From Myxococcales bacterium (GTDB lineage: Bacteria; Myxococcota; Polyangia; Nannocystales; Nannocystaceae): 57,667 nt of DNA. Shown in pieces: positions 1-57,667 of the stretch. The notes under the pieces were generated by a model. That model was not told the origin of the DNA and ran no database searches. It saw only the letters and a list, made by a program, of their open reading frames with translations. Each line of letters starts with the position of its first letter. Within the stretch, counting starts at the first letter, position 1. The stretch is from the NCBI GenBank assembly GCA_016793465.1, contig JAEUJW010000084.1, positions 1-57,667 on the forward strand, given 5' to 3'. Position numbers and translations under genes: made by a program.

Positions 1-82
1 TGAACGGGACCACCCCGAGGCCACTCGCCCGCCACCTCTCGATCGTCTGCCTCGCCTGATTCTCGTCGCTGTCCTGAGCCAT
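1..82 (-). CDS. Partial gene, N-terminus only
   Basis: An ATG on the minus strand at 82 opens a frame that runs off the left edge after 27 codons, beginning MAQDSDENQARQTIERWRAS. The visible part is charged and then turns hydrophobic (GLGVVPF). It is too short to assign a family. It lies downstream of, and in the same direction as, the ferritin-domain remnant. It could equally be a chance frame in GC-rich DNA. Confidence 0.35.
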   Translation of the reverse strand, partial: MAQDSDENQARQTIERWRASGLGVVPF

Positions 83-114
83 AGCCCGAAGTCAGCCGCC
101 CGGGGTCCACGTCT

Positions 115-690
115 TCAAGATGGGTGGGCTCGGGGGCTTACGTGCAGCGAACGGAGCATCTTCGAGTACGTGTCGTTGAACGCGATGTTCGCCGCGTTGT
201 CCGCGGGCGCAGGGCCCGTGAGGGCGGCTTCCCGGGGGAAGCGGACGTCCTGGCCGACGTAGTCCCAGCCGGTCGGCGTCTCGACGACGGTCCGCCGCTT
301 TCGCAGCTCGCCGAAGACGTAATGGTGGGTCAGTTTTCCGTCGTAGTACGGCGTCGTGCTGAACCCTTCGCCCTCCTGGGCGATGTGGTCGAGTCCCTTC
401 AGCACGGCGTCCAGGTCCGCGAACTGCGGCGCCCGGGCGAACTGTCCGGTCATGGAGATCGCGGGATTGTTGCATTCGAACGCCGCCGCGACGGCGGCGT
501 AGAACCGGCCGATCGTCGGGAATGTCTCCTCCTCGAGCATGGCCGAAGGGATCGGGGTCTCGGGCTCCTCGATCGTCATGAACAGGTCGAGCTGGGAGTC
601 GGTCAGCGCACCCAGGGTGACCGTGAGCGTCGGGTGCACACCGCCGGGCAGGTGAGTCCCGGGGAGTGGACGCCGCGCGCTCGGCGGAAT
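115..690 (-). pseudogene. Truncated VioB-like ferritin-domain protein (iminophenyl-pyruvate dimer synthase family)
   Basis: The minus-strand frame carries features I associate with the ferritin-like domain found in VioB and related proteins: a LPGTHLPGGVHPTLTV stretch, then LTDSQLDLFMTIEEPE, then a helix resembling TIGRFYAAVAAAFE, and a C-terminal segment with TPTGWDYVGQDVRFP. In complete members the domain is preceded by roughly 90 residues with the first iron-binding helices (an ExxH-type region). Here the sequence before the LPGG segment is low-complexity and shows no such helices. I therefore read it as a 5'-truncated remnant. The frame itself stays open to about 852, so a short expressed protein starting at a GTG cannot be excluded. 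Confidence 0.55.
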
Positions 691-898
691 CGTCGTACAC
701 CCCGAGCGGGGGTCGGCCGCGGCGGGCCGCGAGTGTATGGTCAGCGTCAGGACATTCGGCCCGCCCGGCTGTCCAGATTCCTGGACGCCGCTGCGAGGCG
801 GGTGGACGCTGTGGGCCGGGGGCCCGGGCGAGCTGGATGCTGCGCGTCGCACCGCCCGCGACGTCGCGTCGCGCAGGTCAACCGCGGCCGGCCCGCGG

Positions 899-3112
899 TC
901 ACGCGCCGGCGCGGCGCAGCGACTCGACCACCCAGTTGACGTGGCGCCCGGGCACCACCCCCTGCGCGTGCTCGATCATGCACTCCGACTCGAGCACGCG
1001 GACGTGGTCGGCCAGGTTGGTCTGGAAGCGGCCGCCGCGGATCACGCTGCCGTCCGGCAGCAGCGCCCGGCCCTCGATGCGCATGCCGCCGAGCACCGCC
1101 AGCGAGGCCTGGCGCAGCAGCTCGTAGCGCTGCTCGGCGTGGGCCGCGTCGGCGGCGACCGCCACGATCAGCTTGCCGAACGTCGGGTCCTTGTTGACCA
1201 GCTTGTCCTTGACCTCGAACCCGCAGTCGAAGCGCACCGTCAGGTCGGCGATGCCGGCCACGCCGCGGGCCGCCAGCGCCGCGCGCACCTCGAGCGCGCT
1301 CGGCACGGCGATGACGTCGAACGCCCCCGCGTTGGGCACGAACAGCCCGAGCTGGCCGTCGCGCGAGTCCTTGATGTCGGCGCGCCACGACTCGGCGTTG
1401 ACGCGGAACTCGCGGGCCACGTGCGTGTGCACGATGTCCTCCTGGGCGAACTCCAGCGGCGCGCCGTTGGCGACCGCCAGCTGCAGCGCGACCAGGTCGA
1501 GCGGCGCGAGCCCGGCGGGCGTGCGGATGCGGTGGGCCTCCTCGCTGACGGGGTGCTCGACCTGGATGCGGGTGTTCATCTCGAGCAGGAAGAAGTGGCC
1601 GTCCTTGAACATCAGCTCGACGGTGCAGGCGCCGGTGTAGCCGACGGCGTCGGCGATGCGCACGGCGACCGCGCAGATGCGCTCGGCGAGGCCGGGGTAG
1701 GCGCGCAGCAGGGCGGGCGGGGCCTCCTCCTGGATCTTCTGGCTGGCGCGCTGCTCGCTGCAGTCGCGCATGCCGAAGTGGCGGGTGTTGCCGTAGCGGT
1801 CGCGCAGCACCTGGACCTCGAGGTGCACGGTCTCTGGGATGTTCTGCTCGAACATCACGCCGTGGTCCCAGCCGTTGGCGGCGATCTCTCCGAGCACCCT
1901 GGCGACCGCGGCCTCGACGCCGGCCTCCGAGGGCACGACCGCCTGCCCGCGCCCGCCGCCGCCGTTGGCGGCCTTCAGGCGCCCGGGGAAGCGGAAGCGG
2001 CCCTCCGCGTGGCCGGCCCGGATGGCGGCGATGATGGCGGCCGGGGCCCCGGCGTCGATGACGATGCCGGGGACCACCGCCTGCTCGTCGATCGACTGGG
2101 CGAGCAGGCGGAACTTGCGCTTGTCGCCGGCGCTCTCGACGACGTCCTGCGGCGGCCCGACGAACACGATGCCGCTGCGGCGGAAGCACTCGATGGCGGC
2201 GGTGCTCTCGGCGAGCGGGCCGTAGCCGGGGTAGAGCGCCGAGCGGGCCAGCTCGGCCTCGGCGCGCTCGCCGAAGCGCTCGGCGTAGGCCGCGAGCAGC
2301 TTGCGGGCCATCTGCAGCGGGTTGGCGTAGCTCTCGCGGAAGTTGCCGGCGAGCGGCACGGCGAAGCCGCCGTGGCTGACGGCGAGGCGGACCTGCAGGG
2401 CGTCGGCGTCGTCCTGCGCGCTGTGCAGCACGACGGGGACCTTGCCGAGGGCGATCGCCTCGCGCACGGCGCGGACGCCCATCTCACCCTTGTCGGCGAC
2501 GATGACGTAGTGCAGCGCCGCCGCGCCGACGGTGGTCGCCGGGAAGCGCGTGAGGTCGTGGCTGGCGAGGTAGATCAGGTCGGCGGCCCGCGGCGCCTCG
2601 CGGTGCAGCGCCCCGGCCTCGGCGCGCAGGCGTTCGCGCAGGCGCGCGGCCAGGGAGGGCGCCGCGGCGACGGCGCAGAGGATCCGCAGGGCGCCGTCGG
2701 CGTACTCGACCGTGGTCTCGAGGGTGTCGGCCAGCGCGCGCAGGCTCTGGCCCTCGAGCTCGCGGGCGAGCTCGGCCTCGCCGGGCAGGCCGTCGCGCGT
2801 CGCGGCGACCCGGGCCGCCAGGGCCCGCACCTCGGCGGGGCCGTCGGGGGCGACGGCCGCGAGGGCCTGCTCCCAGGCGAAGAACCGCAGCCAGGTCGCG
2901 CCGTTGACGATGAAGTAGCGCAGCGCCATGAGCCGCTGGCCGAGCGCGCCGAGCGGCAGCGAGGCGAGCTCGCCGATACGCGCCCCGGGCACCACCAATG
3001 CGGCGAGGACTTCCTTGCACCCGACGTAGCCCTTGCCCGGCTTGACGATGGCCTGCATGGCCCGCTGGATGTCGGCTTCGACGGCCTGGCGATAGTGGAG
3101 TTGAGTCGACAC
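899..3112 (-). CDS. Biotin carboxylase-like ATP-grasp protein without biotinyl domain
   Basis: A 737-residue protein starting at ATG 3112. The first ~195 residues match no family I recognise. From about residue 220 it follows the biotin carboxylase fold: an N-terminal Rossmann-like part (VADKGEMGVRAVREAI, where the usual motif is ANRGEIA), the ATP-grasp glycine loop GGGGRG (usual GGGGKG), and the signature MNTRIQVEHPVSEE that lines the active site. The end resembles the carboxylase C-terminal domain. No biotin-attachment MKM motif and no carboxyltransferase domain are present here or in a neighbour, so it is not a complete acyl-CoA carboxylase. It could be the carboxylase subunit of a split enzyme or act on a non-biotin substrate. 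The Lys-to-Arg change in the glycine loop and the altered N-terminal motif argue for divergent chemistry. It is monocistronic in this window. Confidence 0.8.
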   Translation of the reverse strand: MSTQLHYRQAVEADIQRAMQAIVKPGKGYVGCKEVLAALVVPGARIGELASLPLGALGQRLMALRYFIVNGATWLRFFAWEQALAAVAPDGPAEVRALAARVAATRDGLPGEAELARELEGQSLRALADTLETTVEYADGALRILCAVAAAPSLAARLRERLRAEAGALHREAPRAADLIYLASHDLTRFPATTVGAAALHYVIVADKGEMGVRAVREAIALGKVPVVLHSAQDDADALQVRLAVSHGGFAVPLAGNFRESYANPLQMARKLLAAYAERFGERAEAELARSALYPGYGPLAESTAAIECFRRSGIVFVGPPQDVVESAGDKRKFRLLAQSIDEQAVVPGIVIDAGAPAAIIAAIRAGHAEGRFRFPGRLKAANGGGGRGQAVVPSEAGVEAAVARVLGEIAANGWDHGVMFEQNIPETVHLEVQVLRDRYGNTRHFGMRDCSEQRASQKIQEEAPPALLRAYPGLAERICAVAVRIADAVGYTGACTVELMFKDGHFFLLEMNTRIQVEHPVSEEAHRIRTPAGLAPLDLVALQLAVANGAPLEFAQEDIVHTHVAREFRVNAESWRADIKDSRDGQLGLFVPNAGAFDVIAVPSALEVRAALAARGVAGIADLTVRFDCGFEVKDKLVNKDPTFGKLIVAVAADAAHAEQRYELLRQASLAVLGGMRIEGRALLPDGSVIRGGRFQTNLADHVRVLESECMIEHAQGVVPGRHVNWVVESLRRAGA

Positions 3113-3189
3113 GGGGCGCGCAATCTATCCCACCCGCCCGGGGCTCGCCCAGCGCGGGTCCTGCCGGGGGCCGCCGCTGAACGGATTGG

Positions 3190-3300
3190 CAGCGCGCGGG
3201 GCGTCGCGCGTATCGGCCGCGTCGCGGGGGACGCGGGCGGGGTCGCGTCGAGGCGGGGACGCGGGAGGGGTCGCGTCGAGGCGGCTCCGCGGGGCGGGGG
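3190..3300. repeat. Short direct repeats outside the left inverted-repeat arm
   Basis: The motif GTCGCGTCGAGGCGG recurs here. In reverse complement it resembles CCGCTTCGACGCGAC of the 55-bp array at 4539-4725. The two outer flanks of the inverted-repeat element are therefore related as well, which extends the symmetry beyond the long arms. Confidence 0.5.
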
Positions 3301-3314
3301 AGGTTGTCGGCGGA

Positions 3315-3610
3315 CGACGGGCGGTGCCGACGAACGTGGGGCCCCCGTGACGCCGGTACCCCATGCCACGTGCTCGCCGCGGCGGTTCGACTCCGGACCC
3401 TCGCTGCGCAAAGCCCCCTGCCGAGGGGCCCCCTGGGCCGAGGCTTCGTGCCGCTGCGCGGGCCGGCGACGCGGCCAGGGGGACGGACCACGCGAGATCG
3501 TCGCGACGCGGCTGCGCGCGCTGTCATGGGGCCCCGCCCGGCTACGCCCCAGCGTCGGCACCGCTCGTCGTCCGAGCGGCATCGTCGGCGCCCCGCTCCT
3601 CGTTTCGCGG
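3315..3610. repeat. Left arm of a large imperfect inverted repeat
   Basis: About 295 bp that reappear in reverse complement at 4225-4520. Shared landmarks include GTGACGCCGGTACCCC, CACGTGCTCGCCGCGG, GGTTCGACTCCGGACCCTCG and TGTCATGGGGCCCCGCCC. Small differences are spread along the arm: single substitutions plus a few indels near the inner end. No credible protein is encoded; open frames in both arms are GC-driven and mirror each other. Confidence 0.85.
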
Positions 3611-3649
3611 GCATGTCCTCGCGGACGACGCCGACGGCAGGAGCGTGGT

Positions 3650-4080
3650 CCGACTCGCGCGCGCGACGATGGAACAGTGGAGCGTCGCGGGCTGTTGCGG
3701 CCGTCGATGCGTGTGTCCGGCGGAGGCGTTACGGGGTACGAGTGGTGACTCGAGCGGGCGACCGAGCGGGTCGTCTGCGGGCTGTTCGATCATTGATGTC
3801 TGTGCGTCCGGCGGAGGCGATGCGGGGTACGAGTGGTGCGACTCGAGCGGGCGACGGAGCGGGCGGTCTGCGGGCTATTGCGGCCGTCGATGCGTGTGCG
3901 TCCGGCGGAGGCGTTGCGGGGTACGAGTGGTGCGACTCGAGCGCGTGACGGAGGGGTGGTCTGCGGGCTATTGCGGCCGTCGATGCGTGTGCGTCCGGCG
4001 GAGGCGTTGCGGGGTACGAGTGGTGCGACTCGAGCGGGGCGTCCGCGGGCTGTTGCGGCCGCCGATGTGTGCGCGTCTCG
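3650..4080. repeat. Tandem array, unit about 93 bp, between the inverted-repeat arms
   Basis: The string GGGGTACGAGTGGTG starts at 3733, 3824, 3918 and 4011, giving spacings of 91, 94 and 93 bp. The rest of each unit, including GCTATTGCGGCCGTCGATGC and GCGTCCGGCGGAGGCG, is also shared. The copies differ mainly in a short variable stretch after the GACTCGAGCG landmark. Partial units lie at both ends. The array is too long-period and lacks distinct spacers, so it is not a CRISPR. Confidence 0.85.
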
Positions 4081-4224
4081 CATGCTATCGATACCGGATC
4101 GTCGCGCTCGTCTCGCGTCGCGGATGTCGATCACAGGCGGAGCATCCGCCACCCGCAGCGAGCCCTCGATCGAACGCTCGAGGCCGAGACGATTCGCCGT
4201 CACGATCTCCGGACGCGCGATGTC

Positions 4225-4520
4225 TCGCGCCGGGCGAAGAGCGGGGCCCCGACGATGCCGCTCGGGCGACGAGGTGGCCGACGCTGGGGCGTAGCCGGGC
4301 GGGGCCCCATGACAGCGCGCGCAGCCGCGTTGCGACGATCTCGCGCGGTCCGTCCCCCTGGCCGAGTCGCCGGCCCGCGCAGCGGCACGAAGCCTCGGCC
4401 CAGGGGGCCCGTGGGCAGGGGGCTTTGCGCAGCGAGGGTCCGGAGTCGAACCGCCGCGGCGAGCACGTGGCATGGGGTACCGGCGTCACGGGGGACCCAT
4501 GTTCGTCGGCCACCCCGTCG
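4225..4520. repeat. Right arm of the large imperfect inverted repeat
   Basis: Reverse-complement partner of 3315-3610. With the 93-bp tandem array between them the arms could form a very large hairpin, or mark a mobile or rearranged unit. No transposase-like gene lies between the arms, so if it moves it must do so in trans. Confidence 0.85.
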
Positions 4521-4538
4521 CCCGCCCACACCGCCGCG

Positions 4539-4725
4539 AGCCCCGCGGAGCCGCTTCGACGCGATCTGTCGCTCGGAGTCGAGATCCGTCCGCAGCCCCG
4601 CGGAGCCGCTTCGACGCGACCTGTCGCTCGGAGTCGAGATCCGTCCGCAGCCCCGCGGAGCCGCTTCGACGCGATCTGTCGCTCAGAGTCGAGATCGGTC
4701 CGCGGAGCCGCGTAGACGCGACCCG
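4539..4725. repeat. Tandem array, unit 55 bp, 3.4 copies
   Basis: The unit begins AGCCCCGCGGAGCCGCTTCG at 4539, 4594 and 4649, with a partial fourth copy from about 4701. Copies are nearly identical (C/T changes in GCGATCTG versus GCGACCTG). The array ends just before the stop codon of the lipoprotein gene on the minus strand (4737), so it forms the immediate 3' flank of that gene. Confidence 0.85.
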
Positions 4726-4736
4726 AGGGCGAGCGC

Positions 4737-5615
4737 TCAGGGGTCCGGAAACAGGGCCGGGTCGCGCGCGGTCTTGCAGATGTAGCCGCGCACGTAGGGG
4801 GCGTCGCACGCGATGTCGTTCCAGCCGAGCTCGTCGTCGTCGGGGTCGAGGGTCAGCTCGACGCAGGACGCGGGCGCGCAGCCGGGGTCGCCGCAGCTGC
4901 AGCTCGCGCCGGAGGGCTGGGTCTTGTTCCACTTGGTGTTGTCGACGGCGGAGCTGTCGGTCCAGCGCCAGGGGACCACGGGGTCGGGCTGGTCGCAGTC
5001 GGCGGCGTACGGGTCCTGCTTGCGCAGCCCGATCCACGCGTGCACGCCGCCCGGGTAGCCGCTGAGGTGTTCGTCGGCCAGGGTGGACACGACCGCGTGC
5101 TCCTCGCTCGAGTGCACGCTGACGAGGTCGACGGAGAACTTGGCGCTGAACGTGCGGCAGCGGTCGCGGGCCGCGTCCTGGCTGACCGGGGGGCCGTCCT
5201 GCGGCAGCGGGCAGGCCCAGTAGACGTACGCCTCGGTCAGGGTGAAGCGGCAGCCGTCGCACTTGGCGAGTTCGTCGTCGTCGCCGTTGCAGTTGTCGTC
5301 GCGGCCGTTGCAGATCTCCTCGGCGTCGGGGTGGATCGTGGGGTCGTCGTCGGCGCAGTCGCCGGGGCGGTCGACGTGGCCGGGGGGCGGGTCGCAGGTC
5401 ACGGGTTCGGCCGCGTCGTCGCCGAAGCCGTCGCGGTCGGCGTCGGGGAGCCACGCGCGGCCGGGCTGTCCGTCGGGACAGGTCACGCCGCCGCTGGTGG
5501 CGTGTCCGCTGCTGCCGTCGCCGGACTCGCCGGTGCTCTTGTAGGCCGGGTTCTCGGCGAGGAGGCAGCCGGCGAGCAGGGCTGCGGCGGCGGACGCCGG
5601 CGGACGGAGGTCCAT
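4737..5615 (-). CDS. Lipoprotein with MopE-type metal-binding repeat and C-type-lectin-like domain
   Basis: 292 residues from ATG 5615. The N-terminus (MDLRPPASAAAALLAGCLLA) has a short hydrophobic core and a lipobox-like LLAGC, so export and lipidation are likely. After a Ser/Gly-rich linker comes a segment DADRDGFGDD followed by CADDDPTIHPDAEEICNG and DDNCNGD, the acidic cysteine pattern of the putative metal-binding repeat named after MopE. The second half (about residues 135-285) has cysteine spacing and motifs of a C-type lectin-like domain: an AYVYWACPLPQ start, AWIGLRKQD, a WRWTDSS stretch and WNDIACDAPYVRGYIC at the end. This suggests a surface ligand-binding protein, possibly calcium-dependent. 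It lies 47 bp downstream of the next lipoprotein gene on the same strand. Confidence 0.8.
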   Translation of the reverse strand: MDLRPPASAAAALLAGCLLAENPAYKSTGESGDGSSGHATSGGVTCPDGQPGRAWLPDADRDGFGDDAAEPVTCDPPPGHVDRPGDCADDDPTIHPDAEEICNGRDDNCNGDDDELAKCDGCRFTLTEAYVYWACPLPQDGPPVSQDAARDRCRTFSAKFSVDLVSVHSSEEHAVVSTLADEHLSGYPGGVHAWIGLRKQDPYAADCDQPDPVVPWRWTDSSAVDNTKWNKTQPSGASCSCGDPGCAPASCVELTLDPDDDELGWNDIACDAPYVRGYICKTARDPALFPDP

Positions 5616-5662
5616 GGTCGGCAGAGGGTAATGCAGCGCCGCGCGCGGTGGCGCTCGGCGTC

Positions 5663-6565
5663 TCAGCGGTCGACGAGCTCGGGCGGCGGCGGCAGGTCGG
5701 CCACGAACTCGGTGTCGGCGAGCGGGCCGTCGAGCAGGCGGGCCATGCGCTCGGCGGCGTCGTGGTCGAGCTGGGTCTGGGCCTCGACGTAGCGGCCGTA
5801 CACCACGCGGGCCGCGAACTCGGGGTCGAGCGCGGCGAGGACCGCGGCGAAGCGCGGCTCGTGGGGGTGGATCCCCGGCGAGCAGGCGAACAGGCGCCCG
5901 TAGCCGAACGGCCAGGCCTCGGCGACGCCGCGGTCCTCGGTGAGCGCCGCCACCAGATCGAGCGACGCCGCGGCGCCCGGGCACGGGCTGCAGTCGGTCT
6001 CCATCAGCGCCACGCCGGCGAGGTGGCGCGTCGCCGGGTCCTCGTCGGCGGCGCGCAGGCGGCGGAGCTCGTTGGTGCGGTCGTCGCAGCGCCCGGGCTC
6101 GACGTCGGCCGGGCGCAGCACCGCCGGCGGAACGATCTGCAGGACCCGCAGGCGCAGCGCGTCGGCGGCGTCGGCGGGGCGCAGCGCGAGCGCCTCGCCG
6201 TGCGCCGGCAGCTGCAGCGTCACGTCGACCGGGCCGTCCTCGACCCACAGCAGGCCGAGCGCCGGGCCCTCGGCGGTGCGTCCGGCCAGCGCGACCACGC
6301 GGCCGCACGGCGTCGGCAGGGCGAAGCGGCCGGCGGCGTCGCTGTGGGTCGACACGCGGGCCGCGCGGTCGAGCGTGGTCGCGGCCACCTGCGTGAAGGG
6401 TCGCGGCGTCGCCTCATCGTCGACGAGCGTGCCGCGCACGCCGCAGCCCATGCCCTCGCCGGGGCCCGGGTCGCGGGCGGGCGTCGGCGCGGGCGCGGGC
6501 GTCGGCGCGGGGGGCAGCGCGCGGCAGGCCGCGAGGGCGAGGAGGAGTGCGAGGGCGGGGCGCAC
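5663..6565 (-). CDS. Secreted lipoprotein with carboxypeptidase-regulatory-like domain
   Basis: 300 residues when started at GTG 6565, which puts a lipoprotein signal (RPALALLLALAAC) at the N-terminus. Longer frames upstream only read the GC repeats at 6567-6720. After a Pro/Ala linker, GCGVRGTLVDD through VDVTLQLP (about residues 40-125) looks like an immunoglobulin-like carboxypeptidase regulatory domain, including the usual THSDAAGRFAL turn. The rest is Ala-rich and probably helical, with isolated cysteines (CDDRTNELRR, METDCSPCPG). I do not recognise this C-terminal part. It probably sits on the outer surface or in the periplasm. It may be co-transcribed with the gene upstream at 6713-7177. 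Confidence 0.65.
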   Translation of the reverse strand: MRPALALLLALAACRALPPAPTPAPAPTPARDPGPGEGMGCGVRGTLVDDEATPRPFTQVAATTLDRAARVSTHSDAAGRFALPTPCGRVVALAGRTAEGPALGLLWVEDGPVDVTLQLPAHGEALALRPADAADALRLRVLQIVPPAVLRPADVEPGRCDDRTNELRRLRAADEDPATRHLAGVALMETDCSPCPGAAASLDLVAALTEDRGVAEAWPFGYGRLFACSPGIHPHEPRFAAVLAALDPEFAARVVYGRYVEAQTQLDHDAAERMARLLDGPLADTEFVADLPPPPELVDR

Positions 6566-6566
6566 G

Positions 6567-6720
6567 GGCGGGGCTCCGGTCAGCGGGGCGAGGGTGGGGG
6601 CACGGGCGGGGCTCCGAGGAGCGGGGCGAGGGTGGGGGCACGGGCGGGGCTCCGAGGAGCGGGCGAGGGCGGGGCGCACGGGCGGGGCTCCGGCGCACGG
6701 GCGGGGCTCCGGTCAGCGGG
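6567..6720. repeat. GC-rich tandem repeats downstream of the CX3C lipoprotein gene
   Basis: Variants of GGGCGGGGCTCCG recur about five times with a period near 38 bp, first regular and then shortened. The array begins within the last codons of the minus-strand gene ending at 6713 and reaches to the GTG start of the next gene at 6565. Confidence 0.75.
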
Positions 6721-7177
6721 GCGCGGGGCGCACGCCCGGCGGCAGCTCGGTGCCGGGCGCGAGCTCGGTGCCGGGCACGACCTCGAGGGTCTGCTTGGGA
6801 GCCGGGGTCGCCTCGATCTCGGCGTCCTCGGAGCAGGTCAGCAGGCAGGTCGCGCGGTTGGTCTCGCTGAGCGTGCGGTCGTCCCAGCAGCCGACGAGGC
6901 AGCCGCGCAGGTGCTCGTAGGCGCGGCGGGCGGCCGGGTCCGCGGCGGCGCCGAGCGACAGCTCGGCCAGGTCGTCGCACTCGAGCTTGCAGGTCTCGCG
7001 GTTGGTCGCGCTCGTGCGGCTCGTGTAGCACTCGCCGTAGCACTTGCCGTAGGCGTCGATGCGGGCCGCGAGCGGGGTGGTGGCGGTGGTGGGCGTCGAC
7101 CACGGGTCGCAGGCCGCGGCGAGCAGGCAGGCGGCCGCGAGCGCGGCGCGGGGGGCGGTGAGGGTCGGCTTGGACAT
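6713..7177 (-). CDS. CX3C-rich lipoprotein, member of the sigma-54 regulon
   Basis: 154 residues from ATG 7177, preceded by a GGAG ribosome site. The signal peptide ends in a lipobox (CLLAAAC). The mature part holds two copies of a hairpin-like unit: KCYGEC, 12 residues, TCKLEC; then GCLVGC, 13 residues, TCLLTC. Both copies carry a TNRxTC stretch, so this is an internal duplication. Paired CX3C motifs on helices are typical of small disulfide-locked helical hairpins; they could also bind a metal or cofactor. A sigma-54 promoter (7209-7224) with an upstream motif at 7287-7299 places it under the same control as the ATPase and stress proteins. The Pro/Gly-rich C-terminus is probably disordered. 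Function unknown. Confidence 0.75.
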   Translation of the reverse strand: MSKPTLTAPRAALAAACLLAAACDPWSTPTTATTPLAARIDAYGKCYGECYTSRTSATNRETCKLECDDLAELSLGAAADPAARRAYEHLRGCLVGCWDDRTLSETNRATCLLTCSEDAEIEATPAPKQTLEVVPGTELAPGTELPPGVRPAPR

Positions 7178-7208
7178 GGCGGGCTCCGGGGAGGGCACGG
7201 GCCCGTAA

Positions 7209-7224
7209 GGCAAGCCACGTGCCA
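7209..7224 (-). promoter_or_regulatory. Sigma-54 promoter of the CX3C lipoprotein gene
   Basis: On the minus strand the sequence reads TGGCACGTGGCTTGCC, a full match to the -24/-12 consensus with exact GG-N10-GC spacing. It lies 33 nt before the start codon. Confidence 0.85.
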
Positions 7225-7286
7225 GGCCGGCGGCGAGTCGTCGCGCGCGCCGGGTGCGGGCCAGGGCGCCGCGTTCTGCGGGCACA

Positions 7287-7299
7287 TGCACGGATTGCC
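7287..7299. promoter_or_regulatory. Upstream activator motif (regulon copy 1)
   Basis: TGCACGGATTGCC, inside the longer string GCACATGCACGGATTGCC that also occurs, with one to two changes, upstream of the metallo-beta-lactamase gene (11286). It sits about 70 bp upstream of the -24 element. Confidence 0.65.
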
Positions 7300-7372
7300 G
7301 GGCGGCGCTCGTACGTTCGGCGTTGCGCGGAGGTCCCTCTCGAAGGCCCCGGGAGGCCGATCGCGGCGTGGG

Positions 7373-9855
7373 TCACGAGCCCGAGGCTCCGGCGTGCTTG
7401 CAGCGCTCGAACCACAGCACGCTGAGCGGGCCGAGCAGCGCCCACGCCAGCAGCTGCGGGGCGGGCACCGCGGCGAAGCGCAGGGTCTCGCGCACGGGCG
7501 GGACGTAGAGGGCCGCCAGCAGCGCGGCGAGGCCGCCGAGCACGACCCACCACATGGCCCGGTTGGGCGTCCGCAGCACGCGCGGCAGCGGGGCGGTCCA
7601 CGAGCGGTGGAGCACGATGAGCCCGAGGTCGGCGAACACCAGGGTGGCGAAGGTGACGCTCTGGGCCACCGCGAACGGCTGGCCGCGGGTGACGAGGCTG
7701 AAGTAGAGGGCGGCGAGGCAGGCCGCGAGCACCGACAGGCCCTGGGCCAGGCACAGCGCGAGGGTCCGGCGGTCGAGCAGGGGGGCGTCGGCGGGGCGGG
7801 GCGGGCGGCGCATGAGGCCGGGCTCGGCGGGCTCGGCCTCGAACACCACCGAGCAGGCGGGGTCGATGACGAGCTCGAGCAGGACCACGTGGACCGGATG
7901 GAGCAGCTGCGGCAGGCCGAACAGCAGGGGCACCAGGGCCACGCCGGCGATCGGCACGTGCACGGCGACGATGAAGCCGAGGGCCTTGCGCAGGTTGTCG
8001 AAGATGCGCCGGCCCTCGGCCACCGCGGCCACGAGATCGGTGAAGTCGTCGCGGGTCAGCACGATCGCCGCGGCCTCGCGGGCGACGTCGGTGCCGCGCC
8101 CGCCCATGGCCACGCCGATCTGCGCGGCCTTGAGGGCGGGCGCGTCGTTCACTCCGTCGCCGGTCATGGCCACCACCTCGCCGGCGGCCTGCAGCGCGCG
8201 CACGACCCGGAGCTTCTGCGCCGGCAGCACGCGCGCGCAGATCTCGACGCCGACCAGGCGCGCGGGCAGCTCGGCGTCACCGATCTCGGACAGCTCGGCG
8301 CCGGTCAGCAGGCGCTCGCCGCCGAGGCCGACCGCGGCGCCGATCGCCTGCGCGGTGCCGGGGTAGTCGCCGGTGATCATGACCACGCGGATCGCCGCCC
8401 GCCGGCACTCGGCCAGCGCCGCCGCGACCTCGACGCGCGGCGGGTCCTGCAGGCCGACGAGGCCCACGTACGTGCAGGCGAACCCGCCCGGGTCGTCCGG
8501 CAGCGGCGCGCCCTCGGGGTGCTCGGCGCGGGCCACCGCGAGCACGCGCAGGCCGGTCGCCGTCATCGCCGCGAGCGCGCCGCGCAACTGCTCGCGGGCG
8601 TCGGCGTCGAGGCGGCACAGCCCGGCGACGGCCTCGGGGGCGCCCTTCACCGCCACCAGCGTGCGGCCCGCGGGCGCGCGCCACACGTGGGTCACGGCCA
8701 GCAGCTGCGGGGTCAGCGGGTAGTCGCGCACGCGCTGCCAGTCGGGGTGGGCGCGCTCGGGCAGGCGCGTCAGCAGGCGCGCGCAGGCCTCGTCGATCGG
8801 GTCGAAGGTCTCGCGTCGGCTGGCCAGGGCCGCGTGCTCGGCGAGGGCGCGCAGCGCGGGGGGCGGCGGCTCGTCGCCGGCGGCCCGCCAGGTCGCCTCG
8901 GCGGTCCGCAGCTCGACCACGGTCTGGCGGTTGTGGGTGAGCGTGCCGGTCTTGTCGACGCACAGCACGGTCGCGCCGCCGAGGGCCTCGAGCGCCTCGA
9001 CGCGGCGGACCAGCACCTGGCGCCGCGACATGCGCCACGCGCCGAGCGCGAGGAACACGGTCAGCACGACCGGGAACTCCTCGGGCAGCAGCGACATGGC
9101 GAGGGTGAGGCCGGCGAGCAGGCCCTCGAGCCAGGCGCCGCGGCCGAGCCCGAGGATCAGCACCACGACGGCGCAGCAGGCCAGGCCGGCGAGGCCGAAG
9201 ATCCGCACCAGGCGGCCGATCTCGCGCTGGACCCGCGAGGGCTCGGGGGTCAGGTCGGCCAGCGACGCGCCGATCTTGCCGAGCTCGCTGCGCGGGCCGG
9301 TCGCGGCGACCTCGGCGACGCCGTGGCCGCCGACCACCAGGGTGCCGGCGAACACCCGCGCGGGCGCGCCGTCCCCGGCCGCCTTGGCGACCGCCAGCGA
9401 CTCGCCGGTCAGCAGCGACTCGTCGATCGCGAGGTTGGTGGCCGCCAGCAGCGCGGCGTCGGCGGGCACGCGGTCGCCCTCGCGCAGGCGCACGACGTCG
9501 CCGACCACCAGCTCGGCGCCGGGGATGCGGCGCTCGACGCCGTCGCGGACGACCAGCGCGCGCGGGCTCGAGAGGTCGCGCAGGGTGGCGACGGCGCGGT
9601 CGGTCCGGCGCGCCTGCACGATCGTGATGGTCAGCACCAGCAGCACGCAGGCCAGCAGGATCGCGGCCTCGCGGCGGTCGCCGAGCACCAGGTACACGCC
9701 GGCGCAGGTCAGCAGCAGCGCGAGCATCGGCTCGCGCACGACGTCGAGCACGAGCCGGCCGAGCTTGCGGCCGGCGTCGCGGGGCAGGGTGTTGGGGCCG
9801 TCGCGGGTCAGCCGCGCGGCGGCCTCGGACGCCGACAGGCCGGCGAGGCGGGCGC

Positions 9856-9859
<4 letters not shown>
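7373..9859 (-). CDS. Cation-transporting P-type ATPase (P2-like)
   Basis: 828 residues. The GTG start at 9859 overlaps the stop of the upstream metallo-beta-lactamase gene (GTGA), so the two are translationally coupled. Domains in order: an N-terminal cation-ATPase segment (LAGLSASEAAARLTRDGPNTLP), a first membrane pair, an actuator domain with LLTGES, a membrane helix with SLLPEEFPVVLT, the phosphorylation motif DKTGTLTHN (Asp about residue 302), the nucleotide domain with VKGAPEAV, the hinge MTGDGVNDAP, and a C-terminal membrane region of about six helices. PEEFP in helix 4 resembles the calcium/magnesium-type P2 family rather than heavy-metal pumps, and no N-terminal metal-binding domain is present. 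The ion is not determinable. Mycobacterial DosR controls a similar pump (CtpF), which fits the regulon context. Confidence 0.88.
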
Positions 9860-11220
<1,361 letters not shown>

Positions 11221-11233
11221 GGCGGCGGCCCGA

Positions 11234-11249
11234 AGCAATCGCCGTGCCA
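11234..11249 (-). promoter_or_regulatory. Sigma-54 promoter of the MBL/P-type ATPase operon
   Basis: Minus strand TGGCACGGCGATTGCT with GG-N10-GC. The C of the -12 dinucleotide is at 11235, so initiation 12 nt later would fall about 3 nt before the ATG at 11220. Confidence 0.85.
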
Positions 11250-11290
11250 GGCCGCTCCGCGAGGCCGCGCGCCGGCGCGGCGCCTGCACA

Positions 11291-11303
11291 TGCACGGCTT
11301 GCA
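11291..11303. promoter_or_regulatory. Upstream activator motif (regulon copy 2)
   Basis: TGCACGGCTTGCA, the best match to the consensus and a near-palindrome with TGCA at both ends. A further TGCA lies just outside at 11285. Its centre is about 50 bp from the -24 element. Confidence 0.7.
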
Positions 11304-11319
11304 GGTCCCGGCAGCGCGT

Positions 11320-11570
11320 GCGGGTCGGCGGGAGGCGACGAGCAGGCCGAGCCCGACCGCGGCCGCGAGGGTGGCGGTGCGTGCGGGTCGGCGGGCGGAG
11401 GCGACGAGCAGGCCGAGCCCGACCGCGGCCGCGAGGGTGGCGGTGCGGGTCAGCGGGCGGGGGCGACGAGCAGGCCGAGCCCGACCGCGGCCGCGAGGGT
11501 GGCGGTGCGGGTCAGCGGGCGAAGGCGACGAGCAGGCCGAGCCCGACCGCGGCCGCGAGGGTGGCGGCGA
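11320..11570. repeat. Tandem duplication of the 3' end of the MgtC-like gene
   Basis: Four copies of a unit starting GGCGACGAGCAGGCCGAGCC at 11333, 11400, 11462 and 11524 (spacings 67, 62, 62). The last copy contains the true C-terminal codons of the minus-strand gene. The other three lie beyond its stop codon and still encode LAAAVGLGLLVA followed by a residue and AR. Copies also include the GTCAGCGGGCG stop region, so the duplicated unit carries the stop. Confidence 0.85.
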
Positions 11571-12762
11571 GCGGGCGGCCGAACTCGCGGCGGCCGAGGC
11601 TCAGCGCCGTCGCGGCCTTGACCAGCGAGTTGGCGACCACGGCGACGAGGATGGCGCGGCTCGCGGTCGCGTGCGCGAGGTCGCCGGCGTGGGACTGGCG
11701 GCTGACCGCGAGCGTGACCGCGTCGACGTCGGCGAGGCCGGAGGCGGCGGCGGCGACGAGCAGGCCGCGGTCGCCGAACTGCGCGCGGGCGGCGGCGGCG
11801 ACCACCAGCACCAGCGAGAGCACCACGCCCCAGCGCAGCGCGGGCAGCAGGGCGAACGGGTTGGTGAGCGGCACCGGGTCGGACGGGCCGGCCCCCAGCG
11901 CGCCGGCCCGCAGGCGCCGGGCGGTCGCGGCCAGCAGCACCACCGCCATGGCGCCGAGCGGGGGCGCGAGCGCGGCCGCGATGCCGCGGTCGATCAGCGC
12001 CGCGACCACCAGCACCCGCGCGAGCATCACCGTGTTGGCCAGCAGCGCGGCGACGCGGGCCGGCCCGTCCGGCGCGCCGGCGCGCGACTGCTGGGCCATC
12101 GCCAGGGTCACCGCGGTCGAGCTGACGAGCCCGCCGACGAGGCCGCCGAGCGCCGCGCCGCGCGAGGGCCCGAGCAGGCGGTGGAGGAAGTAGCCGACGT
12201 AGCCGACGCCGGCGACGAGCACGATGAAGAGGCCGATCTTGCGCGGCGACAGCACGCCCCAGGGGTCGCGGGCCTCGACCGGCAGCAGCGGCAGGACCAC
12301 CGCCAGCACGACCGCCAGCTGCACGGTCGCCGACAGCTCGACCTGGCGCAGGCGGGGGATGGTCCGGCGGAACCACGGCTTGGCGACCAGCAGCAGGGTC
12401 ACGACCAGGCCGACCGCGACCGCGAGGTCGCGGCGGTGGTGCACGAGCATGCCGAGCGCGAACGTCGCGACCGCGGCGACCTCGGTGGTCATGCCGAGGT
12501 CGCGGTCGCCGACGCGGAGGTAGTGCGCGAGCACCAGCCCGCCGGCGACCACCAGCCCGGCCGGCGGCAGCCACGGCAGGCCGTCGCCGAGGACCGCGCA
12601 CGTCCACCCGAACAGCGCGAGGATCGCCAGCGTGCGCACGCCGACGTGGTCCTCCGAGTGCGCGCCCTCGCCGTCGCTGTGCTCGCGCTCGAGGCCGATG
12701 AACAGGCCGATGCCGCCGGCGACCGCGGCCTCGAGCATCAGCGGGAGCGTGGCGGGGTCCAT
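11512..12762 (-). CDS. MgtC/SapB-DUF4010-type membrane protein
   Basis: 416 residues from ATG 12762. The N-terminus (LEAAVAGGIGLFIGLEREHS) followed by GVRTLAILALFGW is the MgtC/SapB signature; the longer remainder, with LVGGLVSSTAVTLAMAQQSR and ASGLADVDAVTLAVSRQS, matches the DUF4010 half of the large two-part members. About 12 hydrophobic segments indicate an inner-membrane protein. MgtC family proteins are linked to magnesium homeostasis and ATP synthase control in enterobacteria; the role of the long form is not established. It has its own sigma-54 promoter, divergent from the regulatory operon, with one activator motif shared between them. Confidence 0.85.
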   Translation of the reverse strand: MDPATLPLMLEAAVAGGIGLFIGLEREHSDGEGAHSEDHVGVRTLAILALFGWTCAVLGDGLPWLPPAGLVVAGGLVLAHYLRVGDRDLGMTTEVAAVATFALGMLVHHRRDLAVAVGLVVTLLLVAKPWFRRTIPRLRQVELSATVQLAVVLAVVLPLLPVEARDPWGVLSPRKIGLFIVLVAGVGYVGYFLHRLLGPSRGAALGGLVGGLVSSTAVTLAMAQQSRAGAPDGPARVAALLANTVMLARVLVVAALIDRGIAAALAPPLGAMAVVLLAATARRLRAGALGAGPSDPVPLTNPFALLPALRWGVVLSLVLVVAAAARAQFGDRGLLVAAAASGLADVDAVTLAVSRQSHAGDLAHATASRAILVAVVANSLVKAATALSLGRREFGRPLAATLAAAVGLGLLVAFAR

Positions 12763-12774
12763 GGCGCCGCGGTC

Positions 12775-12790
12775 AGCAAGCCGCGTACCA
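12775..12790 (-). promoter_or_regulatory. Sigma-54 promoter of the MgtC-like gene
   Basis: Minus strand TGGTACGCGGCTTGCT with GG-N10-GC. The predicted start of transcription (about 12764) is only about 2 nt before the ATG at 12762. Confidence 0.85.
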
Positions 12791-12833
12791 GGCGGGCCGA
12801 CGCCGGCCGCCGGCCCCCGCGGGCGCGCCGGCG

Positions 12834-12846
12834 TGCACGGACTGCG
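12834..12846. promoter_or_regulatory. Upstream activator motif shared by divergent promoters (copy 3)
   Basis: TGCACGGACTGCG, about 51 bp from the -24 element of the MgtC-like gene and about 82 bp from that of the regulatory operon. It is the only copy seen in this 187-bp intergenic region, so one bound activator could serve both sides. Confidence 0.6.
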
Positions 12847-12920
12847 TGTCGCCGCAACCGCGGGGCGGCGCGCCCTGGGCCCGCGCCGCCAACTCGGTCC
12901 GCCCGCGATCCGCACGCGGG

Positions 12921-12936
12921 TGGTACGGGTCTTGCT
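12921..12936 (+). promoter_or_regulatory. Sigma-54 promoter of the globin kinase/NtrC operon
   Basis: TGGTACGGGTCTTGCT with GG-N10-GC. The -12 C at 12935 lies 15 nt before the ATG at 12950. Its presence suggests that the activator controls its own operon. Confidence 0.85.
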
Positions 12937-12949
12937 GACCCCGGCCCCC

Positions 12950-13345
12950 ATGCCGTCGCTCACCCCGGTGTCCGCCCCAGAGTCCTTGCAGGTGCTCGTC
13001 GTCGAGGACGACGAGCGTTCGGGCCGCAAGCTCGCCGACCTCCTGCGCCGCGACGGCTTCGCCGTCGAGGTGTGCCCGGGCGGCCTCGCCGGGCTGCAGC
13101 GCCTGGCCGACGGACCGGCGCCGGACGTGCTGGTGACCGACTTGCGGATGCCGCAGATCGATGGCATCACCGTGGCCCGCCTGGCGCGCACGCAGAGCCC
13201 GACGATGCCGATCCTCATTGTCACGGCCTACCCCGACCTGGCGCGCCGCCTCGACGGCGACGAGCCCACGCCGCAGCTGTTCGTCAAGCCGCTCGACTAC
13301 CCGGCGTTCGTCGGGGCGCTCCGCGGGCTGCGCAAGGACGCCTGA
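12950..13345 (+). CDS. Single-domain response regulator
   Basis: 131 residues from ATG 12950. It is a bare receiver domain: the acidic pair VVEDDE, the phospho-acceptor in VTDLRMPQIDG, the Thr of ILIVTAYPD and the Lys of LFVKPLDYP are all present, and no output domain follows. It is the first gene of an operon with the haem-globin kinase (1 nt gap) and the NtrC-type activator, and it has a sigma-54 promoter. It could act as a phosphate sink or shuttle between kinase and activator, or tune the kinase by binding. Confidence 0.85.
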   Translation: MPSLTPVSAPESLQVLVVEDDERSGRKLADLLRRDGFAVEVCPGGLAGLQRLADGPAPDVLVTDLRMPQIDGITVARLARTQSPTMPILIVTAYPDLARRLDGDEPTPQLFVKPLDYPAFVGALRGLRKDA

Positions 13346-13346
13346 C

Positions 13347-14991
13347 ATGCTGCTGCCCGTGCCGGCCCGCGAGACGCGCTTCGAGGAGATGAAGCGCTAC
13401 GTCGAGTTCTCGCCCGAGGACGCCGCGCTGCTGGCCGGCTTCCGCGAAGCCGCCGCGCCGCACTTCGAGCGCATCGCCCAGGAGTTCTACGACCGCATCC
13501 GCCTGCACGAGGCGGCCCACGCGGTGTTCACCGGCGAGGCGCAGATCGCCCGCCTGCAGCGCTCGCTGGTCCGCTGGCTCGGGCGGGTGTTCGGCGGCAC
13601 CTACGACGAGGCGTACTTCGCCGACACCACCGCGATCGGCCGGGTCCACGTCAAGGTCGGGCTGCCGCAGCGCTACATGTTCACGGCCATGGCGCTGATC
13701 CGCCTGTCGCTGATGGCCATCGCCGAGGCCTCGGGGCGGGGCGGCACCCGCGTCGCCCGGGCGATCTGCCGCATCCTCGACCTCGAGCTGGCGATCATGC
13801 TCGAGAGCTACCGCGACGACTCGATCTCCCGCGTGCAGCACGCGCTGTGCCTCGAGAAGGAGGCCCTCGGCCGCGACCTCGCGCAGACCCAGCACCGCTA
13901 CGTCAACGCGGTCGAGCTGGCGCGCGTGCTGATCGTCGGCCTCGACCCCGCCGGCGGCGTGCGCCTGTTCAACCGCGAGGCCGAGCGCGTCACCGGCTTC
14001 GCCCGCGACGAGGTGCTCGGCCGCGACCTCGCGGACGCCCTCGGCATGGACCCGGACGACGACGGCGCCCGCGTCGGCGCGCTGCTCGCGGCCTTCCGCG
14101 CGGCCGAGGCCGCGGCGGCGCCCGGCCGCGACCCGCCGCCGATCGAGACGACGATCCGCGGCAAGGCCGGCCACCCGCGGGTGATCCGCTGGCACCTCAC
14201 CCACGCCCCGGCCGACGACGACGACGTGGCCGTGTTCGCCATCGGCCTCGACACCACCGACGAACGCGCCCGCCAGGACCACGTCAAGCAGCAGGAGCGG
14301 CTCGCGGCCATCGGCACGCTCGCCGCCGGGCTCGCCCACGAGATCCGCAACCCGCTCAACGGCGCCCAGCTCCACGTCACCGAGCTCGACCTGGCCCTGC
14401 GCGACATGCACGCCGACGCCGACCTGCTCGACACGGTCCACGTCGTGCGCGACGAGATCCGCCGGCTCGGCGGGCTCGTCACCGAGTTCCTCGACTTCGC
14501 CCGCCCGCGCCCGCTGCAGCTGAAGCCGGTCGTGGCCCAGGAGCTGCTGCGGCGCGCCGCCCAGATGACGGCCGCCCAGGCCCAGGCCCGCGGCGTGGCG
14601 GTCGCGCTCGACCTGCCGCCGGCGGACATCGAGCACCTGGCCGACCGCGCCAAGCTCGAGCAGGTGCTCCTCAACCTGACCCAGAACGCGATCGAGGCGC
14701 TCGAGCCCGGCGGCCGCGTGGTGCTCCGCGCGCGCCGTCAGCCGCGGACGGTCACCCTCGAGGTCGAGGACGACGGCCCCGGCATCCCGCCCGGCACGCC
14801 GATCTTCGACGCGTTCTTCTCGACCAAGGCGCAGGGCACCGGCCTCGGGCTGTCGATCACCCACCGCATCGTCACCGACCACGGCGGCACGATCGACTAT
14901 GAGACCGGCCCCGGCCGCACGCTGTTTCGTGTATTACTGCCGGTGACGGGTCCCCACACGCGGGGGCCACCCAGCGATCCGGTGACGATCC

Positions 14992-15011
<20 letters not shown>
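13347..15011 (+). CDS. Globin-coupled PAS histidine kinase (haem-based gas sensor)
   Basis: 554 residues. Residues 1-165 look like a globin-coupled sensor domain: the helical pattern of [25 protein letters not shown], and [15 protein letters not shown], where His101 would be the proximal haem ligand (the family motif is roughly IGxxHxxxxLPxxxY). Residues ~185-305 form a PAS domain ([29 protein letters not shown]). The kinase core has the H-box [11 protein letters not shown] (His331), the N-box [17 protein letters not shown] and GTGLGLSI. No membrane segment is seen, so it should be cytoplasmic. By analogy with known globin-coupled sensors it probably binds oxygen (possibly NO or CO). Its 3' end overlaps the NtrC gene by 20 bp, which strongly suggests they are partners. 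Confidence 0.85.
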
Positions 15012-16359
<1,348 letters not shown>

Positions 16360-16369
16360 GCGGCCCGTC

Positions 16370-16382
16370 TGCAAGCCGTGCG
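16370..16382. promoter_or_regulatory. Upstream activator motif (regulon copy 4)
   Basis: TGCAAGCCGTGCG; its reverse complement CGCACGGCTTGCA matches the consensus except at the first base. Its centre is about 71 bp from the -24 element of the first universal stress gene. Confidence 0.6.
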
Positions 16383-16445
16383 CCCGGCGAAGCGCGTGCG
16401 CCTCCGGGGCCGCGCGAGGCGCCGATTGTCGGCGGCGCGCCCGGT

Positions 16446-16461
16446 TGGTACGCCGGCTGCA
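16446..16461 (+). promoter_or_regulatory. Sigma-54 promoter of universal stress gene 1
   Basis: TGGTACGCCGGCTGCA with GG-N10-GC. The predicted transcription start (about 16472) is 3 nt before the ATG at 16475, although a GAGG that resembles a ribosome site lies upstream of that start. Confidence 0.8.
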
Positions 16462-16474
16462 GTCGAGGCGCGGC

Positions 16475-17341
16475 ATGACCCCCGACAAGCCCTGGATCCT
16501 CGGCCTCGACCTCGGCCCCCGCTGCAGCGGCGCCCTGCGGTTCGCCCGCCTGCTGCGCGAGCGCCTGCACGCGCGCGTGGTCGGCACGTTCGTCAGCGAG
16601 ACCTGGCAGCTCGGGCCGCCGCCCGGCGACGGCGGGGCGCTGGCGCTGGCGCTGCGCGACGAGGCCGGGCGCTGGCTGGCCGGCCTGCACGCGGGCGCCG
16701 CCGACGCGGCGGTCGACGCCACGCGGATCGTCGACGAGGTCGACGCCGAGGCCGGGCTGGCGTCCGCCGCCCGCGAGGCCGCCGGCGTGGTGATCGGCCG
16801 GCGGTTGACCACGCCGGACAGCTGGTCGCGCCTCGGCCGGGTCGCGCGGCGGCTGCTGCGGCGGCTGCCCGCGCCGGTCATCGTGGTCCCGCCCGAGCTG
16901 GCGCTCGACGACTTCGGCGGGCCGATCTTGCTGGCCACCGACCGCGGCGATCGCAGCGCCGGCGCGGCCCGCTTCGCCGTCGCCCTGGCGGCCGGGCTCG
17001 GGCGCCCGCTGATCTGCGCGCACGTCGGCGAGCCCCTGTGGGACGAGTACGGCGCGCTCGCCCCGTGGCGCGACGAGCTGCGCGCGACCCACCGCGAGGC
17101 GACCGAGCGGGCCGCCCGCGAGTGGGTCGCCCGCCACTGCCCGGGCGCCGAGCTGCTGGTCGAGTACGGCGACGCGGTCGACCGCCTGGTCGCGCTGAGC
17201 GAGCACCGCCGCCCGAGCCTGCTGGTCGTCGGCTCGGGCCGGCCGCAGATCGTCGAGCGCATCTTCGTGGGCAGCACGGCCAGCGCCGTCGCGGCCGCGG
17301 CCGCGTGCGCCGTCGCGGTCGTGCCGCCCGACGCGGCGTAG
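16475..17341 (+). CDS. Tandem universal stress protein (UspA family) 1
   Basis: 288 residues, two UspA-like domains. Domain 1 (about 5-142) starts WILGLDLGPRCSGALRFA and lacks a clear nucleotide loop. Domain 2 (about 147-288) starts GPILLATDRGDRSAGAARFA and ends VVGSGRPQIVERIFVGSTAS, the G-x2-G-x9-G-S/T pattern of ATP-binding family members. The same protein plan recurs at 18368-19258, so the two genes are paralogues. Tandem USPs are a hallmark of hypoxia and dormancy regulons such as DosR. The sigma-54 promoter upstream places the gene in the globin kinase regulon. Cytoplasmic. Confidence 0.9.
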   Translation: MTPDKPWILGLDLGPRCSGALRFARLLRERLHARVVGTFVSETWQLGPPPGDGGALALALRDEAGRWLAGLHAGAADAAVDATRIVDEVDAEAGLASAAREAAGVVIGRRLTTPDSWSRLGRVARRLLRRLPAPVIVVPPELALDDFGGPILLATDRGDRSAGAARFAVALAAGLGRPLICAHVGEPLWDEYGALAPWRDELRATHREATERAAREWVARHCPGAELLVEYGDAVDRLVALSEHRRPSLLVVGSGRPQIVERIFVGSTASAVAAAAACAVAVVPPDAA

Positions 17342-17363
17342 CCGTCGCGGAGCGAGCGGGCGG

Positions 17364-17426
17364 CGGGGCTTCGAACGCTCGCGGAGGGGCTTCGAACGCT
17401 CGCGGCGGGGCTTCGAACGCTCGCGC
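17364..17426. repeat. Three 21-bp direct repeats containing TTCGAA
   Basis: GGGGCTTCGAACGCTCGCG occurs with TTCGAA starting at 17370, 17391 and 17412. It lies between the convergent universal stress gene 1 and cytochrome c gene, just beyond the cytochrome stop codon (17435). Confidence 0.85.
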
Positions 17427-17434
17427 CGGGGCGG

Positions 17435-18160
17435 TCAGCGACCGTCCGCGTGGCAGGCCGCGCAGGTGGCGAGCAAGCCGCCGTAGATCGCCACGCGCTC
17501 GTCCCAGTCGCGGGCCGTCGCGGCCCGCGCCCCGAACGCGCGCAGCCGGGCCTCGACCACCAGCGGGTCGCCCTCGATCTCGACGTCGGGCGGATAGTCG
17601 GCGCGCAGCAGGGCCGGGTCGGCCAGCGCCGCCGCGCCGGACGTCCAGGCCGCGTCGCTGTGCCCGACCATCGCCTCCCACAGGCGGTCGGCGGCCCACT
17701 GGTGCCGCCGCATGCGCTGCCGGGGGTCGCGGCTGGTGATCGCCGGCGCGACCCGGGCCGGGAACGCGGGGCCCACGGTCGCGGCGTGGCAGTCGCCGCA
17801 GGTCCGCGCCAGCCCGGCGGCGGCCAGCGCCGCCGCGTCGAGGTCGGCGGCGACCAGCAGCGCCTTCGCGTGGCGGGCGGTCGCGGCGATGTACGGCCGC
17901 CACGCCGGCGGCTCGTCGCCGTCCCACTCGACCAGCCGCAGCGCCGGCGCCCGCAGCTCGTCGATCCGGCCGGCGATCACCGCGTCCTTGATGAACAGCG
18001 AGTCCTCGAAGTGCCGCGTCATCCGCGGCCCGGTCCCCGGCGGCGGGCCCGGGGCGTCGGGCGCCGCGGCGACGACCGGCTGCGGCGCCGCGGCGGTGAG
18101 CGAGCCGCCGTCGCAGGCGGCGAGCAGGAGCAGCAGCAGGTGCGAGGCGCGAGGCGTCAT
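17435..18160 (-). CDS. Dihaem cytochrome c lipoprotein
   Basis: 241 residues from ATG 18160. A lipoprotein signal (SHLLLLLLAAC) is followed by a Pro/Ala linker and a domain with two CxxCH haem sites, CGDCH near the middle and CAACH at the very C-terminus. Helical segments such as MRRHQWAADRLWEAMVGHSD lie between them. It is probably membrane-anchored in the periplasm and takes part in electron transfer or peroxide handling. The haem count and spacing do not match a named enzyme family that I can identify. It has a sigma-54 promoter, divergent from universal stress gene 2, with one activator motif between them. Confidence 0.85.
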   Translation of the reverse strand: MTPRASHLLLLLLAACDGGSLTAAAPQPVVAAAPDAPGPPPGTGPRMTRHFEDSLFIKDAVIAGRIDELRAPALRLVEWDGDEPPAWRPYIAATARHAKALLVAADLDAAALAAAGLARTCGDCHAATVGPAFPARVAPAITSRDPRQRMRRHQWAADRLWEAMVGHSDAAWTSGAAALADPALLRADYPPDVEIEGDPLVVEARLRAFGARAATARDWDERVAIYGGLLATCAACHADGR

Positions 18161-18171
18161 GCCGGCGCCTC

Positions 18172-18187
18172 AGCAACCCGCGTGCCA
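18172..18187 (-). promoter_or_regulatory. Sigma-54 promoter of the cytochrome c gene
   Basis: Minus strand TGGCACGCGGGTTGCT with GG-N10-GC. The -12 C at 18173 lies 13 nt before the ATG, so the predicted leader is about 1 nt. Confidence 0.82.
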
Positions 18188-18230
18188 CGCCCCGTCGACC
18201 GCGCGACGCGGCCGCGCCGGCGACGGTCGG

Positions 18231-18243
18231 TGCAGCGCTTGCA
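18231..18243. promoter_or_regulatory. Upstream activator motif shared by divergent promoters (copy 5)
   Basis: TGCAGCGCTTGCA, with TGCA at both ends but a changed centre relative to the other copies. It is about 51 bp from the cytochrome -24 element and about 79 bp from that of universal stress gene 2, the same geometry as the divergent pair at 12834. Confidence 0.6.
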
Positions 18244-18314
18244 GTCGTCGCAGGAAGTGCACCGCGGGCGCCCCCGTGGGGCCGCGAACCCCGGCGACCG
18301 CGAGGCCGCGCGCC

Positions 18315-18330
18315 TGGCACGCGGCTTGCC
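18315..18330 (+). promoter_or_regulatory. Sigma-54 promoter of universal stress gene 2
   Basis: TGGCACGCGGCTTGCC with GG-N10-GC. The start codon is at 18368, leaving a leader of about 27 nt. Confidence 0.87.
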
Positions 18331-18367
18331 CTGGGGCGGTCACGGATCGTCGGAGACGACTGCTGCC

Positions 18368-19258
18368 ATGAACGACCGAACCTCTCCATCCCCCCGCGCT
18401 CGACCCTCCTCGCCGGCGACCGCCGACGCCCGCTGGGTCGTCGGGCTCGACCTCGGCGAGCGCAGCCTCGGCGCCCTCGCGTTCGCCCACTGGCTCAGCC
18501 ACGACTCCGACCACATGGTCGGGGTCTACGTGCTCGAGACGTGGATGCGACCCTACGTCGAGGTCGACGTGATCACCAGCGTCCACTCCGCGGTCGCGGG
18601 CGCGGCGACGCGGCTGCGGATCCCCGCGCCCGCGCGGGTCACCGTGGTCGAGGCGATGAGCGCCGAGGACGGCCTCGCCCGCGCCGCCGAGGGCGCCGCC
18701 GGCCTCGTCATCGGCCGGGCCGCGCGCGCCGGCGAGGCGCCGATGGTCCGCCTCGGCCACGTCGCCCGCCGGCTGCTGCGCACGCTCCCCGGCCCGGTCG
18801 TGGTCGTGCCCCGCGACCTGACGGCGGTCGCCGCCGGCCCGGTGCTGCTGGCGACCGACCTCGACGACACCACCACCGCGGCCCTGCCGTTCGCCCAGGC
18901 GCTGGCGGCCCGCCACGGCCGCAAGCTCGAGCTGGTGCACGTCGGCGAGGCCCGCCACAACGACCTCATCGACGAGCTCGAGCCGAGCTGGCTCGCCGCC
19001 CGCGAGGAGCACCGCGCCACGGTCGAGCGCGAGCTCGGCGCATGGGCGCACGCCCACGGGCTCGGCGAGCTGCGCCGCCACGTCGGCTACGGCGACCCGG
19101 CGCTGAAGATCGCGGAGATCGCCGCGGCCCGCGACGCCGCGCTGGTGGTCGTCGGCTCGCGCCACCTCGGCATCGTCGGCCGGATCTTCCTCAGCAGCAC
19201 GGCGTCGGCGCTCGCCGGCGCGGCGACCTGCCCGGTCGCGGTCGTGCCGCCCGCGTGA
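18368..19258 (+). CDS. Tandem universal stress protein (UspA family) 2
   Basis: 296 residues from ATG 18368. After a Ser/Pro/Arg-rich tail of about 22 residues, two UspA domains follow, beginning WVVGLDLGERSLGALAFA and GPVLLATDLDDTTTAALPFA. The second ends VVGSRHLGIVGRIFLSSTAS, which keeps the ATP-loop spacing. It is paralogous to the protein at 16475-17341: both share the RLGHVARRLLR-like stretch between domains and the CPVAVVPP-type end. A longer frame is open upstream but would run through the sigma-54 promoter. Confidence 0.9.
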   Translation: MNDRTSPSPRARPSSPATADARWVVGLDLGERSLGALAFAHWLSHDSDHMVGVYVLETWMRPYVEVDVITSVHSAVAGAATRLRIPAPARVTVVEAMSAEDGLARAAEGAAGLVIGRAARAGEAPMVRLGHVARRLLRTLPGPVVVVPRDLTAVAAGPVLLATDLDDTTTAALPFAQALAARHGRKLELVHVGEARHNDLIDELEPSWLAAREEHRATVERELGAWAHAHGLGELRRHVGYGDPALKIAEIAAARDAALVVVGSRHLGIVGRIFLSSTASALAGAATCPVAVVPPA

Positions 19259-19583
19259 GCCTGGGCCAGCGAGCGCCGCTGCTCCACCGCCCGATCGGCT
19301 GCGTCCGCGATCGCCGGGGTTCAGGCGTGCGCCGCCTGTCACGTATGGGATCGCCCAGCCGTCGACCTGGAAGCGCCAGGCGACGCGACCGTCGGCCGGC
19401 GGCTCGACGGCGATCGGCCACGCGTCGCTCGCACCCTCGGCCGTGATCACGCGGGCCGTCGTCTCGCCCGGCGCGACGCCCTCGGACACGTACGCCGAGC
19501 TCCCGCCGTCGGTCCAGCGCGCCGTGGCGACCGCGACGCCGGGCCGCGTCGCGGCGAAGTCTGCTAGCGTCGTCGGCCCGGCG
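19259..19583. other. Gap with possible minus-strand coding remnant
   Basis: No intact gene is supported. On the minus strand, roughly 19300-19560, the translation contains natural-looking protein sequence (RWTDGGSSAYVSEGV, VITAEGASDAWPIAVEPP, VAWRFQVDGWAIPYVTGG) with mixed hydrophobic and aromatic residues, unlike the Arg/Pro-rich shadows around it. There is no clear start, and the frame then degrades into Arg-rich text. It could be a pseudogene fragment. I could not assign a family. Confidence 0.3.
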
Positions 19584-20831
19584 ATGACGCTGCACGTCCA
19601 TGCCCTCGGCTGGGCCGAGCTCGACCCGCACCTGCGCCCGGCCTTCGACCCGGCGGTCGCGCGTGCGCTCGTCGCCCCGCTGATCCTCCCGCGCCCCGGC
19701 GTGCACCGCGGTCACCCCGGCGCGGCCGTGCACACCGCGCTGCTGTCCGGTCTCGGGCTGTGGAGCGCCGGCTGGTCGTGGGCGCGGGCCGACGGCGGTC
19801 CGCTGTCCGGGGCCGCGTTCGCCGGGCTGATGGCCCGCGGACCCGAGCAGGCGCTCGCCGGGGTGGTCGCGGCCCTCGAGGAGTGGCAGCGCTTCCTGCT
19901 CGACCTCGCGGCGCTGTTCGCGACGCTGCGCCGCGAGGACGCCGGGCGCCCGCTCGAGGACCGGGTCGAGCGCGCCGCGGCTCGCATCCTCCCGCTGGTC
20001 GCCGCTCGCACGCAGCACGACGACGCCTGGTACGGCTGCTTCACCGAGGTGCTGCGCTGGTACCTCGAGTCGTGCGGCCTCACCGGCCCTCACCTCGAGC
20101 CGGCCATCGACGGCGTCGTCAGCGGGCGCTTCGCCAGCTGGGTCGGCCCCAGCGCCGAGGTGGCGGCGCTCGCCTGCGCCGAGCTCGGCCTCGCCGTCGC
20201 CGAGGCCGACGCTCGCCCCGCGGTCGACGGCACGGCCGCGTGGTGGCAGCTGCGCGAGCGCGGCTTCGCGGCCGCCCCCGCCGCGCCCGCGCGCACGCGC
20301 GTGGGCCGGGACGGCCACCGCGCGTACATCGACCGCGTCGACCGGGCCCGCGACCCGCTGCGCGCCGACCGCATGCACGCCGCCCTCGACCTCTGCCGCG
20401 CCGACGCCCGCGCCGGTCGAGCCTTGACCTTCGAGGCCCTCGCGGTCTGGCAAGCGGCGGTGCTCGCCGTCCCGGCCGTCGACCTGCGCCAGGCCGACGC
20501 GTACGCCAAGCACGGCCGCGAGTATTACCCGCGCGTCGCCGACCTGCGGGGGCGCCTCGACCGCGCCCTCGCCGACGCCCACGGCGACGCGTCGGTGGCG
20601 GTGCGAGCCGCCCGCGTCTACCTCGACCTCTGCTTCCTCCACCCGTTCGCCGACGGCAACGCCCGCGCCGCCCGCCTCGCCCTCGATCACGTGCTCACGC
20701 GCGCCGGCCTGGCCCTCCACCGCGCCGAGCCGCTGTTCGTGGTGGCGCGCGCCGCCGACGACGCGCGCGGCGCGTGGACCTTCGCCTTCGTGGTCGAGCA
20801 GCTCGTCGGCCTCGCGCCGGCCTCCGGCTGA
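19584..20831 (+). CDS. Fic domain protein (Fido family)
   Basis: 415 residues from ATG 19584. The C-terminal third has the Fic active-site motif HPFADGNARAAR (consensus HxFx[D/E]GNxRxxR; catalytic His about residue 353), preceded by the expected helix AARVYLDLCFL. The N-terminal ~270 residues are Ala-rich and helical without a family I recognise; no obvious inhibitory [S/T]xxxE[G/N] helix is visible, though a divergent one may be present. Fic enzymes usually AMP-modify proteins. No adjacent small antitoxin gene is seen, so a toxin-antitoxin role is not supported. Confidence 0.8.
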   Translation: MTLHVHALGWAELDPHLRPAFDPAVARALVAPLILPRPGVHRGHPGAAVHTALLSGLGLWSAGWSWARADGGPLSGAAFAGLMARGPEQALAGVVAALEEWQRFLLDLAALFATLRREDAGRPLEDRVERAAARILPLVAARTQHDDAWYGCFTEVLRWYLESCGLTGPHLEPAIDGVVSGRFASWVGPSAEVAALACAELGLAVAEADARPAVDGTAAWWQLRERGFAAAPAAPARTRVGRDGHRAYIDRVDRARDPLRADRMHAALDLCRADARAGRALTFEALAVWQAAVLAVPAVDLRQADAYAKHGREYYPRVADLRGRLDRALADAHGDASVAVRAARVYLDLCFLHPFADGNARAARLALDHVLTRAGLALHRAEPLFVVARAADDARGAWTFAFVVEQLVGLAPASG

Positions 20832-20906
20832 GCCGCGGCGCGACACGACGTGACCCTCGCGCTCGGCGAGCGCACCGGCGCGTGCAGCTCGCCGGTGCGC
20901 TGACCC

Positions 20907-21713
20907 TCACGGCCGCGCGCGGAGGTGCGGGCAGAACGGCGGGCGCCAGCCCGGCTCGACCGCCCGGCCGCTGTACTGTCGGGCCTCGCTGGCGACCCCG
21001 AAGTCGCCGAGCGCCGGGTTGACGTCGCCCTGCAGGGCCCGCTCGCGCTCGCGGATCACCGCCTGCATGCGCCCGTACTTGCCGGTCTGGCGCAGGCTCT
21101 CGAACTGCACGTGCGGGTTGAACACCAGCGCGGGCCAGGGGAACCGCCGGCTCACGCGGCCGCTGCCGGGGTGCAGGCCGATCACGAACGAGGCCCGGCC
21201 CGCGAAGCTGAACGCGAAGCGCGGGTCGTCGGGGTCGGCGCTGACCTGGGGGTCCCAGCCGGCGGCGTCGACGTCGTGCAGCGCCTGCAGCTGGGCCCAC
21301 AGGGCCGCCTCGAACTCGACCTCGTCGAGCTCCTGCGGCTGCTTGAACAGCGCGACGAACGTGGCGAACGCGCCGCCGATCTCGCCGATCCCCGCGGTGA
21401 AGCCGGCGAGGTCGCGGCCGAGGGCGGCGGTCGCGTCGCCCAGCCGCTCGTACACGCCGAGGCGGTAGCTCCCGCTGTGCACCGCGCTGCGGGCCCCGAC
21501 GCACGAGTACTGCGGGTCGAGCACGAACGCGCGGAAGGCCCCGTGCATGGCCGAGGCGGTGAGGTCGGGCCGCGGCGCGCCGGCGCCGACGGGCAGCAGG
21601 CGCTCGGGGTGCGCGGGGTCGGGGCGATACATCGTCGCGTGCATCGCCGGGCAGAGGATGGCGGGCGGGCCCGGGTCGCGCGGCCTCGCGGGGGCGGTGT
21701 GTACGGCGGTCAT
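20907..21713 (-). CDS. YqcI/YcgG-family protein related to haem-dependent N-hydroxylase GntA
   Basis: 268 residues from ATG 21713. The pattern HGAFRAFVLDPQYSCVGARSA near the start, RFAFSFAGRASFVIGLHPGS in the middle and RRFPWPALVFNPHVQFESLR towards the end match the YqcI/YcgG family; the guanitoxin enzyme GntA, a haem-dependent N-hydroxylase of a guanidine-containing substrate, belongs here. None of the other guanitoxin genes is visible nearby, so the substrate is unknown. A later ATG (MHATMYRP, about 23 codons in) could be the start. No operon partners; the flanking gap upstream is about 540 bp. Confidence 0.75.
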   Translation of the reverse strand: MTAVHTAPARPRDPGPPAILCPAMHATMYRPDPAHPERLLPVGAGAPRPDLTASAMHGAFRAFVLDPQYSCVGARSAVHSGSYRLGVYERLGDATAALGRDLAGFTAGIGEIGGAFATFVALFKQPQELDEVEFEAALWAQLQALHDVDAAGWDPQVSADPDDPRFAFSFAGRASFVIGLHPGSGRVSRRFPWPALVFNPHVQFESLRQTGKYGRMQAVIRERERALQGDVNPALGDFGVASEARQYSGRAVEPGWRPPFCPHLRARP

Positions 21714-22255
21714 GATGGTCGTCGCTGGACCGTGGCGGCGAGGTGACGTCGGTTCAAGCGCACGAGCCCCGCGGGCGCGCCGCGGGCCGCCTCGTCCGCC
21801 GTCAGGCGCGGGTCCGCGGACGCGCAGCAAACTCGTGCCGGTGTCCGCGGCGCGACAGGACAGCATGCGCAGGCTCCGCTGCGGCGCGCCGCGGCTCGTC
21901 GCACGTGCATCGACACGATGCGCACGATCGACGAGCCGCGCGCCGGACGAGGCCAGCGATCGACGCGCACGCGCCGAGCACGAGCGGGTCGTGCGATTCA
22001 TCCTCGGGATGTCCCGAGCCTCGCGCCGACTGCGCTGTTCGCCGGCACGTCCTGCGCACGCGCCCGCGGCGGGCGTGGCCGGTGCGCCGCGTCGTTTCGG
22101 CGGCGGCCCGCGCGAGCGACCGGATGGGCCGCTACGGGTGGAGCGACCACGGAGCGTCGAGAGGGGCAGACATGAACCAGGGCGTCGGCATCGACCTGTG
22201 AGGGTGAGCGGGCCGCGCGGCGGGCAGCGGCGCCCCGGTCGCCCTGCCCGTCGCT
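21714..22255. other. 542-bp gap without a supported gene
   Basis: Open frames here are Arg/Ala-rich and overlap one another. The only notable item is a 9-codon frame at 22171-22200 (MNQGVGIDL) behind an AGAGGGG, which is too short to support. The gap separates the GntA-like gene from the signalling gene at 22256, both on the minus strand. Confidence 0.4.
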
Positions 22256-23395
22256 TCACGTCGTGAGGTGCACGGGCACCCGGACGCGCAGCGCCGGGCG
22301 CCGCGGGCCCTCCAGCTCGACCGTGAGCTCGCCGCCGAGCCGGCGGCAGAGGCGTCGGCTGCTCTCCAGCCCCGGTTCGTCCGCGCCGTCGCGCGGGCCC
22401 TCGCCGTCGTCGGCGTGCGACAGGCTGGCGAACAGCAGCTCGAGCTGCCCGGGGTCCAGCCACAGCCCGCTCGGTCGGATCGCCAGCTCGAGCTCGTCGC
22501 CCTCGCGCGTGACCTCGAAGAGCACGCGCCCGCGGCGGGTGAACCTGCAGACGTTGCCGAGCAGGTTGAGCAGGACCCGGCCGAGCAGCGCCGGGTCGCT
22601 GACGATCGCCCCGACGTCGGGGGCGCACGCCAGTTCGAAGGTGTTGCCGTTGTGGCCGACGAGCGGGCGGACCGCCGCCGCGATCTCCTCGACGAACGGC
22701 TCGACCTCGACGCGGCGCAGGTCGAGCGCGGCCACCCCGGCCTCGGGCTCGCTGAGCGCCAGCACCTCGCCGAGGCGCCCGAGCAGGCGCCGGCCGGCGT
22801 CGCGGACGGCGCGCACGTGCAAGGCGGCGGCGCCGTCGACCAGCTCGTCGAGGGCCTCGGCCGCCGCCAGGATGTCCGTCATCGGCTCGCGATACGCGTG
22901 GATGACGGTGGCGACGAACGCCGACTTGGCGCGGTTGGCGAGTATGGCCTGGGTGCGCGTGCGCTCGAGCTCGCGGTTGAGCTGGCGCAGCGTCGACAGC
23001 GAGCGCCCGCGTTCGATCGAATAGCGGATCGAACGCTCGAGCACGTCGGCGTGTATTCGGCTCTTGACCAGGTAGTCGGCGGCGCCCGCCCGCGTGGCCT
23101 CGAGGTCCTGGGCGCGCCCGGTGTGCCCGGTCAGGACGATGATCGGCACCTCGACGCCCGCGGCCGCCGCGCGGGCCAGCAGCTCGACGCCGGTGCGATC
23201 GCCGAGCCCGTAGTCGAGCAGGCACACGTCGTGGGCCTCGCCGGTCAGCCGGCGCAGCCCCTCGTCGAAGGTCCGCGCCCAGGTCAGCGTATATTCGTCC
23301 CCGTCGATCTCGCCGAGCTCGGCGAGCAACGTGCGGGTCAGGATGTGGTCGTCCTCGTCGTCCTCGACGAGCAGCACCGATATTCGTCGCGCCAT
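22256..23395 (-). CDS. Response regulator fused to a degenerate histidine-kinase-like module
   Basis: 379 residues from ATG 23395. Receiver domain (1-125): LLVEDDEDD, Asp61 in CLLDYGLGD, IIVLTGHTG, ADYLVKSR. A coiled region (LRQLNRELERTRTQAILANRAK) leads to an H-box-like helix IHAYREPMTDIL, in which His is kept but the usual ExRxPL is changed to YREPM. The ATPase-like part has LLNLLGNVCRFTRRG (N-box present), but the G1 motif DxGxG is not recognisable (where it is expected the text reads RPSGLWLDPGQ). The catalytic part is therefore probably weak or inactive, and the protein may act as a scaffold or receiver-controlled adaptor. It lies about 90 bp downstream of the Rcp1-like regulator on the same strand. 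Confidence 0.75.
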   Translation of the reverse strand: MARRISVLLVEDDEDDHILTRTLLAELGEIDGDEYTLTWARTFDEGLRRLTGEAHDVCLLDYGLGDRTGVELLARAAAAGVEVPIIVLTGHTGRAQDLEATRAGAADYLVKSRIHADVLERSIRYSIERGRSLSTLRQLNRELERTRTQAILANRAKSAFVATVIHAYREPMTDILAAAEALDELVDGAAALHVRAVRDAGRRLLGRLGEVLALSEPEAGVAALDLRRVEVEPFVEEIAAAVRPLVGHNGNTFELACAPDVGAIVSDPALLGRVLLNLLGNVCRFTRRGRVLFEVTREGDELELAIRPSGLWLDPGQLELLFASLSHADDGEGPRDGADEPGLESSRRLCRRLGGELTVELEGPRRPALRVRVPVHLTT

Positions 23396-23481
23396 GTCCC
23401 CCGTGCTCCGGCTCGGCCGACCCTACCGCGGATCGCGGCGGGGCGGGAGCGGGCCGGGGCGCGGACCGGCGGGCGCCGCGA

Positions 23482-23924
23482 TCACTTCGGCGCCAGCTCG
23501 ACGATCTCGAACCAGTAGCGCTCGAGCACCCGCATCACGTTGACCAGCGACTCGAAGGTCACCGGCTTGATGATGAACGAGTTCACCCCGAGGTCGTAGC
23601 TGCGGTAGATGTCCTCCTCGGCCTTCGAGGTCGTCAGCACGACCACCGGGATGCGGCGCAGCTCGGGGTGGCCCTTGATGTGCTTCAGCGCCTCGCGGCC
23701 GTCCATGCGCGGCATGTTGAGGTCGAGCAGGATCATGCCGGGCCGCGGGGCGCTGTCCGGGTCGGTGTAGCGGCCGCGCTGCAGCAGGTAGTCGAGCAGC
23801 TCCTCGCCGTCCTCGACGAACCGCACGTCGTTGACGAGGCGGCTCTCCTTGAGCGCGTCCTCGGCGAGCATGCGGTCCTCCTGGTCGTCGTCGGCGATGA
23901 TGATGGTGATGGAGCGACGGCTGG

Positions 23925-23928
<4 letters not shown>
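23482..23928 (-). CDS. Rcp1-type response regulator
   Basis: 148 residues. The start is a TTG at 23928 that overlaps the stop of the kinase gene upstream (TTGA), consistent with translational coupling; no ATG is available before the first receiver motif. A single receiver domain: IIIADDDQED, phospho-Asp in MILLDLNMPRMDGREAL, VVVLTTSKAEEDI and INPF-type end replaced by SFIIKPVTFESL. The long alpha4-beta5 region is typical of response regulators paired with PAS or phytochrome kinases, such as Rcp1. The partner is almost certainly the adjacent PAS kinase. Confidence 0.85.
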
Positions 23929-25403
<1,475 letters not shown>

Positions 25404-25512
25404 GTTGAACCTCCTCAACTGGTTGGCCCCAGCATATCCTCATCCGCGGCGCCTCCGCGTCGAGCTCCGCGGCTTTGATCGCCCGCGCGGCCGCGGTTCG
25501 TTTGTGCGCACT

Positions 25513-26871
25513 TCAGATACGGTGTACGCGCGCGAGGATCGGCCGGTCGGGCTGGCAGGTGGCGCCGACCCTCATGCCGACGCGCTGCTCCGGCAGCACC
25601 TCGACGCGGAACCGGCGGAGGATCAGCCCGAGCAGCAGCAGCACCTCGTAGATAGCGAAGCGTCGGCCGAGGCACGAGCGCGGCCCCGCGCTGAACGGCA
25701 GGTAGGCGTGGTGGTGGCGCGCCTTGACGCGTTCGGGCGTGAAGTGCTCGGGGAACAGCTCGTCGGGCCGCTCCCAGAAGTCGGGGTGGCGGTGCACGAA
25801 GTAGATGCCGAACATCACCGTGGCGCCGGCGGGCACCGGGTGGCCGCGCAGGACGTCGGCCTCGCGGGCCCGCCGCGTCAGCGCCCACGCCGGCGGGCGC
25901 AGGCGCAGCACCTCGTCCAGCAGCATGCGGGTGTAGACCAGCGCGTCGAGCTGCTCGAGCGTCGGCGACTCGGCGAGCGCGGCGGCCTCGACGCGCGCGC
26001 GCTGCATCATGTCGTCGTGGCCGGCGAGCAGGTAGAGCGCCCACGAGATCGTCAGGGCCGACGTCTCCTGCCCGGCGACGTACTGCGTGAGCAGCTCGTC
26101 GCGCAGCTGGCGGTCGTCCATGGCCTCGCCGCGCTCGCCGCGGGCCTCGAGCAGCAGGCGCAGCAGGGTGCGCGGCTGGTCGGGCGCCGGCGGCTGGCGG
26201 CGGGCCTCGGCGATGATCGCGTAGACCAGGCGGTCGAGCAGGCGGATGGCGCGCTGGAACCGGCGGTTGGTCGGGGTGGGGACGGCGAGCGGCAGGGAGA
26301 ACGCGCGGTTGACCCGCTCGCCGGCGATCTGCAGGCCGTCCATGACCGCGTGGGCCGAGGCCGCGGCGCTGTCGCGGATGTCGAGGCCGAACAGGGTCAG
26401 GCCGACGATCTGGTGGGTCAGCTGCAGCAGCTCCTCGTGCACGTCGAAGGCCCGGCCGGCCGCGGCGTGGGCGTCCCAGCGGTCCAGCATGCCGTGCACG
26501 CAGCGGGCCATGGTCGCCACGTAGCCGCGCAGCATGTCGCGGTGGAACATCGGCTGGATCAGCTTGCGCTGGCGGACCCACAGCTCGCCCGAGCTGGTGA
26601 TGAGGCCGTTGCCGAGCAGCGGGCGGATCGGGTCGTAGTTCCTGTCCTTCAGGTAGAGGTCGTCGCGGGTGACGACCCGCTCGATCGCCTCCGGGTGGGC
26701 GGCGACGACGATGCGCTGGCGGCCGAGGGTCGGCAGCTGGAACATGTCGCCGTGGGTCCGCCAGGCGCGCTCGACGTACTCGAACACGCCCTCGCGCAGG
26801 AGCCCGGGCAGGACGCCGACGAGGGGCAGGCCGCGGGGGCCGGGCAGCGGGGTGTCGACGCGGGGGTTCAT
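25513..26871 (-). CDS. Cytochrome P450 of the terpene operon
   Basis: 452 residues from ATG 26871. It contains the I-helix YVAGQETSALTISW (AGxET), ExxR in LLDEVLRLRPPAW, and the haem loop FSAGPRSCLGRRFA with Cys400. The N-terminus is soluble, starting with a PGPRGLPLVG proline-rich hinge, so it is a soluble bacterial P450 that needs external ferredoxin partners; none is encoded nearby. The ATG overlaps the stop of the terpene synthase gene (ATGA), so it is the last gene of the operon and probably oxidises the cyclised terpene. Confidence 0.92.
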   Translation of the reverse strand: MNPRVDTPLPGPRGLPLVGVLPGLLREGVFEYVERAWRTHGDMFQLPTLGRQRIVVAAHPEAIERVVTRDDLYLKDRNYDPIRPLLGNGLITSSGELWVRQRKLIQPMFHRDMLRGYVATMARCVHGMLDRWDAHAAAGRAFDVHEELLQLTHQIVGLTLFGLDIRDSAAASAHAVMDGLQIAGERVNRAFSLPLAVPTPTNRRFQRAIRLLDRLVYAIIAEARRQPPAPDQPRTLLRLLLEARGERGEAMDDRQLRDELLTQYVAGQETSALTISWALYLLAGHDDMMQRARVEAAALAESPTLEQLDALVYTRMLLDEVLRLRPPAWALTRRAREADVLRGHPVPAGATVMFGIYFVHRHPDFWERPDELFPEHFTPERVKARHHHAYLPFSAGPRSCLGRRFAIYEVLLLLGLILRRFRVEVLPEQRVGMRVGATCQPDRPILARVHRI

Positions 26872-27743
26872 CGCGGGTCTCCTTCGGCGGCGTAGCGCGC
26901 GGGCATGGCCGCGTACCAGCGGCGGATGTTGCTCATGCCGTCGCGGATGAGCGCGCCGAAGCCGTCGCCCGCGGGCAGGCGCTCGATCGCCTGCAGCATC
27001 AGGCGCTCCTGGCCGCGGCGCAGCGACTCGGCGAAGGCCCGCGCCGCCGCCGGGGCCATGCTGCGCTCGAGCAGCAGCACGACGTTCGACACGCGGCCGG
27101 CGTGGCCCTCGCGGCGCTCCTTCTCGGCGCTCTGGAGGTCGTTGAGCAGGCGCTGCGACAGGCACATGTGGCGCTCGGCGCGGGCCAGGCGCATGTCGTC
27201 GGCGCGGGCGGCCCGGTCCATGCCGTGGGCGAGGTTGGCGGACGAGATGATGCTCGTCAGGCCGGTGCTGTCGGCGCCGATCTCGAGCGCCTCGGCGAAC
27301 GAGGCGGCCTCGCCGGCGCGCGACATCTCCTCCTCGGCGTACATGGCCCGGAACACCTCGGCGGAGCGGGCCAGCCACCAGCGGTGCTCGCCCGGCGCGC
27401 GCGCGCGGGCCCGCAGCTCGGCGGACAGGCGGCGGAAGAACGCGAGCTCGGGGGCGGGGTCGTCGCTGACGAACCCCGGGTCCTCGCCCATGGCGATCAG
27501 GTCGCGCCAGGTCGCCGGGCCGCACAGGAAGCGGTCGCTGCGGTCGTCGAACCAGAACCAGAAGGTGATGACGAGGCCGACCAGGAACTCGGCCTCGGGG
27601 TCGCGCGGGCGGCGGTCGTCGCGGCAGGCGGCGCCGATGTACAGGCCGTCGGCGGCGTGGTGGTCCTCGAGGTCCGCGATGCCGCGCGTCCAGGCCAGCA
27701 GGCGGGCGAGCACGGTGGGGTCGACGGCGTCGGCGATGCGCAC
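26868..27743 (-). CDS. Class I terpene synthase
   Basis: 291 residues from GTG 27743. It has the aspartate-rich motif WFWFDDRSD (Asp66, Asp67, Asp70) and the NSE triad NDLQSAEKE (Asn201, Ser205, Glu209), both needed for magnesium-pyrophosphate binding, with the RHMCLSQRLL helix before it. Length is slightly shorter than typical bacterial sesquiterpene synthases (about 320-350), mainly at the N-terminus. It sits between a class II cyclase and a P450, so its substrate may be a bicyclic diphosphate made by the neighbour rather than linear farnesyl or geranylgeranyl diphosphate. Confidence 0.88.
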   Translation of the reverse strand: MRIADAVDPTVLARLLAWTRGIADLEDHHAADGLYIGAACRDDRRPRDPEAEFLVGLVITFWFWFDDRSDRFLCGPATWRDLIAMGEDPGFVSDDPAPELAFFRRLSAELRARARAPGEHRWWLARSAEVFRAMYAEEEMSRAGEAASFAEALEIGADSTGLTSIISSANLAHGMDRAARADDMRLARAERHMCLSQRLLNDLQSAEKERREGHAGRVSNVVLLLERSMAPAAARAFAESLRRGQERLMLQAIERLPAGDGFGALIRDGMSNIRRWYAAMPARYAAEGDPR

Positions 27744-27768
27744 AGCGGGGTCCTTTCGCGGGGTGATC

Positions 27769-29373
27769 TCAGCGGGCGCCGAGGCGGCGGAGCGCGGCCA
27801 GCACGCCGCCGGTCACGAACGCCTGGGTGTGGGTCGTGAAGTGGCTGAGCAGCGGGCGCGGGCCGTACATGTCCGGCGCGCCGGGCCAGGTGCCGTCGGC
27901 GCGCTGGGTGTCGACGAGGTAGGCGAGGCCGCGGGCGGCGCGGGCAGGGTGGCGGCCGCAGATCGCCGCGAGGGCGAGGCCGGTGGCGCTGGCGGTGCTC
28001 GGGCCCTCGGGGTCGGGCGACCAGCCGCCGTCGTCGTGCTGGCGCGCGGCGAGGGCGTCGACCCCGGCGCACACCAGCGGGTGGTGGGCGCCGATCGCCC
28101 GGCCGATCTCGGCCAGCGCGTAGGGCGTGCCGCGGTACCAGCTCGCCGACCACTTGCCCTCGCGCTGGACCTGGGCGGTCAGCCACGCGCGGGCCGGCGC
28201 CCGCGGGACGGCGTGGCGGGCCGCGCAGGCGTCGAGCGCCGACAGCACGTGGGCCACCACGTCCGCGACCGGCGGGTCGTCGCGGAACTGCCAGGTGCGC
28301 CACAGGCCGTCGTCCATCTGCACGCGGGCGAGGTAGTCGAGCGCGCGCTCGACGGTGCGTCCGCCCTGCAGCGTGCCGTGCAGGGCCAGCAGCACGGCGC
28401 CGGTGGTGTCGTTGTCCGACTCGACGCCGACGCGGAACGGCCAGCCGCCGTCGCGGTTCTGGTTGGCCTGCAGGAAGTCGAGGGCGGGCTGCAGCGCCCC
28501 GCGGGTGAACCTCGGCTCGCCCGCGAAGGCGCGGACGATCAGCGAGGTGTCCCACACGTCGCTCGTGCAGAAGCGCCAGGTCCCGTCGGCCTGGCGATCG
28601 GCGAGCAGCCGCGCGCGCAGCACGTACCACGGGTCCGAGCCGGGGGCGGCGACGCAGAGCGCGAGGTAGGCCAGCGCCGTGCTCACCGGGTTGAACAGGA
28701 ACGCCGCCCGCGGGGCCTGCATGTGCACCAGATCGAAGCCGGCGGCCGCGACCGCGGCGGTGTGGCCGGCCCGCGCCTGCAGCAGGATGTGCTGGGCGAT
28801 CAGCTCGACCTTGCTCCACTGCTTCTGGCCCGACTGCGTGCTGCGCTCGTAGTCGGCGGCGACCCGCGCCCGCAGCGTGGCCTCGTCGTACGGCGCGCGC
28901 ACCTCGAGCCCGGCGTGGAGCGCCAGCGTGTGCAGCAGGGCGGCGCGGCTCGCCAGCACCGGCGCCGCCAGCTCCGGCGCGCCGAGGTCGACGACGCCGC
29001 GCTCGCCGAGGAGGATGCGCCGCAGGGTGTGCTCGAGCAGGTGGGCCACCGGGTGGTGGTCCTGCGGCGCGGCGCCGCGGGCCCACGCGCGGGCCCCGTC
29101 GACCGCCTCGCGGTCGAGGCCGCCGGGCGTGTGGGCGAGGGCGACGCCGGCGAGGGCCGTCTCGAAGATGCGGGCGTCGGGCGCCGCCTCCCACGAGCCG
29201 TCGCGGCGCTGGCTGGACAGGCAGTGGTCGACGGCGCGTCGCAGGCAGGCGTCGGCCGCCGCCAGCAGGTGGCGGTCCGCCGCGGGCTCGCTGGAGCGGT
29301 CCGCCGCGGCGAGGCCCCGCGACCGCGGGCCGGCGGAGCGTCCGCCCCGGGGGTGCTGCGCGTTCGTTGCCAC
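27769..29373 (-). CDS. Class II terpene cyclase (squalene-hopene cyclase superfamily)
   Basis: 534 residues from GTG 29373; an AGGAGG lies 10 nt upstream. QW-type repeats run through the protein (QRRDGSWE, RQADGTWRF, QNRDGGWPF, QMDDGLWRTW, QHDDGGWSPD, QRADGTWPG), the mark of alpha/alpha-barrel terpene cyclases. The catalytic acid motif is D320-N-D-T-T, where squalene-hopene and labdane cyclases have DxDD; a DxDTT variant has been reported for bacterial drimenyl-diphosphate-type cyclases. The protein is shorter than hopene cyclases (about 630) and lacks a membrane-binding segment. It probably protonates a prenyl diphosphate. First gene of the three-gene operon, with a 25-bp gap to the class I synthase. 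Confidence 0.85.
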   Translation of the reverse strand: MATNAQHPRGGRSAGPRSRGLAAADRSSEPAADRHLLAAADACLRRAVDHCLSSQRRDGSWEAAPDARIFETALAGVALAHTPGGLDREAVDGARAWARGAAPQDHHPVAHLLEHTLRRILLGERGVVDLGAPELAAPVLASRAALLHTLALHAGLEVRAPYDEATLRARVAADYERSTQSGQKQWSKVELIAQHILLQARAGHTAAVAAAGFDLVHMQAPRAAFLFNPVSTALAYLALCVAAPGSDPWYVLRARLLADRQADGTWRFCTSDVWDTSLIVRAFAGEPRFTRGALQPALDFLQANQNRDGGWPFRVGVESDNDTTGAVLLALHGTLQGGRTVERALDYLARVQMDDGLWRTWQFRDDPPVADVVAHVLSALDACAARHAVPRAPARAWLTAQVQREGKWSASWYRGTPYALAEIGRAIGAHHPLVCAGVDALAARQHDDGGWSPDPEGPSTASATGLALAAICGRHPARAARGLAYLVDTQRADGTWPGAPDMYGPRPLLSHFTTHTQAFVTGGVLAALRRLGAR

Positions 29374-29739
29374 TTGTTCGGAGCCTCCTGTCCAGCGGAC
29401 GCCTCGATGTCGAGGCTTCGTGACGTCATCACGGCGTTCGATTCGCCGATGATGCAAGGTTTGTATATTCGACGCCCGGCCCTGGAGCGCCGTCCGTCTC
29501 GACGCCAGAGTGCATTATGTATAGTGGCGCGGTGGCTCGATACGGATCACGGCCCTGTGAACTTTCTTGCGCCCCGCGGCGATTCGTCGAAAGGTGCGTG
29601 TCATGAACGATGTTATCCGTCACGCCAATTCGCAATGATGGCAGTGCGGAGGGGCACGCACGGACGCGGCGCCCGCGGGGCTGCGCGCGGATCCTCCTGA
29701 CCGCGGCGACGACGACGCGGCCGCGGATCGACGGTCGGC
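29374..29739. other. 366-bp gap upstream of the terpene operon
   Basis: Locally less GC-rich than its surroundings (29440-29640). It holds small palindromes (CCTCGATGTCGAGG at 29402-29415; GTGACGTCATCAC near 29420) and AT-rich stretches such as TGTATATTCG and ATTATGTATAGT, plausible sites for promoter and operator of the operon, which reads to the left. No -35/-10 pair is convincing enough to annotate. No gene is supported. Confidence 0.4.
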
Positions 29740-30729
29740 TCACCCGCGACGCGGCTCGCCGGCGACGACGAGGGCCAGCGCCTCGTGCAGGTCGCGCACG
29801 CATTCGATGCCCTGGGTGCCGACGTCGAGCTGGACGATGGCGCGGGCGACGGCGGGGCGCAGGCCGCACAGTAGGCAGTGCACGCCGAGCAGCCGGGTCG
29901 CCCGCGCCAGCGCCAGCAGGTGGCCCAGCGTCTGCGAGTCGACCTCGTCGATGCCGGTGAGGTCGAGCGCGAGGTGGCGGACGCGCTGGACCGAGATCTC
30001 GTGCAGGGTGCGGGTGGTGATCGCGTTGGCCCGCTCCTCGTCGAGCCGGCCGACGATCGGCAGGGCGAGCACGTCGTGCCACACGCGCAGCAGCGGGGTC
30101 GACAGCTGGGCCACGACCTCGCGCAGGCGGTCGATCAGGGCCTGGTTCTCGCGCTCGCGCTCGTGCAGCCGGGCGTTGCCGGCGGCCAGCTCCTCGGCGC
30201 GCTGCTCGGCGACGCGGCGGGCCGCCTCGAGCTCGCCGGTGAGGCGGTCGAGCGCCGAGTTCTGCTGGCGCACCGCGTCGACGGCGAGCGCCCGGTTGCG
30301 GGCGTCGAGCAGCTGGGCGCCCAGCTCCTTCTGGGCGGCGGTCGAGCGGGCGCGTTCGATGGCGTAGCGGATCGACCGCTCGAGCTGGCGCGAGCCGAAC
30401 TCGCCCTTGACCAGGTAGTCCTCGGCCCCGGCCTTCATGGCCTCGAGGTCGAGGCGGTGGTCGGACTGCCCGGTGAGCAGCACGATCGGCGTGGTGTTGC
30501 CGCGCTGCCGCGCCTCGCGCAGGAACTCGAGGCCGGTGCGGGCCCCGAGGAAGTAGTCGAGCAGGCACAGGCACGGCTGGTCGGCGAGCAGCGCGGCCAT
30601 GCCGTCCTCGTAGTTGTCGATCCAGCGCAGCGTGTACCGGCCCTCGCCGATGTCCGCCAGCAGCTCGGCGGTCAGCAAGTAGTCGTCCCGATCATCGTCG
30701 ACGATCAACAACGTGGTCGAATCGGTCAC
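29740..30729 (-). CDS. Response regulator with coiled coil and STAS domain
   Basis: 329 residues from GTG 30729, preceded by GGAGG at 5 nt. The receiver domain (1-125) has LLIVDDDRDD, Asp58 in CLLDYFLGAR, IVLLTGQSD and EDYLVKG. A long coiled coil follows (about 140-200). The C-terminus (about 205-320) is an RsbR/RsbS-like STAS domain: LSTPLLRVWHDVLALPIVG, LALDLTGIDEVDSQTLGHLL, LLGVHCLLCGLRPAVARAI. In stressosome proteins the Ser/Thr of the DSQT region is phosphorylated by RsbT; no RsbT-like gene is visible here. Its receiver resembles that of the protein at 22256-23395, suggesting a common origin. Confidence 0.87.
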   Translation of the reverse strand: MTDSTTLLIVDDDRDDYLLTAELLADIGEGRYTLRWIDNYEDGMAALLADQPCLCLLDYFLGARTGLEFLREARQRGNTTPIVLLTGQSDHRLDLEAMKAGAEDYLVKGEFGSRQLERSIRYAIERARSTAAQKELGAQLLDARNRALAVDAVRQQNSALDRLTGELEAARRVAEQRAEELAAGNARLHERERENQALIDRLREVVAQLSTPLLRVWHDVLALPIVGRLDEERANAITTRTLHEISVQRVRHLALDLTGIDEVDSQTLGHLLALARATRLLGVHCLLCGLRPAVARAIVQLDVGTQGIECVRDLHEALALVVAGEPRRG

Positions 30730-31148
30730 CGCGCCCTCCGTCCCCGTCAGCCGCCAAAGCTTTTAATAATTGAGCTGATTCGTCGATCGGATCGGCTGAC
30801 TGACAGCTTCCGACAGTACCGGAGTTTGCGCGGCCGGTGCAAAAAACGATGACTGGCGGATCGACGTGTAAAAGTCGGACGTTTCAGTCACGGAAATCGG
30901 CGATTGTCGGGGTGCGGTGCGTCACGGCGCGGTTTCTCCCCTGGCCGCGAGGCCCCGACGGGCCGGCGGGGATCGCCGGGCGTCGATCGCACTGTCACTT
31001 TGTATCGGCGGCGGCGGACGGGTCGCCGTCGCGACGCGGCCGGACGGGCCCGGCCGGCGCGCACGGCCGGCGCGGGCCGACCGGCGCGCGGGGAGCGGAC
31101 GATCCGCTGCTGCCCGGTACCGCTCGAGTCGAGCGGGTCGCGGGCGGA
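30730..31148. other. 419-bp gap without a supported gene
   Basis: The first 150 bp are relatively AT-rich (AAGCTTTTAATAATTGAG, GTGCAAAAAACGATG) and probably carry the promoter of the receiver-STAS gene to the left. The rest is GC-rich with repeated GGCCGGCGCG blocks near 31050-31095 that could fold and stop transcription of the minus-strand gene ending at 31149. This was not modelled. Confidence 0.4.
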
Positions 31149-33506
31149 TCAGGCGGCGCGGCGGCGGCGGCCGAGGCCGAGCAGGCCGAGCAGGCCGAGC
31201 GCCAGCCACTGCGCGCCCGAGCCCGCGGGCGCGTCGCTGCGGCAGCCGCAGCCCTCGGAGCCCGACTGGCCGCCCGAGCCCTCGCCCGAGCCGTCACCCG
31301 ACTCCGAGCCGGCGCTGGTCGCCGCGTTGGTGGTCGCGCCGCCGCCGGTCGCCTCGGTCGGGGCGCTGCCGCCGGAGTTGCCGTCCTCGGCCGAGCTCGG
31401 GCCGGAGCCGGTGTTGCCGCCGGTGTCGGTGTTGCCCGCGCTCGAGCTGGTGAGCGGGCCCGGGTCGGTCGGCGAGCTCGGGTCGGTCGACGGGTCGGGG
31501 TTGCTGGTGGCCACGCCCGAGTCGGTCGCGTCGGTGGTCTCGCCGGAGGCGGTGGTGCCGCTCGGGTCGGTCATGTCGCCGACGCACGTGCCCTCCATGC
31601 ACACCGCGTTGCCGGGGCACGAGCCGGGCTCGTCCTGCAGGCCGTCGCAGTCGTTGTCGGCGCCGTCGCACACCTCGTCGGCGGGCGCGACGTAGCCGTC
31701 GCACACGGTCTCGGCGTTGACGCAGTGGACCACGCCGTACTGGCACGGCGCCTGGTCGTTGGGCGGATTGAGCTCGCCGCAGGGGGCGCCGTAGGTCGCG
31801 GGGTCGAGGTCGGCCTCCTCGTCGGTCTCGCCGTCGCAGTCGTTGTCGAGGCCGTCGCACAGCTCGTCGGAGGGCTGCTCGGGGGGGGCGTCGAGCACGC
31901 AGGCGGTGGCGCTGCCGTCGTTGGTGCACTGCATGGTGCCGGCGGTGAAGCACACGCCGAGCTCGCCGTTGTCGCAGGCGACGCCCTTGTCGGGGAAGCC
32001 CTCGTCGGTCTCGTCGTCGCAGTCGTCGTCGAGGTCGTTGCAGACCTCGACGCCGTCGTCGATGACGCCGCTGAAGTCGTTGTCGAAGCCGTCGCAGACC
32101 TCGCCGACGTACTCGCCGTCGAGCTCGAGGTCCCCCGCGCCGCCGCCGGCCTCGCCGGCGCAGATCGGGCAGATGCCGCCGCCCGCGCCGCTGACGTCGA
32201 ACAGCGCCTGCGGGGAGATGCTGTTGGTGCGCGACAGCACCTTGATGAGCCCGCCGCCGCCGCCGCCGCCGCAGTCGTCGCAGGTGCCGTTGTTCTGGGT
32301 GCCGCGGCACTCGTTCTCGTCGTCGCCGACGTCGAACGGGGTGCACTGGTTCTGCGCGTTGGCGCAGACCATGCCGAAGTCGCCGCCGAGGTTCTTGCAG
32401 GTCTGCCCGAGGTTGGCGTCGCACTGGTTGTTGGCGGTGCACGGCGTGCAGTTGCACGGCGAGCAGCGGCCGTTGGAGCAGGTCTGGCCGGCCTGGCACT
32501 CGTTGTTGTTGGTGCAGGTCAGGCACTTGGGCTGCGAGTCGCCGCCGCGGCCGCCGTGGGCGGAGATGCGGGCGCTGCCCGCGATGTCGACGTCGTCGCC
32601 GACGATCACGACCGTGCCGCCGGCGCCGCCGCCCGCCGAGTCGTTGCCGCTCGAGCAGCCGCGAAAGCCGTTGGTGGTCACCCGCCCGGCGATGTCGATG
32701 TGCCCGGCCTTGTCGTCGGTCACCGCCACCAGCACGATGCGGCCGCCGCCGTCGCCGGCGCGCAGGTTGGCCTCGTAGCCGTCGCGGCAGCCCTTGTCGC
32801 CGCCCGCGGCCCCGAACTCCGACTGGTAGAAGCTGTGCGTGTAGGCCACGCCCGCGACCGTCGGGAAGCCGTCGCCCGCGCCGTCGGGGTTGTTGGTGGT
32901 GCCGTAGCAGACCGGCTTGTTGGGGTCCGGGGTGGCCACGCAGGCGTTGTTGACGTTGTTGCCGCAGTCCTCCTCCCACTCCTGGGGGAACTGGCACGAG
33001 TTGTTGGGCGCGACGATGAAGCAGTCCTTGGTGCCGCGCCCGCCGGCGCCGTAGTGCGCGCCGCCGCCGCCCGAGTCGAGCACCGAGCAGCCGCCCTTGC
33101 CGCCGGCGCTGGCGGTCGGGCCGGGGCCGTCGCCGCAGATGACGCCCTGGTAGCCGGAGCCCTTGGCGGTGATGCGGGAGCTGGCGTCGACGCTGATCGA
33201 CGGGGCCTTGAGCACGAGGTTGCCGCTGGTGTTCTTGTCGCCGCCGGCGTACGGCGCGACGCACAGGGTGGCGCCGTTGGTCAGCGTGACCGAGTCGAAC
33301 GACTTGTCGCCGGCGTAGCGGCAGCCCCGGTTGGCCGCGGGCGTGCCGTTGACGTTGCAGTCGCGGTCGACGGCGGTGCCGCCGTTGGGACACACGGCGG
33401 GGCCGGGGTTCGCCCCGTTGATGGTCAGCGGGACGGCGCCCGCCGACAGCGGAGCCAGCGTCAGGGTGACGAACGCGACGGCGAACGAAGAGCGTTGCAG
33501 CGACAT
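31149..33506 (-). CDS. MYXO-CTERM surface protein with MopE-type repeats
   Basis: 785 residues from ATG 33506 with GAGG 7 nt upstream. A signal peptide (SSFAVAFVTLTLAPLSAGAV) precedes a large secreted region: Gly-rich, beta-helix-like turns in the first half, a cysteine cluster CTNNNECQAGQTCSNGRCSP in the middle, then three acidic cysteine units typical of MopE-type metal-binding repeats (CDGFDNDFSGVIDDG, CDGLDNDCDGETDEE, CDGADNDCDGLQDEPG). A Ser/Thr/Gly stalk follows, and the end is a MYXO-CTERM tail: CGCRSD, a hydrophobic stretch (WLALGLLGLLGLG) and RRRRAA. It should be anchored on the outer surface by that sorting system. Ligand unknown; the repeats suggest calcium or another divalent metal. 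Confidence 0.88.
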   Translation of the reverse strand: MSLQRSSFAVAFVTLTLAPLSAGAVPLTINGANPGPAVCPNGGTAVDRDCNVNGTPAANRGCRYAGDKSFDSVTLTNGATLCVAPYAGGDKNTSGNLVLKAPSISVDASSRITAKGSGYQGVICGDGPGPTASAGGKGGCSVLDSGGGGAHYGAGGRGTKDCFIVAPNNSCQFPQEWEEDCGNNVNNACVATPDPNKPVCYGTTNNPDGAGDGFPTVAGVAYTHSFYQSEFGAAGGDKGCRDGYEANLRAGDGGGRIVLVAVTDDKAGHIDIAGRVTTNGFRGCSSGNDSAGGGAGGTVVIVGDDVDIAGSARISAHGGRGGDSQPKCLTCTNNNECQAGQTCSNGRCSPCNCTPCTANNQCDANLGQTCKNLGGDFGMVCANAQNQCTPFDVGDDENECRGTQNNGTCDDCGGGGGGGLIKVLSRTNSISPQALFDVSGAGGGICPICAGEAGGGAGDLELDGEYVGEVCDGFDNDFSGVIDDGVEVCNDLDDDCDDETDEGFPDKGVACDNGELGVCFTAGTMQCTNDGSATACVLDAPPEQPSDELCDGLDNDCDGETDEEADLDPATYGAPCGELNPPNDQAPCQYGVVHCVNAETVCDGYVAPADEVCDGADNDCDGLQDEPGSCPGNAVCMEGTCVGDMTDPSGTTASGETTDATDSGVATSNPDPSTDPSSPTDPGPLTSSSAGNTDTGGNTGSGPSSAEDGNSGGSAPTEATGGGATTNAATSAGSESGDGSGEGSGGQSGSEGCGCRSDAPAGSGAQWLALGLLGLLGLGRRRRAA

Positions 33507-33856
33507 AACTACCTCAGATGTTACGAACCACGGGCGACAGGCCCGCGGCCAGCGTAGCAAAAACGGCGGGGCTAGTGGGCGCGCGTGCGGCCGACGATCG
33601 CGGCGACGGACTCGCATGCAGGCCCACGCGCGTGCGCGTCACGTCGCGTCGGTCCGCGGCGGCGCATGTAGGCCATGGGTTACACGCCTGCACACGATCA
33701 CGGACGCGCGGACGATGCCGACGTCCGCCGCGCGTGCGTCGTGCTCGCCGCGCCGCTCGTGCTCCGCGTCGCGGACGAGGACCGGCGATCGAAGTGACAG
33801 CGCCTCGCGCCGTCGTGTAGGATGGCGCGATGGATCGCCGGGGCATGGGAGTGGGT
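33507..33856. other. 350-bp gap between divergent surface-protein genes
   Basis: It should carry the promoters of both neighbours. No sigma-54 pattern, convincing -35/-10 pair or open frame with natural composition was found. Short repeats of the CGCATGCAGGC type occur near 33610-33670 but are not regular. Confidence 0.4.
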
Positions 33857-35542
33857 ATGGCTTGCGACAATTATCGAACCTTCGCGCTCGCGCTGGCCCT
33901 CGCGGCCTGTGGCGGCGGCGGCGGCGGCGGCGACACGGGCACGGCCACCACCGGGCCGTCGACGTCGGCGACCGGCAGCGACCCCAGCGCGGCCACCGAC
34001 GGCCCGACCGACGGCACCGCCGACGGCGGCGCCACCGTGGTCGCCGACGGCTCCGACTCCGACACGGTCACGGTCACCGGACCGACGGGCACGAGCCCGA
34101 CGTCCGCCACCGAGCCGAGCACCGAGCCCGGCACCGAGCCGGGCACCACGCCCGGCACCGACACGTCGACCGACCCGGACACCAGCGCCACCAGCGCCAC
34201 CGGCGACAGCAGCACGAGCTCGCCGGTGTCGGGCACCACGGGGACCTCGACCGGCGACCCGATCCCGCCCGGCTGCGGCAACGGCCAGCTCGACGACGGC
34301 GAGGAGTGCGACGACGGGCCGGACAACGCGCCCGAGGGCAGCTGTTACCCCGACTGCACGCTCAACGTGTGCGGCGACGGCGTCATCTCGCCGTCCGAGC
34401 AGTGCGACCTCGGCGACATGAACGGCCCGGACAACGGCTGCTCGACCGAGTGCAAGGTGCTGCCGTCGGCGTGCGGCAACCAGGCGGTCATGGCCGAGCT
34501 CATCCCCATCCCGGTCGACGTCATCATCGTCATCGACAACTCGGGCTCGATGACCGAGGAGATCCAGGCCGTCCAGAACAACATCAACGCCAACTTCGCC
34601 AACATCCTCGACGCCGCCGCGGTCGACTACCGCGTGATCGTGCTGGCCAAGCACGGCAAGCTGAGCGACCAGAGCGTGTGCATCGAGGCCCCGCTGAGCG
34701 GCATCGCCATGGGCGGCTGCGCCAACCCGCCGGTCCAGCCGGGCAACACCGCCAAGTTCTTCCACTACAGCCGCGAGATCGCCAGCAAGGACCCGTGGTG
34801 CCGCATCCTCGGCACCGTCAACGGCGCCGAGGACGACGACTTCGGGCTCGCGGTCGACGGCTGGCAGCAGTGGCTGCGCGACGGCTCGTTCAAGACCTTC
34901 ATCGAGCTCAGCGACGACCGCGCGCAGTGCCAGCTCGGCAACGTGGTCTACAACGACACCAACACCTTCGCCGGCTCGACCGCCGCCGCCAACAAGTTCG
35001 ACGCCGCCCTGCGCGCGCTCTACCCCCAGCACTTCGGGTCGACGCCGCAGACCCGCAACTACCGCTGGCACAGCATCGTCGGCCTGGCCTACAACAACCC
35101 GCAGGACCAGCCCTACCAGCCGATGGACCCGTTCGTGCTGACCAAGTGCCCCGAGGGCGAGAACCCCGGCTACGGCCACCAGGCCCTCAGCATGCTGACC
35201 GGCGGCACGCGCTTCCCGCTGTGCAACACCGCGTCCTACAACGCGGTGTTCCAGACGATCGCCGACAACGTGATCGACAGCGCCAAGCTCACCTGCGAGT
35301 TCGACATCCCCGAGGCCCCGCCCGGCAAGGTGCTCGACAAGGAGTCGGTCACCGTCAACTTCACCGGCATGAACCCCAACGAGTTCATGAAGGTCGACGG
35401 CCCGGGCAGCTGCAACGCCGACTCGTTCTACATCGAGGGCGAGAAGGTGATCCTGTGCCCGGCCGCGTGCGACTCGATCCAGGGCGACAAGGACGCCACC
35501 GTCTCGGTCGAGTTCACCTGCGAGCCGCTCGTGCCCAACTGA
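33857..35542 (+). CDS. Lipoprotein with von Willebrand A-like domain and Myxococcus Cys-rich repeats
   Basis: 561 residues from ATG 33857, chosen because GGAG lies 5 nt upstream and the signal then reads TFALALALAAC. A run of seven glycines and about 120 Ser/Thr/Gly/Asp residues form a stalk. Two Myxococcus cysteine-rich repeats follow (CGNGQLDDGEECDDG and CGDGVISPSEQCDLG), then an A-domain with the metal site DNSGSM (MIDAS) after VDVIIVIDNSG. This suggests an adhesive or matrix-binding surface protein. The C-terminal ~150 residues, with conserved-looking cysteines, are not assigned. Longer in-frame starts at 33830 and 33845 are possible but would place charged residues before the signal. Confidence 0.85.
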   Translation: MACDNYRTFALALALAACGGGGGGGDTGTATTGPSTSATGSDPSAATDGPTDGTADGGATVVADGSDSDTVTVTGPTGTSPTSATEPSTEPGTEPGTTPGTDTSTDPDTSATSATGDSSTSSPVSGTTGTSTGDPIPPGCGNGQLDDGEECDDGPDNAPEGSCYPDCTLNVCGDGVISPSEQCDLGDMNGPDNGCSTECKVLPSACGNQAVMAELIPIPVDVIIVIDNSGSMTEEIQAVQNNINANFANILDAAAVDYRVIVLAKHGKLSDQSVCIEAPLSGIAMGGCANPPVQPGNTAKFFHYSREIASKDPWCRILGTVNGAEDDDFGLAVDGWQQWLRDGSFKTFIELSDDRAQCQLGNVVYNDTNTFAGSTAAANKFDAALRALYPQHFGSTPQTRNYRWHSIVGLAYNNPQDQPYQPMDPFVLTKCPEGENPGYGHQALSMLTGGTRFPLCNTASYNAVFQTIADNVIDSAKLTCEFDIPEAPPGKVLDKESVTVNFTGMNPNEFMKVDGPGSCNADSFYIEGEKVILCPAACDSIQGDKDATVSVEFTCEPLVPN

Positions 35543-35600
35543 GCCGCGCGCGGGCGTTCGTGCGCCCGGCGGGGGCGGGGAGGCGGCCGGGGCCGGTGAT

Positions 35601-37598
35601 ATGCTGCCGCCGATGGCCCGGCCGCGCCGACCCGAAGCCCGCCTCGACGACACCCGCCAGGTCCTGCTCGTGCTCTCGCCGGGCGGCGACGAGCGCGGGC
35701 TCGACGGCTTCGCCGGCGCGGTGATCCGCGAGCCCGCGGCGGGCCTCCTCCCCGACCTCGCGGGCAAGGCGGTGTACCTGTGGGGCGACCCGTCGCGGGC
35801 CGCCGCGCTCGACCTCTCGGCGGCGGCGCGGGTGCGGGTGATCCGCGAGGGCTGCCCCGGGCGCGCGGACGAGGCCGCGCCCTGGCCGGTGGTCGGCCTC
35901 GGTCGGGTGCCGATCGACGTGCACGGGCTCGGCGTGTACTACCGCGGGTTCTTCGAGCCCGACGTCGACTACGTGGGGAAGATCCGCGGCGAGCACGTGT
36001 TCCAGGCGCTCACCGAATCGACCAAGCCGGGCGCCGCCCACCGCAGCGGGATCTACCTGACCCCGGTGCGCGCGCAGGCGGACGGCCTGCACTTTCACCT
36101 GCTGCGCTGCTCGACCAACCTGTCGGGCCCGACCGACAACTTCCGCGCGACCGACCGCCACATCGTCGACGCGCTCGACCAGGAGTCCGCGCTGGTGTTC
36201 ACGGCGGCCGCGCCGCTCAACCACGTGCTGGCGCAGATCTACCCCAACACCCCGGCCGACGCCGACAAGAAGCAGGCGAAGGCCCGCATCTCGGCGCACG
36301 CCGACAAGACCAAGGACATGCCCGACGACGGGGTCATGGCCTTCTGCACGTTCTACGAGCACCTCGAGCGGCTCGCGCCCATGGCCGGCGATCGCTTCGA
36401 CCGCGGCCACCGGACCGTCAGCGGGCTGACCCGGCTCCGCTTCCGCCGCAAGCCCGACGCGGACGGCGCGGGCCCCGAGCAGTTCACCCTCACGCTGTAC
36501 CCCGGCTCGGTGTTCTTCATGTCGCTGGCGACCAACCGCCGCTACACCCACGAGATCGTGCCGTCCGAGCTCGAGGCGTCCCGCCTGCCGACCCGCCTCG
36601 GCTACGTGGTGCGCTGCTCGAAGACCGCGGCGGTGCACGCGGACGGCCGCACGTTCCTGCTCGACGGCGCGGCCCGGGTGCCGCTCGAGCCGCCCACGCC
36701 CGAGGGCATGCAGCAGCTGCGCCGGCTCTACGCCGAGGAGAACGCGACGGCGGCGCGCGTCGACTACGGCGAGGGCTTCCGCTTCAGCATGAACGCGGGC
36801 GACTACACGGCGCCGCTCCACGCGCCGGCGGACCTGTTCCGCGTCCACGCGGTGTCCGCCCGCGACGACCTGTTCGCCGCGCTGTCGGCGTCGGCCCGCT
36901 TCGAGGCGCTCGGCAAGGGCCGCAGCGGCGCGGTGCTGGTGCTGCCCGACGCCTCCGGCGCGGTGCCGGTCGTGCGCACGACCACGGCGTACACGCTGCC
37001 GTCCCGGCCGTTTGGTGATCTTCACGCCGCGCTCGCGCGGCAGATCCACGGCTGCGCGTCGCTCGCCCTGCCGGTTTTTAATAACGCATTGCTCGAGATC
37101 TACACGCGCGCGTACGCCACCATGGGCGCCCACTCGGACCAGGCGCTCGACCTCGACGAGGCCGGCGAGATCGCCGTGTTCTCCTGCTACGAACGACCGG
37201 CGGCCGCGCCGTCGCGGCTGCTGCTGGTCGAGTCGAAGGCCGCGGGCGGGCCGTCGTTCGTGGTCCCGCTGCTGCACGGCCACGCGGTGGTGTTCTCGTG
37301 CTCCGCCAATCGTCAGTTCCGCCACCGCATCGTGCTGGACCCCGCGACGGCCGACCCCGACAACACCTGGCTCGGCCTCACGCTGCGCGCGTCGAAGACG
37401 TTTGTCCTCTTGGCTGGTGCTGGTGCGGAGCCCGGGCGGGCGGTGTTCGCCGACGGGACGCCGCTGACGCTGGCCTCGGAGGAGGAGCGGCGCGAGTTCT
37501 ATCGCCTGCGGCGCCGCGAGAACGACGAGGCCGAGTTCGTGTACCCGCGGATCACGTACACGCTGAGCCCGGGCGACCTCCTGCCGCCGCAGGCCTAG
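35601..37598 (+). CDS. Protein with two AlkB-like 2-oxoglutarate dioxygenase domains
   Basis: 665 residues. The second half shows the AlkB-type pattern: NNALLEIY, then iron ligands HSD (511-513), a strand IAVFSCYE, LLHGHAVVFSCSANRQFRH with His575, and R596-A-S-K-T where AlkB has RxSxTxR. The first half repeats it: LNHVLAQIY, HAD (233-235), VMAFCTFYE, LYPGSVFFMSLATNRRYTH with His317, and R338-C-S-K-T. Both copies keep the HxD...H triad and the basic 2-oxoglutarate site, so both could be active. The N-terminal ~130 residues are unassigned. No signal peptide; likely cytoplasmic. Substrate unknown: it may modify nucleic acid, but proteins or small molecules are possible. Its stop overlaps the convergent gene by 4 bp. 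Confidence 0.65.
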   Translation: MLPPMARPRRPEARLDDTRQVLLVLSPGGDERGLDGFAGAVIREPAAGLLPDLAGKAVYLWGDPSRAAALDLSAAARVRVIREGCPGRADEAAPWPVVGLGRVPIDVHGLGVYYRGFFEPDVDYVGKIRGEHVFQALTESTKPGAAHRSGIYLTPVRAQADGLHFHLLRCSTNLSGPTDNFRATDRHIVDALDQESALVFTAAAPLNHVLAQIYPNTPADADKKQAKARISAHADKTKDMPDDGVMAFCTFYEHLERLAPMAGDRFDRGHRTVSGLTRLRFRRKPDADGAGPEQFTLTLYPGSVFFMSLATNRRYTHEIVPSELEASRLPTRLGYVVRCSKTAAVHADGRTFLLDGAARVPLEPPTPEGMQQLRRLYAEENATAARVDYGEGFRFSMNAGDYTAPLHAPADLFRVHAVSARDDLFAALSASARFEALGKGRSGAVLVLPDASGAVPVVRTTTAYTLPSRPFGDLHAALARQIHGCASLALPVFNNALLEIYTRAYATMGAHSDQALDLDEAGEIAVFSCYERPAAAPSRLLLVESKAAGGPSFVVPLLHGHAVVFSCSANRQFRHRIVLDPATADPDNTWLGLTLRASKTFVLLAGAGAEPGRAVFADGTPLTLASEEERREFYRLRRRENDEAEFVYPRITYTLSPGDLLPPQA

Positions 37599-39211
37599 AG
37601 CTCGCCCGCGGCCCAGCGCAGCAGCGCGAGGTCCTCGGGGCCGGCGGCGGCGACCGCGGGCAGGCCGTCCCAGGTCAGCGCGCCGGCGTGGCTCATGGCC
37701 ACGGCGCCGCCGCCGGACGGGTGCAGGGCGAGCGCCCCGGCGACCTGGCGGGCGGCGTCGCCGAGCGCGACCGCGGCGGTCGGGCTGGCGTCGGCGGCGA
37801 CGTAGCGGGCCAGCACGACGTCGCGGTCGCCGGCGCCGGGCAGGGCGCGCTCGCCGAGGTCGATCGCGCCGGTGCTCGTGAGGGCGACGACCACGTCGCC
37901 GCCGGCGGCGAGCCCGAGGCCGGCGGGCACCTGGTCCCCGGGGCCGGTCGCGGCGGCGGCCCAGACCAGCGCGCCCGCGGCGGAGAAGCGGCCGATCACC
38001 GCCTCGGCGTCGCCGGCCGGCGTCAGCGCGAGCGCGCCGATGCTGGCCTCGCCGTCGACGGTGCCCGCGAACAGCAGGTCGTCGCCGCACTGCACGTGCG
38101 AGGCGATGTCCGACCCGGCGCCGCCGAGCCCGCGGATCCACAGCGGCTCGCCGTCGGCGTCGACGCGGGCCACGAACATGTCCTTGCCCGCGCTCGCCGC
38201 GACCTGCTCGCCGCCGAACGTCAGCGGGTCGGTGATGAAGCCCGCCAGCGCGAGCGAGCCGTCGGCGCACACGGCCACGCCGCGGGCCTCCTGGTCGCCC
38301 GTCTCGCCCCACCAGCGGCCGACCTCGGGGGTGCCGTCGGCGGCCAGGCGCAGCAGGTACATGCCGGTGCCGGCGGTGCCGGTGAGCACGAGGTCGCCGG
38401 CGGTGAACGGCGCGAGCGCGGCCCCGGCGATCCAGATCTCGTCGCCCGGACCGACCGCGACGGCGTAGCCGACCTGCCAGTCGACCTCGCCGAACTTGCG
38501 GCCCCACGCCGGCGCGCCGCCGGCGTCCCACTTGCCGACGAACACGTCGACCTCGTCGGCGACGAGCGCCTGCCCGCCGATCTGGTGGCTGCCCTCGAGC
38601 CAGCCGGTCACGATCACCGCGCCGGTCGCGTCGACCGCCAGCCCGGTCACGGTCGTCAGGGTCGGCTGGCCGTCGCTGGCGAACATCGCCTCGGCGTGCA
38701 GCGGCGTGCCGTCGCCGGCGTAGCGCGCGAGGTAGATGCCGCTGCCGTCGCCCGCCAGCGGCCCCAGGCCGGCATCGAGCGCGCCGTACACGTCGCCCGC
38801 GACCCACAGCTCGCCGCCGGCCGTGAACCCGAGCCCGCCCGCGCGCTGGCTGTCCGGCGCGCCGAAGCTGCGCAGCCAGCTCTCGCCGGCCGACTCGCCG
38901 CTGCTGCTGTCGCCGGCGCTGCTGCCGGTGTCGTCGGGGCCCGCGCCGGTGGTCGGCTCGCCGGTGGTCGCACTGCCGGTGGTCGAATCACTCGTCGCGC
39001 TCGTGTCGGTCTCGCCGGTCTCACCCGGGCTGGTGGCCTCGCCGCCGGTCGGCGGCTCGCTGCCGGTGGCGCCGCTCGTGGTCGCCGGCTCGCCGCTCGT
39101 GGTGAGGGTCGAGCTCGACTCGCCGCCGCCCGCGTCGCCGCAGGCCGGCAGGGTGAGGCACACGAGCAGGACGGACGCGGAGACGCGGGCGGTGGCGAGC
39201 ACGGGCCGCAA
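37595..39211 (-). CDS. Lipoprotein with beta-propeller-like repeats
   Basis: 538 residues from ATG 39211. A signal peptide with lipobox (LLVCLTLPAC) is followed by about 85 residues of Ser/Thr/Gly/Glu linker. The rest consists of repeated beta-rich units of about 45-50 residues with recurring text such as VAVGPGDEIWIAG, LAVDATGAVIVTG and GVAVCADGSLALAG, the pattern of SBBP-like or SMP-30-like propellers. A surface recognition or scaffold role is likely; no catalytic residues are evident. Same style of protein as at 52177-53553. Confidence 0.78.
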   Translation of the reverse strand: MRPVLATARVSASVLLVCLTLPACGDAGGGESSSTLTTSGEPATTSGATGSEPPTGGEATSPGETGETDTSATSDSTTGSATTGEPTTGAGPDDTGSSAGDSSSGESAGESWLRSFGAPDSQRAGGLGFTAGGELWVAGDVYGALDAGLGPLAGDGSGIYLARYAGDGTPLHAEAMFASDGQPTLTTVTGLAVDATGAVIVTGWLEGSHQIGGQALVADEVDVFVGKWDAGGAPAWGRKFGEVDWQVGYAVAVGPGDEIWIAGAALAPFTAGDLVLTGTAGTGMYLLRLAADGTPEVGRWWGETGDQEARGVAVCADGSLALAGFITDPLTFGGEQVAASAGKDMFVARVDADGEPLWIRGLGGAGSDIASHVQCGDDLLFAGTVDGEASIGALALTPAGDAEAVIGRFSAAGALVWAAAATGPGDQVPAGLGLAAGGDVVVALTSTGAIDLGERALPGAGDRDVVLARYVAADASPTAAVALGDAARQVAGALALHPSGGGAVAMSHAGALTWDGLPAVAAAGPEDLALLRWAAGEL

Positions 39212-39310
39212 GCTAACACCGCGGCGCAGGCGCGGGCACGCGGCATTTCACGTGCCTCGTAGGCGGCGCGCCGGAACGCGGGCCCACCCCCTCGAGCTCG
39301 ATGAGGTGTA

Positions 39311-39754
39311 TCAGGGCAGCGCGAGCGGGATGTCGACCCGCACCGTGCGGCCCGGGGGCGGCACGAACAGCGGCGGCAGGGCGTCGCCGACGCAGCGGGT
39401 CAGCTCCGGCGTCGTGGTCTCGGCCTGGGCCTGCCACCCGCGTGCGATCTGCCGGCCCTCGGCGTCGAACGTCAGGTTGACCAGCCACGACCCGGGCGCC
39501 TGCGGGGGCCCGCGATGGCAGCGCGCGCGCAGCAGGTCGCGCTGGTAGGCCAGGGCCTCGCTGGCCTGCCGGGCCACGACCTCGTGCGCGACCGCCGGTG
39601 CGGCGGGCGTCGGCGTCGGCGGCGACGGGGCCACCGGCGCGGGTGGGGCGGTCGGCGCTGCCCCGCCGCGCAGCCCGAAGAACAGCCCGGCCGCGATCAT
39701 CGCCCCGGCGATCACGATCGCGGCCGGCGTGGCCATGCTCGCCTGTGCAACCAT
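39311..39754 (-). CDS. Single-span membrane protein with AgmX/TonB-like C-terminal domain
   Basis: 147 residues. One N-terminal membrane helix (AAIVIAGAMIAAGLFFGL) is followed by a Pro/Ala-rich periplasmic spacer, then a small domain: WLVNLTFDAEGRQIARGW, TTPELTRCVGDALPPLF, GRTVRVDIPLAL. This resembles the C-terminal domain of AgmX/PglI-type gliding proteins and TonB-like energy transducers, where a conserved Cys pair is usual (here C79 and C121 approximately). The start could also be ATG 39736. No ExbB/ExbD genes lie nearby. Confidence 0.6.
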   Translation of the reverse strand: MVAQASMATPAAIVIAGAMIAAGLFFGLRGGAAPTAPPAPVAPSPPTPTPAAPAVAHEVVARQASEALAYQRDLLRARCHRGPPQAPGSWLVNLTFDAEGRQIARGWQAQAETTTPELTRCVGDALPPLFVPPPGRTVRVDIPLALP

Positions 39755-39803
39755 GCGCTCGCGGGTCCTCGCTGCCGCACCATATCAGCCCGCGGCCCGC
39801 GGC

Positions 39804-41126
39804 TCACGGGCCTTCGGTGACCATGACCCAGGCGTTGACCTGCTGGTTCGAGTTGATCGACGCGTTGCCGTTGGGGTTGCGCGCGCACACCCCCACGCGC
39901 CAGGTGCCCGCGCCCGGGACCACGCTCGCGCCGACCCCGTAGAGCACCCGGAACGCGCTGCCGTTGCCCGGCTGGAAGATGTGCGGGCTCATGAAGTTGC
40001 CTGCCACGAAGTTGACGAGCACCCCCTGCGGGTTCACGTCGGGCGTGTAGCAGAGCCCGACGTTGAAGGCCTGGGCGGTCAGCACCATCATCGGCGTCAG
40101 GCCGAGCACCACCGAGCCGGCGCCGGTCAATCGCTGGCTGGCGGTGGTGGTGACGGTCGCGAACGGGCCCGCGAACACGTAGGTGTTGTTGGCCGTCACC
40201 GCCCCGACCGGGCCGCTCAGCGACGTCGTCGAGACGATGCTCTGCGGGCCCGGGGGGCCGACCGCGCCTGCCGGCCCCGGGTCGCCCTGCGCGCCCTGGG
40301 GACCGGCCGGGCCGACGTCGCCTTGCAGGCCCTGCGGGCCCACCGGACCCGGGTCGCCCTGCGGCCCCTGCGGGCCCATCGGGCCCACGGCTCCGTCCAT
40401 GCCGTTCGCGCCGGCGGGTCCGGCGGGTCCGGCGGGTCCGGCGGGTCCCGCGGGTCCGGCCGGGCCGACGTCGCCGGCGGGTCCGGCCGGGCCCGCGGGT
40501 CCTGCCGGGCCTGCAGGCCCCGCCGGCCCCTGGGCACCCGCCGCGCCGGCCGGGCCCGCGGGACCGGCGGGACCGGCGGGACCGGCGGGGCCGGCCATGC
40601 CCGCAGGCCCCGCAGGCCCGGCCGGGCCGATCAGGTTGGTGTTGTCGCCGAGCCACTGGCCCTGATCGTTGATCACCGGGCCGAAGCCCTGGATGTTGAC
40701 GCTCTGCGGGTTGATCACCCCGCGCACGTCGCCGGCGAACAGCGCGTACGGCACGCTCACCACCGCGGCCCGCGGCGTCATCTCCGCGTCGTTGCCGACG
40801 GTGATGCCGAGCCAGCGCGTCGAGCCGTCGAACACCTGCTCGTCGAGCGTCAGCTGCTCGCCGAGGCGGACCGAGAAGAAGCCCGCGTCGAAGCTGATGT
40901 TGATGGTCTCCGACCACACCTCGGCGCCGCCGTTCTCGGCGTCGTAGAGCGTGAACTTCACGTCCTGCGCGGCGACCACCGGATCTCCGAGGCCGTCGAA
41001 CAGCCGGCCCTGGTGGGTCACGAACGCCGGCACGTCGGCCCGCGCGCGCCCGCCGATCAGCCCCACGCCCGCCAGCGCCGCGCCCAACACCCACCGCCGC
41101 ACCCGCACCACCCGCCACCCACGCAT
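39804..41126 (-). CDS. Collagen-like secreted protein
   Basis: 440 residues from ATG 41126; GGAGGGG lies 3 nt upstream. A signal peptide ([17 protein letters not shown]) precedes a folded N-terminal domain (residues ~30-145; [27 protein letters not shown]), a pattern often seen before collagen or adhesin stalks in bacteria. From about residue 147 to 290 the protein is an unbroken Gly-X-Y tract rich in GPA and GPQ. A C-terminal domain of about 150 residues, with two cysteines, may trimerise it. Gly-Pro-Ala tracts can form stable triple helices without proline hydroxylation in bacteria. It is likely on the cell surface or in the matrix. Confidence 0.9.
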
Positions 41127-41376
41127 AGACCCCTCCCCATCCGCCGATCGATCCGCAGCCCGCCTCACCGCCGCATCACGCGTCGACGACCGGGCACCGT
41201 ATCAGGCCGATAACGCGGTGTAAACGCGTGCGATCGCCCGAACTCGCCGCGGCGCCGGGGCCCGCCGTCCGCGCTCGCCGGCCGCCGACGCCGCCGGCCG
41301 CGACGCCGTCGCCGGCGACAATTGCCGCCCCGGTGCCCTGGACAAGCCGCGCTCACCTGCGTTAGCCCGGTTGCAC

Positions 41377-42042
41377 ATGCACGCGACGGCGCCGATGAAG
41401 AGTCCCCCGCCCGCGTCGACCCGGGCGGCGCTGGTCGCGGGCGTGCTCGCGGCGGCCTGCGGCGGCAAGGTCACGCCCGACGCGCCGGCCCCGCTGCGCG
41501 AGGTCGGGGCCGGGGAGCTGCGCGCGGTCGCCGAGTTCGACGGCATCCGCGAGCCGGCGGCGCGCTCGCGGGCGCTGTTCCTCGAGGCGAGCCGGGTGCT
41601 GCTGCACCCGCGCTGCGTCAACTGCCACCCCGCGGGCGACGCGCCGCACCAGGGCGACGCGCTCGCGCTGCACGACCCGCCGGTGGTCCGCGGCGAGGCG
41701 AACCACGGCGTGGTCGGCATGGAGTGCGAGGGCTGCCATCAGGACCGCAACGCGGCGCTGACGCGGGTGCCCGGCGCGCCGGGCTGGCACCTCGCGCCGC
41801 TGGCGATGGCCTGGGTCGGCAGGTCGGCCGCGGCCGTGTGCGAGCAGCTGAAGGACCCGGCGCGCAACGGCGGCAAGACGCTGGCGCAGATCGTCGAGCA
41901 CGCGGCCCACGACGAGCTGGTCGCCTGGGGCTGGCGCCCGGGGGCCGACCGCACGCCCGCGCCGGGCAGCCAGCAGCAGTTCGGGGCCCTGATCGCCGCC
42001 TGGGCCGAGACCGGCGCGGCCTGCCCGGAGGAGCGACCATGA
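41377..42042 (+). CDS. Dihaem cytochrome c of the isoquinoline oxidoreductase-type operon
   Basis: 221 residues from ATG 41377; ATG 41395 is an alternative. A lipoprotein signal ([12 protein letters not shown]) leads to a domain with two haem sites CVNCH and CEGCH and several possible axial Met/His residues. It overlaps the IorA-type gene (ATGA), so it is the first gene of the operon. In molybdenum hydroxylases of this type electrons leave through a periplasmic cytochrome c, and this protein is the obvious acceptor. Confidence 0.88.
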
Positions 42043-42506
42043 CGATCAAGATCCGCGTCAACGGCGGCGAGCACAGCCTCGACGTCGACCCCGACATGCC
42101 GCTGCTGTGGGCCCTGCGCGACGTGCTCGGGCTGACCGGCACCAAGTACGGCTGCGGCGAGGCGCTGTGCGGGGCCTGCACCGTGCACCTCGACGGCCAC
42201 GCGGTGCGCGCGTGCGTCACGCCGGTCCGCCGCGCCGACGGCAAGGCGGTGACGACCATCGAGGGCCTGGCCGGCGGCGGGCTGCACCCGCTGCAGCAGG
42301 CCTGGCTCGACCTGCGGGTGCCGCAGTGCGGGTTCTGTCAGGCCGGGCAGATCATGACGGCGGCGGCGCTGCTGGCCGCCAAGCCGCGGCCGAGCGACGA
42401 GGACATCGACGCGTCGATGGCGGGCAACCTGTGCCGCTGCGGGACGTACACGCGGATCCGTTCGGCGATCAAGCGCGCCGCCGGGCTGCCGGAGGGCGCG
42501 ACGTGA
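42039..42506 (+). CDS. iorA: Isoquinoline 1-oxidoreductase-type [2Fe-2S] subunit
   Basis: 155 residues. The plant-ferredoxin-like cluster uses [17 protein letters not shown] with further Cys in VRACVTPV; the second helical cluster uses QCGFCQAGQ and [13 protein letters not shown]. This is the small iron-sulfur subunit of xanthine-oxidase-family molybdenum hydroxylases without a FAD subunit. It is coupled by overlaps to the cytochrome gene upstream and the large subunit downstream. No signal peptide: the subunit would be exported with its Tat-bearing partner. The exact substrate cannot be told, as related enzymes oxidise isoquinoline, aldehydes and other N-heterocycles. Confidence 0.9.
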
Positions 42507-44797
42507 GCGCGCAGATCCGCGGCGTCACCCGCCGGTCGTGGCTCACCGGGCTCGGCCTGGCCGCCGGCGGGCTCGCGCTCGGAGTGTTCGAGCGCGACGC
42601 GCTCGCCGAGCCCGCGCCGTCGCCCGCCTCTCCGGGGCCGCAGCCGCGGCCGGGCGAGGCGGCACCGGCGGCCGGCGAGCTCGCGCCCAACGTGTTCGTG
42701 CACGTGGCGCCCGACGGCCTGACGACGATCGTCTGCCACCGCTCCGAGATGGGGCAGGGCGTGCGCAGCTCGCTGCCGCTGGTGATGGCGGCCGAGCTCG
42801 GCGCGGACCCGGCGCGGGTGGTCGTGCACCAGGCGACCGGCGACGAGAAGTACGGCGACCAGAACACCGACGGCTCGACCAGCATCCGCAAGGGCCTCGA
42901 GCACGCGCGCCAGGCGGCGGCGGCGGTGCGCACGCTGCTGGTGGCGGCGGCGGCGAGGCGCTGGAGGGTCAAGCCCGAGGCCTGCGTGGCCGAGGACCAC
43001 CAAATTAAGCACCCGCCGAGCGGGCGCGCGCTCGCGTTCGCCGACCTGGTCGCCGAGGCGGCCAAGCTGCCTGTCCCGAAGGCCAGCTCGATCGTCCTAC
43101 GACCCGACGCGGAGCTGCGCGCGCGCCTGCCGGCCTCGCCGCCGCTGCTCGACGGCCAGGCCTACGTCGACGGGTCGGCGGTCTACGGCGCCGACGTCAC
43201 GCTGCCGGGTCAGCTCGTCGCGGTCATCGCCCGCCCGCCGGTCGTCGGCGGCGCGGTCGCCAAGTACGACGCCGAGGCGGCGCTGCGCGTGCCCGGCGTG
43301 AAGAAGGTCGTGGCCATGCCGGCGCCGCGCGAGCCGTGGCTGTTCCAGCCGTGGGGCGGGGTCGCGGTGGTGGCCGAGAACACGTGGGCCGCGCTGAAGG
43401 GGCGCGAGGCCCTGGTCATCACCTGGGAGGACGGCGCCAACGCGGTCTACGACTCGGAGGCGTTCCGCGGCGAGCTGCTGGCGTCGGTGCGCGCGCCCGG
43501 CACGACGGTGCGCGAGGTCGGCGACGTCGACGCGGCCCTGGCCGCGGCCGCGAGCGTGGTCGAGGCCGAGTACGTGGTCCCGCACCTGGCCCACCTGACC
43601 ATGGAGCCGCCGGCCGCGCTCGCGCGCGTCGAGGGCGGCCACGTCGAGGTGTGGGCCCCGAGCCAGGACCCGCAGACCGTCCGCGAGTCGGTGGCGCAGA
43701 TCGTCGGCGTCGAGGCGAGCAAGGTGACGATCCACGTGACGCTGCTCGGCGGCGGCTTCGGCCGCAAGTCGAAGGCCGACTTCGCCTGCGAGGCCGCGTT
43801 CCTGGCCCGCGAGGTCGGCGCGCCGGTCCGCGTGCAGTGGACCCGCGAGGACGACGTGCGCCACGGCTACTACAACGCCGTCAGCGCCCAGCGCCTGCGC
43901 GCCGGGCTCGACGCCGCCGGCAAGCTGACCGCCTGGCACCACCGCACCGCGTTCACGCCGATCGGCAGCACGTTCCGCGCCGGCGTCGACGAGCCGTCGG
44001 CCGGCGACCTGCAGCAGGGCGTGCTCGACGTGCCGCTGGCGATCGCCAACGTCCGCGCCGAGACCTGCAAGGCTAAACCACGGGCCCGCATCGGCTGGTA
44101 CCGCTCGGTCTACAACATCTTCCACGCGTTCGCGCTGGGCTCGTTCGTCGACGAGCTGGCCGCGGCCCGCAAGCTCGACCCGCGCGACATGTGGATCGAG
44201 ATCCTCGGCCCGCCGCGCGTCGCCGACCTGAAAGAGCTCGGGATCGCCGGGCTGCAGAACTACGGCGAGTCGCTGGACCGCCACCCGGTCGACGCCGGCC
44301 GCCTGCGCCGCGTGGTCGAGCGCGTCACCGAATCCGCGAAGTGGAGCGACCGCGCCGGCCGCCACCTCGGGCTCGCGGCCCACCGCAGCTTCGTGGCGTA
44401 CACCGCGGTGGTGCTCGCGGTGGTGCCCGACCCGGTCCGCAAGCTCCGCGTCGACGAGGCGTGGATCGCCATGGACTCCGGCACCGTCGTCAACGAGGAC
44501 CGCGTCCACGCCCAGATGGAGGGCGGCCTGGTGATGGGCCTCAGCAACGCGCTGTACGGCGGCGTGACCATGAAGGCCGGCCGCGTCGAGCAGTCGAACT
44601 TCCGCGACGCCAGGATCTGCCGCATCCGCGACGTGCCGCGCCGGATCCACACCGACCTCGTGCGCAGCGACGGGCCGCCCTGCGGCGTCGGCGAGCCGCC
44701 GGTGCCCCCCGTCGGGGCGGCGCTCGCCAACGCGGTGTTCGCGTTGACGGGCCAGCGCATCCGCGAGCTGCCGATCGCGCGGGCCCTCGGGGTCTGA
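42503..44797 (+). CDS. iorB: Isoquinoline 1-oxidoreductase-type molybdenum cofactor subunit
   Basis: 764 residues from GTG 42503 (overlap GTGA with the small subunit). A twin-arginine signal ([19 protein letters not shown]) shows export of the folded complex to the periplasm. Molybdopterin-binding motifs are present: [31 protein letters not shown], and the catalytic glutamate motif GVGEPPVPP near the end. The length and the duplicated N-terminal half are as in other IorB/aldehyde dehydrogenase large subunits. No molybdenum cofactor insertion chaperone (XdhC-like) gene is seen in the window. Confidence 0.92.
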
Positions 44798-44930
44798 GCC
44801 GCGGCCCGGGCCGGCTCGAGCTCACGGCCCTGCATATCGGTGAAAGAGCCGTCGCTATGCCGTGGCGTGGATGTCGTGGCTTCGGGTGTGACGGCGTGAC
44901 AGAGAACCTGCGGGACGATACCCTGACGAG

Positions 44931-47900
44931 ATGGCGTCGTCCCCCGAAATGCGGGAAGAACTCCACAGAATCCTCAGTCGGGTGGCGGACGGCGGGGCAG
45001 ACGAGCTACGCCGCGTAGCCGGGGAAATAGATGAATCTCTGCGTCTCGCGCTGCCAGCGGAGGGCGTCAGCCCCGCGAATTTGGCGACATCTCTGCTGAC
45101 GGAGCTCGCTCATCGCGACAGCGAACGCGCGTTCTTCGCGCGCCTTGTCCGGCGCCCCATCAACCGCGACTTGATTCGGGCGGCGGAGATCGTCGGTGTC
45201 GCGCTCCCCGCCCGTCCGGCGGAGGTCGGCGACTCACCCTTTATCGGCCTGCGCAGCTTCTCGGCGGCCGAAGAGGCGATCTTCTTCGGGAGGGACGCGT
45301 CTATCGCGGGCTTTTGCCGCGCGCTGCTCGCGGCCGGCAACGGGGCAGTCGTGTTCATGTATGGCCTGAGCGGCGTCGGAAAGTCATCGTTGCTGCGCGC
45401 GGGGTTGATTCCCGCGCTCCGCCGACAACAGGCCGAGTGTCGGTACTTCCGCTGCCTCGGATTCGATGCGGTAGCGGGGATGCGCCTCGAGGGTCAAGAG
45501 GATGCCGCAGAATCGGCGGCAGGCCATCAGCCTGCGCGGTTAATCACGCTCTACGATCAATTCGAGAGCATCTTCACCGCGTCGAGCGCGGAGCAGAGGG
45601 CGACCCACCCCACACTGCTGTCGCATGTCCGAGAACGGGTGATGCGTCGTGGTGCAGACGAGTGTACGGTGCTCGCATTTCGCCAGGAGTACCTCGCGGA
45701 TGTCGAGGCGCTGCTCTCCAACGCCGGTCTGCAGACCGCTCCGTTGAAGCTGCCGATCTCACCGATGCAGCGATCGGATGTAGTCGAGGTGCTCACGGCT
45801 CCCGAGAAATTGAGCGATTGGTTTCGCTTTGACTACGAGCCGGGGCTCGTCGAGGAGATCGCCGCCGATCTCTGCGACGATCGCACGGCTCCAATTGCGC
45901 CCACGCTGCAGCTGCTCATGCGCGAGCTGTGGAAGCGCCGCCAAGACGTCACCGTCGTCCGTGACGGGGTCCAGCACGCGATCAAGAGGGTGACTCGCAC
46001 AAGCTACGAGGAGATTCGCGCATCCGGCGCCTATCTCCACCGATTTGTCGGCGAGCAGTTACCCCTGGCGGACGAACCCGACCTGGCCTCTGCCTTCGAT
46101 TCCGGCCTCGTCCACGATCTGTTGTGGTTCTTTACGGACGAGGCTACCCTCACCGGGCAGGCGCGCTCGGAGTCGTGGATCACGGCCAACTTTCCCAGCG
46201 CCGATGTGCTCCTCAGAGTCGTCGACACCTACTGCCGCCGCGGGCTGATGGTCGTAGTCTCGCACGGGAGTTCACCCGATGCTCGAGCGACGGATCGCAC
46301 CGTTCGGCTGGTCCACGACGCACTCGTACCGATCATCCTCCAGGAGTGCCGGACCTCGATCCGACCCGGAGTGCGCGCGGCACGACTCCTGCGGGCTCGC
46401 ACGCTGCTCAGCGAATTTGAGCGCCAGCCGATGCCGCTCAGCACGGAGGAGCTCCTGAGGGTCCGCCGTGGCCGTGACAGCATGCATCGCCCCAACCCCT
46501 CCGAGACGCAAGTCCTCGAGATGAGCGAGGCGCTCTGGCGGACAGAGCGACGGCGTCGAGCTCTGTGGGTCTGGACCGGGGCCGTCGTGGCGACGATGCT
46601 CATCGTACTCGCCGCTCTGTCTTTGTGGTCGACGCTCAACGCCGCCGAGAGCGGACAGCGAGAGCTGACCCGCGCGCTGGCGTTCCAGGCCCAGCACGAG
46701 GTCGAGCTCGGACATCCGCGCGCGGCCATGGCTTTGGCGATGCGAGCGTTGGAACTTGGTATGACGGAGGAGGCCGGTATCGCGGCCAGTACGGTCGATC
46801 GGGCGTTGCGAACCGCGCTATCGACGCGTCTCCCGATCCTCGAGCGGACGGTACACGACGGTCGTCTCCGCGGAGTCATCGCTGTACCCGACATGGGAGA
46901 GGCAGTCTATCGGATCACATTGGCCGACGGGGGACTCCGTTCGGTGCCGGAAGATTCAGCGCCATTGATATTCCCGAATGGGGACACACCGATCATGGAA
47001 TCACTCGTGGCCTCGCCGGACGGCGCGAGCGTGGCCGGCGCTGGCCGCGATGGGCGCGTCTACCACTGGCGAGCGGACGCGCTGTCGAGCCCGGCGGAGA
47101 TTCTCCCCAACGCCGAACGTACACCGCAGCTGGCCCTCGCGTACGCCCCCGACGGCTGTACGCTCGCCAGCGGCGGTAGTGATGGCCGTGTGCGTCTCTG
47201 GGCGGTGTGCGGGTCTACGCGGCACGAACTGCCGGGCCGAGCTGGCCACGCCGGCGCCGTCCATGCGCTCGCGTATGTTGCTCCCGAGCGTCTCGCCACC
47301 GTCGGCGCCGACGGCCAGCTTCTCCTGCACGATCTCTCGACAACCTCAGAGATAATGCCGGAGGCATGGAAACACGACGAATCGCTGTACGCCGTCCTGA
47401 CGCTTGATGGCGGTCGCGTGGTTTATGCCGGAGAGACCGGCGCTTTGTACTTCAGGGCCTCGCTGCAGCGCGAGCAGCCGGTGTTCCAGACGCGTATGAC
47501 GTGGAACCCGGTCTCCTCCTTGGCTGCGAACGACGACGGCGATCAACTGCTCAGCGGTCACGAGGACGGCGCGATCCAGCGCTGGAAGATCGACGATGCC
47601 AGCCTGCTGGTCATGGACCGCTTTGTTGCGCACCAAGGCGCTGTTCGGGACCTCGAGATCGAACCCGGCACAGGGACCGCTGCGTCCGTCGGCGACGACG
47701 GCTATCTGCGACGATGGGAGCTCACGACCTCACCCGGAGAGGTTCGCACCGTCAGCAGCGAGGGTGAGGTGCGCCTGACGGATGTCTGGGCGACCGCCTC
47801 CGAGCCCGCGCGTGTGATCACCGTCGATGATGGCGGTTGCATGACGCCGCGGGATCCAACGACCCTCGAGTCCATAGACTCGGCTCATTGTTTGAGCAAC

Positions 47901-49889
47901 CCCACACAAGAGCGCATTCTCGATCGGCAACGGGGGACGGACCTGGTCGTCCGTGGAACCAGCCTCTCGTTGACCGGCGGGGACTCGCAGCCGACCGAGC
48001 TCGCTGACGACGGTGAGTGGGTCGTCGGTCGTATCGCAGCGAACGACGGGAGGGTCATGGCCGCGACCTCCGACGGGAAGCTCGTCTCCTGGCGTCATGA
48101 TGGCCTCCGATGGAGCCGGGAGGCCGATATCGTGACCGGCGAAGCTCCGGTCCAGGCCCTCGCCCTGAGCCCGGATGGTCGCGCGTGGATGTACTCGGAT
48201 ACCAACGGCGGCTTGTATTACACGGAGGCCGGGTCTGCGCCGTCATCGCTTCATCACGCCAGCGTGAACATCGGCGCCGTCGCCTTCAGCGCGGATGGGA
48301 AGTGGGTGGCGGCAGGCGGGCGTGGCGCCGCTTCGAAGGTCGAGATCTGGCGGCGAAACGCGCTCACGAACCCGCCGATCGAGCTCGCGGCTCCGGGGCG
48401 TCGGGTGACTGGCCTCGCGTTCCTCCCGGGAGACGCCGCGCTCGTCGCGGTGACCGCCGACGGGATCATTCGACGCTATCCCACCCTGGCGACACTGGCC
48501 GCCACGGCTTGCGAACTGCTCCGGCGCGATGGGTTCGCTCCGGAAGCCAGCAGCAGCGCCGAGTTCTTGCTCGGCGGAGCGTACGTGTGCGGCGTCGAAC
48601 GGCCTCGTCGACCGTCACCGGCGCCGTCGGCCGCTTCTACCCCCGACAATGAGGACGCGTTCGGCTTCGCCGGCTGTGATCTCGTCGAGACGACTGCGGA
48701 GCGGACGACGTGTCTCGTCGCGGAGGCGCCGTCGACCCGGAGAGTCGTCGTATGGCTGCCTGGGGCGGGCCAAGGTCCATGCACGGCGCGGCAGGACGAC
48801 GTGCCGCTCGCGGTGGAGTCGACGAGGGTGGACGGTGGTACCCAGGCCGCGGTGACGGTGGACGCGCGGACCTCGACGCTCACCGTCTCTTGCGGAACGT
48901 CGGAGCCTGGGGTCGTCGGCCTGCGTAGCGAAGAACGGCTCTCGCGCGCCGATAGGGACGACCTCCGGCGTGCCCTCGAGCGCGGACAGGAAGCGGAAAT
49001 CACCGGCATCCTGTCCCGCATCGCTGCCTGGCCGCCGCTGACCGCCCAAGACGCCGCGAAGATGCTGGTACATCACCGTATCAACCAGGTGTATACCCTT
49101 CAAGGTGTCGGTCGCCGCGATGGCATCGCGGCCGTCGAAGCGCTCCTCGATCGGACTGTCGAAGCGCTGGGCGGCCCCCGATCCACCCTCGCCAACAACG
49201 TGATCCTTGGAGTCGTTCATCGCCTGGTAGAGCAGTTCGACATGCCGTGGGCGGCACAGCGAGTGCTCGCCCGATACGAGACGGCTCTGTCGCGTGTCGA
49301 GGACAGTCGAGTTGCCGCCCACCTCTACCTCGGCAGGATCTTCGGCCGGGGCGGACCACTGCTGCCGGACGCCGAGGCCGCTCTCCGCCGGGCGGCTCGG
49401 CTCGGGCGGCGATACGACGACCTCGAGAACGAGCTGAACGTGCTGCTGACGCTGTCCGAAGTGCTCATCATCCAGCGGAGGGAGGAGGACGCCGAGCAGG
49501 TGCTCGCACGTGCGGACGCGCTTGTACCACGGCTGTCGAAGATCCTCGCGGAAGACCCGTGTGACTACATCGTCCCCCTCCTCGCGGTGAACAAGGGCTG
49601 GGCTCAGCTTACAGGGATCGAGGCCCAGCGCAGATTCGGCGACCCGCGTCCCCTGTTCGAACTGGCACGCAAGGTCTACAAGACCGACGAGTGTTTCGAC
49701 CAGCATAGCGAGCGGTGGGCGAATGCGACGGCCAACCTCGCCTACGCGTCCTGCCTGCTCGGTGATGCTGAGGCAGCCGCGGGGAAGCGCGCGGAGCTCG
49801 TCGCAGAGGTCCCGAACCTACCGCCAAGGGTCGAGCGGTTCGTGCAACTCAAGCTGACGCCGTGCATCCAGAGGAGCACCTCAGAATGA
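44931..49889 (+). CDS. Membrane-anchored nSTAND NTPase with WD40 and TPR-like regions
   Basis: 1652 residues from ATG 44931. Residues 1-95 are helical and may be an effector-associated adaptor domain, though I cannot name it. The STAND NTPase has FIGLRSFSAAEEAIFFGRD, Walker A GLSGVGKSS (145-153) and the Walker B-like LITLYDQFESIF (204-215), followed by a winged-helix region. A membrane helix (WVWTGAVVATMLIVLAALSLW, about 545-565) separates it from a WD40-like propeller (about 640-1180; ASGGSDGRVRLWAV, LLSGHEDGAIQRWKI, AASVGDDGYLRRWEL). The last ~320 residues are TPR-like helices. The NTPase is probably cytoplasmic and the propeller/TPR part outside. The 3' end overlaps the convergent subtilase gene by 9 bp. 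Base use looks less GC-rich than the flanks, so acquisition by transfer is plausible. Confidence 0.85.
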   Translation: MASSPEMREELHRILSRVADGGADELRRVAGEIDESLRLALPAEGVSPANLATSLLTELAHRDSERAFFARLVRRPINRDLIRAAEIVGVALPARPAEVGDSPFIGLRSFSAAEEAIFFGRDASIAGFCRALLAAGNGAVVFMYGLSGVGKSSLLRAGLIPALRRQQAECRYFRCLGFDAVAGMRLEGQEDAAESAAGHQPARLITLYDQFESIFTASSAEQRATHPTLLSHVRERVMRRGADECTVLAFRQEYLADVEALLSNAGLQTAPLKLPISPMQRSDVVEVLTAPEKLSDWFRFDYEPGLVEEIAADLCDDRTAPIAPTLQLLMRELWKRRQDVTVVRDGVQHAIKRVTRTSYEEIRASGAYLHRFVGEQLPLADEPDLASAFDSGLVHDLLWFFTDEATLTGQARSESWITANFPSADVLLRVVDTYCRRGLMVVVSHGSSPDARATDRTVRLVHDALVPIILQECRTSIRPGVRAARLLRARTLLSEFERQPMPLSTEELLRVRRGRDSMHRPNPSETQVLEMSEALWRTERRRRALWVWTGAVVATMLIVLAALSLWSTLNAAESGQRELTRALAFQAQHEVELGHPRAAMALAMRALELGMTEEAGIAASTVDRALRTALSTRLPILERTVHDGRLRGVIAVPDMGEAVYRITLADGGLRSVPEDSAPLIFPNGDTPIMESLVASPDGASVAGAGRDGRVYHWRADALSSPAEILPNAERTPQLALAYAPDGCTLASGGSDGRVRLWAVCGSTRHELPGRAGHAGAVHALAYVAPERLATVGADGQLLLHDLSTTSEIMPEAWKHDESLYAVLTLDGGRVVYAGETGALYFRASLQREQPVFQTRMTWNPVSSLAANDDGDQLLSGHEDGAIQRWKIDDASLLVMDRFVAHQGAVRDLEIEPGTGTAASVGDDGYLRRWELTTSPGEVRTVSSEGEVRLTDVWATASEPARVITVDDGGCMTPRDPTTLESIDSAHCLSNPTQERILDRQRGTDLVVRGTSLSLTGGDSQPTELADDGEWVVGRIAANDGRVMAATSDGKLVSWRHDGLRWSREADIVTGEAPVQALALSPDGRAWMYSDTNGGLYYTEAGSAPSSLHHASVNIGAVAFSADGKWVAAGGRGAASKVEIWRRNALTNPPIELAAPGRRVTGLAFLPGDAALVAVTADGIIRRYPTLATLAATACELLRRDGFAPEASSSAEFLLGGAYVCGVERPRRPSPAPSAASTPDNEDAFGFAGCDLVETTAERTTCLVAEAPSTRRVVVWLPGAGQGPCTARQDDVPLAVESTRVDGGTQAAVTVDARTSTLTVSCGTSEPGVVGLRSEERLSRADRDDLRRALERGQEAEITGILSRIAAWPPLTAQDAAKMLVHHRINQVYTLQGVGRRDGIAAVEALLDRTVEALGGPRSTLANNVILGVVHRLVEQFDMPWAAQRVLARYETALSRVEDSRVAAHLYLGRIFGRGGPLLPDAEAALRRAARLGRRYDDLENELNVLLTLSEVLIIQRREEDAEQVLARADALVPRLSKILAEDPCDYIVPLLAVNKGWAQLTGIEAQRRFGDPRPLFELARKVYKTDECFDQHSERWANATANLAYASCLLGDAEAAAGKRAELVAEVPNLPPRVERFVQLKLTPCIQRSTSE

Positions 49890-51950
49890 GGCCTGTAGCG
49901 CCAGCGGGACGATCTCCGTGCTCGAGACGTCATCAGTCGTCGTGATCTGCATGGTGAGATCGGCAGACTTGAGGGCGGTCCAATCGATCACTGTCGTCTT
50001 TGTGGAAAGATCGAGCCGCATCTCCTCTCCTCCGCGGAGCTCATCGCCGAAAGTTATAGTCTCGTCGTTGGTGCCGTCCGACAGTTCCAGCTCGACCAGC
50101 GTCGCCGCCGTCAGCTTCGGGTGGACACGGACGAACAGATATGAACCGTAGACGCCGCAGTATTTTCTCGGGCAGGCGATGTCGCCCGGCTGCGGGCCGA
50201 TCGGACTAACCCCGTATGGGATCGCCGGGGTGACGAACATCGACATGACGTATTTGTAAATAGATCGCTCCCAGCGCTCGATCGAGGCCGCGATATCGGG
50301 CGCGGTTTGACACGTCGTATCGTCCAGCCATTCCGTACAAGCTGGCACCGTGGACATGGAATTACAGGTCTCTCGCAGCAGCAGGCAGAGGTCCGCGACC
50401 TGCTGCGTGCCGTCGCCGGCTGCGGGGCGAGCGGCGCTCGAATATACGGGGCTCAGGACATCGTCACCGCCGCGACCCACACGCACCATCATGGCGCGGG
50501 CGACGAGTCCGGTCACCGTCGCGGTCGCCGCCGAGGTGCCCGAGAGCACCTCGTACCCGGTCTCGGCGTTCGGCGCCGCGACGGCCAGCCCGTGCGCGAG
50601 CAGGGCCTGGCTGCCGTTCGAGATCGCCAGTCGCGCGTCCTGATGGTCGCTCGCAGCGACCGCATGGATCAGCGGGTACCGCTCCCCCTCTTGCCGCAAC
50701 AAGTAGCCGCCTTCGAAGAACTTCGCCGGCTTCTTCGTGATGTACGAACAGAGCGGCGCATTCGGCCGCTTAAGGCGTGCTTTATACAACGACGCAGGGA
50801 AGCTCGGGGTCGCCCGCGCGCTCTCGGGGGGCAACGTATTGCCGGCGGCCGCCAGGACCGTCCCGCCGACGCACCAGACCTTGAGCAGGGCGTTGATCAC
50901 CAAGAACCTCGGCGCCCCGAACAGGACGGCGAGCTTGTGGTGAGCCTGGGCGATCTGCGAGGCGGTCTTCGCCGTGTCCAGCGCAGTGAAGGCGAGTCTG
51001 ACTTCCTTTTCGGTAGGCTCGCCCTTCTGGTACGTATCGGCCACGCTGAGGTTGATAAGCCGACGGGTCGCGTGGGGATTTGAGCTGTGTACCAGCCCGT
51101 TCGCCAGGTCCCCATAGCTTCCCCGGGCTTCACGGCCGTCCCACTCGGTCAGGACCTGACGGTGCCTGAGCTGCAGCGACGAGCGACAGTCCAGGTCGTC
51201 GCCGCAGGCCGAGTCGAACAGGATCGAGGCGACGGTGAGGCCGTGCAACGAGGCCGGCATGTCGTGCGTGGCAAGCAGGCTGTTCGCTGTGGACTCGTTC
51301 GGGTACTGGATATAATAAGGGGACACGCTGTCGAGGACGTATATTTGCAATTTGTCGAGCTTCGTCGCCAGCGCGCCCGGGTCGAACGCTCCGCCGCTCG
51401 CGTGGCGGTGGATCTGCCGCAGCGCCCGCAGGCGCCGGGTGTCCTCGGCGTAGGTCCAATCCTGCGCCTGAAAGTCCGGGCAATTGGCGCCGACCCCGAC
51501 CAGCGGGTCCGGACCCTCGTACTCGGCCTTGAATCGGCTCAGGATTTCTTCCCTCGACAGCTCCGGTTGGTCATCAGGGAGGCTGTACTGGCAGACGAAA
51601 CGGTCGAGCACGTTTGCGTCCTTGGTCTCATCGCTTGGTTCCGGTTCGCGGAGTGCAATCAGGAGAGGGGTCCGCTTCCAGCCGTTGGATTGAGCCAGGC
51701 ATTTCGCTACATCCCCGGATGCAGGCACGGCGAGTACGCTGCGGGTCTTGCAGCGATCCTCCGAGGATATGGCCTGCGATGGTAGACCTTGCGGATCGAC
51801 GGCTGTCGATGAAACCCCACCTGTCGATCCTTCGGCGGTGGGTGAGGCGGCTTTGTCCGGCTCGGAATTGTTGGATGGTACACAAGCGGGTCCAATGAAC
51901 GGCACAGCGCCCGCCAGAAATCGCAGCACGAGGGACGTTGAAATTCGCAT
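49881..51950 (-). CDS. S8 subtilisin-like serine protease, lipoprotein
   Basis: 689 residues from ATG 51950. A signal peptide with lipobox (FLAGAVPFIGPAC) and a low-complexity linker precede a prodomain-like region. The catalytic triad is visible: Asp207 in IYVLDSVSP, His236 in LHGLTVASILF, Ser473 in SGTSAATATVTGLVARAMM, with the oxyanion Asn371 in VLAAAGN. Large insertions separate the motifs, and a ~200-residue beta-rich C-terminal domain follows. It should be tethered in the periplasm or at the surface. It converges with the STAND gene, and their stops overlap, so co-transcription is impossible; shared inheritance is still suggested by position and composition. The region upstream (51958-51990) is AT-rich with a TTGACC, a possible promoter. 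Confidence 0.87.
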   Translation of the reverse strand: MRISTSLVLRFLAGAVPFIGPACVPSNNSEPDKAASPTAEGSTGGVSSTAVDPQGLPSQAISSEDRCKTRSVLAVPASGDVAKCLAQSNGWKRTPLLIALREPEPSDETKDANVLDRFVCQYSLPDDQPELSREEILSRFKAEYEGPDPLVGVGANCPDFQAQDWTYAEDTRRLRALRQIHRHASGGAFDPGALATKLDKLQIYVLDSVSPYYIQYPNESTANSLLATHDMPASLHGLTVASILFDSACGDDLDCRSSLQLRHRQVLTEWDGREARGSYGDLANGLVHSSNPHATRRLINLSVADTYQKGEPTEKEVRLAFTALDTAKTASQIAQAHHKLAVLFGAPRFLVINALLKVWCVGGTVLAAAGNTLPPESARATPSFPASLYKARLKRPNAPLCSYITKKPAKFFEGGYLLRQEGERYPLIHAVAASDHQDARLAISNGSQALLAHGLAVAAPNAETGYEVLSGTSAATATVTGLVARAMMVRVGRGGDDVLSPVYSSAARPAAGDGTQQVADLCLLLRETCNSMSTVPACTEWLDDTTCQTAPDIAASIERWERSIYKYVMSMFVTPAIPYGVSPIGPQPGDIACPRKYCGVYGSYLFVRVHPKLTAATLVELELSDGTNDETITFGDELRGGEEMRLDLSTKTTVIDWTALKSADLTMQITTTDDVSSTEIVPLALQASF

Positions 51951-52176
51951 ATTTTCAGAGAATTAATATAACGCGCGTTTTCGGTCAAGTAGTCTACATT
52001 ATCGAGGGGGAGTTTGTTGGGTGTGATGCCGTGGGATCCTGCCGACTTGCTACGTGTCTATCCGTCGGCGACCGTTGGCGCGCGAGGGGGCGGCCTCCGC
52101 GGGCTGGCCCCGAGGACATGCCTCGAGGGACAGATCCCGCTTGCCAGCGCGGCCGCACCCGGGCCACCCTCGCGCC

Positions 52177-53553
52177 ATGACCTCCTCTGGCTTGTTTAAT
52201 TATGCGGCCCTGCTCCTCGCCGTTCTGGGCCTGGCCTGCCAGTCCCCCGCCGATCCCGCGGACACCGACGGCTCCTCCGGCGACACCGGCGGCGCGACCG
52301 GTGGCGCGACCGACGACGCGCCGACCGGCGGCGAGACCGACGGCGGCCCCGAGGGCGCGCCGATCCTCGAGCGCACGCCCGTGCTCAGCCACACCTGCGA
52401 GGCGACCGCCCCGCTGGTCCAGCTCGGCGACGCCGGCTGGCACACCGACGCGCTCGCGGTCCACGCCGGCGCGGCCTGGCAGGTGCGCTCCGACGTCTCG
52501 GCCCTGTCGCTGTCGACCGTCGCCGCCGACGGCACGCTCGGCGCCAGCGTCGAGCTCGACGGCGAGGACTGGGCCTACCGCGAGCCCGACCTCGCGGTCT
52601 CCGGCGACCAGCTCGCCGCCGTGTGGCTGCACCTCGCGCAGAGCGGCGAGGCCAGCCTGCGCTTCGCCGTGTACGCGCCCGACGGCGCGCCGGTGGTCGC
52701 GGCGCACGACATCGGCGCGGCCTCCGGCTACTACCTCCGCAACCCGCGCGTGCTACCGCGGGCGGCCGGCGGCTGGAGCGTGTTCTACGCCGACGCCGAC
52801 GACGCCGGCGCGAGCTCGCTGCGCCACCTGGCGGTCGACGCCGACGGCGCGGAGGTCGGCGCGGCCGTCGAGGTCGTGGCCGGCGGCCAGACCTACGGCT
52901 ACTTCGCCCACAGCGTGGTGACTACGCCCGGCGGCTACGCGCTGCTCTACACCGACGACCGCGGCGCGGGCTTCGAGGTGTTCGTGCGCTCGCTGGCCGC
53001 CGACGCCGCGCCGAACGGCCCGGAGCGCCGGCTCTCGCGCGCCGCGGGCGGCGGCTGGTACGCCAACGGGGGCTTCAGCGCCGCCGGCGGGCGGGCCCTG
53101 CTGGCTCGGGGCGACCGGCTGTGGGCGACCTGGACCGAGAGCTACTTCAACGACGACTTCGCCGACCCCGAGGGCGAGACGACGGTGCACGTCGGCGTGG
53201 TCGACGACCAGGGCGCGGGCGCGACCTACCAGCTCGCCGCCGCGGTCGCGGGCAAACGCGACATCGACCCGACGCTGTTCGCGCTCGGCGACAGGGTCGG
53301 GCTGATGTGGACGACCGGCACGATGATCTTCGCCTGCGGCGGCTGCATCGCCGACGACGACGTCAAGCTGGTGCTGATCGACCCGACGGCGGTCGCGCCC
53401 GCGAGCGAGGTCGTGACCCACGCGCACCTGACCAACGGACTCGTGCGCCCGAAGACGGCCGTGCTCGGCCCGCAGATCGTCCACACCGCCGACGTCGACT
53501 TCCACGCGCTGACCAAGCCGGCCGTCGGCATGACGACCTGCGCGCCGCTGTGA
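52177..53553 (+). CDS. Lipoprotein with beta-propeller-like domain
   Basis: 458 residues from ATG 52177. The signal YAALLLAVLGLAC ends in a lipobox; a Gly/Asp/Thr linker of about 40 residues follows. The remainder has regularly spaced beta-strand units (GDQLAAVWLHLAQSGEASL, GGYALLYTDDRGAGFEVFVR, GDRLWATWTESYFNDDF), as in sialidase- or propeller-like surface proteins; no Asp-box is clear. Two late cysteines (CGGC) may form a disulfide. Function unknown. Confidence 0.75.
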   Translation: MTSSGLFNYAALLLAVLGLACQSPADPADTDGSSGDTGGATGGATDDAPTGGETDGGPEGAPILERTPVLSHTCEATAPLVQLGDAGWHTDALAVHAGAAWQVRSDVSALSLSTVAADGTLGASVELDGEDWAYREPDLAVSGDQLAAVWLHLAQSGEASLRFAVYAPDGAPVVAAHDIGAASGYYLRNPRVLPRAAGGWSVFYADADDAGASSLRHLAVDADGAEVGAAVEVVAGGQTYGYFAHSVVTTPGGYALLYTDDRGAGFEVFVRSLAADAAPNGPERRLSRAAGGGWYANGGFSAAGGRALLARGDRLWATWTESYFNDDFADPEGETTVHVGVVDDQGAGATYQLAAAVAGKRDIDPTLFALGDRVGLMWTTGTMIFACGGCIADDDVKLVLIDPTAVAPASEVVTHAHLTNGLVRPKTAVLGPQIVHTADVDFHALTKPAVGMTTCAPL

Positions 53554-53596
53554 CCGGCGGTTGAACGCGGGCGCGAAGCCTGTCAAGGTCGGGGCC

Positions 53597-54430
53597 GTGC
53601 CTGAGGCGAGACCGTTCGAGCATGTGATCGTGCTGGACTTCGAGGCCACCTGCGAGCGCGGGGCGGCGCCGACGCCCCAGGAGGTGATCGAGTTCCCGTC
53701 GGTGCTGGTGTCGCTGCGCGAGCGAGCGATCACCGGGTCGTTCGCCAGCTTCGTGCGGCCGGTGCACCACCCGCGGCTCAGCGAGTTCTGCCGCCAGCTG
53801 ACCAGCATCCGCCAGGAGGACGTCGACGCCGCGCCGGCGTTCCCGGAGGTGCTGACGAGCCACCAGGCGTGGCTGGCCGCGCACGGCCTCGACGCCGGCA
53901 ACGCCGCGTTCGTGACCTGCGGCGACTGGGACCTCGTCAGCATGCTGCCACGGCAGTGCGCGGCCTCGGGGATCGCGGTGGCCGGCCTGCCGGCGATCTA
54001 CCGCCGGTGGATCAACGTCAAGCCGGTGTTCACGAGCAAGGTGCGCCGGTCGCGGTCGCACGGCATGGCGGCCATGCTGAGCGCGTTGAAGCTGAAGCTG
54101 GAGGGCACGCACCACCGGGGCATCGACGACTGCCGCAACATCGCGCGGATCGTGCTGGCGCTGCTCGAGCTCGGGGCGGACTTCGAACGGCCGGGCGCGT
54201 TCGTCAAGGAGCTGCCGCCGGCGCTCCATCCGCTGGCGGTCGAGCTGGTGTGGGGCGACCGCTCCGTCTCCACCACGATCGAGCGGCGCGCGCTGGCGCT
54301 GGTGGTCGAGCGGGCGTCGGCGCTGTTCGGGTCGAGGATCACCGAGGTCGTCGCCGCGGACGGCGTGGTGATCGGCGGCGACCGCCAGCTGCTGGATCTG
54401 GCCGACGGAGCGCGCCTGCTGGTGCGGTGA
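53597..54430 (+). CDS. DEDDh 3'-5' exonuclease, ERI-1/3'hExo-like
   Basis: 277 residues when started at GTG 53597; a TTG at 53561 would add 12 residues. Exonuclease motifs: Exo I VLDFEATC (Asp14, Glu16), Exo II in FVTCGDWDL, and Exo III HRGIDDCRNIARI (His and Asp), with the PVHHPRLSEFCRQLTSI region typical of the eukaryotic-like ERI-1 subgroup. These enzymes trim RNA 3' ends. About 85 extra C-terminal residues are unassigned. Confidence 0.88.
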   Translation: MPEARPFEHVIVLDFEATCERGAAPTPQEVIEFPSVLVSLRERAITGSFASFVRPVHHPRLSEFCRQLTSIRQEDVDAAPAFPEVLTSHQAWLAAHGLDAGNAAFVTCGDWDLVSMLPRQCAASGIAVAGLPAIYRRWINVKPVFTSKVRRSRSHGMAAMLSALKLKLEGTHHRGIDDCRNIARIVLALLELGADFERPGAFVKELPPALHPLAVELVWGDRSVSTTIERRALALVVERASALFGSRITEVVAADGVVIGGDRQLLDLADGARLLVR

Positions 54431-54539
54431 CGGCGAGCCCGGTCGCGGCGAGTCGGCAAGCGTTGCGACGCAGCCGAAAGACCGCCCGCAGTTCGAGCGC
54501 TGGCGGGCGGAGTGAAGCGGGGCAACACTCCCCCTCACG

Positions 54540-54668
54540 ATGAGCAAGCTTCTACGTGGTGCAGTCGCGGGTGTTGGGGCCTGGAAACTCGGCGGAGGGA
54601 TCTTCGGGACCATCCTGATCTTCATCATCCTGTGGGTGTTGCTCGGCAACTTCGACATGTTCCGCTGA
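54540..54668 (+). CDS. Small membrane protein, 42 residues
   Basis: ATG 54540 opens MSKLLRGAVAGVGAWKLGGG, followed by a single hydrophobic helix (FGTILIFIILWVLLGNF), ending FDMFR. The composition is that of a real membrane peptide, not a GC shadow. No ribosome site better than weak is seen (ACTCCCCCTCACG precedes the ATG). Function unknown. Confidence 0.6.
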   Translation: MSKLLRGAVAGVGAWKLGGGIFGTILIFIILWVLLGNFDMFR

Positions 54669-54770
54669 CCGTCGCTCCGGCGGCCGCCATCGCCACGCCG
54701 GCGCTGGCGCCGTCCGGACCACCTGGCCGCGGCCTGGCCGCGGCGTCGCGAGTTCGGCTAGTGTGCCGGC

Positions 54771-55061
54771 ATGTGCCGGAACATCCGCGTCCTCAGCAAC
54801 TTCCAGCCGCCGACCACCGAGGAGGAGATGCACGCCGCGGCGCTGCAGTACGTCCGCAAGGTCAGCGGCATGCGGGCGCCGTCGCAGGGCAACAAGGCCA
54901 GCTTCGACGCGGCCGTCGCCCGGGTGACCGCCGCGACCCGCGAGCTGCTGGCCGTGCTCGAGGTGCGCACGGCCCCGCGGACGCGGGAGGACGAGCTGCG
55001 CAAGGCCAGGCAACGCGCGACCCGCCGGTTCGGCCCGCGCGACGCCGAGGCGGCCGACTGA
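54771..55061 (+). CDS. DUF2277 family protein
   Basis: 96 residues beginning MCRNIRVLSNFQPPTTEEEM. The conserved MCRNI start, the FxPPxTEEE motif and AALQYVRKVSGMRAPSQGN match the small DUF2277 family, which I recognise by this pattern. Function is unknown; the Cys near the N-terminus is a family feature. It may be an isolated transcription unit. Confidence 0.88.
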   Translation: MCRNIRVLSNFQPPTTEEEMHAAALQYVRKVSGMRAPSQGNKASFDAAVARVTAATRELLAVLEVRTAPRTREDELRKARQRATRRFGPRDAEAAD

Positions 55062-55110
55062 CATACCGCTCGCGCCCGGGTTCCGGTAGCCTCGTCGGCG
55101 ACGAGGCGGC

Positions 55111-55257
55111 ATGGGCATGAAGCTGACGCACCTGATCGAAGGCCCGGAGCGCCGCTCCGCCGTGTTCGTCGGCCTGGCCGGCGCCGGCGCGGCGCCGGTG
55201 ATCCGGCCGCTGCGCGCCGCGGTCCGACGCGTCGCCGGCGGGCGCGGAGCCGCATGA
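55111..55257 (+). CDS. Small protein, 48 residues, overlapping the next gene
   Basis: ATG 55111 starts MGMKLTHLIEGPERRSAVFV and ends with TGA overlapping the ATG of the membrane protein downstream (ATGA at 55254-55257). The coupling argues that it is translated. No family recognised; the middle is Ala/Gly-rich and the tail basic. Confidence 0.45.
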   Translation: MGMKLTHLIEGPERRSAVFVGLAGAGAAPVIRPLRAAVRRVAGGRGAA

Positions 55258-55763
55258 CGGACGATCGCCGCGACGCTCCACCGCCGGGCGCATCGACCCC
55301 CGTCGCGGCCGGGTGGCGCCTCCGCCCCGGGCCGTGGACCGCGCTCGCGCTGCCGGTCGCCGCGCTGGCGACGGCCTGCACGCTCGCCGCGTTCGCGCGC
55401 ATCATCCGGGGGTATCTGGCGATCGACTACGACGTATGGTTCGAGGTCGGCATGGTGTTCGGCCAGATCGCGTTTCAATGGCTGTTCCTGTGGCGCCGTC
55501 CGTGGGCCGACCGCCTCGACTACGCGGTGATGTTGATCGGCGTGTCGAGCCTCGGCGCGGCGCTGCTGTGGCCCCTGCTGGCGTGGAATCACCTCCTCCA
55601 CCCGGTGCGACCGGCGGCGGCGGTCGTGTACTTCTTCGCGGTCGTCGCGGTGATGTTCGCGGTGCACATATACCTGGTGGCGCGGGCCGGCCTCCCGCGG
55701 GGGCTGTGCGCGACCTGGGTGGTGTATCGACTGCTGATCCTCGCCGTCGTGCTGCCGCGCTGA
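55254..55763 (+). CDS. Four-helix membrane protein of unknown function
   Basis: 169 residues. After a Pro-rich, charged N-terminus of about 28 residues, four hydrophobic segments are visible (WTALALPVAALATACTLAAF; VGMVFGQIAFQWLFLW; YAVMLIGVSSLGAALLWPLL; AAAVVYFFAVVAVMFAVHIY), plus a short hydrophobic end. No family recognised. Translationally coupled to the 48-residue protein upstream. Confidence 0.75.
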   Translation: MTDDRRDAPPPGASTPVAAGWRLRPGPWTALALPVAALATACTLAAFARIIRGYLAIDYDVWFEVGMVFGQIAFQWLFLWRRPWADRLDYAVMLIGVSSLGAALLWPLLAWNHLLHPVRPAAAVVYFFAVVAVMFAVHIYLVARAGLPRGLCATWVVYRLLILAVVLPR

Positions 55764-56054
55764 TGGCGAGCGGCTCCGCCTTGCGAGCACGATGTCCCCC
55801 GAGTCCTCCCGGGATCGATGCGTATCTGTCGATCAGGGCGAGGCCGGCGGCTGCGCCGCGCAGGCGACCGTCACGGCACCAGCATGACGTGCCCCGTCGA
55901 CCCACGACGAGGGCATGTTCATGGACGTGCCGGTCGAGGACGTGGTGATCGAGTCTGCCGCCTGCGTGGCGCGGCCGCGCCGCAAATCTGCGCGGCGCGC
56001 GAGCAACCTCTGCGGCTTGTCAGCCGCCGCGACCGCGGCAGACGTCTGGCCAGG
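55764..56054. other. Gap of about 290 bp without a supported gene
   Basis: Frames here are short or Arg-rich. No promoter or repeat stands out. Confidence 0.35.
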
Positions 56055-56846
56055 ATGCAAGCGCCGAAGATCTCCGAGCTCCCCGTCCCCGTGCCCGCCG
56101 GATCGCCCGCGCCGCCGCCGTCCCTCGGCGAGCGGATCGGCCGCGCCGCCGGCCGACTGATCGCCCCGCTCGCCGGGGCCGCCGCGCGGATGCGCCGCGG
56201 TCGCGCGCTGCACCTCAGCGGCACCGTGTGCGTCGCCGAGGTCGTGGCCACCGCCGACGACCCGCACCTGGCGCCGCTGGCCCGCAGCCTCGCCGGCGCC
56301 GCGATCGTGCGGCTCTCGGGCGCGCTGTGGCGGCGCCCCGGCCCGCCCGACCTGCTCGGCTGCGCCGTCCGCTTCCGCGGCGAGCGCCCGCTGTCCGCCC
56401 TCGTCGCCCCCGAGGACCAGGACCTGCTGTTCGCGAGCGTGCCGAGCCTGTGGCTGATGCTGCCCGGCGTGCTGCGCACCCGCACCGGCGACTACCTGCA
56501 CAACGCCTACTACACCGCGAGCCCGCTCGAGCTGCCCGGGCTCGGCCAGGCCGAGTTCCGCCTGGTGCCCGCGCCCGCGGCCGTGCAGCCCGGCGACGAC
56601 CGCGACGAGCGCCTCGACGCCGCCATGCAGCACGGGGTCGCCCGCCTGCGCCTCGAGGTCAAGCGCGAGCGCCGCAGCTGGCAGCCCCTGTGCGACCTGC
56701 GCCTGCGCGGGCGCCTCGGGCTCGCGGACGACGAGCTGGCCTACTCGCCGTTCCACCACGGACTCGGCCTGCACCCCCGCGGCTTCATCAACGCCGTGCG
56801 CGCGGCCGTCTACGTGGCCAGCCAGCGCGGGCGGGCCGCCGGCTGA
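56055..56846 (+). CDS. Catalase-superfamily-like haem protein (uncertain)
   Basis: 263 residues from ATG 56055. The text [48 protein letters not shown] and the ending [36 protein letters not shown] follow the plan of catalase-like proteins in which RxxG-type elements and a C-terminal SPFH...RPxG...VYxAS stretch flank the haem site. The core catalase signature is not seen, so it may be a non-catalase member. No signal peptide. Confidence 0.5.
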
Positions 56847-56908
56847 GGCTGTCCCGAAAGACAGGCGCGGGCGGTGGACCGCCGGCGCGCGCTGCGGTAT
56901 GGCGGGGC

Positions 56909-57505
56909 ATGGCCTCCCGCACCGCCGCGGCGCGCCGCGAGCCCCCGCCGCGCCGGCGCAGCGCGACCCTGCCGCTGGCGCCCGACGGCACGTGCACGCT
57001 CGCGGTGGTGGCCGACACGCACTCGCAGCCGTGCCCGCAGATCGATGAGCGGCTGGCCGAGCTGCGGCCGGCGGCGATCCTGCACGGGGGCGACATCGGC
57101 GACGAGGGCGTGATCGAGCGCCTGGCCCGGCACGCGCCGGTGTACGCCGTCCGCGGCAACATCGACGTGCGCGCCGACCACCCCGACGAGTGGCTGGTCG
57201 AGCTGACCGGCGGCGAGCGCCGGCTGCGGATCTTCGTGACCCACATCGCGGTCCGCGGGCCGCGCCTGCTCGCCCACGTCGCCCGCGCGGCCCACGAAGC
57301 CGGCGCCGACCTCGTGGTCTGCGGCCACTCGCACGTGCCGTTCATCGGCCGCGATCGCGGCCTGGTGACGTTCAACCCGGGCTCGATCGGCCCGCGCCGC
57401 TTCAGCCTGCCGATCGTGCTCGGCACGATCCGCGTGTCCCCGGGCGGCGTCCGCCTCGCGCACCTCGAGTGCGCGACCGGCCGCCCGTGGCACCCGCCGG
57501 GCTAG
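56909..57505 (+). CDS. YfcE/MJ0936-type metallophosphoesterase
   Basis: 198 residues from ATG 56909. All dimetal motifs are present: VVADTHSQP (DxH), [15 protein letters not shown] (GNxD), FVTHIA and CGHSHVPFI (GHSH), ending [10 protein letters not shown]. This is a small cytoplasmic phosphodiesterase of the YfcE group. The basic N-terminal ~25 residues are probably disordered. A different-frame ATG at 56899 lies upstream. Confidence 0.9.
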
Positions 57506-57522
57506 TACCTCGACACAGGGGT

Positions 57523-57667
57523 TGTGCGTACCAACCTCGACTTCGCCGAGTGCATGCGGGACCTCGTCGACATCCACTACCCGAGCAGTGCCTGGACCGG
57601 CGCCTCGCAGACCGCGATATGCTCGAGGTCCAGATCGAGGCGTGGTGCGCGGCCAGGAACCGCGAGG
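57523..57667 (+). pseudogene. IS630-type transposase remnant with internal deletion
   Basis: One frame reads RTNLDFAECMRDLVDIHYP, which matches the stretch just before the DNLNTH catalytic region of IS630-type transposases. About 15 nt later another frame reads QCLDRRLADRDMLEVQIEAW, from the C-terminal part of the same protein, then CAARNRE. The intervening ~60 codons, including the catalytic DNLNTH and the WLNMAEIE region, are missing. The remnant continues past the window edge. Confidence 0.75.

Follow-up and report, generated by a model that had tools for sequence, protein, structure and literature searches.

The window analysed here, positions 1 to 57,667 of contig JAEUJW010000084.1 from a Myxococcales bacterium related to Nannocystis, appears to contain a small NmpR-type regulon that responds to oxygen and controls its own regulators, a reading to which we assign, from its sequence, a probability of roughly 0.7. 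A sequence-only reading of the same DNA had proposed a regulon governed by a globin-coupled kinase and an NtrC-type activator, and the proposal held: the same type of upstream site accompanies all seven sigma-54 promoters, promoter-site pairs recur in Nannocystis, and they are absent from Nannocystis loci that carry the kinase without an NtrC gene. We infer that oxygen is the signal and that low oxygen switches the genes on.

The system against which this regulon is read is NmpRSTU of Myxococcus xanthus, which two reports (PMC6211767, PMC11841059) describe as a low-oxygen NtrC regulon. In that account one promoter with NmpR sites rises 6.5-fold in hypoxia, the regulon includes P-type ATPase and cbb3-type oxidase genes, NmpS is modelled by the authors as a kinase active at low oxygen, and NmpT is proposed to drain or compete for phosphate.

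The seven GG-N10-GC sites claimed earlier are all present with that geometry, and the predicted promoters are as follows.

7209..7224, minus strand: lipoprotein gene, TGGCACGTGGCTTGCC, start 32 nt away
11234..11249, minus strand: beta-CASP nuclease gene, TGGCACGGCGATTGCT, start codon 14 nt away
12775..12790, minus strand: MgtC/DUF4010 gene, TGGTACGCGGCTTGCT, start codon 13 nt away
12921..12936, plus strand: regulatory operon, TGGTACGGGTCTTGCT, start codon 14 nt away
16446..16461, plus strand: universal stress protein (USP) 1 gene, TGGTACGCCGGCTGCA, start codon 14 nt away, weakest of the seven
18172..18187, minus strand: cytochrome-like gene, TGGCACGCGGGTTGCT, start codon 12 nt away
18315..18330, plus strand: USP 2 gene, TGGCACGCGGCTTGCC, start 38 nt away

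All seven are intergenic, each aimed at a gene 12-38 nt downstream, and the weakest, at 16446, has two mismatches to TGGCACN5TTGCW. The distance of only 12-14 nt to the start codon at five promoters implies nearly leaderless mRNAs. The claim that each target has its own site stands for seven genes and fails for the ATPase gene, which has no promoter of its own and lies behind the nuclease gene. A strict scan of the whole window, holding GG and GC constant and tolerating no more than one mismatch to TGGYACN5TTGCW, finds exactly these seven sites; 200 dinucleotide shuffles averaged 0.71 and never exceeded 4. A plain scan of the window allowing three mismatches shows no excess (156 found, 158 expected), as would be the case if the seven were chance matches in high-GC DNA; that explanation is nevertheless contradicted by the strict scans, the pairing with upstream sites and the recurrence in relatives, judged against shuffles and controls, and we consider it extremely improbable.

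Upstream of every one of the seven sites, at a distance of 41-74 bp, lies an inverted repeat with the core GCA-N5-TGC, where 0.005 would be expected per shuffle. Five repeats, predicted to bind the activator, serve the seven promoters.

7287..7299, minus strand: upstream of the lipoprotein promoter, GGCAATCCGTGCA, 7/8, gap 62
11291..11303, minus strand: upstream of the nuclease promoter, TGCAAGCCGTGCA, 8/8, gap 41
12834..12846, unstranded: common to the divergent promoters at 12775 (gap 43) and 12921 (gap 74), TGCACGGACTGCG, 7/8
16370..16382, plus strand: upstream of the USP 1 promoter, TGCAAGCCGTGCG, 7/8, gap 63
18231..18243, unstranded: common to the divergent promoters at 18172 (gap 43) and 18315 (gap 71), TGCAGCGCTTGCA, 8/8

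Weaker, overlapping copies of the repeat follow the last site in 9-base steps. Core-site gaps cluster at 41-46, 52-54, 59-64, 71-75 and 81-84 within the searched range of 35-85. Helical phasing of the promoter-proximal sites gives p 0.002 in the window (n=7, the gaps not being independent because divergent promoters share sites), p 0.0005 for 13 promoters of NmpU/NmpS-type loci, and p 0.056 (best period 8.4) for 14 promoters of other kinase-relative loci. Within these limits we retain helical phasing as a predicted property of the upstream site.

The regulators are encoded together. Pfam domains uphold the proposed operon of lone receiver, globin-coupled kinase and NtrC-type activator.

12950..13345, plus strand: lone receiver domain, Response_reg 3.2e-16
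13347..15011, plus strand: globin-coupled histidine kinase, with Protoglobin (9-158), PAS, HisKA (His331) and HATPase_c
14992..16359, plus strand: NtrC-type activator, with Response_reg, Sigma54_activat and HTH_8; GSFTGA at 227

The NtrC gene overlaps the kinase gene by 20 bases, and its product has the layout of its class: a receiver, an AAA+ domain carrying the GSFTGA variant of the GAFTGA loop, and a Fis-type HTH. The kinase N-terminus, taken earlier for a globin-coupled sensor, was recovered as such by profile search (Protoglobin, 3.7e-32). Residues 8-158 align with the globin of AfGcHK from Anaeromyxobacter sp. Fw109-5 (PDB 5ohe) at E 2.4e-37; proximal His101 and distal Tyr48 match His99 and Tyr45 of AfGcHK, and the domain is predicted to bind haem. 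This globin is NmpU-like, while the PAS-kinase half groups with NmpS-type kinases and not with NmpU. In a quick tree without bootstrap, drawn from 30 loci of 73 matches (rows with long matches only, M. xanthus NmpR not among them), the window NtrC and the NtrC genes of NmpRSTU-type loci share a clade of 41 rows (SH-aLRT 99), 22 other NtrC rows standing apart. One fusion-linked NtrC, that of locus L026, breaks the neat grouping by falling among the NmpR-like rows. As for the lone receiver, it shares 30-41% identity with receivers of other fusion operons and 26-31% with NmpT-type receivers, against 15-23% with five NmpS-type receivers, and its origin as an orphaned NmpS receiver was rejected.

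The target genes were identified by Pfam profile matches over genes 6713-19258.

6713..7177, minus strand: lipoprotein with four CX3C motifs, no Pfam family
7373..9859, minus strand: P-type cation ATPase, GTG start, E1-E2_ATPase 2.1e-43, also Cation_ATPase_C
9856..11220, minus strand: beta-CASP metallo-beta-lactamase nuclease, Beta-Casp 6.3e-34, with Lactamase_B and RMMBL
11512..12762, minus strand: MgtC/DUF4010 membrane protein, DUF4010 1.7e-54, MgtC 1.2e-10
16475..17341, plus strand: two-domain USP 1, Usp 9.4e-27
17435..18160, minus strand: cytochrome c-like lipoprotein, two CXXCH motifs (121, 233), Pfam below cut-off
18368..19258, plus strand: two-domain USP 2, Usp 4.1e-29

The earlier identities of the USPs, P-type ATPase, beta-CASP nuclease and MgtC-like protein are borne out by these profiles. 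The USP genes are not in tandem as had been described, the cytochrome gene lying between them on the opposite strand; the proposed dihaem cytochrome c has its two CXXCH motifs but no Pfam match above cut-off. The ATPase gene is the downstream gene of the beta-CASP operon, overlapping the nuclease gene by 4 bases. The CX3C lipoprotein was likewise confirmed in its four motifs and belongs to no family; its homologues keep eight invariant cysteines, in CX3C motifs, its predicted structure has four helices, and a fold search with that model returned 0 of 173 matches at E <= 0.001. Distant relatives (27-28% identical where BLAST aligns them) lie behind sigma-54 sites at five Nannocystis loci.

From these parts the following mechanism may be proposed. 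As oxygen leaves the haem (His101/Tyr48), the kinase, with its NmpS-like catalytic half, would phosphorylate NtrC; an NtrC oligomer would bind the repeats, which lie 41-74 bp before the -24 box and for the most part share a helix face, and its GSFTGA loop would open the sigma-54 polymerase. The USPs, the nuclease and cation pump, the MgtC-like protein, the cytochrome, the cysteine-rich lipoprotein and the regulators themselves would all be raised, and the lone receiver would probably drain or compete for phosphate, as the M. xanthus reports propose for NmpT.

The main rival reading concerns the sign of this response. AfGcHK, the best-studied relative, is an active kinase in the Fe(II)-O2 form and silent as Fe(II); the window kinase would then respond with the reverse sign, if its NmpS-type half did not invert it: a direct globin kinase without a reversing NmpS step would be active with oxygen bound, and the same genes would be on when oxygen is plentiful or returning. 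We judge this unlikely, since the kinase half resembles NmpS, which the authors' model has on at low oxygen, and since the contents shared with the NmpR regulon (USP, P-type ATPase and, at locus L018, cbb3-type oxidase) form a low-oxygen set. Should the output keep its sign, binding of oxygen to the globin must silence the window kinase, whereas in AfGcHK the same globin switches its own kinase on. The Fe(III) and Fe(II)-CO forms of AfGcHK are active too, as they might be if such a haem sensed NO, CO or redox state; against this, distal Tyr48 matches Tyr45, which recognises oxygen in AfGcHK, and the regulon parallels one for oxygen use, so that a signal other than oxygen seems improbable. We favour low oxygen as the inducing signal.

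The promoter-repeat pairs extend to relatives. Core pairs number 7 in the window against 0.0 expected from shuffles, 34 against 0.0 at eight Nannocystis motif loci, 14 against 0.2 at 23 other kinase-relative loci, and 13 against 0.25 at 13 loci found through the AfGcHK globin or NmpS-like kinases; five Nannocystis loci with the kinase and without NtrC have none. The count over 38 kinase-relative loci leaves out L036 to L038 (one partial, two not Myxococcota) and replaces L028 by the wider pieces L098 and L099. A genome-wide scan for promoter plus motif, run blind with a composite pattern on six Nannocystis genomes, bore out the pairing: all matches fell in kinase clusters or at one N. exedens ATPase gene, an unlinked orthologue short of about 256 N-terminal residues, and the reversed pattern gave no match in three scans of Nannocystis genomes. 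Within Nannocystis such pairs stand before the regulatory operon (the receiver-kinase operon in 6 of 7 cluster copies), USPs and lipoprotein-like genes. USPs beside clusters have the pair in 5 of 5 cases and other USP copies in 0 of 8, with a background of 31 in 20,000 stretches; USP 2 relatives (53-60% identical) occur in all six genomes.

Conservation is not complete. No pair lies within 900 bp before the single nuclease orthologue (present in one of the six genomes), the single cytochrome orthologue (49% identical, in the N. pusilla Na p29 stretch) or two full-length ATPase orthologues (Nannocystis ATPase orthologues being 66-68% identical), nor that close in front of the lipoprotein gene or the receiver-kinase genes in the N. 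pusilla Na p29 stretch; conservation of the pair at every target is not upheld, since orthologues of the nuclease, the cytochrome and the full-length ATPase, and the lipoprotein orthologue of N. pusilla Na p29, lack one immediately upstream. The nearest pair to the MgtC-like orthologue is 488 bp off, with another frame in between. Polyangium and most Sorangium loci have an NtrC 70% identical, yet no pairs at the stringency used. Locus L018, which has a window-type kinase, carries a pair before a P-type ATPase gene with a cbb3-type oxidase gene next in line, an arrangement also seen in the NmpR regulon.

Nannocystis clusters hold two NmpR-type NtrC genes, the second of which could be the binder. 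Another NmpR-type NtrC elsewhere in the genome might thus be the main user of the sites, the local kinase and NtrC being one input; with the kinase-linked NtrC the only one among genes 6713-19258, and no pairs at Nannocystis loci that have the kinase without NtrC, we think this improbable too, and the local NtrC remains the preferred activator.

Where NmpRSTU is a relay of four proteins, the genes here point to a single kinase, a single NtrC and a lone receiver. We give even odds to a collapsed phosphorelay, in which an NmpU-like oxygen-sensing globin sits directly on an NmpS-type PAS-kinase half, from a kind of kinase that works late in the relay, the middle steps being unneeded, and in which Myxococcota joined the two on two or more occasions (once as the Polyangia/Nannocystis type, once separately inside the NmpS branch, in genome G077). 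The fusion rows require two changes on the kinase tree. Relatives' loci were labelled NmpU, NmpT, NmpS or NmpR by domain layout and BLAST to window genes, not to M. xanthus proteins; on the kinase tree 2 of 11 NmpU-labelled rows (L145 and L147, labelled by globin and length) fall on the NmpS side, and 1 of 8 NmpS rows (L142) just outside the 42-row set. A single origin of all globin-NmpS fusions was rejected by the globin tree with L153 included (AU p 0.008), L153 being a long branch and the group having been defined after the kinase tree was seen. For the Polyangia type, either the fusion came from the relay or the relay from the fusion.

Relay and direct kinase form a natural pair acting on the same class of DNA site, which offers a clean test of how the sign of a haem sensor is set and of what the extra NmpRSTU steps do. 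The window also puts forward a candidate regulon for some members of a large family, the globin domain having 1025 protein matches at E <= 0.001, and the literature searched yielded no described regulon for PAS-bearing globin kinases.

Among known systems, NmpRSTU shares with the window a protoglobin kinase, an NmpR-type NtrC, sigma-54 promoters with GCA-N5-TGC repeats, autoregulation, and USP and P-type ATPase targets. Bound M. xanthus promoters have two sites, whereas four of the seven window promoters have one core site only; half-sites there are GCGCA/TGCGC and here mostly TGCA-like; and the NmpR targets named in the sections covered include no beta-CASP, MgtC-like, lipoprotein or cytochrome gene. 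Genes 6713-19258 include no NmpS hybrid (receiver plus kinase) and no two-receiver NmpT. NmpU is a globin kinase without PAS and with an NmpU-type kinase domain, whereas the window kinase has PAS and an NmpS-like kinase domain; the phospho-acceptor segment of NmpU-type kinases reads, for example, GQLAASIGHELRNPLG, unlike the NmpS-type segment of the window kinase. AfGcHK, compared over its globin half only, shares the globin domain, proximal His and distal Tyr, and differs from the window kinase with its PAS and NmpS-type phospho-acceptor segment.

In the DosR regulon of mycobacteria, a haem-kinase system with a LuxR-type regulator and GAF-haem kinases controls USPs and a cation P-type ATPase. 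The window shares the USPs, the cation P-type ATPase and haem-kinase control, and differs in its NtrC/sigma-54 activator and protoglobin sensor. The likeness to DosR drawn in the sequence-only reading thus stands as a functional analogy only; that reading did not name the nearer relative, NmpRSTU/AfGcHK of Myxococcota. The known system that comes closest is NmpRSTU of Myxococcus xanthus, not DosR.

Ten genes occupy positions 6713-19258 of the window, and codon-position GC gives direct support for seven of the ten calls.

Genes of the region, in plain words
6713-7177, leftward, cysteine-rich lipoprotein
Leftward, P-type ATPase
Leftward, beta-CASP nuclease, overlapped by the ATPase gene by four bases
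Leftward, MgtC/DUF4010 protein
Rightward, lone receiver, first of three regulator genes
Rightward, globin-PAS-HisKA-ATPase kinase, after the lone receiver
Rightward, NtrC-type activator, overlapping the kinase gene by 20 bases
Beyond the NtrC gene, two universal stress protein (USP) genes, each two-domain
Between both USP genes, opposite strand, cytochrome with two CXXCH

The seven sigma-54 promoters claimed here by the sequence-only reading were all recovered in place, intergenic and each pointing to a gene, and they are the only sites of such quality in the window (shuffle mean 0.71, maximum 4). The gene set that it assigned to one physiological theme is likewise present, but the USP genes are not in tandem, the cytochrome gene intervening on the opposite strand. 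Upstream of all seven promoters lies an inverted repeat matching at least 7 of 8 letters (shuffles 0.005, maximum 1), with the core GCA-N5-TGC and mostly near TGCA-N5-TGCA; five repeats serve the seven promoters.

Inverted repeats and their gaps to the promoters
7287, gap 62
11291, gap 41
12834, common to the MgtC gene (gap 43) and the regulatory operon (gap 74)
16370, gap 63
18231, common to the cytochrome gene (gap 43) and the second USP gene (gap 71)

These gaps tend to lie whole helical turns apart, a spacing also found in relatives, where one group is just marginal. That the regulatory unit is real is well supported. A 62-base tandem repeat (11331-11567; 3.8 copies at 95%) starts at the 3' end of the MgtC-like gene and heads toward the nuclease promoter, and other short repeat arrays occupy 6538-6692 and 17360-17432.

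At five of the seven promoters (11234-11249, 12775-12790, 12921-12936, 16446-16461 and 18172-18187), the -12 box ends 12-14 nt before the annotated start codon. With sigma-54 transcription starting about 11 nt after the end of that box, leaders would be 0-4 nt long, implying leaderless or nearly leaderless mRNAs; the receiver gene is an ambiguous case because a later GTG start is possible. Around the N. pusilla Na p29 stretch (wider pieces L098 and L099), the first in-frame start is 12-18 nt away at six of nine promoter-repeat pairs, 62 nt away at one, and two pairs have no called gene. The distance is 14-15 nt at lipoprotein genes in N. bainbridge, N. poenicansa and N. pusilla DSM 53165, and leaders are longer (23-85 nt) at the regulator genes of Nannocystis.

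Conservation of the pairs in relatives is partial. Nannocystis copies with a linked NtrC carry 34 pairs in eight loci (0.0 expected), and those lacking one carry none (five loci). A pair directly precedes the receiver-kinase operon in six of seven Nannocystis cluster copies, and also the second NtrC gene of these clusters; lipoprotein-like genes lie behind pairs in five loci. USP relatives adjoining the clusters have a pair in 5/5 cases, with weaker boxes (two mismatches), and the other eight Nannocystis USP copies have none. Blind scanning of six Nannocystis genomes for the composite pattern, in three scans, gave one match outside the clusters, located 0.43 Mb from the N. exedens kinase. There, sigma-54 box and repeat (gap 61) stand directly in front of a 588-residue P-type ATPase frame (L100, 2252-4115) that lacks ~256 N-terminal residues and matches the window ATPase at 68% identity from its residue 257 onward; no pair stands before the full-length ATPase gene in N. 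pusilla DSM 53165.

One ~23 kb stretch of N. pusilla Na p29 holds orthologues of seven window genes: nuclease (61% identity), cytochrome (49%), MgtC-like (43%), ATPase (68%), lipoprotein (45-47%), NtrC (79%) and the kinase; the USPs are absent. The gene content is therefore common to both. The 38 kb read, which takes in its surroundings, contains nine pairs, none directly before the nuclease, cytochrome, ATPase, lipoprotein or receiver-kinase genes; the MgtC-like gene has one 488 bp upstream, with another frame between. Further L098 pairs lie at 2969, 3616, 6235, 12265 and 12481, the first two ahead of genes for a rhomboid protease and for a protein assigned to no family, both candidate regulon members. 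The nuclease and MgtC-like genes are accessory, since each occurs in one of six Nannocystis genomes at the cut-offs used. Nor is the wiring universal, because Polyangium loci and Sorangium-titled loci other than L035 lack pairs at this stringency, despite NtrC proteins ~70% identical to the window's where seen.

The window lipoprotein (6713-7177) has paired CX3C motifs, with eight motif cysteines invariant in 53 aligned proteins, and is predicted to form four helices with one motif each; Pfam and a fold search of the model returned no family or solved fold. Six CX3C motifs occur in five of six Nannocystis relatives read.

The kinase N-terminus had been proposed to be a globin-coupled sensor, and the globin half does match AfGcHK of Anaeromyxobacter sp. 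Fw109-5, whose Tyr45 and His99 (excerpts of PMC8697598) correspond to Tyr48 and His101. The other half, in contrast, does not group with NmpU (Nmp labels on relatives reflect domain layout and BLAST to window genes). Wherever a locus has both kinase types, the NmpS-type outscores the NmpU-type against the window kinase domain (7/7; for example 184 versus 113 bits in L150, 197 versus 102 in L151). In the kinase tree, 9 of 11 NmpU rows stand apart (99/92), and all 27 fusion rows fall in a 42-row set with 7 of 8 NmpS rows (98/98), a set that also takes in the joint kinases of genomes G077 and G287, four others and two deviant NmpU rows. The phospho-acceptor segment is NmpS-like (NmpU has, for example, GQLAASIGHELRNPLG). 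Globin kinases without PAS in L147 (8465-11088) and L145 (9953-12618), with kinase domains on the NmpS side, adjoin NmpR-like NtrC genes and are possibly further independent sensor swaps.

The joining of a globin sensor to an NmpS-type kinase seems to have happened more than once, because a second globin-PAS kinase in G077 is flanked by the genes that border the NmpU-NmpT-NmpS run in G108, and the kinase tree nests its kinase half next to the G108 NmpS (100/99). Its globin is strongly diverged and lacks the distal Tyr. In the kinase gene at the syntenic place in G287 (L152, 9736-10743), the globin segment is almost wholly gone; compared with the divergent version in G077 (L153), the sensor is apparently decaying after the joint.

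Kinase relatives were found at 38 loci, two of them outside the phylum and matching solely the post-globin part. At E <= 1e-60 the window kinase matches in 17 of 282 sampled Myxococcota genomes, 11 nearly full length and six in the kinase half only; the AfGcHK globin as query matches in 131 of 377. In the N. exedens family, matches at E <= 1e-90 come from 6 of 29 genomes; every one of these is a Nannocystis genome carrying one to three copies. In a close metagenomic relative (P0006, 350 aa), lone receiver and globin share a single open frame; this may be a true fusion or may reflect a sequencing error, the C-terminal end looking frame-shifted.

The closest studied system found is NmpRSTU of Myxococcus xanthus. 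In excerpts of PMC6211767 and PMC11841059, NmpU is the protoglobin-bearing kinase, with NmpT and the NmpS receiver as its phosphorylation targets, and NmpS phosphorylates NmpR. According to excerpts of PMC11841059, the DNA site bound by NmpR is GCGCA-N5-TGCGC, of which every bound site retains the GCA-N5-TGC part. The sigma-54 promoters that NmpR drives belong to the regulators, a USP, a P-type ATPase with cbb3 oxidase, and hemN with a hemerythrin; hypoxia raises one NmpR promoter 6.5-fold. The window shares the NtrC type, GCA-N5-TGC repeats at sigma-54 promoters, and USP and P-type ATPase genes. Its NtrC forms one clade with those of NmpRSTU-type loci (SH-aLRT 99), apart from all 22 other NtrC rows, 20 of them from two of the same genomes. 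In L018, where the kinase is of the window type, a P-type ATPase gene has a pair in front of it and a COX1 and FixO oxidase gene behind it, tying this branch to NmpR-regulon physiology.

Sequence establishes the domains, sites, spacing, partial conservation and family placement. On this basis the window kinase would bind haem and oxygen and phosphorylate the window NtrC, which would bind the inverted repeats, with low oxygen as the presumed ON condition. Least secure among these steps is the sign, because the active form of AfGcHK has oxygen bound (excerpts of PMC8697598), whereas in its authors' model NmpS is active without oxygen (excerpts of PMC6211767). The chief interest of the window unit lies in this question of sign and in a signalling path shortened relative to NmpRSTU.
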